Below are positions 1-64,000 of a stretch of 64,000 nucleotides of DNA, piece after piece. How positions within the stretch are numbered: the first letter of the stretch is position 1; every line of letters begins with the position of its first letter. The notes beneath the pieces were generated by a model. That model searched no databases, had not been told where the DNA came from, and was given only the letters and a program-made list of their open reading frames with translations. A program made the position numbers and the translations under genes. Source of the stretch: Scolanthus callimorphus. Taxonomy: Eukaryota > Cnidaria > Anthozoa > Actiniaria > Edwardsiidae. The stretch lies in contig CM066924.1 of assembly GCA_033964015.1 (NCBI GenBank), positions 10,938,625-11,002,624 on the forward strand, in the 5' to 3' direction.

Positions 1-36
1 ACCGCGCGTTTCCCAAGGTCTTTTTTAGACAACGCT

Positions 37-1842
37 TTACTGTTCCCTAACATCCGCTTGATCATACAATTCCTTCAAAAACTTTGCCGCCGCCTTGAAC
101 GTCTTAGCGTTATCCGAAACAATCAACGAAGGTGTACCCCGCCTCGCACAAAACCTACGCATGCAGCGCAAAAATGTAGGCGTGGTCAAATCCTCCACTA
201 ATTCTAAATGTACCGCCCTTGTAACACAACACGTAAACAATGCAATATACGTCTTTTCCATTCCATCTTTCCCTTTCACATAAATAGGCCCTCCAAAATC
301 TAGCCCCGTTTTTTCAAAACTTGCTGCCTGAGACGCCCTAAAATTTGGTAGCGCTGCTACTCCCGGTGCATCATACGCCCTTCCTTGTACGCGCTTGCAC
401 GCTACACACTCACTTAAGAACTTCTTAACAGTTTGCCTCCCTTTTGGCACCCAATATCTCGACCTCAGCTCCGCAAGTGTTGCTCTAACCCCAGTGTGAC
501 TCACTCTCACATGACAACTCTCAATTACAAGCCTAGTAAACCGATGTTCCCTTGCCAAAATGACCGGCGATTTCGTCTCCGTATCTAGCTCTGAGTTCCC
601 AAGCCTACCAAAGCACTTCAACACTTCGTTCTCCTCCCTAAGCCCAAGATCCTTAGCAAGTTCCTTGTAGTACATCTCCGCCTTCAGCTCTGCTTGAACT
701 GATTTTACCCACTCAACCTCGGCCTCTAATAAGTCACTTGCCTTCAACAAACCTGTCTTTCTTTCCACACCTTTCTTCCTTGCCCTGAGATTAAACACAA
801 ACCGCTTCACCCATGCCGTTACTCGCAACAGCTTCGTCACATTGCTAAAACGCTCAATGTCGATTACACTCGCGACCCCCTGCGGCACAACCTCATTCAC
901 AACTCCTACTGTCACTCGCTTACACTCTTCAGTAACACTATCCGATGTCTCAAGATACTCACCCCTAGCTGGCCACGCCTCCTCAGGTTGCGACAACCAC
1001 GTGGGACCCCTGCGCCACAACTCACTCTCAACCAGGTTAGACGCCAGCTCACCACGAGACCCGATGTCTGCAGGATTCTCTACGCCTGGACAATGCCCCC
1101 AGTCAGCCTTATTAGTCAGCTTCAAAATCTCGTTTACCCTCTGCCTTACGAATTGCTTCCACTCGCCCTTATTATTTATCCAACAGAGAGCAGTCTTACT
1201 ATCAAGCCAATACCGCTTCGCACTCAACTCAATCCCGCTCAATGCACCTACAACCGTCGCCATTAGCTGCGCCAGCACTCTGCCAGACATCAGTTCCAAT
1301 CTGGGAATAGTTTGGGCCTTCAACGGTGCTATTCTCGTCTTCGAAGTCAACAACTCAACATGATACGCACCATACAGCTCACATACACTATAAATTACAG
1401 CACAATAAGCTTTCTGACTAGCATCCCCAAAACCATGCAATGAGTACTTCACATCGCCATTCATACCATACACACATCTCGGCACTCTTACCTCCTTCAC
1501 TCGCTTCAAATCTTCTAACCAAGCTACAAATCTCTTCTTTCTCTCTTCATTCAACTCCTCATCCCAACCAACCTTTTCCCTACACAAGTCCTGAAACAAC
1601 ACCTTCATGCCAACCAATATAGGACTCGCAATTCCCAATGGATCATACATTCCCGCCATTACCTTAAGCAAATTGCGTTTCGTAGCCTTCAAATCCGCCG
1701 CCTTTAGCGCTAACCCTTCCAAGTCAAAACAAAACTCATCCTTCCTGACAATCCCACTCATGCCCAAGCACCTTATCAACCGTTTCGCTTGCCACGCCCA
1801 ACACAGATTTTGCATACGTCGCATCGTCCCCACAATCCGCAT
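37..1842 (-). pseudogene. BEL/Pao A17/RNase H region and integrase
   Basis: A 601-residue open segment. Residues about 55-290 match the Peptidase_A17/RNase H-like region (GFGDASQKAYCAVIY, AQTIPRLELMSG). Then comes an integrase zinc-binding domain with His-His-Cys-Cys (near residues 450-490, ending ECVACKRV). The start of the DDE integrase core follows (TGLDFGGPIYVKG with the first Asp, IVSDNAKTF with the second). A stop at 34-36 cuts it before the third catalytic acidic residue. This is the longest uninterrupted piece of the element. The integrase would insert the cDNA into the genome in an intact copy. Confidence 0.92.
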
Positions 1843-1896
1843 TCCCGGCTAATTTCTCATTCTCTCCGATCTTTTGCATCACCGCGCTATCATTAC

Positions 1897-2577
1897 TCAA
1901 CCACTCCTTAATTTAAATCCACCTGTTGCCAATCTCTTCTTCGCCTTTTCTTGTAACTCAAGCGCCTCTCCTGTCGACTCTGCGCCCGAAACAAGATCAT
2001 CAACATAAAAACTCTCCTTCATCACTCGCACAAACTCTGGATCCTCCCCAGCGAATGTGTCTAAGTGATACCGCAATGTGGCATTCAGCAAAAAAGGCGA
2101 ACAGTTTACTCCAAACACCACACGACAAAATCTGTACACTACTGGCACCAATTCATCCTTCTCGACATCTTCGACCCACAAAAACCTCAAACTATCTCTA
2201 TCTGGTTCATCGACCTCAATATTGAGAAATGCCTTCTCAATATCGCCAACAAGCGCCACTTTCTTATTCCGAAACCTGACTAAAATGTCATACAACAATG
2301 GGGTCAAAGCTGGCCCAGTATGCAAACAATCATTCAGCGAAACACCCCCTTTCTTGTCTTTTGCATTCGCTTGATAGACGACCCGGCATTTAGTGGTTTT
2401 TGCATGTGTACGAATTACAGGAAAATGCGCCAAATAATGCACCTTATTCGCGCTCTCTAGCTCAAAAACCCTCTCGATCACTCCCGCCTCTTCCTGTTGT
2501 TTTATAATAGCGTTATACTCTGCACGCACTTCCGGTTCTTTTTTAAGCCTTGTCAACAACCCCTTTAACCTCGTCAC
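1897..2577 (-). pseudogene. BEL/Pao reverse transcriptase fragment
   Basis: A 226-residue segment with RT fingers and palm motifs: CRVVYQANAK, VALVGDIEKAFLNI (first catalytic Asp) and the catalytic box FYVDDLVSG. This makes it an RNA-dependent DNA polymerase of the BEL/Pao type. The segment stops at about 1897, just after the palm; the following polyprotein part resumes in another frame at 1842. The catalytic residues are intact, but the isolated fragment lacks a start and thumb/connection, so it is not expected to be active. Confidence 0.93.
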
Positions 2578-2616
2578 GCCATTGTGATAATTACTTGCTA
2601 AACACTCATGTCCTTC

Positions 2617-2859
2617 CTACCAAGGCAATTTCACGCAATATCTCTCTCCCGTGAACTCAATCCCATCTTTTAACGCTTCATGCACTACATTCTCTTCACG
2701 AATTCCTAACGTCTCATAATCCCACAACTTCTGCACATTACTCTCCAACTCGGCATCAACTCTCACTTCACTTGCCCTCTCACATCCAACCAAATTTACG
2801 CAACTCACTACTGAATTAACACTGCTCATGCCCTCTTTTGGTTTTAGAGGCCCCGACAA
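2617..2859 (-). pseudogene. BEL/Pao pol linker between protease and RT
   Basis: An 80-residue piece containing FWDYETLGI-type residues (seen as LWDYETLGIREENVVHEALK) and a segment ending in YCVKLPW. Both are typical of the spacer between protease and reverse transcriptase in BEL/Pao elements, where the polyprotein reads toward the first RT motif. It is in a different frame from the protease on its right and the RT on its left, confirming decay. Confidence 0.75.
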
Positions 2860-2904
2860 AACCCACCCAAGACTAGTTTCTATTGCAACCGGCTCATCCT
2901 TTTC

Positions 2905-4065
2905 TCACCTAATAGTCCGAAAACCACAAAGTATGCAAATGGGGATGTCTACTTTCCGCAACTCGACATGCTCATTTCTAATTTGTGTTATTCTAGGAAC
3001 TTCAAAAGCCTCGATTTTTTGTCCCTTCCCCCCATTAATTGGTAGCACTTCTAGATCAAAAACTTCTCTCAACCCAGAATCCTTTTCCTTTTGCCCAAAA
3101 GCATTAATTTCTAACCATTCCTTTCTTTTCCCCTTAAGCCCAACGGACTTAACTGTCTTACTTGTAACAAACGAGCGATGACTTCCCGCGTCAAATAAAA
3201 CTCTAATTCGCGCGGTTTTCTCCCCCCTTAATACTGCTTGTGCAGTTTGTAAAGCTACGCGCCCTATCGCGCCACCCACGTGCATTGCATGACTCTCTTG
3301 GTTGCCCTCTCTAAATGTGTTATCAGCACTGGAACCGTTACTATGGTTACCTCCCTCGCTATCTCTTTCTCCCCTCTTATCGCATATCGAAATGTGATGC
3401 TTTCCTGAGCAAATACTGCAACCTGAACTAGAAAAACAATCGCTAGAGATATGGCCTTTTTTGGCGCAAATATAGCATCTCCCATACTTACGAAATAGCT
3501 CCTTCCTTTCCTTGTTAGTTTTAACTACGTTACAGTCCTTATGCGCGTGCTGCCCCGTGCAAAATGCACAAAAGAGTCTTTTACTAGTTCCTGTCAACAG
3601 AGCACTTGCCGATGATGGTTGTTGTTGATCTTGTCGTCGCGGCCTTTCTCCTTGTTTAACAAGCGTGCACTGCTCACGCAACTCAATTTCCTCCCTCATC
3701 TCCGCCAACAACTCCTCAATTGTCCACTGCTGTGATTGTTTCCCTCTCGTCATAATGAGACGAACACTCTCTGGTATTTTCTCCAAAATAGACGGCACCA
3801 CAATACCCTCGTACGCACCCGCGTCCACTCCTAGCGCTTGTAAACTTCGATGTTTCGCTTCTAGTACGTCAATCAACCTCCTTAGTCCCGTCACGTCACG
3901 ATCATTCTGTACCGCTTGTATCTTTAACATCTCGTTGATATGAGCCTTTTTCAAATTTTCTGGCTTTCCGTAGCGCTTTTGTAGGATCTCTACCGCTGCT
4001 TCATAGTTTGCTGACGTTAAAGATAGACCAGCAATCGTTGCTTTCGCCGCTCCAAAAAGTGCCAT
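2905..4065 (-). pseudogene. BEL/Pao gag (rest of DUF1759), zinc knuckles and DUF1758 protease
   Basis: The 386-residue segment begins inside DUF1759 (about residues 1-130). It then carries three CCHC zinc knuckles in a row at about residues 175-230 (one is CYICAKKGHISSDC) and a retroviral-type aspartic protease at about 285-370, with the active-site tripeptide seen as DAG in RVLFDAGSHRSFV. Gag packages the RNA and the protease matures the polyprotein. Asp-Ala-Gly is an accepted variant of the DTG/DSG active site. The open frame ends near 2905 before the protease-RT linker, so the downstream enzymes are out of frame. Confidence 0.9.
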
Positions 4066-4067
4066 CT

Positions 4068-4259
4068 TTAAATAGCTAAACTATCCACTAGAGGAATGTT
4101 GGTATTTCCGTGGACATTACTTTGGAAGCTATCCCAAAACTCTTGCCATTCCTCTATCCTCCCTCCAAATTTACTCAATTGTAACTTTGGCAGTCGCACA
4201 CGTACTTCGTGACTAATCCCAGTCGTGCTCTGACTACTTGGCGTCGAGGGCTGACTCAT
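4068..4259 (-). pseudogene. BEL/Pao gag, start of DUF1759 domain
   Basis: Contains the sequence LPKLQLSKFGGRIEEWQEFW, the signature opening of DUF1759 (gag of BEL/Pao elements). A stop at 4068-4070 ends the segment in the middle of the domain. The domain continues in another frame from 4065, so a frameshift of one or two bases separates them. The segment is a fragment of the same gag as its neighbours, not an independent gene. Confidence 0.85.
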
Positions 4260-4288
4260 TGGTGTTTGCGGGACGGGCGTTGGCTCGA

Positions 4289-4588
4289 TCAGATCTCTCT
4301 CACGCGAGCAATGGCCGTCCGCACTTCTTCTTTAATCTTTCCTGCACCCTCGATCTCTGTTCCAAGCTCCTCCTCTCCACTTTTGTCCGTGATGATTTCT
4401 AGAATCTCGTCATCGAGCTTTTTAAGTGTGTCCAACTGCTCCTCGAGCGTTGCCTTCAGAGCTTCGGCTTTAGCCTTCAACTCTATATTGTAACTTCCAA
4501 CCAACTCCTCGATATCCTTTAAGGTTTTTGTTGCATACCCTCTGTGACCGGCTTTAATCTTTCGTTTTTTCGTTAGCTGTTCCGCCAT
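4289..4588 (-). pseudogene. BEL/Pao gag, N-terminal coiled-coil part
   Basis: A 99-residue open segment starts at an ATG (4586-4588) just inside the presumed primer binding site. It is rich in Lys, Glu and Leu and is predicted by eye to be helical/coiled coil, which is usual for the N-terminus of BEL/Pao gag. It ends at a stop near 4289, and the frame carrying the next gag part is offset. An ATG further upstream would lie in the LTR, so the 4588 start is preferred. Role by family: structural capsid-like protein of the retroelement particle in the cytoplasm. Confidence 0.65.
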
Positions 4589-4606
4589 CTCGATTCGAAG
4601 GACCAC

Positions 4607-4920
4607 TGTGTCGCGGAGCAATCTCCGCGCGCTTTTCCAATGCGACTAAGAACTTTCACCAATCTTGTATTTTGCGTATTTTTATTCCAACTCGACTCTC
4701 CGTATGTTCTGACAATTCTTACAATTCTGACCTTCTGAGATAATATACAATGCTTTTAACATTCTACTACGGAAATTGCTTACATTCTTTGATTGCATGT
4801 GATAATAGTAAAATTTATTTATCTTATCTTAACAAACAACTTAAAACCACAACTAAATTAACTACCAGAATAATCAAACTAAATGTTGCTGTCAATAGCT
4901 CTCTAATGTTCCCCGACACA
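4607..4920 (-). repeat. 5' LTR of the BEL/Pao element
   Basis: The 314-bp interval starts on the plus strand with tgtgtcgcgg and ends with ccccgacaca, a 10-bp inverted repeat with one mismatch and TG...CA ends, as expected of an LTR. It sits directly upstream (minus strand) of the first gag ATG at 4588. A sequence beginning TGG with a short tRNA-acceptor-like stretch (4588-4605, minus strand) lies one base inside the LTR and is a plausible primer binding site. The partner LTR is outside the window, so the boundary rests on the terminal repeat and position only. Confidence 0.7.
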
Positions 4921-5085
4921 AAGTTTGAATCCCGTCCACTGGCGGACGGGATTAGTGATTGGTCGAGCGCCTGTCAGAGAACAATAGGACGTTATGACAC
5001 AGACCAGTCACTCTTTAATTTTGTCACGTACTTTCATAATAGAAGTCAAATGTTGGCTTTCCGTCCGGAAATCCAAAATAAAAAA
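4921..5085. other. Spacer between BEL LTR and TIR unit
   Basis: 165 bp with no gene. A GTTTGAATCCC stretch at 4923 resembles a tRNA T-loop but no cloverleaf can be drawn around it; a short palindrome (cccgtccactggcggacggg) follows. Confidence 0.5.
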
Positions 5086-6707
5086 GGGTGTGGATAAAAC
5101 GCGGATCCGGACTGGCGGACCGGCGGAATGGCGGACCGGCGGACTGGCGTACCGGCGAAAAAAAAAAAAGAGAATAGCGTAAAAACGCAATTTCCCTCGT
5201 TATCGCGATTAACAAAACGCGCCGCGTTGTCTAGCTGGCAGGCCTGGGGATCGGGGAACTTGATCTAGGTAACTGATAACTTATAAACGCTGGTTATTGT
5301 TTTTGCGGGCTCGCAAACTCTCCTTACATGTTTCAACAATGGCGTCCACAAGTACCCTGTAAGTAGTATTTCAAATCTGTTTTCATCGTGTTTAATCGTT
5401 TCTTATTTCACATGACTAAAGTTTTAATTCCACTCTCACGCTTTGTTTCTTCCATTTTTTGTAGAATTACGCTTCCCGTTGAGGAACATCTTGCAGGATT
5501 GGGATTAGAAGTCTCGAAAAGTCCTGGAGATGGCCATTGTCTTCTTCATTCTATTTGTTCAAGTTTGGCAAGTGAGCACGCAACATTTATCTCGTCTGCT
5601 GACTTGATCAACCGATGTCGCAGAGAAATAGTCAAATCTGTTGAAAATTACAACCTGTTTTACACTGGTCCAGATTTGATTGCGGAATTCGATAGGTATT
5701 CAGCAACCAAAGAATATGACCTTGAAGTTGTAGATATATTACTACAGGTCTTGGCGAACGTTATTGAAATGAACCTAGTAGCCATCGACATCCAAAGAGC
5801 TGGAGGCGAGCGTGCCATGGAAACTGTGTATACTGTGTATACTGGATGTAGTGATCCATTGGATTCTTCTATGGTAGGATCACTGAGGATATTGAGACAA
5901 GGGGAACATTTCGACGCCCTTGTGCTCAGGCGAATGGGGATGAATGACAGGTAGGTAATTAATCAACCTTTAGGGACCGAGTAAGAAACTAGTAACATTC
6001 CTTTCTATGCGAATGCTCGGGGCTATAGCGCTATATGAAGCAGAAGTTTTGTGTAAAATTGTCATCATGTTCTGAATAACGGGAGAGTTTGTTTTGTGAA
6101 TATCGCACAATGACTTAAGAATATGGGTACGTGCCTACAATCTGAAAGTGGGATGTTATTGAATGACAGGCTCTAGGAGGCGGCTGTTTTACCAAGGATA
6201 GGTTGTTGTTTTTGTTGTTAATTTTGTCCTGATATTTATTTAAACAGATAACAGCATCATCAACCGGGTGTGGTTGCACGAATGGGGGGCTGAACTGTGT
6301 GTAGAGTAGTTTCAGAGATTAGCTCTCCACATTCCCTCAAGGGCATCTCCTGTTACCCCGGAAATTTTACAACTATGAGAACAACGGCCCTAAGCAACAT
6401 AAGACGCAATGAACAACAGTTACGTTGCGTACTATTTTCTTCATGACATTCTTTGACGTCATCTGTGTATCTATTACAGTACACACACGCACGTAAAACG
6501 AGATCTTTTTGTTAAATCACGCACTCATTCGAACATTTTGAAGTGCGCGCGCATCCCGATGCAAGCAGCGTTGTTTGTTTGTCGAAAAGTAATACATTAA
6601 TATTGAATTGTATATATCAATGTTTTTGAGAAAATGTTTCGAAATTTTTTTTTCCGGTACGCCAGTCCGCCGGTCCGCCAGTCCGGATCCGCGTTTTATC
6701 GACACCC
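5086..6707 (+). mobile_element. TIR-bounded unit carrying an OTU protease gene
   Basis: The interval starts with GGGTGTGGATAAAACGCGGA and ends with the reverse complement of GGGTGTCGATAAAACGCGGA. Both ends run on into the same GC-rich motif (repeats of GGACTGGCGGACC) and then a poly-A or poly-T run, giving terminal inverted repeats of roughly 70-80 bp. The flanks are A-rich (nine bases aataaaaaa against aaaagaaaa), so a 9-bp target duplication is possible but not convincing. No transposase is visible, so the unit would be non-autonomous. It holds one recognisable gene, the OTU-domain protein at 5339-5954. Confidence 0.7.
5339..5954 (+). CDS. OTU-family cysteine protease (deubiquitinase-like), two coding exons
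   Basis: Exon 1 is 5339-5358 (ATG to a GTAAGT donor), the intron 5359-5464 ends TTTTTTGTAG, and exon 2 runs 5465-5954. The splice keeps the frame and gives 169 residues. The catalytic box PGDGHCLLHSI places Asp29 and Cys32, and GEHFDALV places His155, the classic OTU arrangement. OTU enzymes cut ubiquitin chains or related conjugates. The reading is short (a bare OTU domain with almost no extensions). The stop coincides with a strong donor (CAG|GTAGGT at 5950), so a further exon is possible; splicing to the acceptor before 6247 also stops at once. Reading straight from the ATG at 5388 is less likely because it translates the intron. Confidence 0.8.
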
Positions 6708-8339
6708 AAAAGAAAACGATCGCTTTACAGCGTGGCTTTGTGCGAGCTATTCGAGGGGCGATTGGCGGTTTTGCCAATGCAGATGGGCTTCGGGGAAAAG
6801 TCTGCTCTACTCCAATAGCTATTGTGGTTTCTTTCTCTCTTAGAGCGAGGGAGAACGACCTCGCTCGCTCGCTGTCGGCCTTAGACTTGCTCCAAGTCGA
6901 CCTCATAGGATACCCGAAGTGAGCGAAGCGAGTAAAGCGAGTGGGCCGCGAAGCGGCGAGCGAGGACTTTGAGAAAGTCTACGTCGGCCTAAGAGGGGAG
7001 GCGGAGGAAACCATTTGCTCCCAGGTATAAGTCTGCTCGTGAACTGTAGCCCAATCTATTTCTGTCATCGTTATCTCACCCGAAGAAATTAGACTCGGAG
7101 AAAATATGTACTGCTACAGAGTTGAAGAGCGACAAACTATTTGAGATCCTAAGAAATCCATCCGAATTTATCTATGAGTCTCGCTCATCGGCGAAGGAAT
7201 TGCTGTTTATACAAATTCACCACCGCTAGCTTGCGCAGATTGAAACTCTGATTCTTTCATCTAGTTTTATGCTTTTGCTGAGTTTATTGGAACTTAGAAA
7301 ACCTCCCGTAAGCTACGGTGTGCTATATGACTTAAATTCGGCCTGATCAGCTCTACAGACTGAAGAAAACTCCAAGCCCAACTCACACAACTGGATTGCA
7401 GTTTTGCTTTTGCCTTCAAGTATTTTCCAAAGAGGTATGTGTTTTTTCCGGAACAAACAACTAGTAAAACTCGATGAAACACCGATACCTCGAAAGGCCG
7501 GCATCGCTAAGCCAAACTCAGAGCCAAACTATTGAATTTGCGTCCCTTCGGCGAACTCAAATTCCCGATTAGAACTGATCCAAGTTTCGAGTGGGTTTGT
7601 TTTGATCGAACCACTTGATCGACATGACAGCTTGAAGCATTTTTGCGGTTCTGATTAGCCCGTGAAGAATGTGTGACAATGTTGTTGGCAGTCATGCTGG
7701 GTTGGGGGCGGATGTGAGAATCACCTAGTTTTCGGGCAGGCGGTTTTTCTCTCCTTTCCTCCTGCCCCCTCCCCTTCGCCCGACTTTTGCGCTCGCCCCC
7801 GGGACCGCGCGCCTCAAAATTCCAAGATGGCGCCCGATCATCGAACGGGGGGACCGGGTTTTCCGCGATAAAAACACTCAGTACCGCCTGCAAGCAGGCT
7901 AGCTGCGATGTTTTGAGAGTTGCAGTGAAGGGTTTGGCGTTTAGAAACAGTTTCAGGTAGAGAGTTAACAGTTGGATAGTTAAAAGATTTTTGTCCAGTG
8001 CTAGAAAAAGTCATAATCTATCTGCAGTTTCTGACCCTGCTAAATTATTATTCATTATATTTATTATTATTGACCCTAAATTATATTATCGTTTCGTCAA
8101 CCTGAATTACTCGTGATCTGTACTATTTATTCGTATTTATTAGTATTCCTATATATATTCCTATTTAGTTATGGAATTTTGGTGCTTAATTGGTGCTTAA
8201 TTGTTGTTAGATCGCATATATTTTGCAGAAATATTAAAAAGGCAGTGAAAAAAAAAAAATTTTTTTGTAAGAAATCCTGTTTTCGAAGACAGTTTAATTG
8301 ATCCTTACAAAAGCCAAGCAAGATTCTGAGGCATTGTCA
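6708..8339. other. Repeat-like non-coding stretch
   Basis: No supported gene. 6840-6960 is rich in GCGAG/CGCTCG direct and inverted motifs (gagcgaagcgagtaaagcga and similar) as often seen in transposon ends. 7735-7905 is a GC-rich block with pyrimidine runs that ends in a small palindrome (gcctgcaagcaggc) and looks like the end of a repeat. The ORFs in it (for example 7507-7893) have low-complexity composition and no domain. 8030-8340 is AT-rich. Confidence 0.45.
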
Positions 8340-8697
8340 ACACTAACGCGTTTTCAAATCTATTCGTTTTCAAACTGATACTGATTCGCAGCGTGTTAGT
8401 ATGGACGGGGATTTAGCTCCAAACAAGCGATCACTTTTACTTGATTTGGCGTGTAAAGAACAGTCTGAAATTAGTGGTAGAGTTGACGTCATCGTTTTCG
8501 TTTTTATCCGGATTCGACCGTCCACACTAAACCGATATGTATACGGATTCGTTTTGATTCACTTTCGAGAGCGTTTTCAGACTGATACGGATTCGATGAA
8601 AACGATCAGCGTGTTAGTGTGGACGGAAGGCCTGCCTAACCGTATCAAAAAGTATACGGATTCAAACGAAACCGTGTTAGTGTGGACGGGGTCTGAG
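8340..8697. repeat. MITE-like repeat with GTGTGGACGG motifs, copy 1
   Basis: Contains at least four occurrences of the motif AGTGTGGACGG or its reverse complement CCGTCCACACT, together with repeated ATACGGATTCG and CGTTTTC words in both orientations. This is the structure of a foldback or MITE built from short inverted modules. A related block lies at 11146-11283. No transposase. The 127-residue ORF running through it is a by-product. Confidence 0.55.
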
Positions 8698-9653
8698 AAT
8701 CTACCGTGCAATTTCCAAAACATCTGTTGTCCAAATAGTGCACTTATACCTGGAGGGTCACAGCTGGTAAGGTCGTCGGCTTGAGGGTTCGAAGTATAAC
8801 GTTCGAACCATATAACGTGTGAATCACGTGGCCACTGACAGCCTTAACACACTGGCTGAATTATTTAAGTTTTTTCTTAATTTCTACATTCGTTTAGAGA
8901 TCGATCGTTATTTGCCGCGGAGGAGGAGGCGGAGGATTTTTGGAAATAAACGATCAAAATGGAGTGATCCCCCTCCGAAAATACTATGATGAACGCGAAC
9001 CCCACAGAACTGTTAAAGTTTTTGATTACCCCCCTCCCCCATCCCCCGCCGCCCCTTTAAATTAATGGAAGACTAGGGAACAAAAAGCACAAAAAGAGCA
9101 TCATTATATGTCTCATTCGTTGGGCTCATAGCGTGTCCCGAGTTTGATAGAGGTCGTGTCATCAAGCCTCAGGAAAGATAAATATATCTTCTAATGCAAT
9201 TTAAACTTTAGTGTTATCGTCAAGAGCCTTGTTAGATGCTCGATTATTGTATTATGCGCAAATTCATTATTATACTTTAATTTTCTAGATTCGTCTATAT
9301 GTACCTCGCTTAACTTCAGTATCCCAACATTCAAGTTCGAGTAAACGCAATTTTAGATAATTCACTTACCAGAGAATCGGATGAGTGACGAGACGCTGTA
9401 ATTAATAAACGCCTCGTCCGATGCCAACTCTTTTAGAGAGGAGGGGAAGTACCTCTAAGGCCTGCCATCCACTAAGCCAATCCACATAGATGGATGGCCA
9501 AGGTCTGCTAAATTATCAATCTGTTTCGAAAAAAGGCTAAAATGAATAACAAAGGGCCCTTTGAAGCCTATATATTGCTACAATGGAGGTGCTAAAGAAA
9601 CTTGGATGAAAAACAAAATAAAGTATGTAAAGCACTTAAAGAAATAAACATTT
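8698..9653. other. Non-coding stretch
   Basis: No gene seen. 8912-8935 is purine-rich (ggaggaggaggcggagg) and 9030-9055 pyrimidine-rich (cccccctcccccatccccc). Nothing else stands out. Confidence 0.5.
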
Positions 9654-10006
9654 CTGGGGGGGGGGAACCCCTATTTTTTGGGCGGGGGTGCTCATCGCAC
9701 CTTTTAGGGTTTAGATCAGGCTTCTGGTACCTTTTAGGGGATAAACTCAAGCGAAAACTTGCAATTTTTTCCAGATAGGTACCTGTTAGAGGTACGTTCT
9801 AGCAAATCACACTTGTTGGTAGCCTGACATATTTTCCCTCATAAAAAATACAAGAGACAATTAGGAGGAAAATTACGTCTAATTGGTACCCTTTAGGGGT
9901 TAAAATCAACTAAGCGACGCCATGTTTGGTACCTTTTAGGGGTAAAATCGAAGGTTCCTGACAAGAACCCCCGCCCAAAAAATAGGGGAGTCCCCCCTGG
10001 GAAACT
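9654..10006. mobile_element. GGTACC-family MITE, copy 1
   Basis: Ends form an inverted repeat (GGGAACCCCTATTTTTTGGG at the left, CCCAAAAAATAGGGGAGTCC at the right). The interior repeats GGTACCTTTTAGGGGTAAAA. Two further copies lie at 26641-27236 and 44726-45061 and share the same interior words (ggtaccttttaggggtaaaa followed by tcgaa). It is non-coding. A clear target duplication is not visible at this copy. Confidence 0.75.
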
Positions 10007-10020
10007 TACACATTCCCTTA

Positions 10021-10212
10021 TGCGAGCTGTTAGCTTTGCCGTGATACTCGCTGTGGAAACGAATTTGGATGTCCCTGGATTATTGTTGGCATCCTCGGCA
10101 TTTCGTTCCCACAGCCCCTTTTCCGCCTCTGACGCCGTTTGCCATATTCTGTTGGCAGTCTGCTGTAATTCACCAGGGTTGTCGCGGTGTAAACGGCACA
10201 GCTGCTGGGCAT
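10021..10212 (-). CDS. Exon-like segment of unknown gene (exon n+1)
   Basis: On the minus strand an acceptor (ccgcaaacag) precedes 10212. The frame that needs one carried base reads AQQLCRLHRDNPGELQQTAN and then a Trp/Lys/Glu-rich helical stretch with IWQTASEAEKGLWERNAEDA. The pattern resembles an HMG-box-like or myb-like helix set, but I do not recognise the protein. The previous exon-like block (10593-10701) ends with exactly the one base needed to join this one in frame. The segment stays open until the MITE at 10006, so its 3' end is uncertain. It could be a host gene or a transposon-coded exon. Confidence 0.35.
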
Positions 10213-10592
10213 CTGTTTGCGGTAATCAAATTAAAAAGTAAAGTTGTAAGAAGACTGGACTAAAACGATTGCGACCCCGAAATCCGCCCCTGGAAATTTG
10301 CGGCAACATTTATAGTCAATGCACTGGACACAACGTAACAAATGAAAGCTTACGTTCTGATTTGAGAAAGTCGGATTTGAAAAGGCAATAGGCACTTTTC
10401 TTTCTTATTTTCGCTGGAACGACTGTTCCCTCTTTCTTGGGGCGTGGCCCTCGTCTTTTGTTGAGACCACGCTTTTTTCTCTCGTTACCTATCCAATTCT
10501 GCCAAAATTAAATTATGTAGGGTTAGTAATAATTTACACTTAAAAGGATAGAAAAACGCAAGCGACAAACGATTTTGTTTTACACAAGTTAC

Positions 10593-10701
10593 CATTATCT
10601 GAGCCTTTGACAAACCTGTTGTCTGACCGGCCTCCAGCACAAGATCCAAACAGGACTCTTGTGTGCTTATCATCCCTCTCTTCCAGAAGGATCTTGGCGA
10701 T
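10593..10701 (-). CDS. Exon-like segment of unknown gene (exon n)
   Basis: A strong acceptor (tgacttcctttttgttgcag) precedes 10701 on the minus strand, and a donor (AATG|GTAACT) follows 10593, giving 109 bases. The frame that joins the next segment reads IAKILLEERDDKHTRVLFGS and continues with Gly/Asp/Asn-rich residues. A second frame is also open, so the frame call rests on compatibility with 10021-10212. No named family recognised. Upstream exons were not found. Confidence 0.35.
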
Positions 10702-11145
10702 CTGCAACAAAAAGGAAGTCATAACAGCTATGGTACAACATCCAGCTGCGCCGGATGACAAATGCCTTCGGCCCGAAAAACGTCTGACATGGTCCGTTGT
10801 GAACCAAAAATATAGAATAGGACTTTTGTTAACAGGGACGGCAAAGCCAGGGAACTAGGGTGGCTTTAGCCCCCGCATATTTTGTAAGTTTTCATACATT
10901 AAATTGCCCCCCACCCCCCATCTTGTCATACACTCTAACTAAATCGCCAAATGGCCCCATCAGATGCATTTTTTTTACAAGAATAGTGTCTCTAAAATAT
11001 AAAGAAAATATCCAAAAACCCATAGTAAAAATTTGTCTGGGAGGCAAAAACAGAACGAGAAGGACTACCAGTCACGACGAAGCCTTTGAACCCTCTGACT
11101 TTTAAAAAATAAAAGACATAGCCATGATTTTATTAGGGTAGCTTT

Positions 11146-11283
11146 AGACCCCGTCCACACTACACCGTTTTAAAACGGAAACGTATACTTTTTGCTCCGG
11201 AAACGGCTATCGTCCACACTACAACGCCGTAAACGATCACCGAAAACGGCGAAAACAATACGAAAACGATAAGTGTGGACGCT
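11146..11283. repeat. GTGTGGACGG-type MITE, copy 2
   Basis: Begins ccccgtccacactacacc and ends aagtgtggacgctgtc, with a third inverted CGTCCACACT in the middle and repeated AAAACGG/CCGTTTT words. It has the same motif as the block at 8340-8697 but is shorter. Non-coding. Confidence 0.55.
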
Positions 11284-11868
11284 GTCAATCTTGGTTGTTT
11301 AGCTGTTACAAGAAAGTTTACACAAGAGAATACTTCAGGTATGTCTTCTGTGGAAGTTTACCTAGCTATGTTCACCTTTCTGGACAATATTCTGCCCCTT
11401 TTTGGTGACCGAAAATGCACAAGCAACTAAGCTTTCAAAAGCAATTCACGAAAGAAACCAACGAATTAATTAATACAGGCTCTCTTATGTTATTTCACCT
11501 TGGAATCTGAAATAAAGTTTACGATTGTCAAAACAGAATTCCACCTGCTTCTAGCATAAAATAAATTTGTTGTGTCAAGTATATTTATGTCAAGTGAGGG
11601 TTTTGTTAACTTTGCTCGCTTGTCTCGCACGCGTTCAGTGCATGTGTGACCACTGCAAATAAGGTCTTTCTCTGAAATTTTTTGCATCCATATTATTAAT
11701 AAGTAATCATACGACTATTCTCGTTCAATTTGGGATTAATTACACTCGTGAGTTTTTCAAAAAGCTCAAATTGCACTCGCCCTAACGGGCTCGTGCAATT
11801 TCAATACTTTTTGAAAAACTCACTCGTGCAATTAATCCCAAATTGAACTCGAAGTCGTATGATTACCT
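11282..11868 (+). repeat. 590-bp dispersed repeat with terminal foldback, copy 1
   Basis: Almost identical over its length to 54580-55168, with only scattered substitutions and small indels. Its right end (11702-11868) is a near-perfect hairpin: the arm containing TCTCGTTCAATTTGGGATTA is repeated in inverse after a short loop. In the 54-kb copy the repeat continues upstream into an ORF-bearing region; here it begins abruptly next to the MITE at 11146-11283. Confidence 0.8.
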
Positions 11869-13324
11869 ATACTTAGTTTACAGTTGACAAGGTTTTCAGA
11901 AAACAGGAACAAATGAAATGCATTCTTCTCGTTGAATTGAACAGTTTTGAAAAGGAGTACAGTTTACAATTGAAAAAGATAGCGGATTCCAATAGGAACT
12001 ATTGTTAGTTATTTAGCTGCTTTCATAGAAGTGGGTTCCCCAGAGAAACTTATTGCAATTAATTTTTACCATGCACAATAAAGTTGTGATGCGGAAGAAA
12101 ATGAATGACACCTTTTATTCAACCATGATTGACAAAGGTTTCCAAACACGAATTACGTCTTTTGTTTTCGTACAACAGCCAGTCCAATCAATCAAGCGGT
12201 CTTTTGTAAAAGCGCAACTCATTAAAGCGCTGTTATTTTGGTCGGTACGTAGCTGCTTAAAGCTCCTCTCTGGTTGGATAATACAACAATACCCTATACC
12301 TCAACACAAAGAACGAGGATAATAGACTAGGGACAAAAGAACTCCTTTGTAGAACGAAAATAATAGAGACAAAAGCAACTACGTCCTCACTGGTCATTTT
12401 CGTTTGTACCACGCCCTGACAGCTACAGCTGCTACAGCTCAATTTGCATAACGTTGTGGAGCTGATTCAAGTTGGTGAAACTGAAGGCAAGTTTCAGGTA
12501 TTTTGCGCTCGTTGGTTGCTCTCTACGATTAGATATGCAATTAACCTGGGCATGATTTTATCTGTATTTACAGGTTTACTTAAACACACTCTATGGCAAG
12601 GAGGGCCAAGCAAGTAGACTGGACAAACGCTTCTCAAATGGTTCAAGTGAAGGCGTTCTCGGAAATCGTGTTTTATGGCGTTCAACGGGATTCGCATAAA
12701 GGATAATCAGGAGCAAATATTGGTTATAGACAGAATGAGATAGTCAGTATAGATGCATAAACTGAGATTATTGGATGTTTTTTTCTCGGGGTAAGTGTAT
12801 GGATTTGAATTCACTAGTTAAATGTTTAGGTTGATAATTGAATTAGTCATTGTGAAAGAGGCACTGTCATGCTTTCTCATGAATTTAGTCCAAACTTGGG
12901 GTCATTTTGAGTAGCTTAAATGCAGTCAAACTCGCTAGAAATCAACAAAATAATCGTCTACGTTTTTTAACTAACCTTTCAGCTCTTAGATCAATACAAA
13001 TTTGGAGTATTTTCGTGTATAATCGAGCGGATGGAATTGGACTGCTAAATGGCATTTTTGAAACATAATATAGGTTCGGAATTGTTTCTGTAGAACACTG
13101 GTCTTATTTTAAAACATTTTGATGAAACAACCGTGACAGTGCCCGTTGAAGTCTAGGTAAAAATGGCTTATTGTGTGGTTCCAGAAATTATCCATAGAAA
13201 GGATAATAGGAAGGGATATCTTTTCCATGCAAATACTGTATTTTTCTTCGGAAATTCCAGAGAGGTGGGGGGGCACTTTTCGACACTCTTCCGGGGGGGG
13301 GATGTTTTCTGGAGCCACACATTA
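11869..13324. other. Non-coding stretch
   Basis: No supported gene. Composition is AT-rich with scattered short ORFs lacking motifs. A polyG run occurs at 13287-13304 (ccgggggggg). Confidence 0.45.
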
Positions 13325-13440
13325 TAGATTCATAGGTAAGTATATGGCTTATTATGGATTAATAGGTAAGTATCTAGATACTTACCTATGAATCCATAAT
13401 GAGCCATATACTTACCTATGAATCCATAATGAGCAATATA
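13325..13440. repeat. Hairpin built of TAGGTAAGTAT units
   Basis: A palindrome centred on gtatctagatac near 13375: the left arm has two units of attcataggtaagtatatgg type and the right arm repeats them in inverse (cttacctatgaatccataat, twice). It is partly tandem and partly inverted, and lies just before the transposon at 13485. Confidence 0.8.
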
Positions 13441-13670
13441 TTTACCTAGAAACTCAATTCAATTCTATTGATCAACCCCAACCTTAGTCTCCTACGCAGC
13501 CCGTGTTTTGTGTCGGTCACGCAACGCTTCCCTCCCCACACACGACTCCTTGCTTTTGGATCACATGCCTTTCCCTTTGTTATTTGATAGACAGTGACAT
13601 GATTTCTTTAGCCAATTAAATTCGGTGCATTGTTATGTTTCAACCAATCTTGTGTCCGTAAACTGTAAAC

Positions 13671-14165
13671 ATGTCAAAAATTGCGGAAGCACATTCACCC
13701 GCTCAAATTTATCTACGTCTTTCTGTGTGGGTTGCGAAAGGTCACGGAAGAAACTCTAAGAAATTAGTCGATGGGAATCGCTGTTTTATTTCTTCCACAG
13801 TAATAGAAAAGAAACGCAAGTTCTACAGAGATATATTTGTTGCTGTTGTTGTTGTTGTTGTTGTACTCATACACTTCGTTTGTAATGTTAAAACAGAAAA
13901 GTTCCATAGATATGAAGTGAGGAATTACTCGGCGACTGATAGTTTGTTTATTTGCAAATCACGCTGCTTCAAAGGTCTCACTAAATGTCAGCGAGCATTA
14001 GCCGACCTTCCCTGGATTAAGCAGGACATTGGGGAACTATTTGGCAATCGAGAGACACGCTCAATGATATGTAGATCATCCAGGCTAACAGCCGGACTAC
14101 AACAACGACAACAACACGGCCCATGCTCGAACGAAGGTGATCAAACACATCAAACACGTCGATAG
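13671..14165 (+). CDS. Unknown ORF carried by 9-bp-TSD element
   Basis: 164 residues from an ATG 186 bp inside the element. It contains a run of valines from a GTT microsatellite (near 13842-13863), then RHYEVRNYSATDSL-like residues (seen as RYEVRNYSATDSLF), then CQRALADLPWIKQDIGELFG. The C-terminal part from the NYSATDSL motif onward is also open in the second copy (50207-50446, minus strand), with few changes. The valine run may be a transmembrane-like stretch or just a microsatellite. I do not recognise the family. It could be a captured host exon rather than a transposon protein. Confidence 0.4.
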   Translation: MSKIAEAHSPAQIYLRLSVWVAKGHGRNSKKLVDGNRCFISSTVIEKKRKFYRDIFVAVVVVVVVLIHFVCNVKTEKFHRYEVRNYSATDSLFICKSRCFKGLTKCQRALADLPWIKQDIGELFGNRETRSMICRSSRLTAGLQQRQQHGPCSNEGDQTHQTRR

Positions 14166-14172
14166 AGTTCAA

Positions 14173-14448
14173 TCAAATAAGCGGCTTTCCAAAACCTGTA
14201 GACAAATTAACTAGTACATCCTTTTTTCTGTTATAATCTGGATATCCTTCTTCTGATGAAAATGTAGCAAGGAAATATGGAATTTTTCTCTGACAAAACC
14301 GAGAGCTTCTTCTAACTTTCAACGAAGTGCGAACTATGTCATAGTTTTGAATTTCAATTGCCTTATCCGATTGGTCAATTTGAAGTGGCGCGAACGGTTC
14401 CCCGGAAATGGAAACCAATTGCTGATTGGTCAAATCGGGGAAAGGCAT
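14173..14448 (-). CDS. Helicase-like fragment carried by 9-bp-TSD element
   Basis: 92 residues from the ATG at 14448, converging on the ORF at 13671-14165 with 7 bases between stops. The C-terminus reads KKDVLVNLSTGFGKPLI, close to the RecQ-type helicase motif I (TGxGKS), with Pro in place of Ser and the protein ending right after it. The same reading is conserved at 49930-50199. Only the region up to motif I is present, so it cannot be an active helicase. Likely a captured first exon of a RecQ-like gene; the family call is tentative. An in-frame extension to 14583 would leave the element and is not chosen. Confidence 0.5.
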   Translation of the reverse strand: MPFPDLTNQQLVSISGEPFAPLQIDQSDKAIEIQNYDIVRTSLKVRRSSRFCQRKIPYFLATFSSEEGYPDYNRKKDVLVNLSTGFGKPLI

Positions 14449-14798
14449 GTGATCCAAAAGCAAGCAGCCGTGTGTGGGGAGGGAAGCGTTGCGTGACCGA
14501 CACAAAACACGGGTGCGTAGGAGACTACCCCAACCTTTCCCTGGAGAATTCAAATCCCTCCCCTTTAGTTTGTTGAGAATCATTATCCGAGTTAAATCCC
14601 TACGAATAACAATGGAAACCGCGTCAACTGTAAACTAACTGTAAGCAAAGATAATCACTAGTTCGTTATAGAAACGATCCAGGAAAGCTAATGCGAATAT
14701 TTTTTGTTGCGTGACTAAGGGTTGTAATAACGGTATTTGTAGGTTCCATATCGTAGTCGATGAACTTCTCCGATAAACATTGACTAAACTTAGGGGTA

Positions 14799-14941
14799 AT
14801 TCGCCTTTGTCACACGGCAGCCATCTTGGATTTTCTAATACAGCGAAGCTGGCATGAAAGCGAGGCCAAGCGTGCAAGCTCACCCACGCATAGTCTTTCT
14901 GTAAGAAAACCAAGATGGCTGCCGTGTGACAAAGGCGAATT
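14799..14941. mobile_element. Short MITE with 37-bp inverted ends
   Basis: Left end AATTCGCCTTTGTCACACGG and the matching reverse complement at the right end (ccgtgtgacaaaggcgaatt); both continue into cagccatcttgg. Total length 143 bp, non-coding, foldback-capable. No clear target duplication. Confidence 0.8.
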
Positions 14942-15689
14942 GTTTAATACATACAGCCTCACGATGTATGATATTGGGCGAAGTTTAAATGCTTCCTGAA
15001 TAAAACCGTAATAGAATAATAGATAAATTATTCCAGTACTAGAACTTAACATCAGGGACGTCGCACGTGGTCTGTACTCATTACGATTCTCGAACTCGAA
15101 CGAGTGGACTTGAGAATGAATAGTTGCATCGAATAATAAATCAATATCATTATACAGCTATGCATGAATTCTTACCCTAAAAAGTACTACAGGATACTAA
15201 ACAAAAGAGGCAGTTTCAGGTGGTAAAGCAGAAGAACGCAGGTAAGCACAGGGACCAGGCTCACATAACCTCTGTGGACGAGAGGGACTGGATCCCTCTC
15301 TGGGTCGATCAAACAAGGCCAGTTGATATTAGGAGACAAATGCAAATAAGTTTATAATGTACTAGGTTACAACGCGCGGAACGGGTGCGAATACAGCTCG
15401 AAGGGTTACTTTTATTCATTTTGTTTTTATTTTCACACATTAGCCTATGGGGCTCCACAGGAGTTCCGCTATTATTATTGTTTGTATGCAATAAAAGACT
15501 TCTGAGATTTGGGAGGCTCACACCTCCTGTGCAGCTCATGGGAATTCAGATATGGAAGTGACCATAAAGAAGTTTATTACGTACATAACTATCAGCTTGG
15601 TCTTGTGTTTTCTCTTAATCTTGCGTTTCAATTATTTACTTATGTATTGGATATTTCAAAGGTTATGAAATATTCCAGGATTGTGGGAC
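14942..15689. other. Non-coding stretch
   Basis: No gene or strong repeat seen. A short ATTATTATTG tract lies at 15470. Several short ORFs lack motifs. Confidence 0.45.
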
Positions 15690-16135
15690 ATTTCGGAGTT
15701 ACGGAATGTGGCGTTATGGGACAGTTCTGAGTTATGGGATAGTTCTTAGTTGTGGGATAGCCTGAGTTACGGGATAGCTCTGTTATGGGACAGTTCTGCG
15801 CTTTGGGATAGTTCTGAGTTATGGGATAGTTCTGTGTTATGGGACAGTTTTGAGTTATGAGATAGTTCTTAGTTATGGATAGCCCTGAGCAATGGGACAG
15901 TTCTGAGTTATGGGATAGTTCTGAGTTATGGAATAGTTTGAGTTATGGGATAGTTCTTTGTTATGGAATAGTTCTGAGTTATGGGATAGTTCTTAGCTAT
16001 GGGATAGCCCTGAGTTATTGGATAGCTCTGTTATGGGACAGTTCTGAGTTATGGGATAGATCTGAGTTATGGGATAGTCCTGAGCTATATAATAGGAATG
16101 TTCTGAGTTATTAGATATCTTTGGGTTATGGGTTA
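15690..16135 (+). repeat. Minisatellite, 18-bp unit
   Basis: More than 20 head-to-tail variants of TCTGAGTTATGGGATAGT, including units with TTAGTT, TGTGTT or CAGT changes and a few shortened units. Borders are gradual at both ends. Confidence 0.9.
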
Positions 16136-16194
16136 TTTCGGAGTTATGTCATATGTCAGGTTAGGCTGTTAGGAGTTGCTCTAGTCTGCTAGCA

Positions 16195-16512
16195 AGTGTC
16201 AGATAAGCGGAGCCAGGTCTCCTCTCCCCATATCTTATATATAGCACAATGGGCCCTATTATCCCTGGGTCCCAGCGGTGCATATATGAGATTAACTCAT
16301 TAACATAATATCATTCAGTTGCTTTGAGAACGAGAGTCTTAATGGCGTCTATGGAAGAGGTCATGTATTAGTGGTGAGTCTCATTGTGCTTACCCTGGGA
16401 CCTGGTGGTGCCTTTTATATTTTTTCCCGCCCTCCCGCCCTTTACCTGCCATTACCATCGTCGGCTCCGCCAGGTATCCTCTCCCCATATCTTATGATAG
16501 CACAATGGGCCC
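16195..16512. repeat. Short direct duplication around 16.2 and 16.47 kb
   Basis: The words CTCTCCCCATATCTTAT and ATAGCACAATGGGCCC occur together at 16218-16257 and again at 16479-16513, each preceded by a cggagccagg/cggctccgccagg stretch. This suggests a duplicated repeat end flanking about 220 bp. Confidence 0.6.
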
Positions 16513-16524
16513 AGTGAGAATATA

Positions 16525-17203
16525 TTACAATTCTGCTACCTTGACAGTATATGCCAAATAGTCCGTCACCGCGGAACCGCCCAGTTTTCCTGTTTTCATC
16601 AGCGTGTTCATTATCCGCGAGTTTGCGGCGACCCACATTGATAGTGTGATATCTAATTTGGGCTTGCTTTTGGAGGCACGTAGTACGATCGCCGTACCGC
16701 CTGAATTCCCCAATTCATGCTCGATTTCGCTATCTGTTGCCAAATAGTTCCAGGTTACAAAATCAGGAATCAAAAGGGCCTTCTCACCTGTTTTTAGCCC
16801 TGCCATAGCTTTGCCTCCCAGAAACACTTGTGGGTCATTGTCAATTCTCGGAGGCGATTGTGCGGACTCTGTCGCTCCAAGACTGACCAACGGATTGTCC
16901 ATGCCAATTCCCTCGATCTTCTTTAATTAACCTCATCGAGCCCCCCTCTTTTGCTAAACTTGTTGTTGTGACTGGGGGCTCCAACTTTACTTTGAAATTT
17001 CCTGCGGCCACGCTCCGCAGTGCCGCTAAAGCCTTCGCCAACAATTTTCGTTGTCCGAGGGTAAATGTAAGCTCGGCTAGGTCCGCGCTTTGGACTTCCA
17101 GGACTTCCAGTGTATTGAGGTCCTCCGCCACCAGAGCATCGATCGTTGCCTTTTTCAGGCCACTCGTTTCACACCAGCTATTGAAGTCAAATTCACTCGC
17201 CAT
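16525..17203 (-). pseudogene. DIRS/Ngaro-type gag-like ORF, frameshifted
   Basis: Two overlapping minus-strand segments. The first (17203-16841, ATG at 17203) has a SAM-like helical domain: LKKATIDALVAEDLNTLEVL and ELTFTLGQRKLLAKALAAL. The second (16902-16525) has GLKTGEKALLIPDFVTWNYL, then KPKLDITLSMWVAANSRIM and DYLAYTVKVAEL. This order matches the gag-like first ORF of tyrosine-recombinase retroelements of cnidarians and other invertebrates. The frame changes near 16870-16900, and the reading stops at 16525 where such proteins usually continue. No RT or recombinase is adjacent. Confidence 0.6.
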
Positions 17204-18082
17204 TCTCAATTTTTTTTACAGGAGTATGAGCTTTGCCGTTGTTCAGCTGTAATCGACATGTATGTGGTTTACTAACCCACAGCACTTATTTATACACCTA
17301 GCACGGGCGGGGATCGGAATTTCCGCCGCCTGTATTTAATTGTGATAAACAAGTCTATCACTCGCTTAAGGTATGAGTATACCTTTGCGCGAGGGATGTC
17401 AATTTTTCGCGAAAAAAATCACTGTCGCGTCATTATTTACACTACAAGGGCCATTTATATATCGTTTTAAAGCTTGTGGAACGGCCCTTCTTACTAAGTG
17501 GTATATTTATATGCAACGTTACTCTGATGGATCGTTTTCGTCGTTTTGTGCTGCAAAGGAAAAGTACCAATTTTTGCTTTTTAAAAGCTCCTGCCACTTC
17601 CAGTTAATGTTAAAAGCTCCAGATTTCCGCAAAATGTATTCCTTAGAGGGCGATCTGAAAAAGGTGTGCGGGATTTTCGATATTTTACATATTTGCGAAA
17701 ATATAACGTAAAACAGGTTGAAAATCGATATTTTTGGCAATGCTAACACAAAAATTAGCATAAAATTTGTTTTGAAGGGAAAATCAAAAATCCCGCACAC
17801 CCTTTTTTAGAACACCTTCTAAAGAATAGATTTTGCTTAAATTTGGAGCTGTGCAATTTAAGTGGAAGAAGCTGGAACTTTTTCAAGAAACTCGGTACTT
17901 TTTTCTTTAGAGCTAAACAAATATATGTTAATGTACAATATCATGAAAACAAAGTTACTCATCAGATAGACCCATCCTCGGAGACCCAGGGGATTTTTCC
18001 TCTAACGTTTCCACTCACGAGAAAAAAAGCCCCTGGGGAACAGTAAGGAACGAACTTGGTCAAAATTCGAAACCTATGCCGG

Positions 18083-18122
18083 CCTGTGATTGGTCGACCT
18101 CGGGAGGTCGACCAATCACAGG
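18083..18122. repeat. Perfect palindrome
   Basis: CCTGTGATTGGTCGACCT, a 4-base centre, then its exact reverse complement. It lies just inside the left end of the 9-bp-TSD element. Confidence 0.9.
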
Positions 18123-18242
18123 CGCGAGTCCTGAACAATGGACTTAACGTAAAACTGAAAATTTGCATAAGGGCAATAACATGACTTGCCGGCGCGTGCC
18201 GGCGCGGCTTGCCATGTAGACATCACGTTCCCAGAATTATTT

Positions 18243-18340
18243 CCCTGCTAGCAGAGGCCTCTTTTATCTGCATTTCGCTGGCTGAGGTTCGCGAACCTCA
18301 GCCAGCGAAATTCAGAGAAAAGAGGCCTCTGCTAGCAGGG
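18243..18340. repeat. 98-bp near-perfect hairpin (foldback MITE)
   Basis: CCCTGCTAGCAGAGGCCTCT at the left is inverted at the right end, and the centre is ggttcgcgaacc. Only a few mismatches over 49-bp arms. Non-coding. Confidence 0.9.
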
Positions 18341-18604
18341 CACAGAATAATCTACAGTGATCAAAGATAGATTCGGTATCACGTCGTTGAAAGCAGAGCA
18401 GCTACTAGTTTTGAAGGGGTTTTACAAGTGACAAGATTAGTTTACCTGAATGAGTTTACCTGATTGAGTTTACCCTGTTCAGGTTCACTTCCCTGCCCTG
18501 TTTAAATCTATCTATCTTTGCACAACTCCCGACGGGATTTGGCGAGAGTCTCAATGCCAAGTCAAATGTGCGAAATTCTAAAAGAAAAAGGACAAGGACG
18601 AAGT

Positions 18605-18865
18605 TCAGGGAAGTTCGATCGTGTAGTCTGCTAAAAAAGGGACTTCTTGTTTCATCTGGTGACAACAAATTGTTCTCGGTTTGCAAAATGAGCAAACAAA
18701 GTCCGAAAATCCATCTGCCAGCGAGACATTTCGTCCAGTTAGTAGTGATAATTTTTCGCCGAGAGACTGCGAGCCGAACAACTTGTGTCTTCTCTTGCTA
18801 TCTACAACAGTTTCACCGCAAATACGGCAGTAATGCCCAATAGGCTTCTTTGGGGTCACACTCAT
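18605..18865 (-). CDS. ZAD-like zinc-finger N-terminal ORF in transposon
   Basis: 86 residues from an ATG at 18865. HYCRICGE and FVCSFC give two CxxC pairs about 45 residues apart with a KLFG motif and SLLTGRNVSLADGF between. This is the layout of ZAD-type or similar DNA-associated zinc-binding N-terminal modules found in cnidarian proteins. The family is suggested, not proven. It ends soon after the second CxxC, with no DNA-binding or transposase domain after it, so it may be a first exon or a captured fragment. It sits inside the 9-bp-TSD element. Confidence 0.5.
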   Translation of the reverse strand: MSVTPKKPIGHYCRICGETVVDSKRRHKLFGSQSLGEKLSLLTGRNVSLADGFSDFVCSFCKPRTICCHQMKQEVPFLADYTIELP

Positions 18866-20439
18866 TTACCGTCAAAGATAACCGTTTATCGTTTATGAAT
18901 GTTTTGAGAAACAAAACAGCGAAATATCGAGAGTACGCGCGTTTAAATTCGCATTTGCCGTATCGCGTTACACAATCTGATGAGTGGATGACAAGTTTTG
19001 ACAGGAAAGGTTAATTACTTAATCCCCAAGGTTATTAACTGGCGTCGCATCGGCCGTGCCGGCTTTTGACCAAGTTCGTTCCTTACTGTTCCCCAGGGGT
19101 TATTTTTTCTCGCGAGCGGGGAGCAGAGGAAAACTTCCCTGGGTCTCCGAGGATGAGATAGACCAACCTTTTAGCTTTAAAATGATATATGAACGACGTT
19201 TGTGGTGTAAATTGTGACGCGATACGAATTTTTTTCCCGCGACACCCTTCAAAGGTATACTCATACCTTAAAGCATAGTCAGTAGAGGGGACTGGTTAGG
19301 CAAGCCGGCGAACTTCAAAGAAACATGTCTTTGTTTGAGTTTATGGGTTGTCATGTGGCATTGAACGTGCACAACCAAAACACTGTAATTAGTACAGCAG
19401 ATTGGTGCAGAATTTAGGTCGAATTGTGCAAATTAATGTTACAAGCATGAAATTTGGCACAATGACAGAGCTTTATACCCTAAGTAGTCTTGATGCAAAA
19501 ACCACGCCCAAACGTGCATACTTTCCGTTTTACAGAGGTGGAATTAATTATCTTGTATAAGAATAAAAGCCTGACTAAACGTTTTCCAAATTCTTCCAAA
19601 CTTCACATAATGTTGAGATTGCATGCCCTTCAAGTTTAGGCAGACAAACCACGCCCAATTGCGGTACTTACAGGTATTACAGTGACGAATGTAAGGGTTT
19701 ACAAAAATAAATTAAGCAAGATAGTTTTTATTGAATCTTTTTGCAACCTATTACAGAAAAATTACCTAGCACCTTCGCAGCTAGCCACATGCCCAAAATA
19801 CCTGTATTTGGCACATTCAACGTCTTTTTTGGCTTTTGAGCTAAGAAAGAGACAGATTTTAAGATTTTATTCGACTTTTCTTGCTTCAACTCTACCACTT
19901 CTTTTCGCAAGTACACTTTTCTATAGGAAAATGTTCTTTTATATAACTTTTCGAACGGTTTTCCACACAATGCAAGACCTCACCAACTATGAGCACCCCA
20001 CTAGCCCGCCAGCTAGCGTAGAAGAAAAAAGGTTGCCTAAAAAATAAACGTTGTCATGTACTGCTTTCTAGCAATTCAATATCCAATTCAATAGGCGAAG
20101 GGAGGCGAGGGATGAACTGTACAATGTAAATGTAAATGTACAATCCACTAAATAACTGTATCTCCGTGTATCTAAAAATCATTTCACATTCTTTCTTCTG
20201 AAAGCAAACGTTTCTTGTAGCGAGTGCATCAATATTTAGTTCCACTATCCCTATATCCAACTTTGGTGACCTAAGTTTCTGCGACAAGTCGGACCTCACA
20301 GGATGGCTGGAGATGGTTGCCCCTACTGTTCATAGTGAGCCCCCTGAAGTCATTGCAGTCGTGATTGACGGAGCCGCCGTTGTAATTACGCTAAAACTAA
20401 GAGAACCGTAAGACGTAAAAGCACTACGCATATATCATT

Positions 20440-20545
20440 CGTTTATTCTTTATGTGCGCCATTACCTAGCAAACAACATGAAGAAGATAGACATTGCCTG
20501 GGACATGGCAACAACAGTCCGAAGGTAGGCGCAAGAGATAAACGT
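20440..20545 (+). pseudogene. Transposon ORF remnant (part 1)
   Basis: A short open stretch containing LANNMKKIDIAWDMATTVR, similar to a recurrent segment of cnidarian repeat proteins that end in a CXC-like cysteine tail. That tail appears 500 bp downstream (20992-21340). A stop and the LINE-like piece at 20575 interrupt it. Confidence 0.3.
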
Positions 20546-20574
20546 CAGGTCAAGGAATAAGAAGACGAGCAGAA

Positions 20575-20905
20575 GCTCGAGAGCCATATCACACATATCC
20601 CTAGATTGACCTCTCTGATCGTTCAAAGACAAACTGCTCTGTCAGAGCATAAGAAAGAGTCGTACCAGTATAAAGACCTAAGGAAAAAAGTGCAACGAGA
20701 ATGCAAATCATCTAAAGCTAAATACTATACTCGCAAAGTGTCAGCTCTGTCGTTACCCATTGGTACAAAGAGGTCAAGTCCTTGAGTGGCAGCACTGACT
20801 CATGTGGTTGGTGGAAGCAGATGGCTGACGATGATGTTCCTTCCATCCAGGAATTATGCGAGAGCTCACTTCAATGTGTTCTTCTATGACCAGACATCAA
20901 GCATC
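20575..20905 (+). pseudogene. LINE fragment, endonuclease-RT linker
   Basis: Translation gives SLIVQRQTALSEHKKESYQY followed by KVQRECKSSKAKYYTRKVS, the typical basic linker between the endonuclease and the RT in LINEs. A frame change then leads to a stretch with WWKQMADDDVPSIQELCE-like residues. No catalytic motifs are present. Length about 330 bp. Confidence 0.5.
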
Positions 20906-20969
20906 GTCAGTTGTACTAACTGAAATTTGGAGCCCGTCCCCCAAGAGCCCCTAATCACCCCTGGTAGGG

Positions 20970-21340
20970 CTCACAGCTCTGTAGCATCAAAGTGAAAAAA
21001 TCCTCTGGCCCTCGGACCCAGCCCCAAACATCGTATGCAAGGAGTAAGCCTTTGAGTTGCAAGGGCGGACATGTTTACCAGAAGACAAAGATGGATGTGA
21101 TACCTACTGGGGAGAAGTCTCCCATAGCCATCAGAGTTGGGATGGCGAAAAAGCCATCATGTAATAAATGCTGAACCAACAACCTGGACCGTACTCCCCG
21201 AGATCTCTACAACGTGTCAGCTATTTGTGCAATGCGGCTGTCAACCTGATAAGGGTTGCCGAGGAAGCTGTAAATGTGTCAAAGTACGTCCTCAATGCAC
21301 TGCCATGTGCAAGTACAGAAGAGGTTACGAACGACAGTAA
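20970..21340 (+). pseudogene. Transposon ORF remnant with CXC-like cysteine tail
   Basis: Frames here give WTVLPEISTTCQLFVQCGC followed by a run with CRGSCKCVK and QCTAMCKYRRG. The cysteine spacing (CxC, CxxxCxC, CxxxC) resembles the tesmin/TSO1-type CXC tail seen at the C-terminus of a widespread cnidarian repeat protein. The upstream part is in another frame. Confidence 0.45.
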
Positions 21341-21928
21341 GACTAAGTGAATTTTCATTGTTGGTTTAGGACTTCATAATATTTAGACAGGCATATAACA
21401 AAATCTGGAATTTTTGTTGATGCAGGAGGCCAAGCTAATCGTGGCAGCTCAATCAAATTTAAAATACTTTTGCTTACTTTTTAAATGTTTTTTTATTTCA
21501 TAACTTCCAACACTTGAAGTACCTGAAATAGGGTGTGACTTAACTAAAGAATAATGCCGCATAAAACATCTTATCAATACTTGTAATTTGGAGAAAAAGG
21601 AAACTCCAGAAATAGATTTTGCCAAATAGTGAAGTGTACATCTATCAAGACTGTAAGTAAGCAATATAGGGCGTGATTCGATATGTATAGCAATGCAGGA
21701 CATCTAATTGTGAATAAAGTAACATATTAAGGTTTTTGTGTAAAATTAAGACGTTCTTATTTCTTTAACAAAGATAAATCACCCATCTTTATGCTATCTG
21801 GAAGTATTTACTTTTGGGCGTGGTTTTTATATAGAATTGCACAGGACACCAAGCTCTACCACTCTGCCAAATTTCATGCTTGTAACATCAATTTGCACAA
21901 TTTTGCACCAATCTGCTGTACTAAATAG

Positions 21929-23264
21929 AGAAACATGTGGAACTTTGCAGCACGCAAAGGATTTTTGTCGTTTTTCGCGTTTATGGAGTTCAAAAGGGAA
22001 ATATTAGTAGCTAGTTAACAGTAACACATATTTTCAAACAAAGATTTATAACTTCTATATGCCGTAAATCAAACATAACTCCGTTTAAAACAAACTTGAA
22101 GTCGGCGCCCGGCCAGCGGAATGAAGACGACGATTCGGGCAACAATTATGCGAAGACTTCATTCGGAAGTCATTCAAATAAATCCAGCAAGAAAAGGATA
22201 ATTATTATTTGTTCTATGAATTATGCAGACTTGTAATTTCTAAAAACAGTTTATAAAGCAAAAAGTTGTGAACTTCCTATGTTTGTTTCGACAGCAAGCT
22301 GCATCCCTGCTCCGTTGTAGCCTTATTTACATAATTTAACACGATTTTCAATAAATAATTTCACGATTTAGTATACTGAATTTTACGCTTAAGATCAGGA
22401 AATGCCGAGTTTCTTTTCCAAAGTACGCAAAATTGATAAGGCGCGGGCGACAAGAATCGTGTTAAAATCTATCTCACTCGTTCGCTGCGCTCACTGGTGA
22501 GATAAATTAACACTCGAAGGAAAAATTCGTATCTCCGCGCGGCCATGTAATATCCTTCGCTGCTGTTCAACGGGCCAGTCGATATTATATCAACAGATCT
22601 TATCCACATCAGTTCCTACTCTAATTATAATTGAGTCTTAACTTTTTTTAAAACACAGAACCTGAAAACACTGGAAAGGATTATTGCAGCCTAGCGGTGA
22701 ATCTTTGTATACAAACTTTACTGCGCGTTTACAGCCGACTCCCAGCGGAACGCGCATTTTTAGCGTTATAAGCTTTTTGGATCTTACATTTGTTTTATCC
22801 TAAGCATATTATAAAACACTGTTCTCTGTCCTAAGTTTAGACTGCTAGCAGCCCGTGAACGAACAGGGATTTACGAGAAAAGTGTGCTAGCGACATCAGG
22901 TTAGTTAAATTTCTGCTTTTAGGGTTTCAAGAATTTCTCCAATCAAAACCACAATTACTATCATACATAGTTGGAAGAAACGTTGCTTTCCGAAGCTAAT
23001 TTTTCTGCAAATGTCGCTTCACAATCTTGAAAAAAACGCTTCCAAAATCACTAAACTTCCATACAGCTTCTCTCTTGTTTTGATGCTTGTGCACAGTCAC
23101 GCTCGGATGACGGTACTTTCAACATCAGGGATCCCCTATTGTTGTATTCTTTTGAAGATTGCCGGCTTTCCTCTACTAACTATGCTTAAAGCAAAAACAG
23201 GGATGCATGTTTCTTAGACGTAGACCTATTACGCGATGCAAGCACAAGAGAGTTGTTTCAGATA
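21929..23264. other. Non-coding stretch
   Basis: No gene supported. The region near 22470 has CACTCGTTCGCTGCGCTCAC-type inverted words seen in local repeats. ORF 23011-23217 has no motif. Confidence 0.4.
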
Positions 23265-23356
23265 AGTATGTCAAACAGGCACCAGGCATTGCAAGAGATT
23301 TACGAGGAAGAGGGCGAGATGAGCATCGAGATTGAGTGGAGAAAGGTTAAAAAGGT

Positions 23357-24304
23357 TTGGTTGGACACATGCGAGGAAGTGGTAGGGAAGAAAAAGGCGA
23401 CCAACAAAGACTAGATGTCACTGGATACTTTGGAAAAAATACACGAGCGGAAGAATGCAAAGCAGCGATTAACACTAATCGTACAAGAGCCAGAAAAGCG
23501 TTAGCACAAGAGCAGTATGGGGCAGCATATAAGGAGGTGAAACGGAGTATCCGCATAGATAAACGAGCGTATATGGACAACTTAGCTAAGGAGGCACAGG
23601 AAGCAGCTGATAAAGGGAGCATGAAAGATATTTAAAGTTCGACAAGGAAACTGGCAGGCAAGTATAAACTGGCTGAGAAACTGGTCAAGAACAAGCAAGG
23701 TAAACTATTATTTTATATTATTATTATAAGCAAGGTAAACCTCTTACCACAGCTGAGGAGCAACTAAAGCCCTGGGCTGAGAAACCGGTCAAGGACAAGC
23801 AAGGTAAACAAACCTCTTACCACAGCCGAGGAGCAACTAAAGCCCTGGGCTGAGCATATCGGAGAGCTTTTAAACCGTGCAGCTCCAGAAGACCCGCCAG
23901 ATACCAGCGGACACAGTGCTTCCCTTTAATTGCGACGTACCGAGCCAGTCCGAGATCCAAAGAGCTATAACCGCCTTGAAGAATGGAAAAGCAGTAGGCC
24001 CGGACGGGGTGCCAGCGGAAGTAATGAAAGCGGATATTCGAACATCAGTAGATATTCTCCACAAGCTTTTCAGCAAGATCTGGGAACGGAAAGCACACCC
24101 GAGGAATGGAGAGAAAGCCTAATAGTCAAGGTTCCCAAAAAAGGAGATCTAGGAATGTGCAACAACCACAGGGGTATCATGCTTCTATCCGTACCAGGTA
24201 AAGTGCTGAACAGAATACTCTTGGAGAGAATGAAGTCAGCAGTAAGTGCCTTGCTTCGGGACCAGCAGGCAGGTTTCAGGCAGAACCGATCATGCATAGA
24301 CTAA
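23357..24304 (+). pseudogene. LINE linker and RT fingers, frameshifted
   Basis: Segment 23357-23635 has AYKEVKRSIRIDKRAYMDNL, the pre-RT basic linker. 23877-24122 has IQRAITALKNGKAVGPDGVP (RT motif 0/1). 23930-24304 holds VPKKGDLGMCNNHRGIMLLS, KVLNRILLERM and RDQQAGFRQNRSCID (motifs 1 to 2a). Three frames are used within 1 kb, so the ORF is dead. Role in an intact element: target-primed reverse transcription. Confidence 0.85.
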
Positions 24305-24596
24305 ATATGTACCCTACGTATTATCATCGAACAATCCATAAAGTGGAACTCATCTCTTTATATAAATTTCGTAGACTATGAGAAGTCTTTTGATAGTGTG
24401 GACCGGCAAACGTTATGGAAGTTGGTGCGGTATTATTGAATCCAGGAGAAGCTTATATCCCTGATTAAGGCCAGCTACGAAGGTTTGCCATCTTTCAGAA
24501 CCCTTCGAAGTAAACAACGGGGTCAGACAGGGATGATTATTATCACCCTTTCTGTTTCTGCTGGCAAAAGACTTTGAGAACTGTAACATTTGAGAA

Positions 24597-25118
24597 TTGA
24601 TTTTGAGAACTGTAACAGTGGATTGCAAGAACGTTATCCAATGGACGCCGTGGGAGTGCTTAGAAGATCCTGATTATGCGGACGACCTGGCCCTGCTATC
24701 GCACAGTTACCATCAGATGCAGGAGAAAAAGTTGGCGGAAGTATCAACCAGAGTTGGTCTAAAGATAATCAAAGGTAAAACCAAGATATTGAGGATGAAC
24801 ACCACAAATGAGACACCCATCAGAGTCGAGGAAGAACACCTAAAAGAGGTAGACTTATTCCCCTATCTTGGAAGTGTTTTAGATCGCCTAGGAGGTACGG
24901 ACAGAGATGTGGCAATTAGAGTGAGGAAGGCAAGATCGGTCTTTCTAATGCCTAAGAACATATGGGCATCTAAAGAGCTTTTAACATCGCTCAAGATATT
25001 CACGTCAAATGTTAAGTCGGTTGTGCTGTACGGTGCAGAGACGTGGAGATCAACCAAGAAGGCCCATAGAAAGATCCAGACGTTTATCAACAACTGCCTG
25101 AGACGCATCAGGCTATAG
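24597..25118 (+). pseudogene. LINE RT palm and thumb
   Basis: Contains the catalytic box DYADDLALLSHS, KTKILRMNTTNETPI, then FPYLGSVLDRLGGTDRDV and the thumb sequence NVKSVVLYGAETWRS. The piece between 24304 and 24597, which should hold the first catalytic Asp (an FVDYEKSFDSVD-like stretch at 24370), is out of frame. The reading ends at the nested insertion. Confidence 0.88.
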
Positions 25119-25119
25119 T

Positions 25120-26144
25120 GTACGTTTTGCACCCAGCTCTAGAAGCATTAGATCGCGGTAACTGCAGCGTTAGCGCTGACTTTCGCAAGGCCTTTGATCT
25201 TATAGATAATCATATTCTCCTCCTAAAGCTTTCAACGTTCAACATACACGGCGCGTTACTAAGGTGAATAGCCGCATTCTTAGAAGGTCGAACGCAATCA
25301 ATGCGCATCGCTGACCGCGAGTCATCCCTACTTTCTTTAAACGGCGGTATTCCTCAGGTACGAAACTTGGCCCAATACTGTTTTCAGTCATGGTCAATGA
25401 CTTAGTCATTACTTGGGCCCCAAGGGCCAAATTTGTAGATGACTTAACTGTCTTAGAGATTATACCACGCAACTCTCCATCGTTGCTAGGATACGTAATT
25501 GAAAAAATACAATCCTAAGCGTACGCCTGCAACATGCGCCGTGTCAAGTCATTTATGCTGCTTGGTGTCCATATCTCGGAGGACCTCGCATGGGTTGCAC
25601 ACTGTGATGCCATCATCAAGAAAGCTAACAGGCGTCTCTATGCTATAAGGGCGTTAAGGAAAAGCGGTATTCCCACTAGGGACCTCGTTTCAGTTTATTG
25701 CTCGCTGATCAGATCTGTCGTCGAGTACGAGGTTCAAAAGCGCGCTCTTGCCATAATATTGCCAGGGGTCTCATATGAGCTCGCCCTCTCGGCAACAGCT
25801 CTGATCAGCCCAGAAGAACGCAGGGCAGCTCTGTGCTCCAGATTCATTTGAAGGTTGGACCAGGGCAATCCACTTTACAACCTGGTTAAGGGTAGAATTA
25901 TGAAGCCTACTTGCCAATACAACCTCAGACAGGCAGTCCAAAAAACGTCACTCTGCCACACGGATAGATTTAAAAACTTTGTTACGGTGAAGCATAGCCA
26001 CCATTTGAAGTAGGAACTGTATGTATTATATATTTATTTGTATTTGTATCCACGTGTGTATATATTTCTGGCCTCGCCCTGTAATTCAGTGATTGACTGC
26101 AAGAGGACGAATTAAACCACATTATTATTATCATCTTTAGGATT
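25120..26144 (+). mobile_element. Second LINE nested inside the first, heavily deleted
   Basis: Carries ADFRKAFDLIDNHILLLKLS (RT motif A), then a degraded motif B, KFVDDLTVLEIIPRNSPS (FVDD box) and MRRVKSFMLLGVHISEDL. The C-terminal piece QKRALAIILPGVSYELALSA joins upstream sequence after an internal deletion near 25730. The 3' end is the ATTATTATTATCATCTTT tail at 26126. It looks like a CR1/L2-type element, different from its host LINE. Confidence 0.8.
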
Positions 26145-26159
26145 AGATGGCAGGATAAA

Positions 26160-26474
26160 GTGTCCAATGAGGAGCTCTGGAGAAGGGCAGGAGAAGAACC
26201 CATTGATCAGCAGATAAGAAGAAGGAAGTGGGGATGGGTGGGTCACACCTTGCGCAAGCCGGCAAGTAACATCACACGCCAGGCGCTCAACTGGAATCCC
26301 CAAGGCAAGAGGAGGCGAGGACGCCCACGGAACAGCTGGCGAAGGAGCGCGGAAAGCGAGCTGAGGGAAAGTGGAATCGCGTGGGCGGAGATTGGAAAGG
26401 GGGCCCAGAATCGCGTCAGATGGAGGAGCCTTGTTGATGGCCTATGCTCCGCAGGGGGCGAAGGGCCTAAGTAA
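26160..26474 (+). pseudogene. LINE C-terminal domain
   Basis: Reads RRKWGWVGHTLRKPASNITR and GRPRNSWRRSAESELRESGI, the conserved C-terminus of the LINE that begins at 23357. It was separated from its RT by the insertion at 25120-26144. Followed by the TAAG microsatellite tail. Confidence 0.88.
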
Positions 26475-26728
26475 GTAAGTGAAGTAAGTAAGTATGTATG
26501 TTTCTTAGAGAGGAATATCAATGGCACACATTTATCGTATGAAAGGAAGCTGTAGGTATACATAATATAATCAAAGGGCTCTATGAGCCAACTCATTCAT
26601 GAATTTGGAATTAGTGATTGGATAATTTTTCAGATATTGAAAATACTTTGGGAGGAGACTGCCCTATCTTGGGGCGGGGTGCATGTCGTACCTTTTAGGG
26701 TTAAAAATCAGGCCTCTGGTAGCTTTTA

Positions 26729-26774
26729 GGGATAACCCTAACCTAACCCTACCCTAAACCTGACCCTAACCTAA
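26729..26774 (+). repeat. Telomere-like CCCTAA-type tract
   Basis: A degenerate run of CCCTAA/CCTAA units (aaccctaacctaaccctacc and onward); a further cctaaccct follows the nested MITE at 27012. TTAGGG is the usual metazoan telomere repeat, so this is an interstitial telomere-like sequence or a chance expansion of the MITE word TTTTAGGG. Confidence 0.75.
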
Positions 26775-27011
26775 CAGGGGCGTAGCCAGCACTTATGAGA
26801 GGGAGGTTCCAAAATTCAAAAAATAAAAAACTCCACATAGATCTCGGGGAAAAACTAGCGTTTGAAGAAATCTACATTTTATTGGAGCTTCTATTTGTTG
26901 TCTATTAAATATGTACAATTTTAGTAGTAAGTCGGTCCAGAACAGAGGCGAGGGGGGTTCCGCTGCAGGAGAGGGGGGTTCCGGAACCCCCCCCCCCTGG
27001 CTACGCCCCTG
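26775..27011. mobile_element. hAT-like MITE inside GGTACC MITE
   Basis: 237 bp with inverted ends CAGGGGCGTAGCCAG / CTGGCTACGCCCCTG, ends of the CAGGG type common in hAT elements. The direct flank is CCTAA (5 bp) rather than a clean 8-bp duplication, and the flank itself is repetitive, so the duplication length is unclear. Confidence 0.75.
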
Positions 27012-27236
27012 CCTAACCCTGGACGATAGATAGTGATAGACTGGTATAGGTGGTTTGTTGGGTGAATCTATATTGGTGTACTTGGACATGAATTTATATC
27101 AGGAAAATATGTCTTGTTGGTACCTTTTAGGGGTCAAAATCAACTAAGCAACACAATGTTTGGTACCTTTTAGGGGTAAAATCGAAATTTCCCAATGAGC
27201 ACCCCCGTCCCAAGAATAGGGGAGCCCCTGCTGGGA

Positions 27237-29439
27237 AAGTACTGGATACAGGCATGTGGTAAGTTCTCATCAATAGCCACATGGAAGATTTGGGCAATTC
27301 AAGAAAATGTCTCTGATTTTTGTTCAAATGTTGTCGTATTGCCTTTGAAAGAGATCTCCAGTTGGTTTACCCCTAGCATGGACATGACAAGCATATATAC
27401 AGGCACAAAATCCAATAGTGCTGGCAGATTGATTTTTCTTGAATTTTGCTAAGTGTCCAATTATTTTGAAATTGGATAGTTTAAGTCTATGTATGAATGC
27501 TATATTATTAAATATTATTAATAAATAACAGGGCTCCATACTTGTTCAATGAAAAAAATGAATTCAAAATTCCTCAGGAACACCAAATTGGATCCGGCCT
27601 TTACTGAATTTTCACTCAATTGTTTTCTTAATTGTAAAGCATGGAGTCCAATATATAATACTCATAGTAGTCCTGTTATGTAAACTGTACCATTTTGTAT
27701 ACAGACCCTATACATTTTCACAAGCCACCCCCACACACAATGTTAAGCCGCTGGGGGGAGGGGGGAGGAGGTGCAGCAAGGGGTGGACAGAAAAAAATCC
27801 CCACCATTGGGCCAAAACACAGTGTCAAATCTTGGTCAATATTCCTACCCCGGGCTGCATGATTTCATCAAATTTATCAGTCGTGTGACCTATGGCAATG
27901 AACCTACGAGATAGTTACCAGACTCATGACCAAAGAGCCCGAAAAGAGAATGTCAAAATCCCTACCCGGGAGAAAGCATTGCTTTTCTGTTAAATTAAAG
28001 GAACATGTTGTTGGGTTTGTCGTAAATAATAATAAAAACACTGCTCAATTCAATAATTCAATTGCACTTTGTCGTCCATTTCTTTCACGAATGTCTTAAT
28101 GAAAAACAGAAGATAGTTTCTCTCCACCACAGATTTACGGGACTCACCTAAATACTCCACTGTGCAAATTTGAAGCTGCCTGTATGCCTTGGGAGTGCAT
28201 GAATACAGAAGAAATGCTTTCCAATATGCGAACTTTTGCAGAGCTGCTAATCGTTGAGACGTCTCTACATGACTAATTATCGTAACGCAATCCGCCAGTT
28301 TTCTCAGAAAGCAAAAACCCCACGGAAAACTCTTAGGAAAGACTAGTTATGCTTTATAGGCAAATGGAAACATCCTTCGTATCCCGAGTTATAGTTTCCC
28401 GCCATCTTGAAATTTGATCCGGAAGTGACGTTGCGAGATCTGCTGGCATCGTCGGCCTACGACTATAAAATTATTTTTGTACCGGAAGTTAGCAACTGCA
28501 TGGCAAGATGGCAACCCGTGTATAGCACTTGAACGCTGATAGGCCAAATTTAAGCCCGATCGGGCGAGGTTAGAAAGTGGATGGGTTACCACTGCGAAAT
28601 CGCAACTGTTGTAAGTAGTCAAACTGGAGAGACGATAAGTGGAAAGGTGTAAAGAAAGTGGAACGATTATTGGCGATAATCGAATGGCGCTAATCGAATC
28701 GAAATCGTGCTAACGCAGAAGTCCCACATCATACCAATACTTCTTCATTTGCGCTGCGCGCGCATGAATGAGTAAAAACGTGGCAAGTATATAATATACT
28801 TATTACCAGGAAATTTATGCCGCCCTCCTCTCAGACTAATATAAGTAGGCAAATTGGGGCAAATTCAAGACTGGAAAGATACTTAAAAAAGAATTTACAC
28901 AACCTCGTGTCATACTTACATCAGAAATTTTCAATATAAGGTCCTTAATAATTGTCTTTTTTTAACTACGACCTGCATCGTTTTAAATTGATTGATCATT
29001 TTTCGTGCTCCTTTTGCTTAAGGTGCCAATTGACTGCATTGAATCTAAAAGCTCTTATTTCAGTATAAGGACGCGGTTAATGAAGTTCGGAGATTTTCTG
29101 CCGGAATGAAACATAAGTAACGTGATCCTCGGTGTTCATGGGGAGAATCTTATTAATTTTCTTATTTCAGTGTATAAGCTTCTTTTATACAAATCAAGGG
29201 AAAACAATAAAGTTCCCACACTAGGGCAATTTAAGAATTATCTAATCCTTATTATGAAAAATATATTGCACAATCAAGAGGCCGATTACAAAACCACCTT
29301 TCGAAGAGGGAAAAAATATTTGTTGCTTTAGATGCTTAATATCATTGTTGGCACTCATGTAGTTCTTTGCTGTACGTAGTCATGTAGTTAATGTAGTCTA
29401 TGTACGTACACAATGTGTAGTATTGTTTGACTGTATGTA
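27237..29439. other. Non-coding stretch
   Basis: No supported gene. Features: a G-rich run at 27753-27790 and the tgtacgtagtcatgtagtta-like direct repeats at 29370-29415. All ORFs are short and motif-free. Confidence 0.45.
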
Positions 29440-29650
29440 GAAAGAAAGACTGCTTGCAGCCCCTTCTTCGGCGAACGTCCGTACATCGAGGGAAATGTTT
29501 TGTTTACGCTCGGCGCGCTTCGATTTGTTTACGGTGTCGAGTTAGTCAGGAGAGCCCGGGGCATTCCTTTCAGAACCTGGCTTTGTCAAAGGAATTGAAC
29601 GATGATTGGCTAGAGTGTAAAGGTCCATCAGCGCCGCGCCAATAACCTCA
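29440..29650. repeat. Partial copy of the 31.7-kb TIR repeat
   Basis: GACTGCTTGCAGCCCCTTCT at 29449 is inverted at 32408-32420, and cattcctttcagaacctggc at 29564 is repeated directly at 31714. It is a truncated or rearranged relative of the element at 31706-32278 and its flank. Confidence 0.6.
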
Positions 29651-29658
29651 TACATTCG

Positions 29659-30095
29659 TTGGATCCGCGAGTCAGATGGGACTGGTTTAAATACCAAATT
29701 CGACTAAAAACCATTGCGTTTAGTAAGGCAAAAGCAAAAGAAAGGAGAGATAAGATTGCTCGTCTAGAGAAAGATTTAGATTCCTGGGATAAATTATGCG
29801 CCTCGGACCCTTCACCGGGAAATTTTAGTCGGCTTGATGAGTTCTATGTTCGACGCTGTTAAGGGTTTACTGGTGACAATTGATTTCGAAAAAGCTTTTG
29901 ACTCAGTCAACATCGATCTTCTTATACAAACTTTACAGGAAATGAATTTTGGACCCATGCTCATCGAATGGGTTAAAACACTTTATAATGACATCTCCAG
30001 TTGTTTTATGAATAACGGGTTCGCCACACCTTTGTTTGGAATACATAGAGGAGTCCGCCAAGGAGATTCTCTCGCACTTTTCTTGTTTATAATAG
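29659..30095 (+). pseudogene. L1/Tx1-type LINE RT fragment with internal deletion
   Basis: First segment (29659-29862) gives RVRWDWFKYQIRLKTIAFSK and KERRDKIARLEKDLDSWDKL, the pre-RT region of L1/Tx1 LINEs. The next (29834-30121) jumps directly to LVTIDFEKAFDSVN (motif A with its Asp), MNNGFATPLFGIHRGVRQGD and ALFLFIIG. Some 200 residues usually present between them are missing. The frame is lost near 30095 where an unrelated GC-rich repeat begins. Confidence 0.85.
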
Positions 30096-31705
30096 GGCAC
30101 CCGCGTAGCGGAGCCCCATAGCTACATGCAGGAGAGGAAGGAACAAAACAAAAGTGTATATGCATCGACCAATTCTGTTATGGACTTCCGGTTGTGTGTC
30201 CGTCCGTCGTCGCACAGGCTGCCTACCTGTTTTGACCGGGAAAATGGACACACGCGCGCGCTTGAATTTAGTTGGCGATTTTTATTTGAAAAAGGATTAT
30301 TTTGTTATTTTTCTTCGTGTTAGAATTTTCGATAAGTGGAGGATTTTTTTTCTAATTCATCAAAAACTGAAACGTTCCTGAAACAAGCTGTCATATCAAG
30401 GTATTTTAGACTACACGTCAAATTTACCGGGATAAAGTCGAGACAGATATGTCGATTAACACGGAGTTTCACGAAGAAAAGAAGCAAAGTCAGAGTTCGG
30501 GGAGAGTGAGAGAGAAGAACCAGCAGCGAGCGAATGACATGTCGGAAGACAAATACGACCACTCGATCGAGAGAGAACGGGAAATTAATGTCTTCAGTAG
30601 GAGAATGTAATACCCTAGCCAACATGTCGAAACCTGAAGATGATAAAAAGGCAGAAACTTACTACGAGACTAAATAAAACGGAAAAAAGTGTCCAGGACA
30701 TTTCTCGGAGTCTCAGAGGAAAGATAGACCGACAGCGAGAGATAACCGAAGGCGAAGGTCGAAACTCGGAAGACTGTCGTCGTGCCGTGAAGTAACAAGG
30801 AAAAATATTCTCAAGCTACGAAACGTTTAAATTCAACCCTAGTTTTAGCAAACTTTTAACTTTAAAAAGTTTTACATTTTCATTCCAGTTTTTTCGAGCC
30901 CCGGCGGCTCGCTACGCTAGTTGAAAAAGGATGAAAGTTCATTATAAAAACGATCGTGGAAATCTTGGCTGCTCGGGAGATTTGCATTAGTTTTTTGTTT
31001 GAGGATTTCAAGTGGAATACCGTCGCATTTTTAAGTGATTTCAGTTCAGCGATTCTACTTTCGTTGCCATAGCTTTGAGTGATATTGTACTTGGGGAGAA
31101 TTTATTTATTATTTGCACCCCAAGGCAGCCATCTTGGATGAATTAAACGTCATCGAACTTGCAATGCGTCATCGAACTATGCAATGCCATCTCCAAACTC
31201 CTCCAAACTTCCGATTAGGCAATGATACAGTAGTTCTTGAACTTACTACCTGTTATTCTTACAAAAATTATTAAAAAATGGGCAGATTTGCTTTCAATTT
31301 TTAATGTGCGATAATAAGTCAAGAAGAGGGCTGCGCAGTTGTCGATGTTTGTTGTCGTTTGTTCGTTCTAAGTGTGGCTCATCTCCAGTGTAAGAACTCG
31401 CTAGCTGCGTCACAAAGCTTTCTTTGTTTGGTAGAACGAAGGTTGAACCAATCATGATTAAATAGTAACAAAACACAAAAGTGTCCTCAGGGAATGGTTC
31501 TTACACTGGGGATGACCCCTATGTGTTGTTTTTAAATGTGTGCTTGGGGGGTGGGGTACTAAAAATCTAAGATCGAAATAATAACCTAAGGTAACCCACG
31601 CCTAGATATATATATGTAAAAAAAGCATGTAAAGAATACAAATGAGGAATGAAGAAATAAAGCTTTTAATGATATTAAAAAGAGTTACTCAGGATAGGAA
31701 GACGC
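30096..31705. other. Non-coding stretch bounded by GAGCCCC motifs
   Basis: Begins cacccgcgtagcggagcccc and, near 30895, contains gagccccggcggctcgctac, an inverted pair that may be the ends of an 0.8-kb repeat cutting the RT fragment. No coding motif found in between. A poly(GA) region occurs at 30480-30600. Confidence 0.4.
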
Positions 31706-32278
31706 CCCGGACATTCCTTTCAGAACCTGGCTTTGTAAAAGGAATTGCACGATCTGATTGGTAAAGATCCATCAGCGCCGCGCCAAAAACCTCTTATACA
31801 TAGATCGTGACGCGTTATCGGTGTAATAGCTAACCAACCGGGCGAGCATGCAGTGGCAAGAAGGTCCTTATCCAAGTGGACAACAATAGACAATGTAAAA
31901 CAATGAAACCATAGCACGAGCAAACAATGACCTATTGTTTTGTTTAGCCAACAGAGTAGGATCTTCTAGACTGCTCCATGGCATCTGACAAGCGACGTTT
32001 GGCTTTGGATTCGTAGCGCGTGACAGAACATGACAGATTTTGATTAAATTCTTGAGTTTGTAGTGGCTTCACGCTTCCCTCTCGAGAAGAGAACAACATT
32101 CTGCAGTTCTAATCTGCTCAAAGACAATGACGTTCTTGCCGTCCTTCCATCGCATCCGGTTCTCATCACAAAATTGATTGGCATAATGACATTTTGCTGT
32201 CAGGGATTATTCACAGTCCAAGGTGAGAATGATGCATTTGACAGGTAAAAAAAGCCAGTTTCTGAAAGGAATGTCCGC
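31706..32278. mobile_element. TIR element, non-coding
   Basis: Inverted ends CGGACATTCCTTTCAGAA (left) and TTCTGAAAGGAATGTCCG (right), followed in both cases by a ctggcttt word. About 570 bp. No transposase; the target duplication is not resolved. Confidence 0.65.
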
Positions 32279-32533
32279 GGTCTCTTCTTTTGGCGCTCGA
32301 TCGAGTCTTCGCCACTCATGCCTCCGTCGCACCTTCGGCGCTCCTCCGGCGAGATAGATACCCCCCCCCGTATCTTTCTCTCGATTTACGTTCGCCAAAG
32401 AAGGGACTGCAAGCAGTCTAAAAGACAAAGGCTGATAATATTTACAGTGGTATTGTTTGATCTTAGAAATAAATCTAAAACGTCAGTTATCCATGGTCTC
32501 TCGACACACACTTGTCCTATCGTAGTCTCGATG

Positions 32534-32705
32534 TCAAGATTTTTTGTTCGGCATTGGCGGTGCCATTAGGCCAAGTACAGTTCCCCGGACAGAAGGTTTC
32601 CCTTTGCTGGCTCGTTTGGCGTTTCCTCTCTTGGTTTTAGTGTATTCAAATTTCTCGATGGCAGCATTTCCATTGAAGGTGTAAGTGCTCTCAGATGCTT
32701 TCACT
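32534..32705 (-). CDS. Putative terminal exon of a host gene, product unknown
   Basis: On the minus strand a strong polypyrimidine acceptor (gttttgtttttttgacag) precedes 32705. The open frame encodes VKASESTYTFNGNAAIEKFE and a basic tail ending in APPMPNKKS before a stop at 32534. Codon use is even and the peptide is not low complexity. The first base completes a codon left by the exon-like block at 51304-51503, so both could belong to one gene with a very long, repeat-filled intron. I do not recognise the protein. No AATAAA is clear close downstream. Confidence 0.45.
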
Positions 32706-33599
32706 CTGTCAAAAAAACAAAACAAAAAACCATCACGTTAAAAAAGAGGTACACCTGTTTTGTTTTAAAACCACGGGCACACAACGGACCTGTTCCTCAG
32801 GAAATCCGTTCCTCACTCCAAGGCCAGGAAGCCTCTAGCTGGGAACGTTTTTTGCAGGCAATGTTGAAATTTCTTTGACGGTATGTAGATTTTTAACTTT
32901 TTTAGCTTATTATTTAAATTTAGTTCGCTTATCTTAGTTCGTTTTTTGTTGTCTTGTGGCAGTTTGACTAGTGCCGGTTGGGAAAACTATCCCTCCTCGG
33001 CACTGACGATCCACGTTTTTCTGGTAAAAAGAAACAGTCCAGAAACCTGTATTTTTCCTCTGAATGCTTAGGAATTAATAAATACGATGTTTAACGCATC
33101 ATGTCGATGGGATATCGTTGTGTATCCGTGGAAAACGGACGTACAAGAAGGAGTACAAGTGTTTTTACAGGCCAATTAGTCAAGGCCTCATATGGGGGTT
33201 CACGTGCACCCGCCGGAACATTTATTGGGACTTACATTTATTTTTTATTTGTTATCCTTGGTTGTTTTCGACAGAGGCTTCACAATTGATTAGAGCTAAC
33301 TGATTCCACATATATGACATAAGACATGGATTTGTTCCTGATGTTTGTAGATTGTTGACTTGAAAAGAAAATCGGTGCCATTATGACTACAGAGGTGTAA
33401 ATAATGCAAATAAACTTCTATTTCGCTTCGCTTGTACTATTGTGCCTCGCCTCACTTTTTTTGTATTTTTTCCCTTTTTTAAGATAAATACATGCTATTC
33501 AACTTTAAACTGTTACAAGGAAGACGGAAAACAGCAACCATAAAAAAAGACTCACATAACATAAAAACAAACAAAGGAGTCAAAACCGCCCTGCAAACA
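32706..33599. other. Non-coding stretch
   Basis: A CAAAA-rich tract at 32711-32730 is the polypyrimidine tract of the exon above. Otherwise no gene; ORF 33101-33289 has no motif. Confidence 0.4.
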
Positions 33600-34640
33600 A
33601 GATGTAGTATCAATTTTTGAGCACACTTTCAAAAAGAAACCATCAGAGCTCTAAGAGGGTCTATCAATCTATCCCACTTTTGTAAATGAGCTTCCTCTTT
33701 ATGTTTTTGTTTGGCAATAGTATACTCGATTTTTTCATAGTATGCAAGTATTACTTTGAATTGTGGTAGTTTTGGTGGTGCCCCTTTATCTCTAGATTTA
33801 TATAGCATGTATTTATACAGCAGAATTATGAAATTATTGATGGTGGGTATATTGTTTTCAGGAATAGCCAGAAGAACTTTGTCTAAACTAAGAGGAGGTT
33901 TTCAGGAATAGCCAGTAACATTATTTGGCCTTCCACGGCACACCATTCTCTGATGCTGAAATAGAAAGCTTTTGATTCCACACATTCATAAAAAAGGTGG
34001 TCAACTGTTTCATATTCAACAAGGCAATAACTGCATCTATGAGAGGTGACTAAATTAAAGTGATAAAGTTTTTTGTTCAGAAACAAAATATTATTAAGAA
34101 TTTTGTACTAGAAGTTACGGAGATATGCATTAATTGTATATTTATAAATGAAAGAAAAAACATGTTACCATACAACTTCACTATTGACTCTACGTTGAAT
34201 GTTAACCTGTGCGGTTGGGGGAATATATATTTTGTCTTTAAAATAAGAATAAAACTGCTTTGTCTTTAACTTCGCTAGTACAAACGACCTACCGCCTAGA
34301 TGTACTTGTGATTGAGCGTTAGGCCTGTTCTCGGAAATGGTTCCTGAGGCTAATTTTAGGGCCTCCATTCCTTTGGAATACAATGTATTAAATTCGACCA
34401 ATAAAATATAGCGGATAGAGGGAGACCCCTTTTCCCTACAACCTCCCACACGTACAAGTCATTGGAGTCACAGTCCCAAAGATCGTAAAAAATCTTTTTT
34501 TGATCAAAAATAAGTATGGCTTATTATCTATCAATCCTTTTATGTACTTGTTATTCCATGTTGGCTGGCGTAAAATTGAGTTCGTATCTTCTATACCTAT
34601 GATGCAGTCGCTAATGTCAGCCCAACAGGCCAGCACATCT
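33600..34640 (-). pseudogene. L1/Tx1-type LINE C-terminal region
   Basis: Segment 34436-34636 reads MLACWADISDCIIGIEDTNS and LRQPTWNNKYIK, typical of the region after the RT in L1/Tx1 LINEs. 34165-34449 continues in another frame. 33883-34086 has HRCSYCLVEYETVDHLFYEC, the C-terminal CCHC-like zinc motif of these elements. The 5' end is truncated at about 34640 and the element is frameshifted twice. The RT is absent here. Confidence 0.8.
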
Positions 34641-35300
34641 TTCTAGAAAGGGGGAGGTCTGAGGGGACTGTCGTTACATCAAAATTTTCTCCTATACAAT
34701 TGGTACCCCCAATATTCTAACGACCCCGAACTAAAAACTTCCTTGTTTACTTTTCAAACTTTGTCGGATTTTAATCTTGGAGAAATGAACTGCAAAACCA
34801 TGTGAACGATTTTTGATATTTTGCATATTTACCAAAAATATAAGGTCGCAAGGATGAAAGTCGCATTTTTTTCCATTTGCTGCCGCAAAATTTATAATTT
34901 TTCAAGTAAAAAATAAGTTTTTAGTTATTTTTTATGGCACAAGTAAAAAATAACTTTTTCAAGTAAAAAATAAAAATTTTCTCACACGGTTTTTTAGGTG
35001 TTATCATCTTCTAGCAGCACAGAAAATTTGACGCCGATATCTTAAATCGTGCGAGGTCAGGAGCTTCGCGAAGATTGGATCTAAAATTTAAGTGCTAGAA
35101 AAAGCGTGTAAAGTTAATTAAAATACAGAAAATGAGTGGCGGGCAATACAAACGAATGGGCTATTGAAACCAAGGAAAACAGTTGACGCGTCATTTGGGG
35201 ATTTAGAAATGTACTTTAGGACTCTATCAACTGAATTCCAGGAAAAGAGTCATTTTTTGGCTTTTTTAATTATTTACCCTGACCGAGACCTTGAAGAACC
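34641..35300. other. Non-coding, AT-rich stretch
   Basis: Contains a CAAGTAAAAAATAA tandem (34903-34975) and no gene. Confidence 0.45.
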
Positions 35301-35580
35301 TACAATCTTTGCCAAAAAGGTTTGGACCGTTTTTGAAAACTTTGTATTTTCTCGTCGGTTTAGGAATGTTCTCAAATTTTGTTACCCCCTCCCCTCCCCC
35401 ACTCAATGTTGGTACTTATTTTGAACGTTCAGATCGCGGGCTTCAAAATGCCGAGACAATTCATCTCACTCATATCAACATTGAAAGGGGAGGGGGGCGA
35501 ATACTCTGTAGTGCTCGTCTAAACTAGGTTGTAAGAATGGGCATCCGTTTTACCGGTCCAAGCATTTTGACAAAGATTGT
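35301..35580 (+). repeat. 280-bp repeat with ACAATCTTTG ends, left copy
   Basis: Starts ACAATCTTTGCCAAAAAGG and ends TTTTGACAAAGATTGT, so it has 16-bp inverted ends, and is nearly identical in the same orientation to 46315-46594. Includes ccctcccctcccccactcaa and ggggaggggggcgaatactc. The two copies flank the 35.6-46.3 kb complex directly. Confidence 0.9.
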
Positions 35581-36540
35581 CTGAGAGAAAATTTTCTAAT
35601 ATTAGTCTAAAAACATAGCTTTAGTAATTATAAGAACAAAGTTTGTGACAAAATCACACTGGGCTTCATATTACGCAGTAATGTCGTGATTTGGGGGGTT
35701 TGAAAGCCAGCATTTATCTTCCAAGAAAGCCAGTCGCATTTTGACACTTTTCAACGGTTCTCACCAACGGTTCTCACTAAAAAGTGATCTGTCGAACCAG
35801 ATCTGCATGAATTTATGCCGGTTTATTTGTTTTAACAGAAAACACTAGCTAGATCCTACAAAATTTAAAACAAAACCTGGCTATTTTGTGGCACTTTCCT
35901 CGAGATCACAACGGTTCTCACTTTGAGCCATAAAAAATGCAACAGGAAAAGGCATTTCAGATTGTCGAATATATTCTATACCTTCTCATAAATCAGCATC
36001 ATGAGATTACCCTAAAAAGTGCAGGAAGGGGTGAAAGTGACGTCATAGCTACGTCAGAGGGGCAGCTAGATTTACCCTCTTAAGTGACTTGAGTTTGCAT
36101 TAACCCAAATAGTACAATTTGGCTAAAATGGACCAAAAATGAGCTTAAAAAAAATCGTTCTCAGACATCTGAGAGAAAATTTTCTAATAAGGTCATATTA
36201 TAGCAAAATATTAGTCTAAAAACATAGCTTTGGTAATTATAAGAACAAAGTTTGTGATAAAATCACACTGGGCTTCATATTACGCAGTATGTCGTGATTT
36301 GGGGGGTTTGAAAGCCAGCATTTATCTTCCAAGAAAGCCAGTCGCATTTTGACACTTTTCAACGGTTCTCACCAACGGTTCTCACTAAAAAGTGATCTGT
36401 CTAACCAGATCTGCATGAATTTATGCCGGTTTATTTGTTTTAACAGAAAACACTAGCTAGATCCTACAAAATTTAAAACAAAACCTGGCTATTTTGTGGC
36501 ACTTTCCTCGAGATCACAACGGTTCTCACTTTGAGCCATG
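35581..36540 (+). repeat. Tandem duplication with a spacer (A-B-A')
   Basis: Block A (35581-35932) is repeated as A' (36169-36540) with few changes and a 20-bp insertion (aaggtcatattatagcaaaa). Between them, B (35933-36168) holds gcaacaggaaaaggcatttc. B recurs, split by the TTAA element, at 42555-42704 plus 46228-46314. Each A block carries two AACGGTTCTCAC words. Confidence 0.88.
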
Positions 36541-36770
36541 AAAAGGAGAATAAAATATTGACGTTTATATCGCACTTCAGTGAGAACCGTTGCAAAAAAC
36601 AAAGAAAGCAGCAAGTGAAGGCCACAAAAGTGTATTATTTTTGGCAAATGCGTTAACTGGCTTGATTTATTGCCGGCACTAGTGTTTTTCATGGAACATC
36701 AATTGTGTATGTCCGATAAAGGAAGTGAGAACCGTTGGTGAGAACCGTTGAGAACCGTCAAGAAAGTGCA
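36345..36770. repeat. Inverted AACGGTTCTCAC repeats bounding 0.4 kb
   Basis: CAACGGTTCTCACCAACGGT at 36360 is matched in inverse by ccgttggtgagaaccgttga at 36732; single GTGAGAACCGTT words also occur at 36518 and 36580. This could be the TIR of a small element that overlaps block A'. Confidence 0.55.
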
Positions 36771-37098
36771 TCAGAAGCGCTTTAGCTGAAATATGAATCT
36801 GAGACACTACGAAAAGGCTGGGTCTATAAATACTGCCTATTTTGCGTGTTACGTCTCTGACGACGCTCAAAAGCAAGGGCGCTGTATGACGCTGTACTAC
36901 TAGACTTGACTATATTTAGCCCTATCCTAATGCGGCGAAGGTGAGTTTGTATAGGCGCAAAATTACTTCAAAAGTACAGATGACACGCTGATACCATTTT
37001 TTCTAAGAATCAACTTCACAGCAAGTAATGGTAGCAACGAGAAAAACAGTCAAAATTATAGCGCGCGCTCCAAATATGGCACACAAAAAGTGCGCGCG

Positions 37099-37622
37099 TG
37101 TGGCCGCGGGATTCCTGTATTTAAACCCGGCCGCGGGATTCCTGTATTTAAGTCTGGGCACAAGAGTGTGCCCGGGGGAATCCGCCATTTTGGTTATAGT
37201 GACACCGCGGCAAAACGTATTTGCCATGCGCTAAAAATGCACTTCCTGTGAAATGAACACAAAAGAAGTAATCTACATAACAAAAATATCTCGTGCTGTC
37301 TTGAAAATTTGGAAAACTTAAGCTCCAGACACTAAACTTAAGGTCAAAAATTGCAGAGAAGCTAGAATGTTATCATATCTTTCTCTGTACTTTTGCACCT
37401 CGCACTTTGAGGCTTGCACCCGAGGCGAAAATTGTGGTTTAAAGTCAAAATTTATCGTTCGCTGTTGTTATGTAGATTTTTTCAATTGTCTTCATTTCAC
37501 AGGCCAGTGAATCTTTAGCGCATGTCAGCTGCGTTTTGCCGCGGTGTCGGTTATAGTAAACGGAAAGTTGTTGTCTATTTGCTCGTGTTTTACGGTTACG
37601 TGGCCCCGATATACTGGCCACA
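37099..37622 (+). repeat. 5' LTR of Gypsy element, interrupted
   Basis: Contains a 27-bp internal tandem (ggccgcgggattcctgtatt twice). It is split after 37200 by the 348-bp element and resumes at 37549 with its duplicated target. Without the insert and duplication it is 167 bp against 166 bp for the 3' LTR. Confidence 0.93.
37201..37548. mobile_element. 348-bp MITE with 9-bp TSD in the 5' LTR
   Basis: Inverted ends GACACCGCGGCAAAACG, perfect for 17 bp and about 85% identical over 58 bp (both carry catgcgctaaa and cctgtgaaatgaa). GGTTATAGT is duplicated at 37192-37200 and 37549-37557, proven against the intact 3' LTR. Nine bases fit a Mutator-like origin. Non-coding. Confidence 0.95.
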
Positions 37623-37655
37623 TTTGGCACCCCTGGTGGCGGAACATTAGCAGAC

Positions 37656-38344
37656 ATGGCAGACGGCTTCGATGCGCTAGAGAAAGGTGAATTTTCGCCG
37701 GTTGGAAGCCCGGATCGTGCAATGGTTGTTTACCCACTGGACGAAACTTGCTAAGAAGTGGTTTCTCTTCGAAGACAAATAGCGTCTTTACAACTTGAAA
37801 TGCAAGAGGTAAGGTCTCAGAAGAGGCAGAATTCAATGATAAAACATCAGATGAAAGGACCACAAACCTTTGCCGGAAAAGACTCAGCTCTGAATGTGAC
37901 GGATTGGGCGAGGGACATAGACTATTTAATTCGCACTTGTGGTGCTGAAAGCAATAATGTCGAGGCCTTAGACTTGATTGAAAGATATGTGGGGGGCAGG
38001 CAGCGAAAGTATTCCGAGAAGAGAAGAACAAAGGAAAGAATTACAAACAAGTATTAGAGAGATTGCAAGCTTTGTTTGGGGGGGTTGGATATCAAGGGAC
38101 AGATCCTTTGCAAGTTTTTTATAGTAGAAAACAAGGGAAAGAGGAGACACCTCTAGACTTCTCGATTGAACTTGCCGAACTTTTGACAATATCAGAGCGG
38201 AAGCGAGGCAAACCTTTCATGGAGCGCAATAAGACGCTTATAAGTGTTTTGTCTGAGGGCCTGGCAGACGAGTATTTTAGAATGCAATTAAGGCCCTTGA
38301 TCGCTATGCAGTTAATATTTGAACACTTCAAAACGAACTGCTAA
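37656..38344 (+). pseudogene. Gypsy gag
   Basis: The likely start is the ATG at 37656, 34 bp after the LTR. An in-frame TAA at 37752-37754 breaks it, after which the same frame continues (VSLRRQIASLQLEMQEVRSQ, coiled coil; then KGPQTFAGKDSALNVTDWAR) to 38057. A frame change leads to GGVGYQGTDPLQVFYSRKQG and EETPLDFSIELAELL, a capsid-like region of Gypsy gag, ending at 38344. Two defects therefore prevent translation of a full gag. Confidence 0.8.
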
Positions 38345-38379
38345 GGAGGGAGCAGGACAAGAAGAACCATCTTGTTACT

Positions 38380-38766
38380 ATGAAGGGAAGGGCATCTCAG
38401 CCCCAAGAAACCCCCGTAGACCAGCCGCAACCTGTTAGATACTTCAACAGGCCCCCCCTACCCCTGGTACCCCAAGTCCCCAATGCCCCAGTCACAGACC
38501 AAATTCTTCAGGCAATCCAGAGCCTGGAAAGGGAAGTGAAGGAACAAGCAAAAGAGATTCAGTTTTTGAAAGAGTCCAGCAATCAGACCCCAACCCAACC
38601 CACCCCAAATGTTTCAAGCTCAAGACCCAGAGGCCCTAGGGGAGGGGGGATAATCTGTTTCCGCTGTAATAAGCAGGGTCACATCGCAAGAGACTGCCGG
38701 GAGGATATTCCCCCCCCCCCCACCCGGCCTCCTCTAGTCAGGGAAACTAGGGATGCCTGTGGGTGA
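38380..38766 (+). pseudogene. Gypsy nucleocapsid with zinc knuckle
   Basis: Proline-rich leader, a short coiled coil (IQSLEREVKEQAKEIQFLKE), then a single CCHC zinc knuckle CFRCNKQGHIARDC at about residues 92-105. The stop is at 38764. Nucleocapsid binds the element RNA. It is in a different frame from the capsid-like part. Confidence 0.88.
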
Positions 38767-39119
38767 TAGTTACCGAGTTCAATCCCACGCTAGAACCAAT
38801 TGTCGTGAAGCCGTATGTCCATCTAGCCGATGTGTATGTAGCCGACGAAATCTTAGGGGAAGCAGCAGACGAGCAGGTTAATTCTCCCTACCCTAGTAAC
38901 TCAGCAGAGGGGAGGGCGGGGGCTAAGGTCACAGTTCAGTCCCAGACCACCCTTCCCCACCGGACCATAAATCTCTGGACTTAAAGCTAGAGGAATCAAC
39001 CTTACAGGATTTTGAGCAGGAGCGTCTGCAGGACTTGCTAAATAAATACCCGGATGTTTTCTCAGGGACACCTAGGGATTATGGGAAGACCGCTACCGTG
39101 AGGCACAGAATACCACTAG
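38763..39119 (+). pseudogene. Gypsy protease-RT interval, protease not found
   Basis: ORF 38763-38984 (PIVVKPYVHLADVYVADEIL) and the frame after it (LQDFEQERLQDLLNKYPDVF, the usual pre-RT linker) span only about 350 bp between the zinc knuckle and the RT. No DTG/DSG active site is visible, so the protease seems deleted or unrecognisable. A C-run near 39141-39149 coincides with a frame change into the RT frame. Confidence 0.6.
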
Positions 39120-40709
39120 TTGACCCCACCCCCTTCAAGATCCCCCCCTCGGCGTGTGAAACCCCGTGATTATAAGGAACTAATGGAAACACTGCGTCAA
39201 ATGGAGGAGGATGAGATTATCGAACCTAGCCACAGTCCATATTCTTCCCCGATTGTTATCGTGCGCAAGAAAGATACTTCAGTACGGGTATGTGTTGATT
39301 TTCGTGTTCTTAATGCTAAAACCGTCCCTGACTCTTTTCCAATGACAAAAGTTAATGATGCACTGGAGGCTTTGGGTGGGGCACGCTATTTCACCACGCT
39401 CGATCTAACGTCAGGTTATTACCAGGTTGTAGTCGATGAAGAGGATAAAGCTAAGACAGCCTTCTCAACTCCTATGGGTTTGTTCCAGTACAAGCGTATG
39501 CCCCTGGGACTCATCAACGCCCCAGCGACTTTTCAGCGTCTTATGCACACAGTGTTTAAGGATGAGGTGTTTGATAAGGTGCTTATATATTTAGACGACA
39601 TCATAGTGTTTTCTACGACTTTTGAAGAACACCTGGAAAGACTTCAGATCGTATTTGAACGGCTGCGAACTCACGGACTGAAACTGAAGCCGAGTAAGTG
39701 TTGCTTTATCAGAGAATCGGTCAACTATCTTGGTTACGTAGTGTCGTCTCAGGGATTATCTACAGACCCAGAGAAAATCGACAAGGTACTTGGATGGAAA
39801 ACGCCAACTAATCAGGATGAGCTTCGTCAGTTTCTAGGTTTCACAGGATATTATCGCAAATTTGTACCTAGTTATTCCTTGCTCGCATCTCCACTTTACC
39901 GTCTCATCTCCGGTGACGCTAGGAAGAAGAAGGGTAGCCGTGATCCTGTTCCTTCGGTACCTTTCGAATGGACTAGCGAGTGCGAATCAGCATTTAGATA
40001 CCTCAAAGAGAAGTTGACTTCCGCCCCTGTACTGGCATTCCCCGACTTTGACAAGCCTTTCGTTGTGCAAACGGATGCGTGCGGTACTGGCCTGGGAGCA
40101 GTGCTTGCTCAGGAACAGGACGGTCACGAAAGAGTCATAAGCTATGCTAGTCGTGCGTTGACACCCGCGGAATCTAGGTACCCGACACACAAACTAGAGT
40201 TTCTTGCTCTTAAGTGGGCGCTGACGGATAAGTTTTATGATTATCTATATGGTAACAAGTTCACAGTGGTAACTGATAATAATCCGTTGTGCTTCGTGAT
40301 GACAAGCGCAAAGCTGGATGCGTGCCGCCAACGCTGGGTCGCTGAACTGTCCGCCCTTCAATTCGAGATTCTGTATCGTCCCGGAAAGAATAATGCTAAC
40401 GCAGATGGACTGTCACGGATACCCCACGATAGTGTGGCTAAGTATCTCGACGACGCGGCGACTGGTCACCACCTGCCGGAACAGAGTGCGGCGCAGCAAG
40501 TGCCACGTAGTTGTCACACAGACGGCGTCTGGAGCAGGTTGATCTCGCAGACGCACAACGTAGAGATATTGACATTCAACAAGTGCTGGAATGGCAAACA
40601 CGAGGTAGTCGCCCTGCAAAGCAGGAGAAACAAGATGCCCACCTTACCAGAGAGGCAAAGTTGTTACTGCGCCAATGGGACAAGCTCGCAGTCGAGGACA
40701 ATGTTCTAG
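39120..40709 (+). pseudogene. Gypsy reverse transcriptase and RNase H
   Basis: 529 open codons. RT motifs: VCVDFRVLNAKTVPDSFPM, FTTLDLTSGYYQV (first catalytic Asp), FKRMPLGL-type motif (YKRMPLGLINAPATFQRLM) and the YLDD box at about residue 159. RNase H from about residue 310: QTDACGTGLGAVLAQE, an acidic Glu in THKLEFLALKW, TDNNPL, and NANADGLSR. All catalytic acids are seen. The open frame begins after the frame change at the C-run, without its own credible ATG, and runs out of frame near 40490 where the next segment overlaps. Confidence 0.95.
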
Positions 40710-41479
40710 TCAGAAAGATACAGGATCAGCGTCATGGTACTGTGCGACAAGTTGTACTTCCCAAGGATCAGCGAGAGACAGTGATTGCGAGTTTGCACAA
40801 TGCAGGTCATTTAGGTTTTGATCGTACCCTAGAACTTGTCAGGATGCGTTTTTATTGGCCTAAAATGTATCGTCAAATCAAAGCATTTTGCAGCACTTGC
40901 AAGCGTTGCGACCTTCGTAAACCGGGACCAGAGAGACCTCCGCTCCACAGCATCCATACAAGCGCACCGCTGGAGCTGGTGTGTATTGACTTTCTGACAC
41001 TTGAAAAATGAAAAGGTGGCTTCGAAAACATCTTAGTAGTCACAGATCACTTCACGAAAATAGCGCAAGCTTATCCCACTAAAGATCAGAAAGCGCACAC
41101 AGTAGCGAAAATACTCTGGAAGCGTTATATATGCGTGTACGGTATACCTAAACAGATACACTCTGATCAAGGCCGTGACTTTGAAAGTGAACTCATCAAG
41201 GAGTTATCACGCCTCATGGGCATGAAGAAAAGCAGAACTACACCCTACCACCCCCAGGGGAATGGCATAACCGAGCGCGTCAACTCAACTCTACTCAATA
41301 TGTTAGGAACCCTACGCCCTAGCGAGAAGGCGGACTGGAAGGAACACGTGGAGACGCTTACTCATGCTTACAATGCTACACGACACGACACGACTGGATA
41401 CTCGCCCTTCTTTCTCATGTTCGGCAGACATCCTAGACTACCGGTGGACCTTGTCTTTGACTCAGGGGGGGGAGGGTGA
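40511..41479 (+). pseudogene. Gypsy integrase, zinc finger and core
   Basis: First segment (40511-41011) has the H2C2 zinc finger HNAGHLGFDRTLELVRMRFY...CSTCKRC and CIDFLTLEK with the first catalytic Asp; a stop at 41009-41011 follows. The next reads NILVVTDHFTKIAQAYPTKD, HSDQGRDFES (second Asp) and NGITERVNSTLL (Glu), so the DDE triad is complete across the break. The reading ends after a G-run at 41465-41477, where the frame shifts again. Confidence 0.92.
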
Positions 41480-42193
41480 AGAGGAAGCATGTGAGACCAC
41501 AGAAGAGTATGTGCTAGCAATGGGGGAACGTCTCAAAGAGGCTTACTCAAAGGCAGCCTCGTCATCGGCCGCTGCCCAGCGCAATCAAAAGAAGCCGTAC
41601 GACAAGAAAGCTAAAGCCACTGAGTTCAAGCCCGGCGACAGAGTACTCGAACTGATCAAAGACTACCGGGAGAAGCATAAGATAAAGGATAGGTGGCGAG
41701 GCCCATACATAGTCGTGAAGAAGATGGAAGGAAGCCCAGTCTAGTCATTGAAAGAGAGGAAGATGGCGTTGTTCGGACCATTAATCGGAGTCTTCTCCGT
41801 CAGTGTGTGTTTATTTCTCGGGACGAGTTTGTTGCAGCAGGAGAGCAAGACATCTAGGAAGTCGACGAAGGGTCAGAGCAGTCAGCAACCAAGGCGAATG
41901 CTCAACTTTCGGATGGACGCTCTCTTCAGACTTCAAAGGACTCGGGATTTATAGATATATCTACTGATGCTATACAAGGAGAAGCAGTGGAAGCGGATGA
42001 TGTAAGCTCGGACGGAGAATCGGGAAGCTTGGACCCGCAACCTGGTCGTCCACAGAGGCAACGACGTCCACCCGAGAAACTGAGGGACTATGTCTGTTGT
42101 GGCCAAGATGTGCGTTCGAGCGATTGGTATCAGCGGAAGATATCGGAGGGAGAGGCTCTTTACAAGAGGTGGCGAAGGCAGCTTAAGCTGTGA
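41480..42193 (+). pseudogene. Gypsy integrase C-terminus and tail
   Basis: After the G-run the frame continues as NQKKPYDKKAKATEFKPGDR and RWRGPYIVVKK, the GPY/F domain, and stops at 41744. 41987-42193 encodes an acidic then basic tail (RPQRQRRPPEKLRDYV) common at the end of Gypsy polyproteins. Several frame changes lie between the two. Confidence 0.82.
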
Positions 42194-42325
42194 CACTTGC
42201 TACATAAATAAGATTTAGTAAAGACTTTGAACACTTAATTAGTGGATATTTGTCAACTATTGTTGTTAGCTAAATTTCCTTTTGTTCTGTATGCGTAGGA
42301 CCGCATTCTCCAAAGGCGGGGAGGA

Positions 42326-42491
42326 TGTGGCCGCGGGATTCCTGTATTTAAACCCGGCCGCGGGATTCCTGTATTTAGCCTGGGCACAAGAGTGTGCCCG
42401 GGGGAATCCGCCATTTTGGTTATAGTAAACGGAAAGTTGTTGTCTATTTGCTCGTGTTTTACGGTTACGTGGCCCCGATATACTGGCCACA
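42326..42491 (+). repeat. 3' LTR of Gypsy element
   Basis: 166 bp, TG...CA, preceded by the polypurine tract at 42312-42325. It is the uninterrupted counterpart of the 5' LTR and shows the empty target (ccattttggttatagtaaac) of the nested element. Confidence 0.94.
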
Positions 42492-42554
42492 CGCGCAAGA
42501 GGCAAATTTACCTAAAATGACGATTAATTTCCACTTTGCAGTGGACTTAACTTA

Positions 42555-42704
42555 GAAATGCAACAGGAAAAGGCATTTCAGATTGTCGAATATATTCTAA
42601 ACCTTCTCATAAATCAGCATCATGAGATTACCCTAGAAAGTGCAGGAAGGGGTGAAAGTGACGTCATAGCTACGTCAGAGGGGCAGCTAGATTTACCCTC
42701 TTAA
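42555..42704 (+). repeat. Block B, left half (target of TTAA element)
   Basis: Matches 35935-36083 almost base for base (gcaacaggaaaaggcatttc to tttaccctcttaa) and continues at 46228 after the insertion. Confidence 0.93.
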
Positions 42705-43399
42705 GAGCCGCTGCCTGTAAATATCAAGCATCGTCCGACAGATCAAAAAAATCGACCTCCAGTTTATTTTATAAAATGAGCCCCCATATGGAACTATTTT
42801 CGAAAATGGAGTTTAAAATTTTCAGCGAGTTTAATTTTTCGAGAAATCTCGTCAAGTCTGATTTCACCCAAATAGGGCTCGTCGCGACACCGAAAATCGC
42901 AAAATTTTGCCTAGATTGGGAAGCCTCGAAAAGCCTGAAAGCGAAAGATATTGAGATCTCATAAAAGTGGGTCATCTAGATGGCTGGAAAACGGAAAGGT
43001 TATTTTTGCTTTTGCTTTTACAAAAAATTTACAGGACCCTACATGAGCCCCGTCAAAAGCATAAATCGTTCTGCTTAAATTTGACTAGAATTCAGGGGCA
43101 AGAATCTCAGCTGGTGCGCATCGAATTTTCAATAAAAATGTTTTTACATTATTCCCAACCTTTCATTTCTATCATATAAAAAAATTAATCGCGGCCCGCA
43201 AATATTTACCTTCTACGAGAGCGAAACGTAGAAGTCACTTTTGCATTTTTCACATGACACGCGATTCAAATTGACTTCATGCCAGGAAGGGAAATATTCA
43301 CATTTACTTGTTTGAATTGTTCTAAAACGGCATTTATTATTATAGCAATAGTCATAGAAGTCAGGTTAGCTGTCGTAGCTTTAGATTTAGTAAATATAC

Positions 43400-43470
43400 A
43401 GATTTGGGTTTATAATTTGAGTCTTTGGTTTTTCAATTTGCTAATTTCTGAGATTTAGGCGTTACGCGGT
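43400..43470. repeat. Extra inverted module of the foldback
   Basis: Gggtttataatttgagtctt and ggtttttcaatttgctaatt are repeated in inverse at 45335-45390, separated from the outer arms by about 200-350 bp of unlike sequence. A fragment of the inner element end (ctgagatttaggcgttacgc) follows at 43449. Confidence 0.8.
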
Positions 43471-44444
43471 TTTGTAACTCTGGAGGAAGCAACTCGGCGC
43501 GAGAACACAGTTTCCACGCAGAAGATGACTAATTTATATCGCTCCATTTATTTCGTAAAGAGGAAGGTAAGATAGTTTGATAGTTTTTAGTTCTGTGGTA
43601 ACTGAATATCATTGCATTCCTTTTTCAATCTTGCTGTGTGTGAGTTGTTTTCCAATACGTAGCCCAATTATTTTTAGCACATAAAAATAAAAAAGAATGA
43701 AATGCTTTCATAAATCGGAAACGGTTCTGATGGCAACTTTAATGAATTCTTATAACCAAAACGTTTATACTTTTGGGTGTTTGGTCTCTACACTTTCTGT
43801 TTTCTGTCATACCATTTTTTTTATTACTAGTTCTATAGAATGCTGTCCACAACCTCTTCATGTTATTTTTCTCAAGATTTGTTCAATGTCAAGGAGTTTC
43901 TCAATCACTGGACAAAACTACAGGAGCACAGGGAAACAGCTACTTGGATAGCCTGTTCATATGGCGCCCTGCAGTGCACAGGAGGAATGGGCGTGGCCAG
44001 TCCTAGTTCCTCACAAACTTTCTTCATTGAGCCCATTTAACTGTGGATCAGCTGGCAAATATTGTACTGGTCAAAAAACGATCGGATGCATAAGAGCGCG
44101 GTCACACCCTTTAAACGTTACAAACAATAACTAAAAAATAAAGTGAGCAAAACAATAAATAATGCGATAACAACAATAACATAACGATAACAAGGCAAGG
44201 CTAATGATAGATAATCACGTTATCGCTCATCACGTCTTATATACTTGCAAACATAATCATAGGCTCGATCATAGGCGTACATTTGTCTTGGTCTTGATAG
44301 TGGTAGGTGACTTAATGCAGCAACTAGCAGACCTGCTCGAGCAAAAAGAAGCCTTGGTTCGCTCTTCACGTCACTATCGTTCCCGATTTTTAAGAACTTC
44401 AGATGTCCTGTGATGTCTGCTGTACATTCGTGCATAGAGACGCA

Positions 44445-44474
<30 letters not shown>
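44445..44474 (+). repeat. Homopolymer of 30 G
   Basis: Thirty consecutive G directly before the inner foldback. It may be real or an assembly-length artefact; runs like this form G-quadruplexes. Confidence 0.95.
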
Positions 44475-44475
<1 letters not shown>

Positions 44476-44477
<2 letters not shown>

Positions 44478-45325
44478 GAGATTTAGGCGTTACGCGGTTA
44501 GAAATTTGGACAAATCAACACTCAAATCGTTTGATTTGAGTGCGCGTTTGTTAACTCCCTCTACAATCAACTCAACTGAACTGTGAAATCTAAATAAATT
44601 TAAAATGCAACAATCGCCAAGCGAACGTTTCCCACGTGACCAGATATTGTTTGGCAGTCCAAAGTGACCGTGAGTTCAGTTTAACGCGCGCTATGGCCTC
44701 TTGTGAGTCTTTGAAACTTGTTGGCGGTCCGGGAAAATCCCCTATTTTTGGGCCTTTTAAGGTTTACAATCAGGTACCTCCGGTACCGTTTACGGGTAAA
44801 ATTCGAAAACTTGAAATTTTTCCAGATACTGAGGAACCTGTGAAAGGTCCGTTCTAGCAAATCAAATGTGGCACACTTGGTAGCCTGAATTTCAGAATTT
44901 TTTAAAAAAAGAGAGAATATTTCGAGGGAAATACGTCTTGTTGGTACCTTTTAGGCGTCAAAAAAAGAAACTAAACGACGCTATTTTAGGTACCTTTTAG
45001 GGGTAAATCGAACGTTCCCGACGCGCACCCCCGCCCCAAAATAGGGGATTTCCCCGGACCGCCAACAAGTTAAAAAGACTCACAAGAGGCCATAGCTCGC
45101 GTAAACCTGAACTCACGGTCACCTTGGACTGCCAAACAACATCTGGTCAACGTGGTCTTAAAGTCGTGGGAAACGTTCGCTTGACGATTGTTGCATTTTA
45201 AATAGATTAGATTTCACAGTTCAGTTGATTTGATTGTAGAGGGAGTTAACAAACGCGCACTCAAAATCAAACGATTTTAGTGTTTATTTGTCCAAATTTC
45301 TAACCGCGTAACGCCTAAATCTCAG
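44476..45325. mobile_element. 850-bp foldback nested in the TTAA element
   Basis: Ends CTGAGATTTAGGCGTTACGC and the reverse complement; the arms (44476-44733 and 45056-45325) are inverted copies over about 255 bp with a few indels. Its centre is the GGTACC MITE copy 3. The flanking duplication is not clear because the left flank is the G-run. Confidence 0.9.
44726..45061. mobile_element. GGTACC-family MITE, copy 3
   Basis: Ends ccgggaaaatcccctatttt / aaaataggggatttccccgg and interior GGTACCTTTTAGG words as in 9654-10006. It lies exactly between the arms of the 850-bp foldback, so it forms the loop of that structure or is an integral part of it. Confidence 0.85.
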
Positions 45326-46227
45326 AAAACCTCGTAAGATACAAAATTAGCAAATTGAAAAACCAAAGACTCAAATTATAAACCCAAATAAAAGAGTACA
45401 TTTGCTAGTAATTCATTTGTTTTATTTCCCGACTCATGAAAGCTTTTAATTTATATTTATTCCCATGCGCTAAAAATAACTCGGCTAAAGTAATTCAATT
45501 AGCATCGGCTGGGAAAACAATTGAAACAGCAAAACCAAAGTTTTGCACTTCGAAGCCTAAAAATACAAAAGTTATCTTATCTTCCAGTTGGTAAAATATA
45601 AGGAGCGATTCCTTTCAGGAGCAACTAGTGTACATGTTGGGAAAATTCCTCCTCTAAGAAAAGATGTGTAAATTCGTAGTGAATCAACTTCTCACGCAAG
45701 TACTGTCTCGCTTTATGCTAATTATATATTTGCGGGCCGCGATTAATTTTTTATATGATAGAAATGAAAGGCTGGGAATAATGTAAAAACATTTTTATTG
45801 AAAATTCGATGCGCACCAGCTGAGATTCTTGCCCCTGAATTCTAGTCAAATTTAAGCAGAACGATTTTTGCTTTTGACGGGGCTCATGTAGGGTCCTGTA
45901 AATTTTTTGAAAAATCAAAAGCAAAAATAATCTTACCGTTTTCCAGCCGTCTAGATGACCCACTTTTATGAGATCGAAAACAAAATCTCAATATCTTTCG
46001 CTTTCAGGCTTTGCGAGGCTTCCCAATCTAGGCAAAATTTTGCGATTTTCGGTGTCGCGAAGAGAGTGAAATCAGACTTGACGAGATTTCTCGAAAAATT
46101 AAACTCGCTGAAAATTTTAAACTCCATTTTCGAAAATAGTTCCATATGGGAGCTCATTTTATAAAATAAACTGGAGGTCGATTTTTTGATCTGTCGGACG
46201 ATGCTTGATATTTACAGGCAGCGGCTC

Positions 46228-46314
46228 TTAAGTGACTTGAGTTTGCATTAACCCAAATAGTACAATTTGGCTAAAATGGACCAAAAATGAGCTTTTTTAA
46301 AAAAAATCGTTCTC
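46228..46314 (+). repeat. Block B, right half
   Basis: Ttaagtgacttgagtttgca to aatcgttctcag, matching 36080-36165; it continues directly into the 280-bp repeat. Confidence 0.92.
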
Positions 46315-46594
46315 AGACAATCTTTGCCAAAAAGGTTTGGACCGTTTTTGAAAATTTTGTATTTTCTCGTCGGTTTAGGGAATGTTCTCAAATTTTGTTA
46401 CCCCTCCCCTCCCCCACTCAATGTTGGTACTTATTTTGAACGTTCAGATCGCGGGCTTCAAAATGCCGAGACAATTCATCTCACTCATATCAACATTGAA
46501 AGGGGAGGGGGGCGAATACTCTGTAGTGCTCGTCTAAAATAGGTTGTAAGAATGGGCATCCGTTTTACCGGTCCAAGCATTTTGACAAAGATTG
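46315..46594 (+). repeat. 280-bp repeat with ACAATCTTTG ends, right copy
   Basis: Near-identical, same orientation as 35301-35580. Its right end abuts an RT fragment without a visible target duplication. Confidence 0.9.
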
Positions 46595-46990
46595 TAGATC
46601 ACGGAGTGAAAACGTTGCGTCGTCGGCGTACGAAGTGATTTTCTTCTCCACGTTTGCCAATCCTAACGCCTTTGATTTTTTCGTTTGCTCGAACCATTAT
46701 CGCAAGAGTTTCAAAGGCCAAAATAAACAAATAAGGAGAAATAGGATCTCCCTGTTTTGTACCTCTAGAAATATCAAACAGCGCGGTGGCACTTCCATTA
46801 CTTAAAACGCAACTTTGGTTATCCATCAGTAACACCCTTATCCATTTGAAAAACGAGGGGCCGAAACCGAACGCCTGTAGCATCGCAAACATGAAATTAT
46901 GGTCCAAGCTATCGAATGCCTTTTCAAAATCCGCGGCAAAAAGAAAAGACTTAACTTTCTTGTCTTTGACATAATACATCAGCCTCGCCT
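46595..46990 (-). pseudogene. L1/Tx1-type LINE RT fragment
   Basis: Reads FLFAADFEKAFDSLDHNFMF (motif A Asp), LSNGSATALFDISRGTKQGD (motif B) and SPYLFILAFETLAIMVR. The catalytic YADD follows in another frame (near 46605-46620). The fragment is then cut exactly at the 280-bp repeat. It is a truncated copy of the same LINE type as 29659-30095. Confidence 0.9.
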
Positions 46991-47175
46991 CATTTGTTTA
47001 TCGATCTCTGAAACCCGGCCTGTCCATATTTGTACTCATAATTCGTAAGCCCCTGTTAGCCGCCTAAGAAGTTATCGCTTACCTAGGATACACTGACTTT
47101 CCCTATTGTAGATGGTGCCAAAGAAAACAACAAAAGTTGACGTTGAAGCCAGTTGAATCGGTCTGACGGAGCATT

Positions 47176-47293
47176 CATTATTTAACAATTATTCGCCGAA
47201 AGCTCAGTGATTATCGTACAATATTTACCGAGCCGCTTCGTCGAGGTAAATATTCTACGATATTCTACTAACCTTGAGTACGAATAATTGTTT
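47176..47293. repeat. Foldback with CAATTATTCG ends
   Basis: Caattattcg at 47179 is inverted as cgaataattg at 47281, and a second inverted pair (atatttacc / ggtaaatat) lies inside. Short, AT-rich, non-coding. Confidence 0.65.
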
Positions 47294-47298
47294 TCGTA

Positions 47299-47674
47299 TA
47301 ATTTTGCCAGTAAATATCAGAGGAAAACGTCAGACGGAATAAATTAATTTGTTTACATTTTTTCGCAATTTTGTGCAGCTAAAAGCGGGAGCTTGAAACA
47401 TCATTTTTCTCGAGCGACAAAGCTTTTTTCTAAGCACTCCATTTCTCGCCTTTGAAGAGTTTTACTCCAAACTTAGTTGCCTCTTTCGTGTTTTTCGGAA
47501 TAGCATTTTCATTTATTTCAAATATTTGTCCTTGTGTTAATTCTGCAAATCTGTTTGCAACAGCCATCCTGAAAAAGATCACTGACAGTAAACATAACTA
47601 GCAAATATTGTTGAATAAGTTAAAATTATTGGCCAATCAGCGCGCTCGAATCTCTATATTTACTGGCAAAATTA
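47299..47674. repeat. Inverted pair TAATTTTGCCAGTAAATAT
   Basis: TAATTTTGCCAGTAAATAT at 47299 and its reverse complement ending 47674 bound about 375 bp without coding motifs; possibly the ends of a small TIR element next to the foldback. Confidence 0.6.
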
Positions 47675-48159
47675 TGCTAATTAGAATTATTTGGAGCTCC
47701 GCTTACACGACAAACTACACGTTTATCAAGAACCAGCGCAGCAAGAAACTGAATCCGTAACGCCTTCATTTTTTCACTGTTGTTGAGAATGAACTACGTA
47801 ATGAATTGGCGACGAAGTACTTTAACATATCCATGTTTGAGCAGATCATCGAAGGCTATATCATTCACCTTTCTGAATTCCAAGCCAAGCTGAAAAGCCG
47901 CTGCGGCGTAAAAGCTTCCAGGAGAATATGACTCCAGATGTTGTGACCTTGCAACACGTGCGGGAGACTTCCAACGAGGGGGAGCCTGCTAAAAGAGTGG
48001 AAGAGCCAGGTACGGACGGCGTGGACGAATATGACTCGGAGGAGACAGAAAGCGCTGCGATCGATGGGCATTAAAACCAAAACCAGGAATGAAAGAAAGG
48101 CAAAGTAAAGGGAAAGAAGAGGAGAGAAAGTGTGACGAATCTTTGTTTACAAGGTTTTC
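47675..48159. other. Non-coding stretch
   Basis: No gene supported. The purine-rich interval 48085-48130 (ggcaaagtaaagggaaagaa) gives spurious ORFs. Confidence 0.4.
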
Positions 48160-48340
48160 GGAGCGCATGGAACACAAGGGCGATCACCTCACTACTGTCG
48201 TAAACTGATGAGATGAGCATGGAACACAAGGGTGATCGCCTCACTACTGTCGTAGACTGATGAGATGAGCATGGAACACAAGGGTGATCGCCTCACTACT
48301 GTCGTAGACTGATGAGATGAGCATGGAACACAAGGGTATT
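48160..48340 (+). repeat. 52-bp tandem repeat, about 3.3 units
   Basis: Unit includes GAGCATGGAACACAAGGGTG and tcactactgtcgtagactga; units start near 48164, 48216, 48268 and a partial at 48320. The units are nearly identical. Confidence 0.9.
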
Positions 48341-48814
48341 AGACGAGGAAGCCCCGGCTTTGTAGACAAAAAACTGGAACTAATGACTAGCCTGCGAGCC
48401 GCTGGTGCTTTCAGGATTCTCACAGTCGCACAAGAATTGTTGAAAAGGAAAAAAGAACAACAGCAAAGGGCTGTCTTAGAGAACATTAACTTTTAGTTCG
48501 CAATCACACACGTTGAAATTAATTCGCATTTTGGACGGTGCAAAAAGATAGTTTACATTCAGGACTGCAATGTTTCCTCTTAAAGTACAAGGAAATTAAC
48601 AAAGAATCGGCTAAAATTTGCTGTATTTAGCTAGTACGTTTAGGGTTTCGATAGAAAAAGTAGTAAGAAAAATGTTAAAATTATCGAAAATGGGTACCCT
48701 GTGGAACGCTAAAATGTTTCTGTTATTGACCGAATGGTGCGTTGGTAGCCAAGGGGGACGGAGAAATATAAGCATGGCGTGGATTGATGTCCGTAGGAAT
48801 ATGATTCTGTCAAC

Positions 48815-49680
48815 TTGCAGCTGAGGGAGACAGAGGGTTATCGACTATCAAAACCCTTAAATGCTAAGATCACTAACCTGCTGTATGTTGATGATCTTAA
48901 AGTCTACGCGGCATCGGAGGGAAAGTCAGAAAGAGTGCTGACAGGTGTCAGAAGGGCCACGGAAGACATCGGGCTCCACTTAACAATGAGAAGAAATGAA
49001 GAAACGCACGTGAGGCGCGGAATGCTCCAAAAGTCACCAGATATGATGATAGGAGAGCAAGAGCTGGTGAAGAGCCTACAGAAGGATTCTCAGTACAAGT
49101 TCCTTGGAGTGTTAGAGGACATCAAGCAGGAAGACACCCTAACACTGGAGAGCGCGGCAACAACCTAGCACTGGAGAGCGCGGCAGAGTATAAGGCCACG
49201 AAAATCAAGGCAGTGGCGAGGCTTTATCAAAATGCAGATCCAACCATCGGTCTTGTGAGGCAGTTTGAAGAGAAAGCGGAGAGGAGCGGCTGGCGCTCTC
49301 TGGCCAGAAATGCACAAAAGCACGCGGAGGAGCAAGGCCTGAAATTAGAGCTACGATACCCAGTACCATCAGGGTGAACAGGCGAAGGCGAGGGTCACAA
49401 GGTCAGGGCGCAGGTCAAGAGAGCAGTGATGAGCAAGCGTTATGAGAGCGTTAGACAGCAGTGTTTGCAGGGGAAGATGGTGGCACCGAGGTGGGTGAAG
49501 ATGAAGACCTGGACAAAGAATGCTTCTCGTGGTTGTCGGAGAGGAGAATGGCGCCGTCGCATTCGATAGCTGGGATCAACAAGTTGTATGAAAAACTACA
49601 CGCGAAGACCCAGATGTGACGTGTAGAATGTGTGGAAAGGCTCAAGAGTCCGTTGCACAGCTTTTCACCCATTTCCTTTG
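48815..49680 (+). pseudogene. Non-LTR RT fragment of a third LINE lineage
   Basis: 48815-49168 reads KITNLLYVDDLKVYAASEGK (catalytic YVDD), GVRRATEDIGLHLTM and SQYKFLGVLEDIKQEDTL. Downstream, frames carry VRQFEEKAERSGWRSLARNA and, near 49620, CRMCGKAQESVA-like residues, a C-terminal zinc-type motif. About 20 bases (cactggagagcgcggcaaca/gagt) are duplicated at 49146-49184. The clade is not resolved (possibly R2/NeSL-like). The upstream RT motifs are absent. Confidence 0.75.
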
Positions 49681-49929
49681 TGGGGTTGCAGTCTCACTTC
49701 CTTACTACTAGCGTGTGTACTATCGCTGCCCTATAATAATTATTCTTTTTAAATAAGAGGTTTAACAGGTTCCGGTATAAAAGAGCGGGCCCGGGGGCCT
49801 TTGATTGTCAGTTGTCACTCAACTGTCGTACAATTAACATCTCTGTGACTAGTCTCCTACGCAGCCCGTGTTTTGTGTCGGTCACGCAACGCTTCCCTCC
49901 CCACACACGGCTGCTTGCTTTTGGATCAC

Positions 49930-50199
49930 ATGCCCGATTTGACCAATCACCAATCGGTTTCCATTTCCGGGGAACCGTTCGCGCCACTTCAAATTGACCA
50001 ATCGGATAAGGCAATTGAAATTCAAAACTATGACATAGTTCGCACTTCGTTGAAAGTTAGAAGAAGCTCTCGGTTTTGTCAGAGAAAAATTCCATATTTC
50101 CTTGCTACATTTTCATCAGAAGAAGGATATCCAGATTATAACAGAAAAAAGGATGTACTAGTTAATTTGTCTACAGGTTTTGGAAAGCCGCTTATTTGA
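49930..50199 (+). CDS. Helicase-like fragment, copy 2
   Basis: 90 residues, from the ATG equivalent to 14448, ending KKDVLVNLSTGFGKPLI as in copy 1. The two copies differ at only a few residues (for example a two-residue deletion after the Met). The shared Pro in the TGxGK(S) motif and the shared stop mean the truncation was already in the common ancestor of both element copies. Confidence 0.5.
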   Translation: MPDLTNHQSVSISGEPFAPLQIDQSDKAIEIQNYDIVRTSLKVRRSSRFCQRKIPYFLATFSSEEGYPDYNRKKDVLVNLSTGFGKPLI

Positions 50200-50206
50200 T
50201 TGAACT

Positions 50207-50446
50207 CTATCGACGTGTTTGATGTGTTTGATCACCTTCGTTCGAGCATGGGCCGTGTTGTTGTCGTTGTTGTAGTCCGGCTGTTAGCCTGGATGATCTA
50301 CATATCTTTGAGCGTGCCTCTCGATTGCCAAATAGTTCCCCAATGTCCTGCTTAATCCAGGGAAGGTCGGCTAATGCTCGCTGGCATTTAGTGAGACCTT
50401 TTTGATTTGAAATAAGCAAACTATCGGTCGCCGAGTAATTGCTCAC
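50207..50446 (-). CDS. Unknown ORF of 9-bp-TSD element, copy 2
   Basis: 79 residues matching the C-terminal half of 13671-14165 (NYSATDSL, then KGLTKCQRALADLPWIKQDI). The N-terminal half is out of frame or lost in this copy. Confidence 0.35.
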   Translation of the reverse strand: MSNYSATDSLLISNQKGLTKCQRALADLPWIKQDIGELFGNREARSKICRSSRLTAGLQQRQQHGPCSNEGDQTHQTRR

Positions 50447-50803
50447 TTCATATCTATGGAACTCTTATGTTTTAACATTACAAACGAAGTGTATGAGTAC
50501 AACAACAACAACAACAGCAACAAATATATATTGTAGATCTTGCGTTTCTTTTCTATTACTGTGGAAGAAATAAAACAGCGATTCCCATCGACTAATTTCT
50601 TAGAGTTTTTTCCGTGAGCTTTCGCAACTCACACAGAAAGACGTAGATTACTTTGAGCGGGTGCTGAAATGTGCTTCCGCAATTTTTGACATGTTTACAT
50701 TTTACAGACACAAGATTGGTTGAAACATAACAATGCACCGAATTTAATTGGCTAAAGAAATCATGTCACTGTCTATCAAATAACAAAGGGAAAGGCATGT
50801 GAT

Positions 50804-51303
50804 GTGACGCGAAATTCAAAATTTGTGTTCAAAACGCGAGTTTTGGAAGAAATAAATATTAACTATGTGCTTTTCAAACTGTTGTGCTTTTCAAACCTTT
50901 TGAGTTGCTGCAGAATCGTTTTTATTACAAGCGGTTTGGCTCGGACAAAAGCTTTTTGTGCGGAGAGCGAGACTAATTAGTATTCATAAGAATCGAAATA
51001 TTCTGAACCGCAAAATTCAAAATGTGAACTGAAAACGTTACCTTGCAATTTATTCAAAAAGAATGTCATTTAAACTTATTGGGGACCCTATAAAAGTACT
51101 TTTGCCGGAGACTGAAAATTATCGACTTCAGTTGAGTTAATAATTGTTATAGTTGTCGATTCAAGCGTGAAAGTGTTATCCCTTTTATAACGGAACCTCG
51201 TATTTAAGAAGTGCTAGGTATGTACGTTATCCCACTACGCTGCTACGGGCGTAAAAGAGAAATCCCCGGTGAATATTCGGCCTGGTATATGGTATGGTAT
51301 TAC
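50804..51303. other. Non-coding stretch
   Basis: No gene or repeat recognised; if the exon at 51304 is real this is intron. Confidence 0.4.
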
Positions 51304-51503
51304 CTTGCGGCTGTAGCTTTTCGCTTCCTCTTCATAGCTCCCTGTGCATTCCTAGAATTATCATCTTCTCTCCAGTAACGTGACTGCGCTCCGCACAAAT
51401 CCTCGCCTTCCATAGATATCTGACTATCGCCAACCACCTTATTTTTTTTGCCTTTACTTGTAGCAGTCTTCGCCTTCACCGACCTCACTGGAAAATGCTC
51501 AAG
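51304..51503 (-). CDS. Putative internal exon of a host gene, product unknown
   Basis: A strong acceptor (cagtattctcttctttcag) precedes 51503 and an AAG|GTAATA donor follows 51304 on the minus strand. The 200-base block is open and encodes LEHFPVRSVKAKTATSKGKK, then SRYWREDDNSRNAQGAMKRK and a basic end. It starts in phase 0 and leaves two bases, matching the one base needed at the start of 32705. The basic, Ser/Lys-rich composition suggests a nuclear protein, but no domain is recognised. Upstream exons were not found in the window. Confidence 0.45.
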
Positions 51504-51999
51504 CTGAAAGAAGAGAATACTGTCAGTTTCAAAAGCATGAGTAGAGCAGGAAAGGCGGATTTTTTTAGCCCGAAACCGAGAGTAACGGCAGAGTGCTTGT
51601 AAAGCCCGGTGCACTCTAGCAACATAACGACATAAGAACGTTATGTTGCAACGATAAAAGCATGGGGAACTAATTGAAAAACTCAGCATTTTCCATGAAT
51701 CAGTAATATATAGATTTAGCCACTGGCTAAAAGCGGAGCTCCCGGTTATAAAAATTTTCTGTGCGAATGAAAGGGATTCCCATATGTACATGGTTTATAC
51801 TAAAGGCTTTAAGAAAAAAATGTCTCTTGATATGTATACAACAGTGTTTTCTTCGGTATGTTGCTGCATTGACACAATACAAATACGGGACGAAAATAAG
51901 CATCCTGTCAAGTGAGATGACCTCCTTCCGAAAAATTAAGGTATTAATTCCTATAAATGGAATGATTCAAAAGTGCAATAAAGAGAATATTTTTCAAGC
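51504..51999. other. Non-coding stretch
   Basis: AT-rich with no supported gene. Confidence 0.4.
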
Positions 52000-52560
52000 A
52001 TAGATTGCGTCGTCGATGACGTCATATCACCTGACCACTTCATTTCGCCTCATCTGGTGACCTAGACTACACTACCCAAGTTTCGTTGTTTTAGAGTTTT
52101 CCCTTCACGAGATATTAATTTTTCAAGCATAGATGACGTCATCGATGACGTCATATCACGTGACCACTTTATTTCGCTCACCTGGTGATCTAGACTACAC
52201 TACAAAAGTTTGGTTGTTTTAGAGTCTTCACTTCACGAGATATTAATTTTTCAGGCATAGATGACGTCATCGATGACGTCACATCACGTGACCACTTCAT
52301 TTCGTTCATCTGATAATCTAGACTACACTACCAAAGTTTGGTTGTTTTAGAGCTTTCCCTTCACGAGATATTAATTTTTCAAGCATAGATGACGTCATCG
52401 ATGACGTCACATCACGTGACCACTTCATTTCGCTCATCTGGTGACCTAGACTACACTATCCAAGTTTGGTTGCTTTAGAGTCTTCTCTTCACGAGATATT
52501 CATTTTTCAAGCATAGATGACGTCATCGATGACGTCACATCACGTGACCGTGCTACAGCA
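52000..52560 (+). repeat. 128-bp satellite, 4.5 units, with TGACGTCA and CACGTGAC sites
   Basis: Units begin near 52000, 52128, 52256, 52384 and 52512; each has GATGACGTCATCGATGACGTCA followed within a few bases by TCACGTGACC (first unit degraded). The rest of the unit contains tagactacactac and cttcacgagatatt. TGACGTCA is the CREB/ATF site and CACGTG an E-box. Confidence 0.92.
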
Positions 52561-53354
52561 CCCCCCTTGTAGCATAGACAAAATATCCCAAGTATGGCTG
52601 TCTTAGCATGTTCCCTTGAGGAGATATAATTCTTTCTTTGCATACCACAGGGTTCCCATGTGTACACGGACGGCGGACGGACGGACGGCGGACGCTATAG
52701 GTTTAATACCAGAAAAATAAAGAAAAAAATCTCCAGAAGGGAAGCTTCTATAGAAGCCAAACTTGGACAAACGTTCAAAGACCATAAGAGGAACTCTACA
52801 CCAAAGTCACGTTCCCTCACGCCATCAATGACGTCATCAAAATGATCCATAATGCCCGTGACGTTCAAAAATCAACTCGATGGTATACGTTTTTCCCTTA
52901 GGTATGGTGCTCCGCTTGCGCGGGCCTTCGGCCCGCGCTGGAGCTCCGCTATTAATTACTTCACCAAATCAATATGCTGTTATTTTTTGTGAACTTTAAT
53001 TCATTGCATTCCACGCACGTGGCGGGAGTATTTAAAAACCTTGTCTCCTGAAATAATAGAATTGTTTACAAAAAGTAGTACTGAGTTACATCTGGGAGAT
53101 AAATGTTTTTTTATTGAGGAGTTTTAAAAATACAAAGATAATTTACAATTGGTATATTTATCGTAAATATATTCCTCCTACTGCTAAGCTCAGGTTAATA
53201 TTGAGCGTAGACTTCAGTTTCCTCCTCGGTGGGAAGATGTACATACGTTAGTTTATACAACCACTATCGATGCATATCTTCGTAACTTTCAATTTAAAAT
53301 TTTGAATAATATACTGTATTTGAATAAGAATAATAACTTTCAATTTAAATTTTT
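52561..53354. other. Repeat-like sequence
   Basis: A GGACGGC microsatellite at 52670-52690, another tgacgtcatc at 52829, and a GC-rich hairpin (gcgcgggccttcggcccgcg) at 52918-52938 with inverted gctccg flanks, typical of a repeat end. No gene. Confidence 0.5.
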
Positions 53355-53680
53355 TAATAATATGGATGCAAAAATTTCTCGATTCTGATTTGTCGAGAGC
53401 AGTGCAATTACAAAAGCAATTTGCACTCAAAAAAAGTAATTGCACTCAAATGAGTGCAGGTATTTCATGAAGCTGATTGGCTAAATAAACAATGGATTTT
53501 ACAAACGAGCCAATCAAATGCGCGCTAGCTGTCACTGAAGTAAATGGAGGACGAACCACTTGACAGACTCAACTCGTTGGTTTACGCTGGACCAAAGTAA
53601 CGGTCTCGCCGACAGTAAGATTAATAAAATTTAAAATAAGAAAAGTCGGCGTTACAACGTAGGTTTTAGTTGTATTTTAG

Positions 53681-53717
53681 TACAATATTTCGGCTGGCCA
53701 AACCAGCCTTCTTCAGG
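53681..53717 (-). ncRNA. Hammerhead-ribozyme-like hairpin in PLE tail
   Basis: The minus strand reads CTGAAGA, then a stem (GGCTGG...CCAGCC), then CGAAA and AATATT. CUGANGA-stem II-GAAA is the hammerhead core, and PLEs are known to carry such ribozymes in their terminal repeats. The base after the short palindrome (G) does not fit the usual UH cleavage site, so activity is doubtful. Confidence 0.4.
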
Positions 53718-53859
53718 TACTGTGAATACATAATGGCATGATAGGACTTATATATAAGGTGAAATGTGATACAATAAAAATAATGATGATGATGACGTTT
53801 GTGATGTGACACTAGATAAGAAATATAAAAATGAAAGGAAAAGATAAATACAGTATAAT

Positions 53860-54168
53860 CTAAAATGAAGTCTCATCTCGTCGATTCAATCCGTCAGGCT
53901 CAAGGGTACCAGCACGTAGGATGAGTGTGGCCTCTCTTGCCTTACGAATTGAATCTCGATTAGTCATTAATTTTTCAAGGGGAATCAATTGCATGTCAGA
54001 TGTTTTGTGATTGGGTGTCGATAGAAAATGTTCAGCGGCGGTGGTGGGTTTAGATTTACATTCGGGCTTGTCTATTTTGCGATGATCATTAAAGCGTTGT
54101 CTAAGTTGGCGTTTAGTTTCTCCTATGTATTGCAAGTTACAGCGTTTGCATTGGATCATATAAATCAC
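53860..54168 (-). CDS. GIY-YIG endonuclease of Penelope-like element, partial
   Basis: 102 residues: MIYMIQCKRCNLQYIGETKR is the signature of the PLE GIY-YIG domain, with RQRFNDHR following and DSIRKAREATLILRAGTL near the end. Upstream, the same frame (to about 54262) continues with CPYIENGQTTYTFFTTGETR, the zinc-finger-like linker. The endonuclease nicks DNA to start target-primed reverse transcription. The ATG used is internal; the true reading came from a longer RT-EN protein. Stop at 53860, a normal C-terminus length. Confidence 0.88.
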   Translation of the reverse strand: MIYMIQCKRCNLQYIGETKRQLRQRFNDHRKIDKPECKSKPTTAAEHFLSTPNHKTSDMQLIPLEKLMTNRDSIRKAREATLILRAGTLEPDGLNRRDETSF

Positions 54169-54455
54169 ATTTTTAGTGTCGCAAGTTATGTGAGAGTTTA
54201 TAAAGCGAGTTTCACCGGTCGTGAAAAAAGTATATGTTGTCTGTCCGTTTTCTATATATGGGCAGGTTAGGCAATTTTGTCACGCCACTCGATCTGTTTG
54301 AGTCTGTCAACAAGATGGGAGATCGATAGATGGCTTTGGATGGAGGGAGAAATTCGGTTCCTTTTCATGAAAATCATCTTCCGAAACCCTTGGCAAGCAA
54401 AATGTGAATTCCTTATGGACTTGGGCAAGACTTGTTTTAGTTTTCATTCTTTGTT

Positions 54456-54636
54456 ATGGAAGGATATGAAGGGAAATCTTCGTTGACTGTGAATCTAGCG
54501 GCGGGAAATGCCAGCGATGAAAATGAACTAGAAGTCTACAAGAACACATGCGATACGGACAGTTTTCCGGATCAAATTCCTGTCAATCTTGGTTGTTTAG
54601 CTGTTACAAGAAAGTTTACACAAGAGAATACTTCAG
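54456..54636 (+). CDS. Exon-like ORF of unknown repeat-encoded protein
   Basis: From the ATG at 54456 the frame encodes GKSSLTVNLAAGNASDENEL and IPVNLGCLAVTRKFTQENTS, ending at a consensus donor TTCAG|GTATGT (54637). The second half is also present, with the donor, at 11282-11345, so the exon has been copied with the repeat. No domain recognised. It may be the first coding exon of the transposon that owns the AATAATATGGATGC ends. Confidence 0.35.
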
Positions 54637-55168
54637 GTATGTCTTCTGTGGAAGTTTACCTAGCTATGTTCACCTTCTGGACAATATTCTGCCCGTTTTT
54701 GGTGACCGAAAATGCACAAGCAACTAAGCTTTCAAAAGCAATTCAAACTGAAAGAAACCAACCAATTAATTAATACAGGCTCTCTTATGTTATTTTACCT
54801 TGGAATCTGAAATAAAGTTTATGATTGTCAAAACAGAATTCCACCTGCTTCTAGCATAAAATGAATTTGTTGTGTCAAGTATATTTATGTCAAGATAGGT
54901 TTTGTAAACTTTGCTCGCTTGTCTCGCACGCGTTCAGTGCATTTGTGGCCGCTGCAAATAAGGTCTTTCTCTGAAAATTTTTGCATCCATATTATTAATA
55001 AGTAATCATACGACTATTCTCGTTCAATTTGGGATTAATTACACTCGTGAGTTTTTCAAAAAGCTCAAATTGCACTCGCCCTAACGGGCTCGTGCAATTT
55101 CGATACTTTTTGAAAAACTCACTCGTGCAATTACTCCCAAATTGAACTCGAAGTCGTATGATTACCTA
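54580..55168 (+). repeat. 590-bp dispersed repeat with terminal foldback, copy 2
   Basis: Near-identical to 11282-11868. The hairpin (55000-55168) has the arm tctcgttcaatttgggatta and its inverse. Confidence 0.8.
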
Positions 55169-55198
55169 TACGAATAATATACTGTATTTGAATAATAC

Positions 55199-55320
55199 TA
55201 ATACCAATACCAATACCAATACCAACACCAACACCAACACCAACACCAACACCAACACCAACACCAATACTACTACTACTACTAATAATAAGAACAACAA
55301 CAACAACAACAACAACAACT
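55199..55320 (+). repeat. Compound microsatellite (ACCAAT)n (TAC)n (AAC)n
   Basis: Runs of accaat, then accaac, then tactactac, then aacaacaac over 120 bp. Confidence 0.95.
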
Positions 55321-55645
55321 AGCTGATGCCCGTGAAAAATTCACAGAAATCTAGCCGGCTCTCCAGTGGGGTTTTTGGATATTTGATTTTTTGGCGCGCG
55401 GGATTCTTCTTTCAAACTTAATAATACACATGAAAAAATTTCTGGCTTCTGATTGGCTGAGAGCAGTGCAGTTTTAGGTAACAAAGTGCCAAAAAAAGGT
55501 AACAAAGTGCAAATTTTCTTTTGAAATGCTAATAAGAATGTTTTGATAACATAGAGCTATATTATGGAAACTTGTTTTGTTCATGCTCAAATTCTGTCAG
55601 GTTTTGGTCCAGATTTTAATCAAGGAAATATGTGTATTATTAAAA

Positions 55646-55810
55646 GGAAATCATACGACGTTTCTCGTTCAATGTGGAATTTATTTACACTCGTGGGTTT
55701 TTCAAAAAGCTCAAATTGCACTCGCCTGCAGCTCGTGCAATTTTGATACTTTTTGTAAAACCCACTCGTGCAAATAAATTCGAAATTGAACTCGAAGTCG
55801 TATGATTTCC
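55646..55810 (+). repeat. Foldback family, copy 3
   Basis: Diverged third copy of the hairpin: tcatacgacgtttctcgttc and the inverse gaactcgaagtcgtatga, with a shorter loop (cgcctgcagctcgtg). Confidence 0.85.
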
Positions 55811-56999
55811 TATACTTATAAACATTATTTACAAACCTCCCCTGAACATAGAACCTCCTCGCTCGATGCTGAAATAAACCTGAAGTGAGCCCCCCATAAT
55901 TTGTTTTCGCACTGTTCCGTTTCTGATTTTGGTACGAAATTCACGCGCGTCTCTCTTATCAGCCCGCTAAAATTGAAAACGCAAGTCTGTTACATAAAAA
56001 CCCTTAGAATTTGGATTTTTTTTTGTACGTGTAGCATATCCCAGCAAGGGTGAGAAGAAACAGGTCAAGTAAAATTGCTTTGTTTATTTAGGGTCTTTGC
56101 GCGCGCTCTGCGAATTGATGTACGTTTGTTCAAGCTGAAAGCTTTCGAATCAAAATTATCCCTATTCTATATCATTGAATATTCATTAGTGATCTTGATG
56201 ACGTCATCAATATTATTTAAGAGCACTTTAATATATGCATGTGTGTCACTTGGCGCGATCCTTCAGAGTTTGGAGTCTCTTTTGTCCACCTTGTCGCTCG
56301 CCCAGCAGCTTCATGGCTAACCCTTCGGAAATATACAAGCTTACTTGGTTATGAGGGTGCATTTTGTCTGCAACCCCGCTGCTGTTGGTTTGGAAATTCT
56401 GCTGCTCGTCGGTTTCTACTTCAACTCAAGACTCTCGACTTCTCACGGCTCCTAGAAATTCGGTTTGCTTCTGCTTCACTGGTTTCTTGCCTTTGGACGG
56501 GCCTCTGTTTCGCCTTCTAAGTGGTAGACAACCTAAAATGTTACTCCAGTGCACTATGAAGAGTCCAGGTATATTTTAAGTTTTCGTTATTGCATTTCTT
56601 CTGCTTTTCAATGGTTTGTGTGCTGTTGTCTCTGCTTATTTATGCCGCGCGGCCTTTGAATTTTGTTGGTACATTGCAACTGGTATCCTCTTTTGTTTTA
56701 AAATTGTTTGGTTCAGGCCGAAGAGTTCTTGCTTTTCTCCAACTGGTCTAGTGTTTTTATCTGCGTCTGACAACTTGTTATAGTATGTGTTTAGAATTGT
56801 GTCGTCTTGCTACGTTTATCCATTTTCGCGCTTTTGTTTGGAATTTTATTGTTTTGTAATGATAACATTCAAACTTCTACCAGAATTTTCCTGGCGTAAT
56901 CTACTTTTAGTTACTTAGTTACTTAATGTTCATGCATGCACGCCTATAAAACAAATTGGCTTTTCATCCGGCTTATAACAAATAGAAATTCTTTATTCC
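55811..56999. other. Non-coding stretch
   Basis: T-rich on the plus strand; a CRE-like tgacgtcatc at 56199. ORFs (56239-56520, 56364-56579) show no motif. Confidence 0.4.
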
Positions 57000-57075
57000 A
57001 TAAAATACCAATTACACGGCATATAGGATACACTAACAAATATATAGGTACAAAAGAAAAACAATTACATAAGAC

Positions 57076-58130
57076 TTAATGAGACTCATTAGATTCTTCA
57101 GCATCTCGAACCAGCGCATTAAAACGCTCGAGAATATCAAAACAAAATTTGGCAGTTACCTTTACGACAGACTCGTCACACATCGACAATAAGTAAACGC
57201 ATAGATTACGCAAACCTAGTTGGCCAAAGGAAACATTCAGTTGCAAAATGTCAGTCAAACATAATTCTCTTAGATGAACAAAAGACGCATGGTTACAATA
57301 CATCAAATAATGCGTCTCATCTCCAATTTCATTAAGATTGCAGAATGAACATTTCCTAGAGTTATAATCAATATTAGCATATCTGCCAACTTCCACTGGT
57401 AATCTATGTGCGGATAAACGCAGTTTCGAAACTGCTTGACGATGTCGAAAATTAGTAACCAAGACTAAATATTTCTCAAAGCCAGGCTAGACTTCAAAGA
57501 TCTAAACAGCCTTAGTTTTCCACCGGTCCCTTGACGTACGTTAGTCCTCCAGTGCTCGCAAAACATATCATATAATTGTGTTTTAATCTGTTTGGACACA
57601 TCCTTAATCTGTTCAAAAGGAATTGCAATACTATCTAAACATCCAAAACCACACAAAGACAAGAGGAAGTTAGAAAAAGCAACCCCACGAAAGTTTGATG
57701 ACACACACCAAGAAGCCGCTTTTCCGACGAGACTGTCCCGGAAAATAGGATTCGTTATCCGTAACCAATACCTGACAATAGTACAACCGATTTGAACTAT
57801 CAGGGGTACCCTACCTAATTCTGCATACACAGCCATATTCGTAGACTTTAAGTGTATGCCTAAAATCCTCTTACAAAATTTTAGATGCAACCTCTCTATG
57901 TCACCTAAAACAGAGAAAAGTTTCTGCTTAAACATCTCCAAAGAAGATAACCTGCCTAACATGTAAGCACCCCAGACCTCACAACCATATAATAGCACGG
58001 GAGACACAAGCGAAGAAAATAATTTCAACATCACCTTCACCGGAATTTTCTCAACATTGGTGAAATGGGCAAAAAGACCATGATATGCCCTTAAAGCTTT
58101 ATTATATAGGCACTTCCGTGCAAAATTAAA
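57076..58130 (-). pseudogene. LINE thumb and C-terminal domain
   Basis: 57465-58130 reads MLKLFSSLVSPVLLYGCEVW and RLHLKFCKRILGIHLKSTNM. 57076-57462 reads KCSFCNLNEIGDETHYLMYC, the CCHC-type C-terminal zinc motif. A stop near 57463 separates them. The terminal stop at 57076 is followed by about 80 bp of 3' UTR-like sequence. Confidence 0.85.
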
Positions 58131-58857
58131 AAAAATTAAAAAAATGAAACACAATACCAAGATAGGTATAATGTTCCACGCACTCTAAAACCTGGCCACT
58201 GAAAGACCAACGAGAGAACAAGTATGGGCACCTCTGAGCACGCGTACCAAAAACTAACACTTTCGATTTTTTCATGTTAACGCTTAACTTCCAGTGCTTT
58301 GTGTAAATAGCCAATCTATCGAGACAACGCTGAAGACCCGACTCCGATTCAGATAAAATGACTAAATCATCCGCATAAAGTAAGCAACTAAGATCAAAAC
58401 CAGCCAGAGATACCGGAGAACAAGAAGCATCAAATATGCCAGGGATATCATTGACAAACAAATTTAAAAGCGTAGGACTAAGATTACAACCTTGTTTCAC
58501 GCCAATTTCGGATCGAAAAAATGGAGTCACACCCTCATTCAACTTCACAGCCGCCTTACCAGAAGAATACATGCTTAAAAGTATTTTTATAAAGTTCTTA
58601 CTGCAACCGCACTGTATAATCTTATAAAACAAACCGTCTCGCCAAATACTATCATACGCTTTGCGAAAATCAATAAAACAGGCAAACAACGGCTTATGCT
58701 TTTTCTTGTACGAATCTAAGAGAGCTTTCAGTACAAGTACATGGTCAGACGTCCTAAAACCCTTGCGGAAACCTATCTGATTATCATTCATAAGGCCATT
58801 TTCTTCCAAAAACCTATTGAAACGGGAGTTTAAGATTAAAGTAAAAAACTTCCCCAA
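58126..58857 (-). pseudogene. LINE reverse transcriptase
   Basis: 243 codons with RFLEENGLMNDNQIGFRKGF, FACFIDFRKAYDSIWRDGLF (motif A Asp), SEIGVKQGCNLSPTLLNLFV (motif B) and LLYADDLVILSESESGL (YADD). The RT core is intact over about 730 bp, then shifts frame at an A-rich run near 58125-58142 into the thumb part. It is the best preserved RT of the LINE set in this window. Confidence 0.93.
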
Positions 58858-58911
58858 ACAACTACTGATACAAATACCCTATAGTTTCCAGGGTCCATTC
58901 TATTACCTGAC

Positions 58912-59390
58912 TTATGAAGAGGAACAATCAAACCTTCCGACCAAACCGCAGGAAAAATTCCCAACGGAAAGCACGATGTTAAAAAGCCTAACAAAAAAAG
59001 GAGCCAAACTATCTACCGCAAGCTTTATTACCTCATTATTTATCACATCCCGTGCACTAGCTTTCTTACTCTTCAGTTTAACAGACAAACTACGCAATTC
59101 TTTCTCTGAAATAGGCTCATCCAATATATTGTTCCTACACGAAGCCCAAACAGAAAAATTCCGTACAACTTCCGCCTCCATGCAAGTCGTGTCAGATGAT
59201 ACCGTGGAGGTGTTGAGCTCTTAAAATAAAAAAACCAATCCGCTGAGGAAATCTCATTAGAAACCCCTTTAGATATTGAGCCTTTAACGGAATTGACCAG
59301 TTTCCAGAAATCCCTCGGGTTATTATTCTCTAACAATTGAATTTGGTCCAAAAGATCATTATGAAATTGCCGCCACAGACGTCTGGTCAC
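58912..59390 (-). pseudogene. LINE pre-RT region
   Basis: Two overlapping frames: NNPRDFWKLVNSVKGSISKG (59390-59073) and EAEVVRNFSVWASCRNNILD with ISEKELRSLSVKLKSKKASA (59181-58912), the linker just before RT motif 1. Both are broken by stops. Confidence 0.75.
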
Positions 59391-59439
59391 AGCGAGTTAT
59401 AGTATTAATGTATTTTAATTGCAAACGAATACGCCTAAA

Positions 59440-60005
59440 AGTAAATGGAAGGCCAATGAGTGAGCCCATGTTAATAAATGGAAACAGAAGGCCAATGAAT
59501 GAGCCTGCTTAGTTAAATGGGAAAATACTTTTACTGAATAGAAGGCCAATGGGTGAGCCTGTTTAATACACATAAGGCCAACGAGTGAGCCTGTTAAACA
59601 GAAGGCAAAAGGCCAATGAGTGAGTCTGTAAACAGAAACAGAAGGCCAATGAGTGAGCCTGTTTAATATACAGAAGGCCAATGAGTGAGCCTGTTTACAC
59701 AGAAGGCCAATGAGTGAGCATGTTTAATATACAGAAGGCCAATGAGCATGATGAGTGAGCCTGTTAAACAAAAGGGCCAATGAGTGAGCCTGTTAATACA
59801 CAGAAGGCCAATTAGTGAGCCTGTTAATAAAGAGAAAGCCAATGAGTAAGCCTGTTAATAAAGAGAAGGCCAATAAGTGAGCCTGACAGAAGTCCAGTGA
59901 GTGAGCTGACACTAGAAAGCCAATGATTGAGCCTGACAAAAGGCAATAAGTGAACTTGACAGAAAGACAATAAGTGAGCTTTTTAACAAAGGCCAATGTG
60001 TGAGC
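59440..60005 (-). repeat. Minisatellite with GAAGGCCAATGAGTGAGCCT unit
   Basis: About 18-20 imperfect units of 20-35 bp (agaaggccaatgagtgagcc tgtt plus variable aatacac filler). On the minus strand it gives repeated LAFCL/SLAF-like translations, which are artefacts. It starts close to the LINE 5' break. Confidence 0.92.
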
Positions 60006-61149
60006 TTTTGGAATGTTCTTAGAATAAAAGAAAATGGAAATTACGTCTTGGCTTTGTGGAGTTATAAATAAAACGGGGATCGTGACTCATGGTGATTAAT
60101 ATAGAGTGCGTTGCAGGCGCTCGTTGCTGCGCTAGCAGAAGTTGCTATAAAGGCCATCGATAAAGTTTTGAGAACGAAGAATCCCATCGCCACTGCGTTA
60201 GCCATGGCTCCCTCGGTCCTCGCCAGCTGCTGGGCGAACGAGGTCTCAAGCTCACGACGTAAATAAGAATATGATAATAACAAGAATGGGATCGAGACTC
60301 TGGAGGCTAGATAAAACAAATGTAATTTAGTTGGTTACCTCGCCCTTGTTTAATATGCCAATAACCTAAGCGTTTATGAAGTTGTTTCACTATGAGCAGC
60401 TATTCTTGGTCAATGTGACGTTCGGAGAATGCACGAGTCAATAAATATTCATAGATTAATTGATTGTTTTTCGTAGACTTAGTCCGCCTAGGCACAAGAA
60501 AGTGACCCATAAGTTTTTGCCCTATAGGGCATAATTTATGCCGCTTTAGCGTGCTACGGTGTCATCTTTCTTGGGCTTGGGTTTTTGTTTACGGTTTAGT
60601 GTTTCTCGTTCAATTTGCATATTCCTTTGCGGTTACTTTTATTAGAGATTTTTGCTCCGTCGGTAAAGAGGACGTAAAGAGGAAGGTCATTGGGTCTTTC
60701 AAAACGAAAACCCGAGCTCAGGAGAGATGCCCGTAGTACAAGAGACCTACGCTATGGAAATTCATCATAACATTCCGATTAATTGGGAACGCATTTTGGA
60801 GAATAATTTTCTCTGATTTTATTTCGAAAACGCCTTTTGACCGTATACAGACTGGCACAGTACGTGTGGGGAGAATCTTGGGAGGCACATTAAAAAAGTG
60901 TTGTCGTGGTTTATACGAATCTACGCGGGCTGCCTGTGTAGATCTCGCCTCAGGCTTTTAGGCCAAGACAAAGCACACATGGTGACCAAAATAACGGTGC
61001 TTGTCGAGTATATGGGAATTTCTTGTTTTCTTCTCTAAGAATCGAAAATGGTTACAGTCCTTCCAAATATGGGAAAAGGAGAATTTCCAAAGTAAACTTT
61101 GCAATGTCGGAAAGTTGACGATTTTTTTTACCCTCCCATTGGTAGGTTT
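60006..61149. other. Non-coding stretch
   Basis: ORF 60062-60319 (minus) has an alanine-rich hydrophobic end but no motif or splice context. Nothing else seen. Confidence 0.4.
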
Positions 61150-62210
61150 TGCCGTTGACGGTTGGAAAAATAAAAATAATAATAATTAGTCGCGTTGATG
61201 CGTTGATGCAAGGTTTTGAATTTTTGGTTGATGGACACGCCCTTTCCGCTGGATCCCAAATCTGGGCATGGCCATATCCCATTATTGCTAGATTCACGGT
61301 AGTTTTGAACATGGTGATGCGTTGTGGGGGCTTGAAGAATTTTCCCTTCGGGTACCAGACCTTTTCGCGATTCAGGTATAGCCTGTGTATCGATGATCGA
61401 TTGACCGTAAAGTTTTCTGCAAAAAAGGATATGTGACGGCGAACTTGCGAGACAACACCTTCAGTCGGGCATAATCCACTTGCTTTCGGGTGTCGACGCT
61501 GAAGTAGGCGATTATTACACGGAATTGCGCCCAAAGCACATCAATATGTAAAGGAGTTATATGCTGTTCTAAAGGCTCTACACACCTCCCTGATTTAGTT
61601 AGAGATTTTAGACTTGGTGAAGTGTAGATAACTCCAGGTGACTTATTAGGTAATAGTCTCGGTCACAATAGTACTGTTGGCATGTCAAACATTTTAAGTA
61701 GTTACGGAGCCTGAGAGTTCTCGTCTATTCTCTCCTTCGGATGCCATGTTCCGGAAAATGCTGAACGTTATTGAACAACTGGCGTTCGATCGATGGCCCC
61801 GAAGGCCGCAATGTAGACTTTAATGGAACTTGACTCAAACACTCGACAAGATAGGAATGGAATACCTTTGCGCCATTTTACCCTTCTTCCCTACTCCTTG
61901 TCGGTGGGGGTTAAGGTGTTTAGTCAAGAAGTGATACATGTGTATGTTTGTCCGCCTTTACGGATTGGACCGGTGTTAAGATTTATTCCGGCACCGATCA
62001 ATGGGCGACTGTTACAACGGTGGTCCCGGAGTCTTTTCTATTACAAATATAGTGGCCCATAATCAATGTTTTTTTAGCAGTAGGTTCTTGTTGTTTCATA
62101 TAGGCAGTGTTCATGCAGCTTTGTTTCCGTCCAAGCAAGGATTTCAGTCAGGAAACATTTTAGCATTGAACGTTTGGTTTCCAGAGTTCTGGGGTCCGTG
62201 TTAGCGCTGA
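61150..62210 (+). pseudogene. Degenerate ORF remnant, possibly DIRS/RT-RNase H-type
   Basis: Scattered open pieces: SQIWAWPYPIIARFTVVLN (near 61251), YVCPPLRIGPVLRFIPAPI (61940) and ALFPSKQGFQSGNILALNVW (62118). The latter two recall the region after the RNase H in tyrosine-recombinase retroelements. At least three frames and several stops. The assignment is weak. Confidence 0.25.
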
Positions 62211-63372
62211 ATGTCTATACCCACATTGAGTCGTTATTGTTTTCGAGATTCTCCCTTTGCTAAGGCGTGGCTAGCAAAGTGAAAGGAGGGTCATAACTAC
62301 TGGAAATGTATTTGATTGTGAATTTTGCTCATTTGTTTTGATGGTGGCATTACATTTTCCTCCTAAGAAGGGGGGTCACACGAACCCTTGTGGGAACCCA
62401 CCTCATGGCTACGCCTCTGCTTTGGTACCCAGACATATTTGTTCCAGCGGTTTCATGTCCATGATGTGATTACACTACTGACAAAGACTTTGATTATCGT
62501 CAACGTTGTGGTTACAGACGCAAACTAAGAAAGGAAAAATTCTCTCAGATTAAAGCTACAAGTAATTTGTACGAAAAAAGGGGAAAGAAAAAATAGTTCA
62601 ATAGGCGTGTCAGCTTGAGCACTCAAAACTTAATTATCAGCGTTCATGTGCAAACTCGCGCCTCCTAGAGATACCACTAAAACTAATCCGGATGATATTA
62701 AATCTAAGGGAGTTAATTTTCTAAATGTGTAAGAAAGAAAGAAATATAGTAAAACAGTAAGAATATTAACTATTTTCTAATTTGGAAGGACGCTTTTGAT
62801 CAGTGGTTCACAACGATGGTTAGTGTTCACAATTCTACATGTCGCTTTAAGAGACTGGTTTTTAGCACTGTCGATTCTATGATTGTCAACTGAGCTGAGG
62901 TTTTTATCTGCTTGAATGAGATGAACTCTAGATAACGCCTGGCCCGGGATATGGAATGCCTCTATCAAAATCAAGAGCTACACCCGAGCTACACCCAGAT
63001 CAGTTCGATATGATCAGTTTCAAGCGACGACTCGGCCTTCCTTGGCAGAACCGCGTTCATTCAAGTGTTCTTACTAAGATATTGAATACTTCGACCCAGT
63101 TAAATATTATGCGCGGGATCAAGCTTTCATGAAGATCCAATTTTGACCCAGGGGAGGACTTCGGTTGAACAAAAACCCAAAATAAAACATTTGGTCTCTG
63201 TTAACAAAGGAAATATTGAAGTCTATCTACGGATGTTTGGCTATTTAAGAATCCCTATAAGCAAGGATTCCTTTTAATTCTACTAGTCCGAATGGAGATA
63301 TTCTTGCCAACCTGTTTCACTCTTCGACTGCTCAGTCTAGGATCTCAAGTTATATGTCAAAATACATGAATT
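62211..63372. other. Non-coding stretch
   Basis: A gggaacccacctcatggcta cgcctctgc end at 62393-62421 looks like the end of a GGGGCGTAGCCA-type MITE (compare 26775). Otherwise nothing. Confidence 0.4.
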
Positions 63373-63590
63373 TTAAGGACCAGCATTCATGAGCTCTTTC
63401 TTTTGCAATTTTCTGGTCTGAAAATGGCTGACACTATGAGTCATAAAAGAAGACCGATAAAACTGTACTTTAGGTAGTACTATATTATACTGAGTCATGA
63501 GCTCCTGAACTGAGTGACGCCATGGGTACCAATTCTGTTGTGACATTTGTGTTGTGTTTACCGGAGGCACACGACGAGAATCACATGACA
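63373..63590 (-). other. Possible exon, unknown
   Basis: The minus frame reads RRVPPVNTTQMSQQNWYPWR and HSVQELMTQYNIVLPK, which is not low complexity, but acceptor and donor sites are unclear and no family is recognised. Confidence 0.2.
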
Positions 63591-63667
63591 GGAAATGCGA
63601 AGTGGTTGGTTTTACTTAACCCTTCTAAGATAAAAGAAATGTAAATCAGATTGGGATATTTTAGTTT

Positions 63668-63795
63668 AGGTGGTGAGTTTGGGTGTTGAGATTGGGTGTT
63701 GAGGTTAGATGTTGAGATTGGGTGTTGAGGTTGGATATGGAGATTGGGTGTTGAGGTTGGGTGATGAGGTTGGGTGTTGAGGTTGGGTGCCTAGG
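63668..63795 (+). repeat. Minisatellite, 12-bp TTGGGTGTTGAG unit
   Basis: About ten units alternating gttgagattggg and gttgaggttggg. Confidence 0.92.
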
Positions 63796-64000
63796 GCACA
63801 CTTAGGTTTTGAATGTTATTGATAATAAAGGATTATATCTGAATATTCATAGTTCCGACCTGTCATTCAAAGCCATAGTTACTGTTGTTATGTCCCACAA
63901 ACAAACTAGGGTTTTCCTTAAAAAAAGTCCAAAAATACTCCGATCCCACTTAGGTTTACCAGATATCTTTATCTTCGGATCATCTCAGTTTATACTGTCA

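Follow-up and report, generated by a model that had tools for sequence, protein, structure and literature searches.

A probable Mutator-like element with a complete, spliced OTU protease gene in the genome of Scolanthus callimorphus

Proteases of the OTU and Ulp1 types recur in unrelated mobile elements. In the account of Bao et al. 2010 (PMC2836005), Ginger1 is an inverted-repeat DNA transposon with introns, the transposase of which is integrase-like and may end in an OTU domain; its target duplications are 4 bp long (CCGG/CCGT) and its ends read TGTNR. OTU cysteine protease domains also occur in Helitrons (PMC2836005) and in LINEs. For cnidarians, the listing in a survey of Mutator elements (PMC6446971) assigns an 'Ovarian Tumour Gene' to the group of MuDR-6_HM from Hydra, an element that is entered there without a terminal inverted repeat and with one open reading frame. 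A different kind of precedent is given by the Pack-TIRs and Pack-MULEs of animals, in which sequence that is not of transposon origin lies between the terminal inverted repeats (TIRs) of one family and occurs in more than one copy (Tan et al. 2021, PMC8277862). In that work the fly element Ssk-FB4 is called a Pack-MULE on the ground of its 9-10 bp target duplications, and identity of at least 90% to a parent sequence outside the ends is used as a filter for young cases and not as the definition of a Pack-TIR, counts without the filter being given too. Protein-coding Pack-MULEs are called rare in the literature, as far as its relevant passages go, and a study of sea anemones describes an insertion of about 15 kb as 'suggestive of a pack-MULE' (PMC9842752).

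The locus described here lies in a window of 64,000 nucleotides, which is the whole stretch of DNA that was analysed. Its features are collected in Table 1. With a probability of about 0.8, the segment 5086-6707 is a non-autonomous Mutator-like element, i.e., a Pack-MULE or animal Pack-TIR, that holds a complete captured small OTU gene of cellular type. Like the Pack-TIRs of PMC8277862 it has non-transposon sequence between the TIRs of one family and more than one copy, and like Ssk-FB4 it belongs with target duplications of mostly 9 bp in its family; it differs from the Pack-TIRs portrayed there in that its small spliced gene is present as a whole, with the frame intact, and in that it lacks a parent at 90% identity or more. 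With Ginger1 it has in common that an inverted-repeat DNA transposon contains OTU sequence and introns, but in the window the OTU protein stands alone with 169 aa, the duplications of the family are mostly 9 bp and the ends begin with GGGTGT. Membership in Ginger1 was therefore rejected, since target site, ends and the architecture of the protein all differ. Helitrons and LINEs resemble the window element in carrying an OTU cysteine protease within mobile DNA, but they are of another element class, and the window element has neither a rolling-circle nor a reverse-transcription gene. MuDR-6_HM, a cnidarian Mutator element with an ovarian-tumour gene according to the listing in PMC6446971, resembles the probable Mutator-like element of the window in these respects and differs in being entered without a terminal inverted repeat. 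Gene-carrying elements of this sort are thus already known, and the window element adds a well-documented case to them; no OTU-carrying Pack-MULE was found in the open-access literature searched.

Table 1. Coordinates of the element, its flanks and its gene in the window
Feature	Position	Strand	Basis
Left flank, a multi-copy repeat and the element's insertion target	4951..5085	.	genome search with joined flanks
Left target-site copy AATAAAAAA, imperfect	5077..5085	.	reading of the target-site duplication; empty sites
Whole element (1,622 bp), non-autonomous inverted-repeat transposon with OTU gene	5086..6707	+	empty sites in paralogous copies of the flank repeat; left boundary is that of the C15 copy
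Left terminal inverted repeat, GGGTGTGGATAAAACGCGGATCC followed by 8-bp units of CGGACYGG type	5086..5166	+	alignment of the ends; family members
Exon 1 (20 nt), MASTST plus 2 nt, ending at a GTAAGT donor	5339..5358	+	gene model; equivalents at four other loci
Phase-2 intron (106 bp), GTAAGT...TTTTGTAG	5359..5464	+	same position in sibling and three paralogues
Exon 2 with OTU domain (D29, C32, H155 of the 169-aa protein), stop at 5952-5954	5465..5954	+	
Piece of an unrelated high-copy, partly palindromic repeat in the element's 3' part	6423..6519	.	
Right terminal inverted repeat, shorter than the left by two 8-bp units	6645..6707	-	alignment of the ends
Right target-site copy AAAAGAAAA	6708..6716	.	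reading of the target-site duplication; empty sites
Right flank, in which the multi-copy repeat of the left flank continues	6708..6820	.	genome search with joined flanks

The surroundings of the element contain other mobile sequence. Pieces of a BEL/Pao-type retroelement (Peptidase_A17, RVT_1, Integrase_H2C2, DUF1759) occupy 37-4080 on the minus strand, and Gypsy-like pieces (RVT_1, RNase H, Integrase_H2C2) 38323-41744 on the plus strand. A GIY-YIG domain, possibly Penelope-like, is found at 53860-54279 (-) and LINE-like reverse-transcriptase reading frames at 57076-58878 (-), and two inverted near-copies at 13560-14527 and 49850-50803 are 95.5% identical over 973 columns.

An earlier note on this DNA had reported inverted repeats of 70-80 bp around the gene, which is roughly right. 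The arms 5086-5139 and 6654-6707 are 94% complementary over 54 nt without gaps, and when a 16-nt gap (two of the 8-bp units) and a 2-nt gap are admitted, the alignment extends over 81 nt on the left and 63 nt on the right. Within the window the chance expectation for such ends is E ~1e-19. This value, together with 80 end sites in the genome against 3 for the reversed pattern, excludes a chance inverted repeat. To fix what was inserted, consider the two flanks joined without the element (4951-5085 + 6708-6820) and searched against the genome from which the window comes (597 Mb, 302 contigs). The junction was spanned by 30 of the 40 scored matches, at 76-95% identity; two more were the window itself and eight were partial. 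Eight of the junction-spanning matches were read, and all eight run uninterrupted, with the element absent. From this follows that 5086-6707, the boundaries of which are exact, arrived as an insertion, ends and gene as one unit; the inserted segment is discrete, and its ends are specific to a family. Compared with the joined flanks, each of the empty sites read lacks 6 nt, namely six A beside the element's left end. The two target-site copies, AATAAAAAA and AAAAGAAAA, agree at 7 of 9 positions, so that the duplication is imperfect, and the six extra nucleotides fit either a 9-bp duplication that has lost 3 nt or a 6-bp duplication with a substitution.

These observations bear on the simplest alternative, a host OTU gene that merely happens to sit between two unrelated repeat ends. 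OTU paralogues without such ends do exist in the genome, as this alternative would have it, but the empty sites speak of a single insertion of ends plus gene, which contradicts it, a second copy with the same left boundary lies inside another repeat, and the ends recur elsewhere as inverted pairs. This explanation is hardly credible.

The family to which the ends belong was defined by a genome-wide search with a 20-nt end pattern, at most two mismatches being allowed and the reversed pattern serving as control. When sites up to 8 kb apart are joined, the 80 sites found combine into 26 inverted pairs, of which 21 are of the window type, with the end sequence GGGTGTGGATAAAACGCGG, and five of a sister type, GGGTATCGG, to which 24 of the 80 sites belong. 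The earlier note had held that the gene would be a host gene beside repeats if the end motif occurred only as a dispersed GC-rich microsatellite and the OTU gene were single-copy and syntenic in relatives. The motif forms paired inverted termini and is no such microsatellite, and this reading was rejected. Perfect direct repeats flank 15 of the 21 other complete window-type pairs read (11 of 9 bp, three of 10 bp and one of 8 bp) and are absent from six (L017, L019, L021, L029, L032 and L071); L017 resembles a duplicate of L018, and L019 and L021 resemble duplicates of each other. None of these 21 pairs has OTU sequence in its interior. Ungapped inverted repeats of the other measured pairs are 41-65 nt long. 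Family members without the OTU gene are about 0.9-1.25 kb, except for longer ones with inserts, such as L071 (2.9 kb, window-type ends). BLAST comparison of the OTU-less copies gave matches of at least 700 bp for 100 of 153 pairs, with a median identity of 91.5% and a range of 78-98%. In the most similar pair, identity reaches 98.3% over 1,194 bp, so that the family moved fairly recently. The only sister pair read, L072 (C2:15808345-15815447, 7.1 kb, GGGTATCGG ends), has no target duplication; as a candidate for a transposase element it was rejected, the reading frames inside it resembling those of a LINE. An 18-base core of the ends had no match in viral contigs, and in prokaryote contigs five matches, none of which extends past the core, with about seven expected by chance as an estimate. 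A phage search gave no match, and the end sequences had none in published papers.

The element is assigned to a superfamily by its ends and by the length of the target duplications in its family. According to PMC6446971, MULEs typically duplicate 8-11 bp of the target, and the 15 pairs with perfect duplications lie at 8-10 bp. The TIRs of MULEs are usually long, and those of the window element, 54 nt ungapped and 63-81 nt gapped, are long in this sense and short for the superfamily. The family thus bears a Mutator-like signature. The MULE-transposase domain PF10551 has 33 matches in the genome (77 of 77 candidates scored), all of them at least 45 kb away from every one of the 80 end sites.

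The second copy of the OTU gene is found on C15, the copy being placed at 23265892 and the OTU match of the genome search at 23266315. This copy begins at the very first base of the end at which the window element begins, so that end and gene stand together at a second locus, a check that the earlier note had proposed. Over aligned positions the two copies agree at 98.2% upstream of the gene and again downstream of it, at 98.1% within the intron and at 98.8% within exon 2. The left flank on C15 is a high-copy repeat unlike that of the window; among the matches listed it has 39 other copies, all of which reach the insertion point, and the three that were read run uninterrupted where the element begins. 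In about 17 kb downstream of the C15 copy there is neither a right end nor the continuation of the flank repeat as known from the three copies read. Since the right end was not found over this distance, the C15 copy, one-ended as it is, may not be a complete element. Homology between the two copies ends at window position 6410, and beyond this point the window has its piece of another repeat. Downstream of the OTU gene on C15 there is an old tandem duplication of 78.6% identity (L039 3998-4336 and 4866-5241), which suggests that the original sequence on the 3' side is more fully preserved on C15 and that the window element has been rearranged in its 3' part. Elsewhere in the genome the repeat of 6423-6519 gave 808 candidates, of which 40 were scored; eight matches about 1.34 kb apart in C13:15244392-15253933, with one gap of about double size, resemble a tandem array.

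The gene itself starts with an ATG at 5339. The catalytic residues D29, C32 and H155 that the earlier note had named are present in the 169-aa translation, and the 106-bp intron it had proposed is supported by comparison, for in the sibling on C15 and in three paralogues an initial exon of 20 or 23 nt is likewise followed by a phase-2 intron in the matching position; the splice nonetheless remains a prediction from sequence. The predicted protein contains the OTU domain PF02338 (Pfam 1.1e-7, 32.9 bits against a curated cut-off of 23.3), and its structure model (pLDDT 90.5) has the OTU fold. The closest structural match is the deubiquitinase OTUD3 (4bou), with only 18% identity. The C15 protein has three extra residues directly behind the active-site Cys, and the window protein three extra residues further on.

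Where the gene came from is indicated by its relatives. A six-frame OTU search of the genome, with all seven candidates scored, gave five loci of the family: the window, C15, C3, C108 and C59. The catalytic D, C and H are invariant in all five. Identity of the window protein to those of C3, C108 and C59 is 43, 37 and 34% in the six-frame comparison and 39, 35 and 33% by tblastn. These three genes start with MAAPLANL, MAATSTY and MSSTCTL, respectively, where the window gene has MASTSTL, their introns are 611, 101 and 1,392 bp long, and in the 9.9 kb read around each there are no window-type ends. A decayed fragment of the gene's 5' part at C1:19025322 matches window 5285-5517 with 82.6% identity over 242 columns; it has lost the ATG, its acceptor is changed and it contains an early stop, and no window-type ends occur in the 3 kb read there. 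Because relatives without ends share the tiny first exon and the intron position, the window gene probably derives from a spliced family of cellular type and was then captured by the element. A parent copy without ends at 90% identity or more was not found, the best match being the C1 fragment and the intact paralogues standing at 33-43% amino acid identity.

Another conceivable source of the OTU domain is a protein of some other mobile element. A first search gave one weak relative, an alignment-based search 102 proteins, many of them of retrotransposon type, and a search with the five genome OTUs seven. In viral contigs there were four pattern matches for OTU, none of them confirmed. Exo_endo_phos is present in 8 of the 65 OTU proteins scanned and RVT_1 in one; P0020, P0035 and others among the eight are public proteins in which OTU is fused directly to LINE-type endonuclease domains. 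These fusions, and the Ginger1 transposases that may end in OTU in the account of PMC2836005, are what would be expected if the OTU domain had come from a retrotransposon or a Ginger1-type transposase. However, the gene shares its intron with the cellular-type paralogues, the ends and target site misfit Ginger1, and the 102 OTU proteins match nothing in 5000-6800 beyond the OTU exon by tblastn. The gene also falls outside the branch with other OTUs in a tree made by a quick method from 69 of 114 sequences (101 have a long enough domain, four lack a recognisable motif): the five genome OTUs and P0103-P0106 and P0109 are set apart from 59 others, several of which are LINE fusions, with an SH-aLRT of 95, P0109 being flagged as a long-branch outgroup. 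Such a source is very improbable, and a LINE or Helitron origin was rejected, the gene being of cellular type with the shared intron.

Another course of events would be that the OTU gene was an original resident of an autonomous MULE lineage, from which the window element arose by deletion of the transposase. The ovarian-tumour entry for the MuDR-6_HM group in PMC6446971 agrees with this, as does the position of the gene, which adjoins the common end in both the window and the C15 copies. Against it, the 18 OTU-less relatives compared share no interior with the window element, and no transposase remnant is recognised in 5954-6653 as judged by stop-free stretches, the longest of which is 67 codons. 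Moreover, the C3, C108 and C59 genes, its closest relatives, are not bounded by such ends, and the listed matches to MULE transposase are distant from them (275 kb on C59, for example). Descent from a resident gene is unlikely.

Capture by a Pack-TIR accords with the following. Both window ends come from one inverted-repeat transposon family, the interior is of non-transposon nature and differs from the family interiors compared, with OTU paralogues outside such ends, and the whole was inserted as a unit, its own target duplication being imperfect. It would not pass the 90% parent filter of PMC8277862. What was captured would comprise the first exon, the intron, the OTU exon and the region upstream of them. 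In a plausible sequence of steps, the interior of a family element would have been replaced by the OTU gene by one of the routes proposed for Pack-TIRs, gap filling or template switching, and a transposase acting in trans, probably of MULE type, would then have moved ends and gene jointly. That the gene is mobile cargo of a non-autonomous inverted-repeat transposon, as the earlier note had suggested, is supported by the empty sites, the paired inverted ends and the second copy on C15.

What the gene does for its carrier is a separate matter. The open frame is kept in both copies. Their coding sequences differ by two synonymous and seven nonsynonymous changes (pS 0.018, pN 0.019), and three of the seven sit in a last codon that follows a 1-nt insertion in C15. 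The comparison shows no sign of selective constraint, nine differences being too few to exclude it. That the protease shields the element from host degradation, as the earlier note had supposed, is speculation. A helper role is conceivable and quite improbable: the upstream region captured along with the gene would drive its transcription, and the protein would assist the element family, e.g., by stabilising a transposase that acts in trans or by blunting ubiquitin-dependent silencing. If this were true, it would be an independent recruitment of OTU by mobile DNA, parallel to those in Ginger1, Helitrons, LINEs and the OTU-bearing Mutator element of Hydra. With its empty sites, the locus documents at base level what appears to be a Mutator-like element of an animal in which a spliced protein-coding gene is present whole and intact. 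Since this gene can be compared with copies without ends in the same genome, the question whether it is a passenger or a helper becomes testable.
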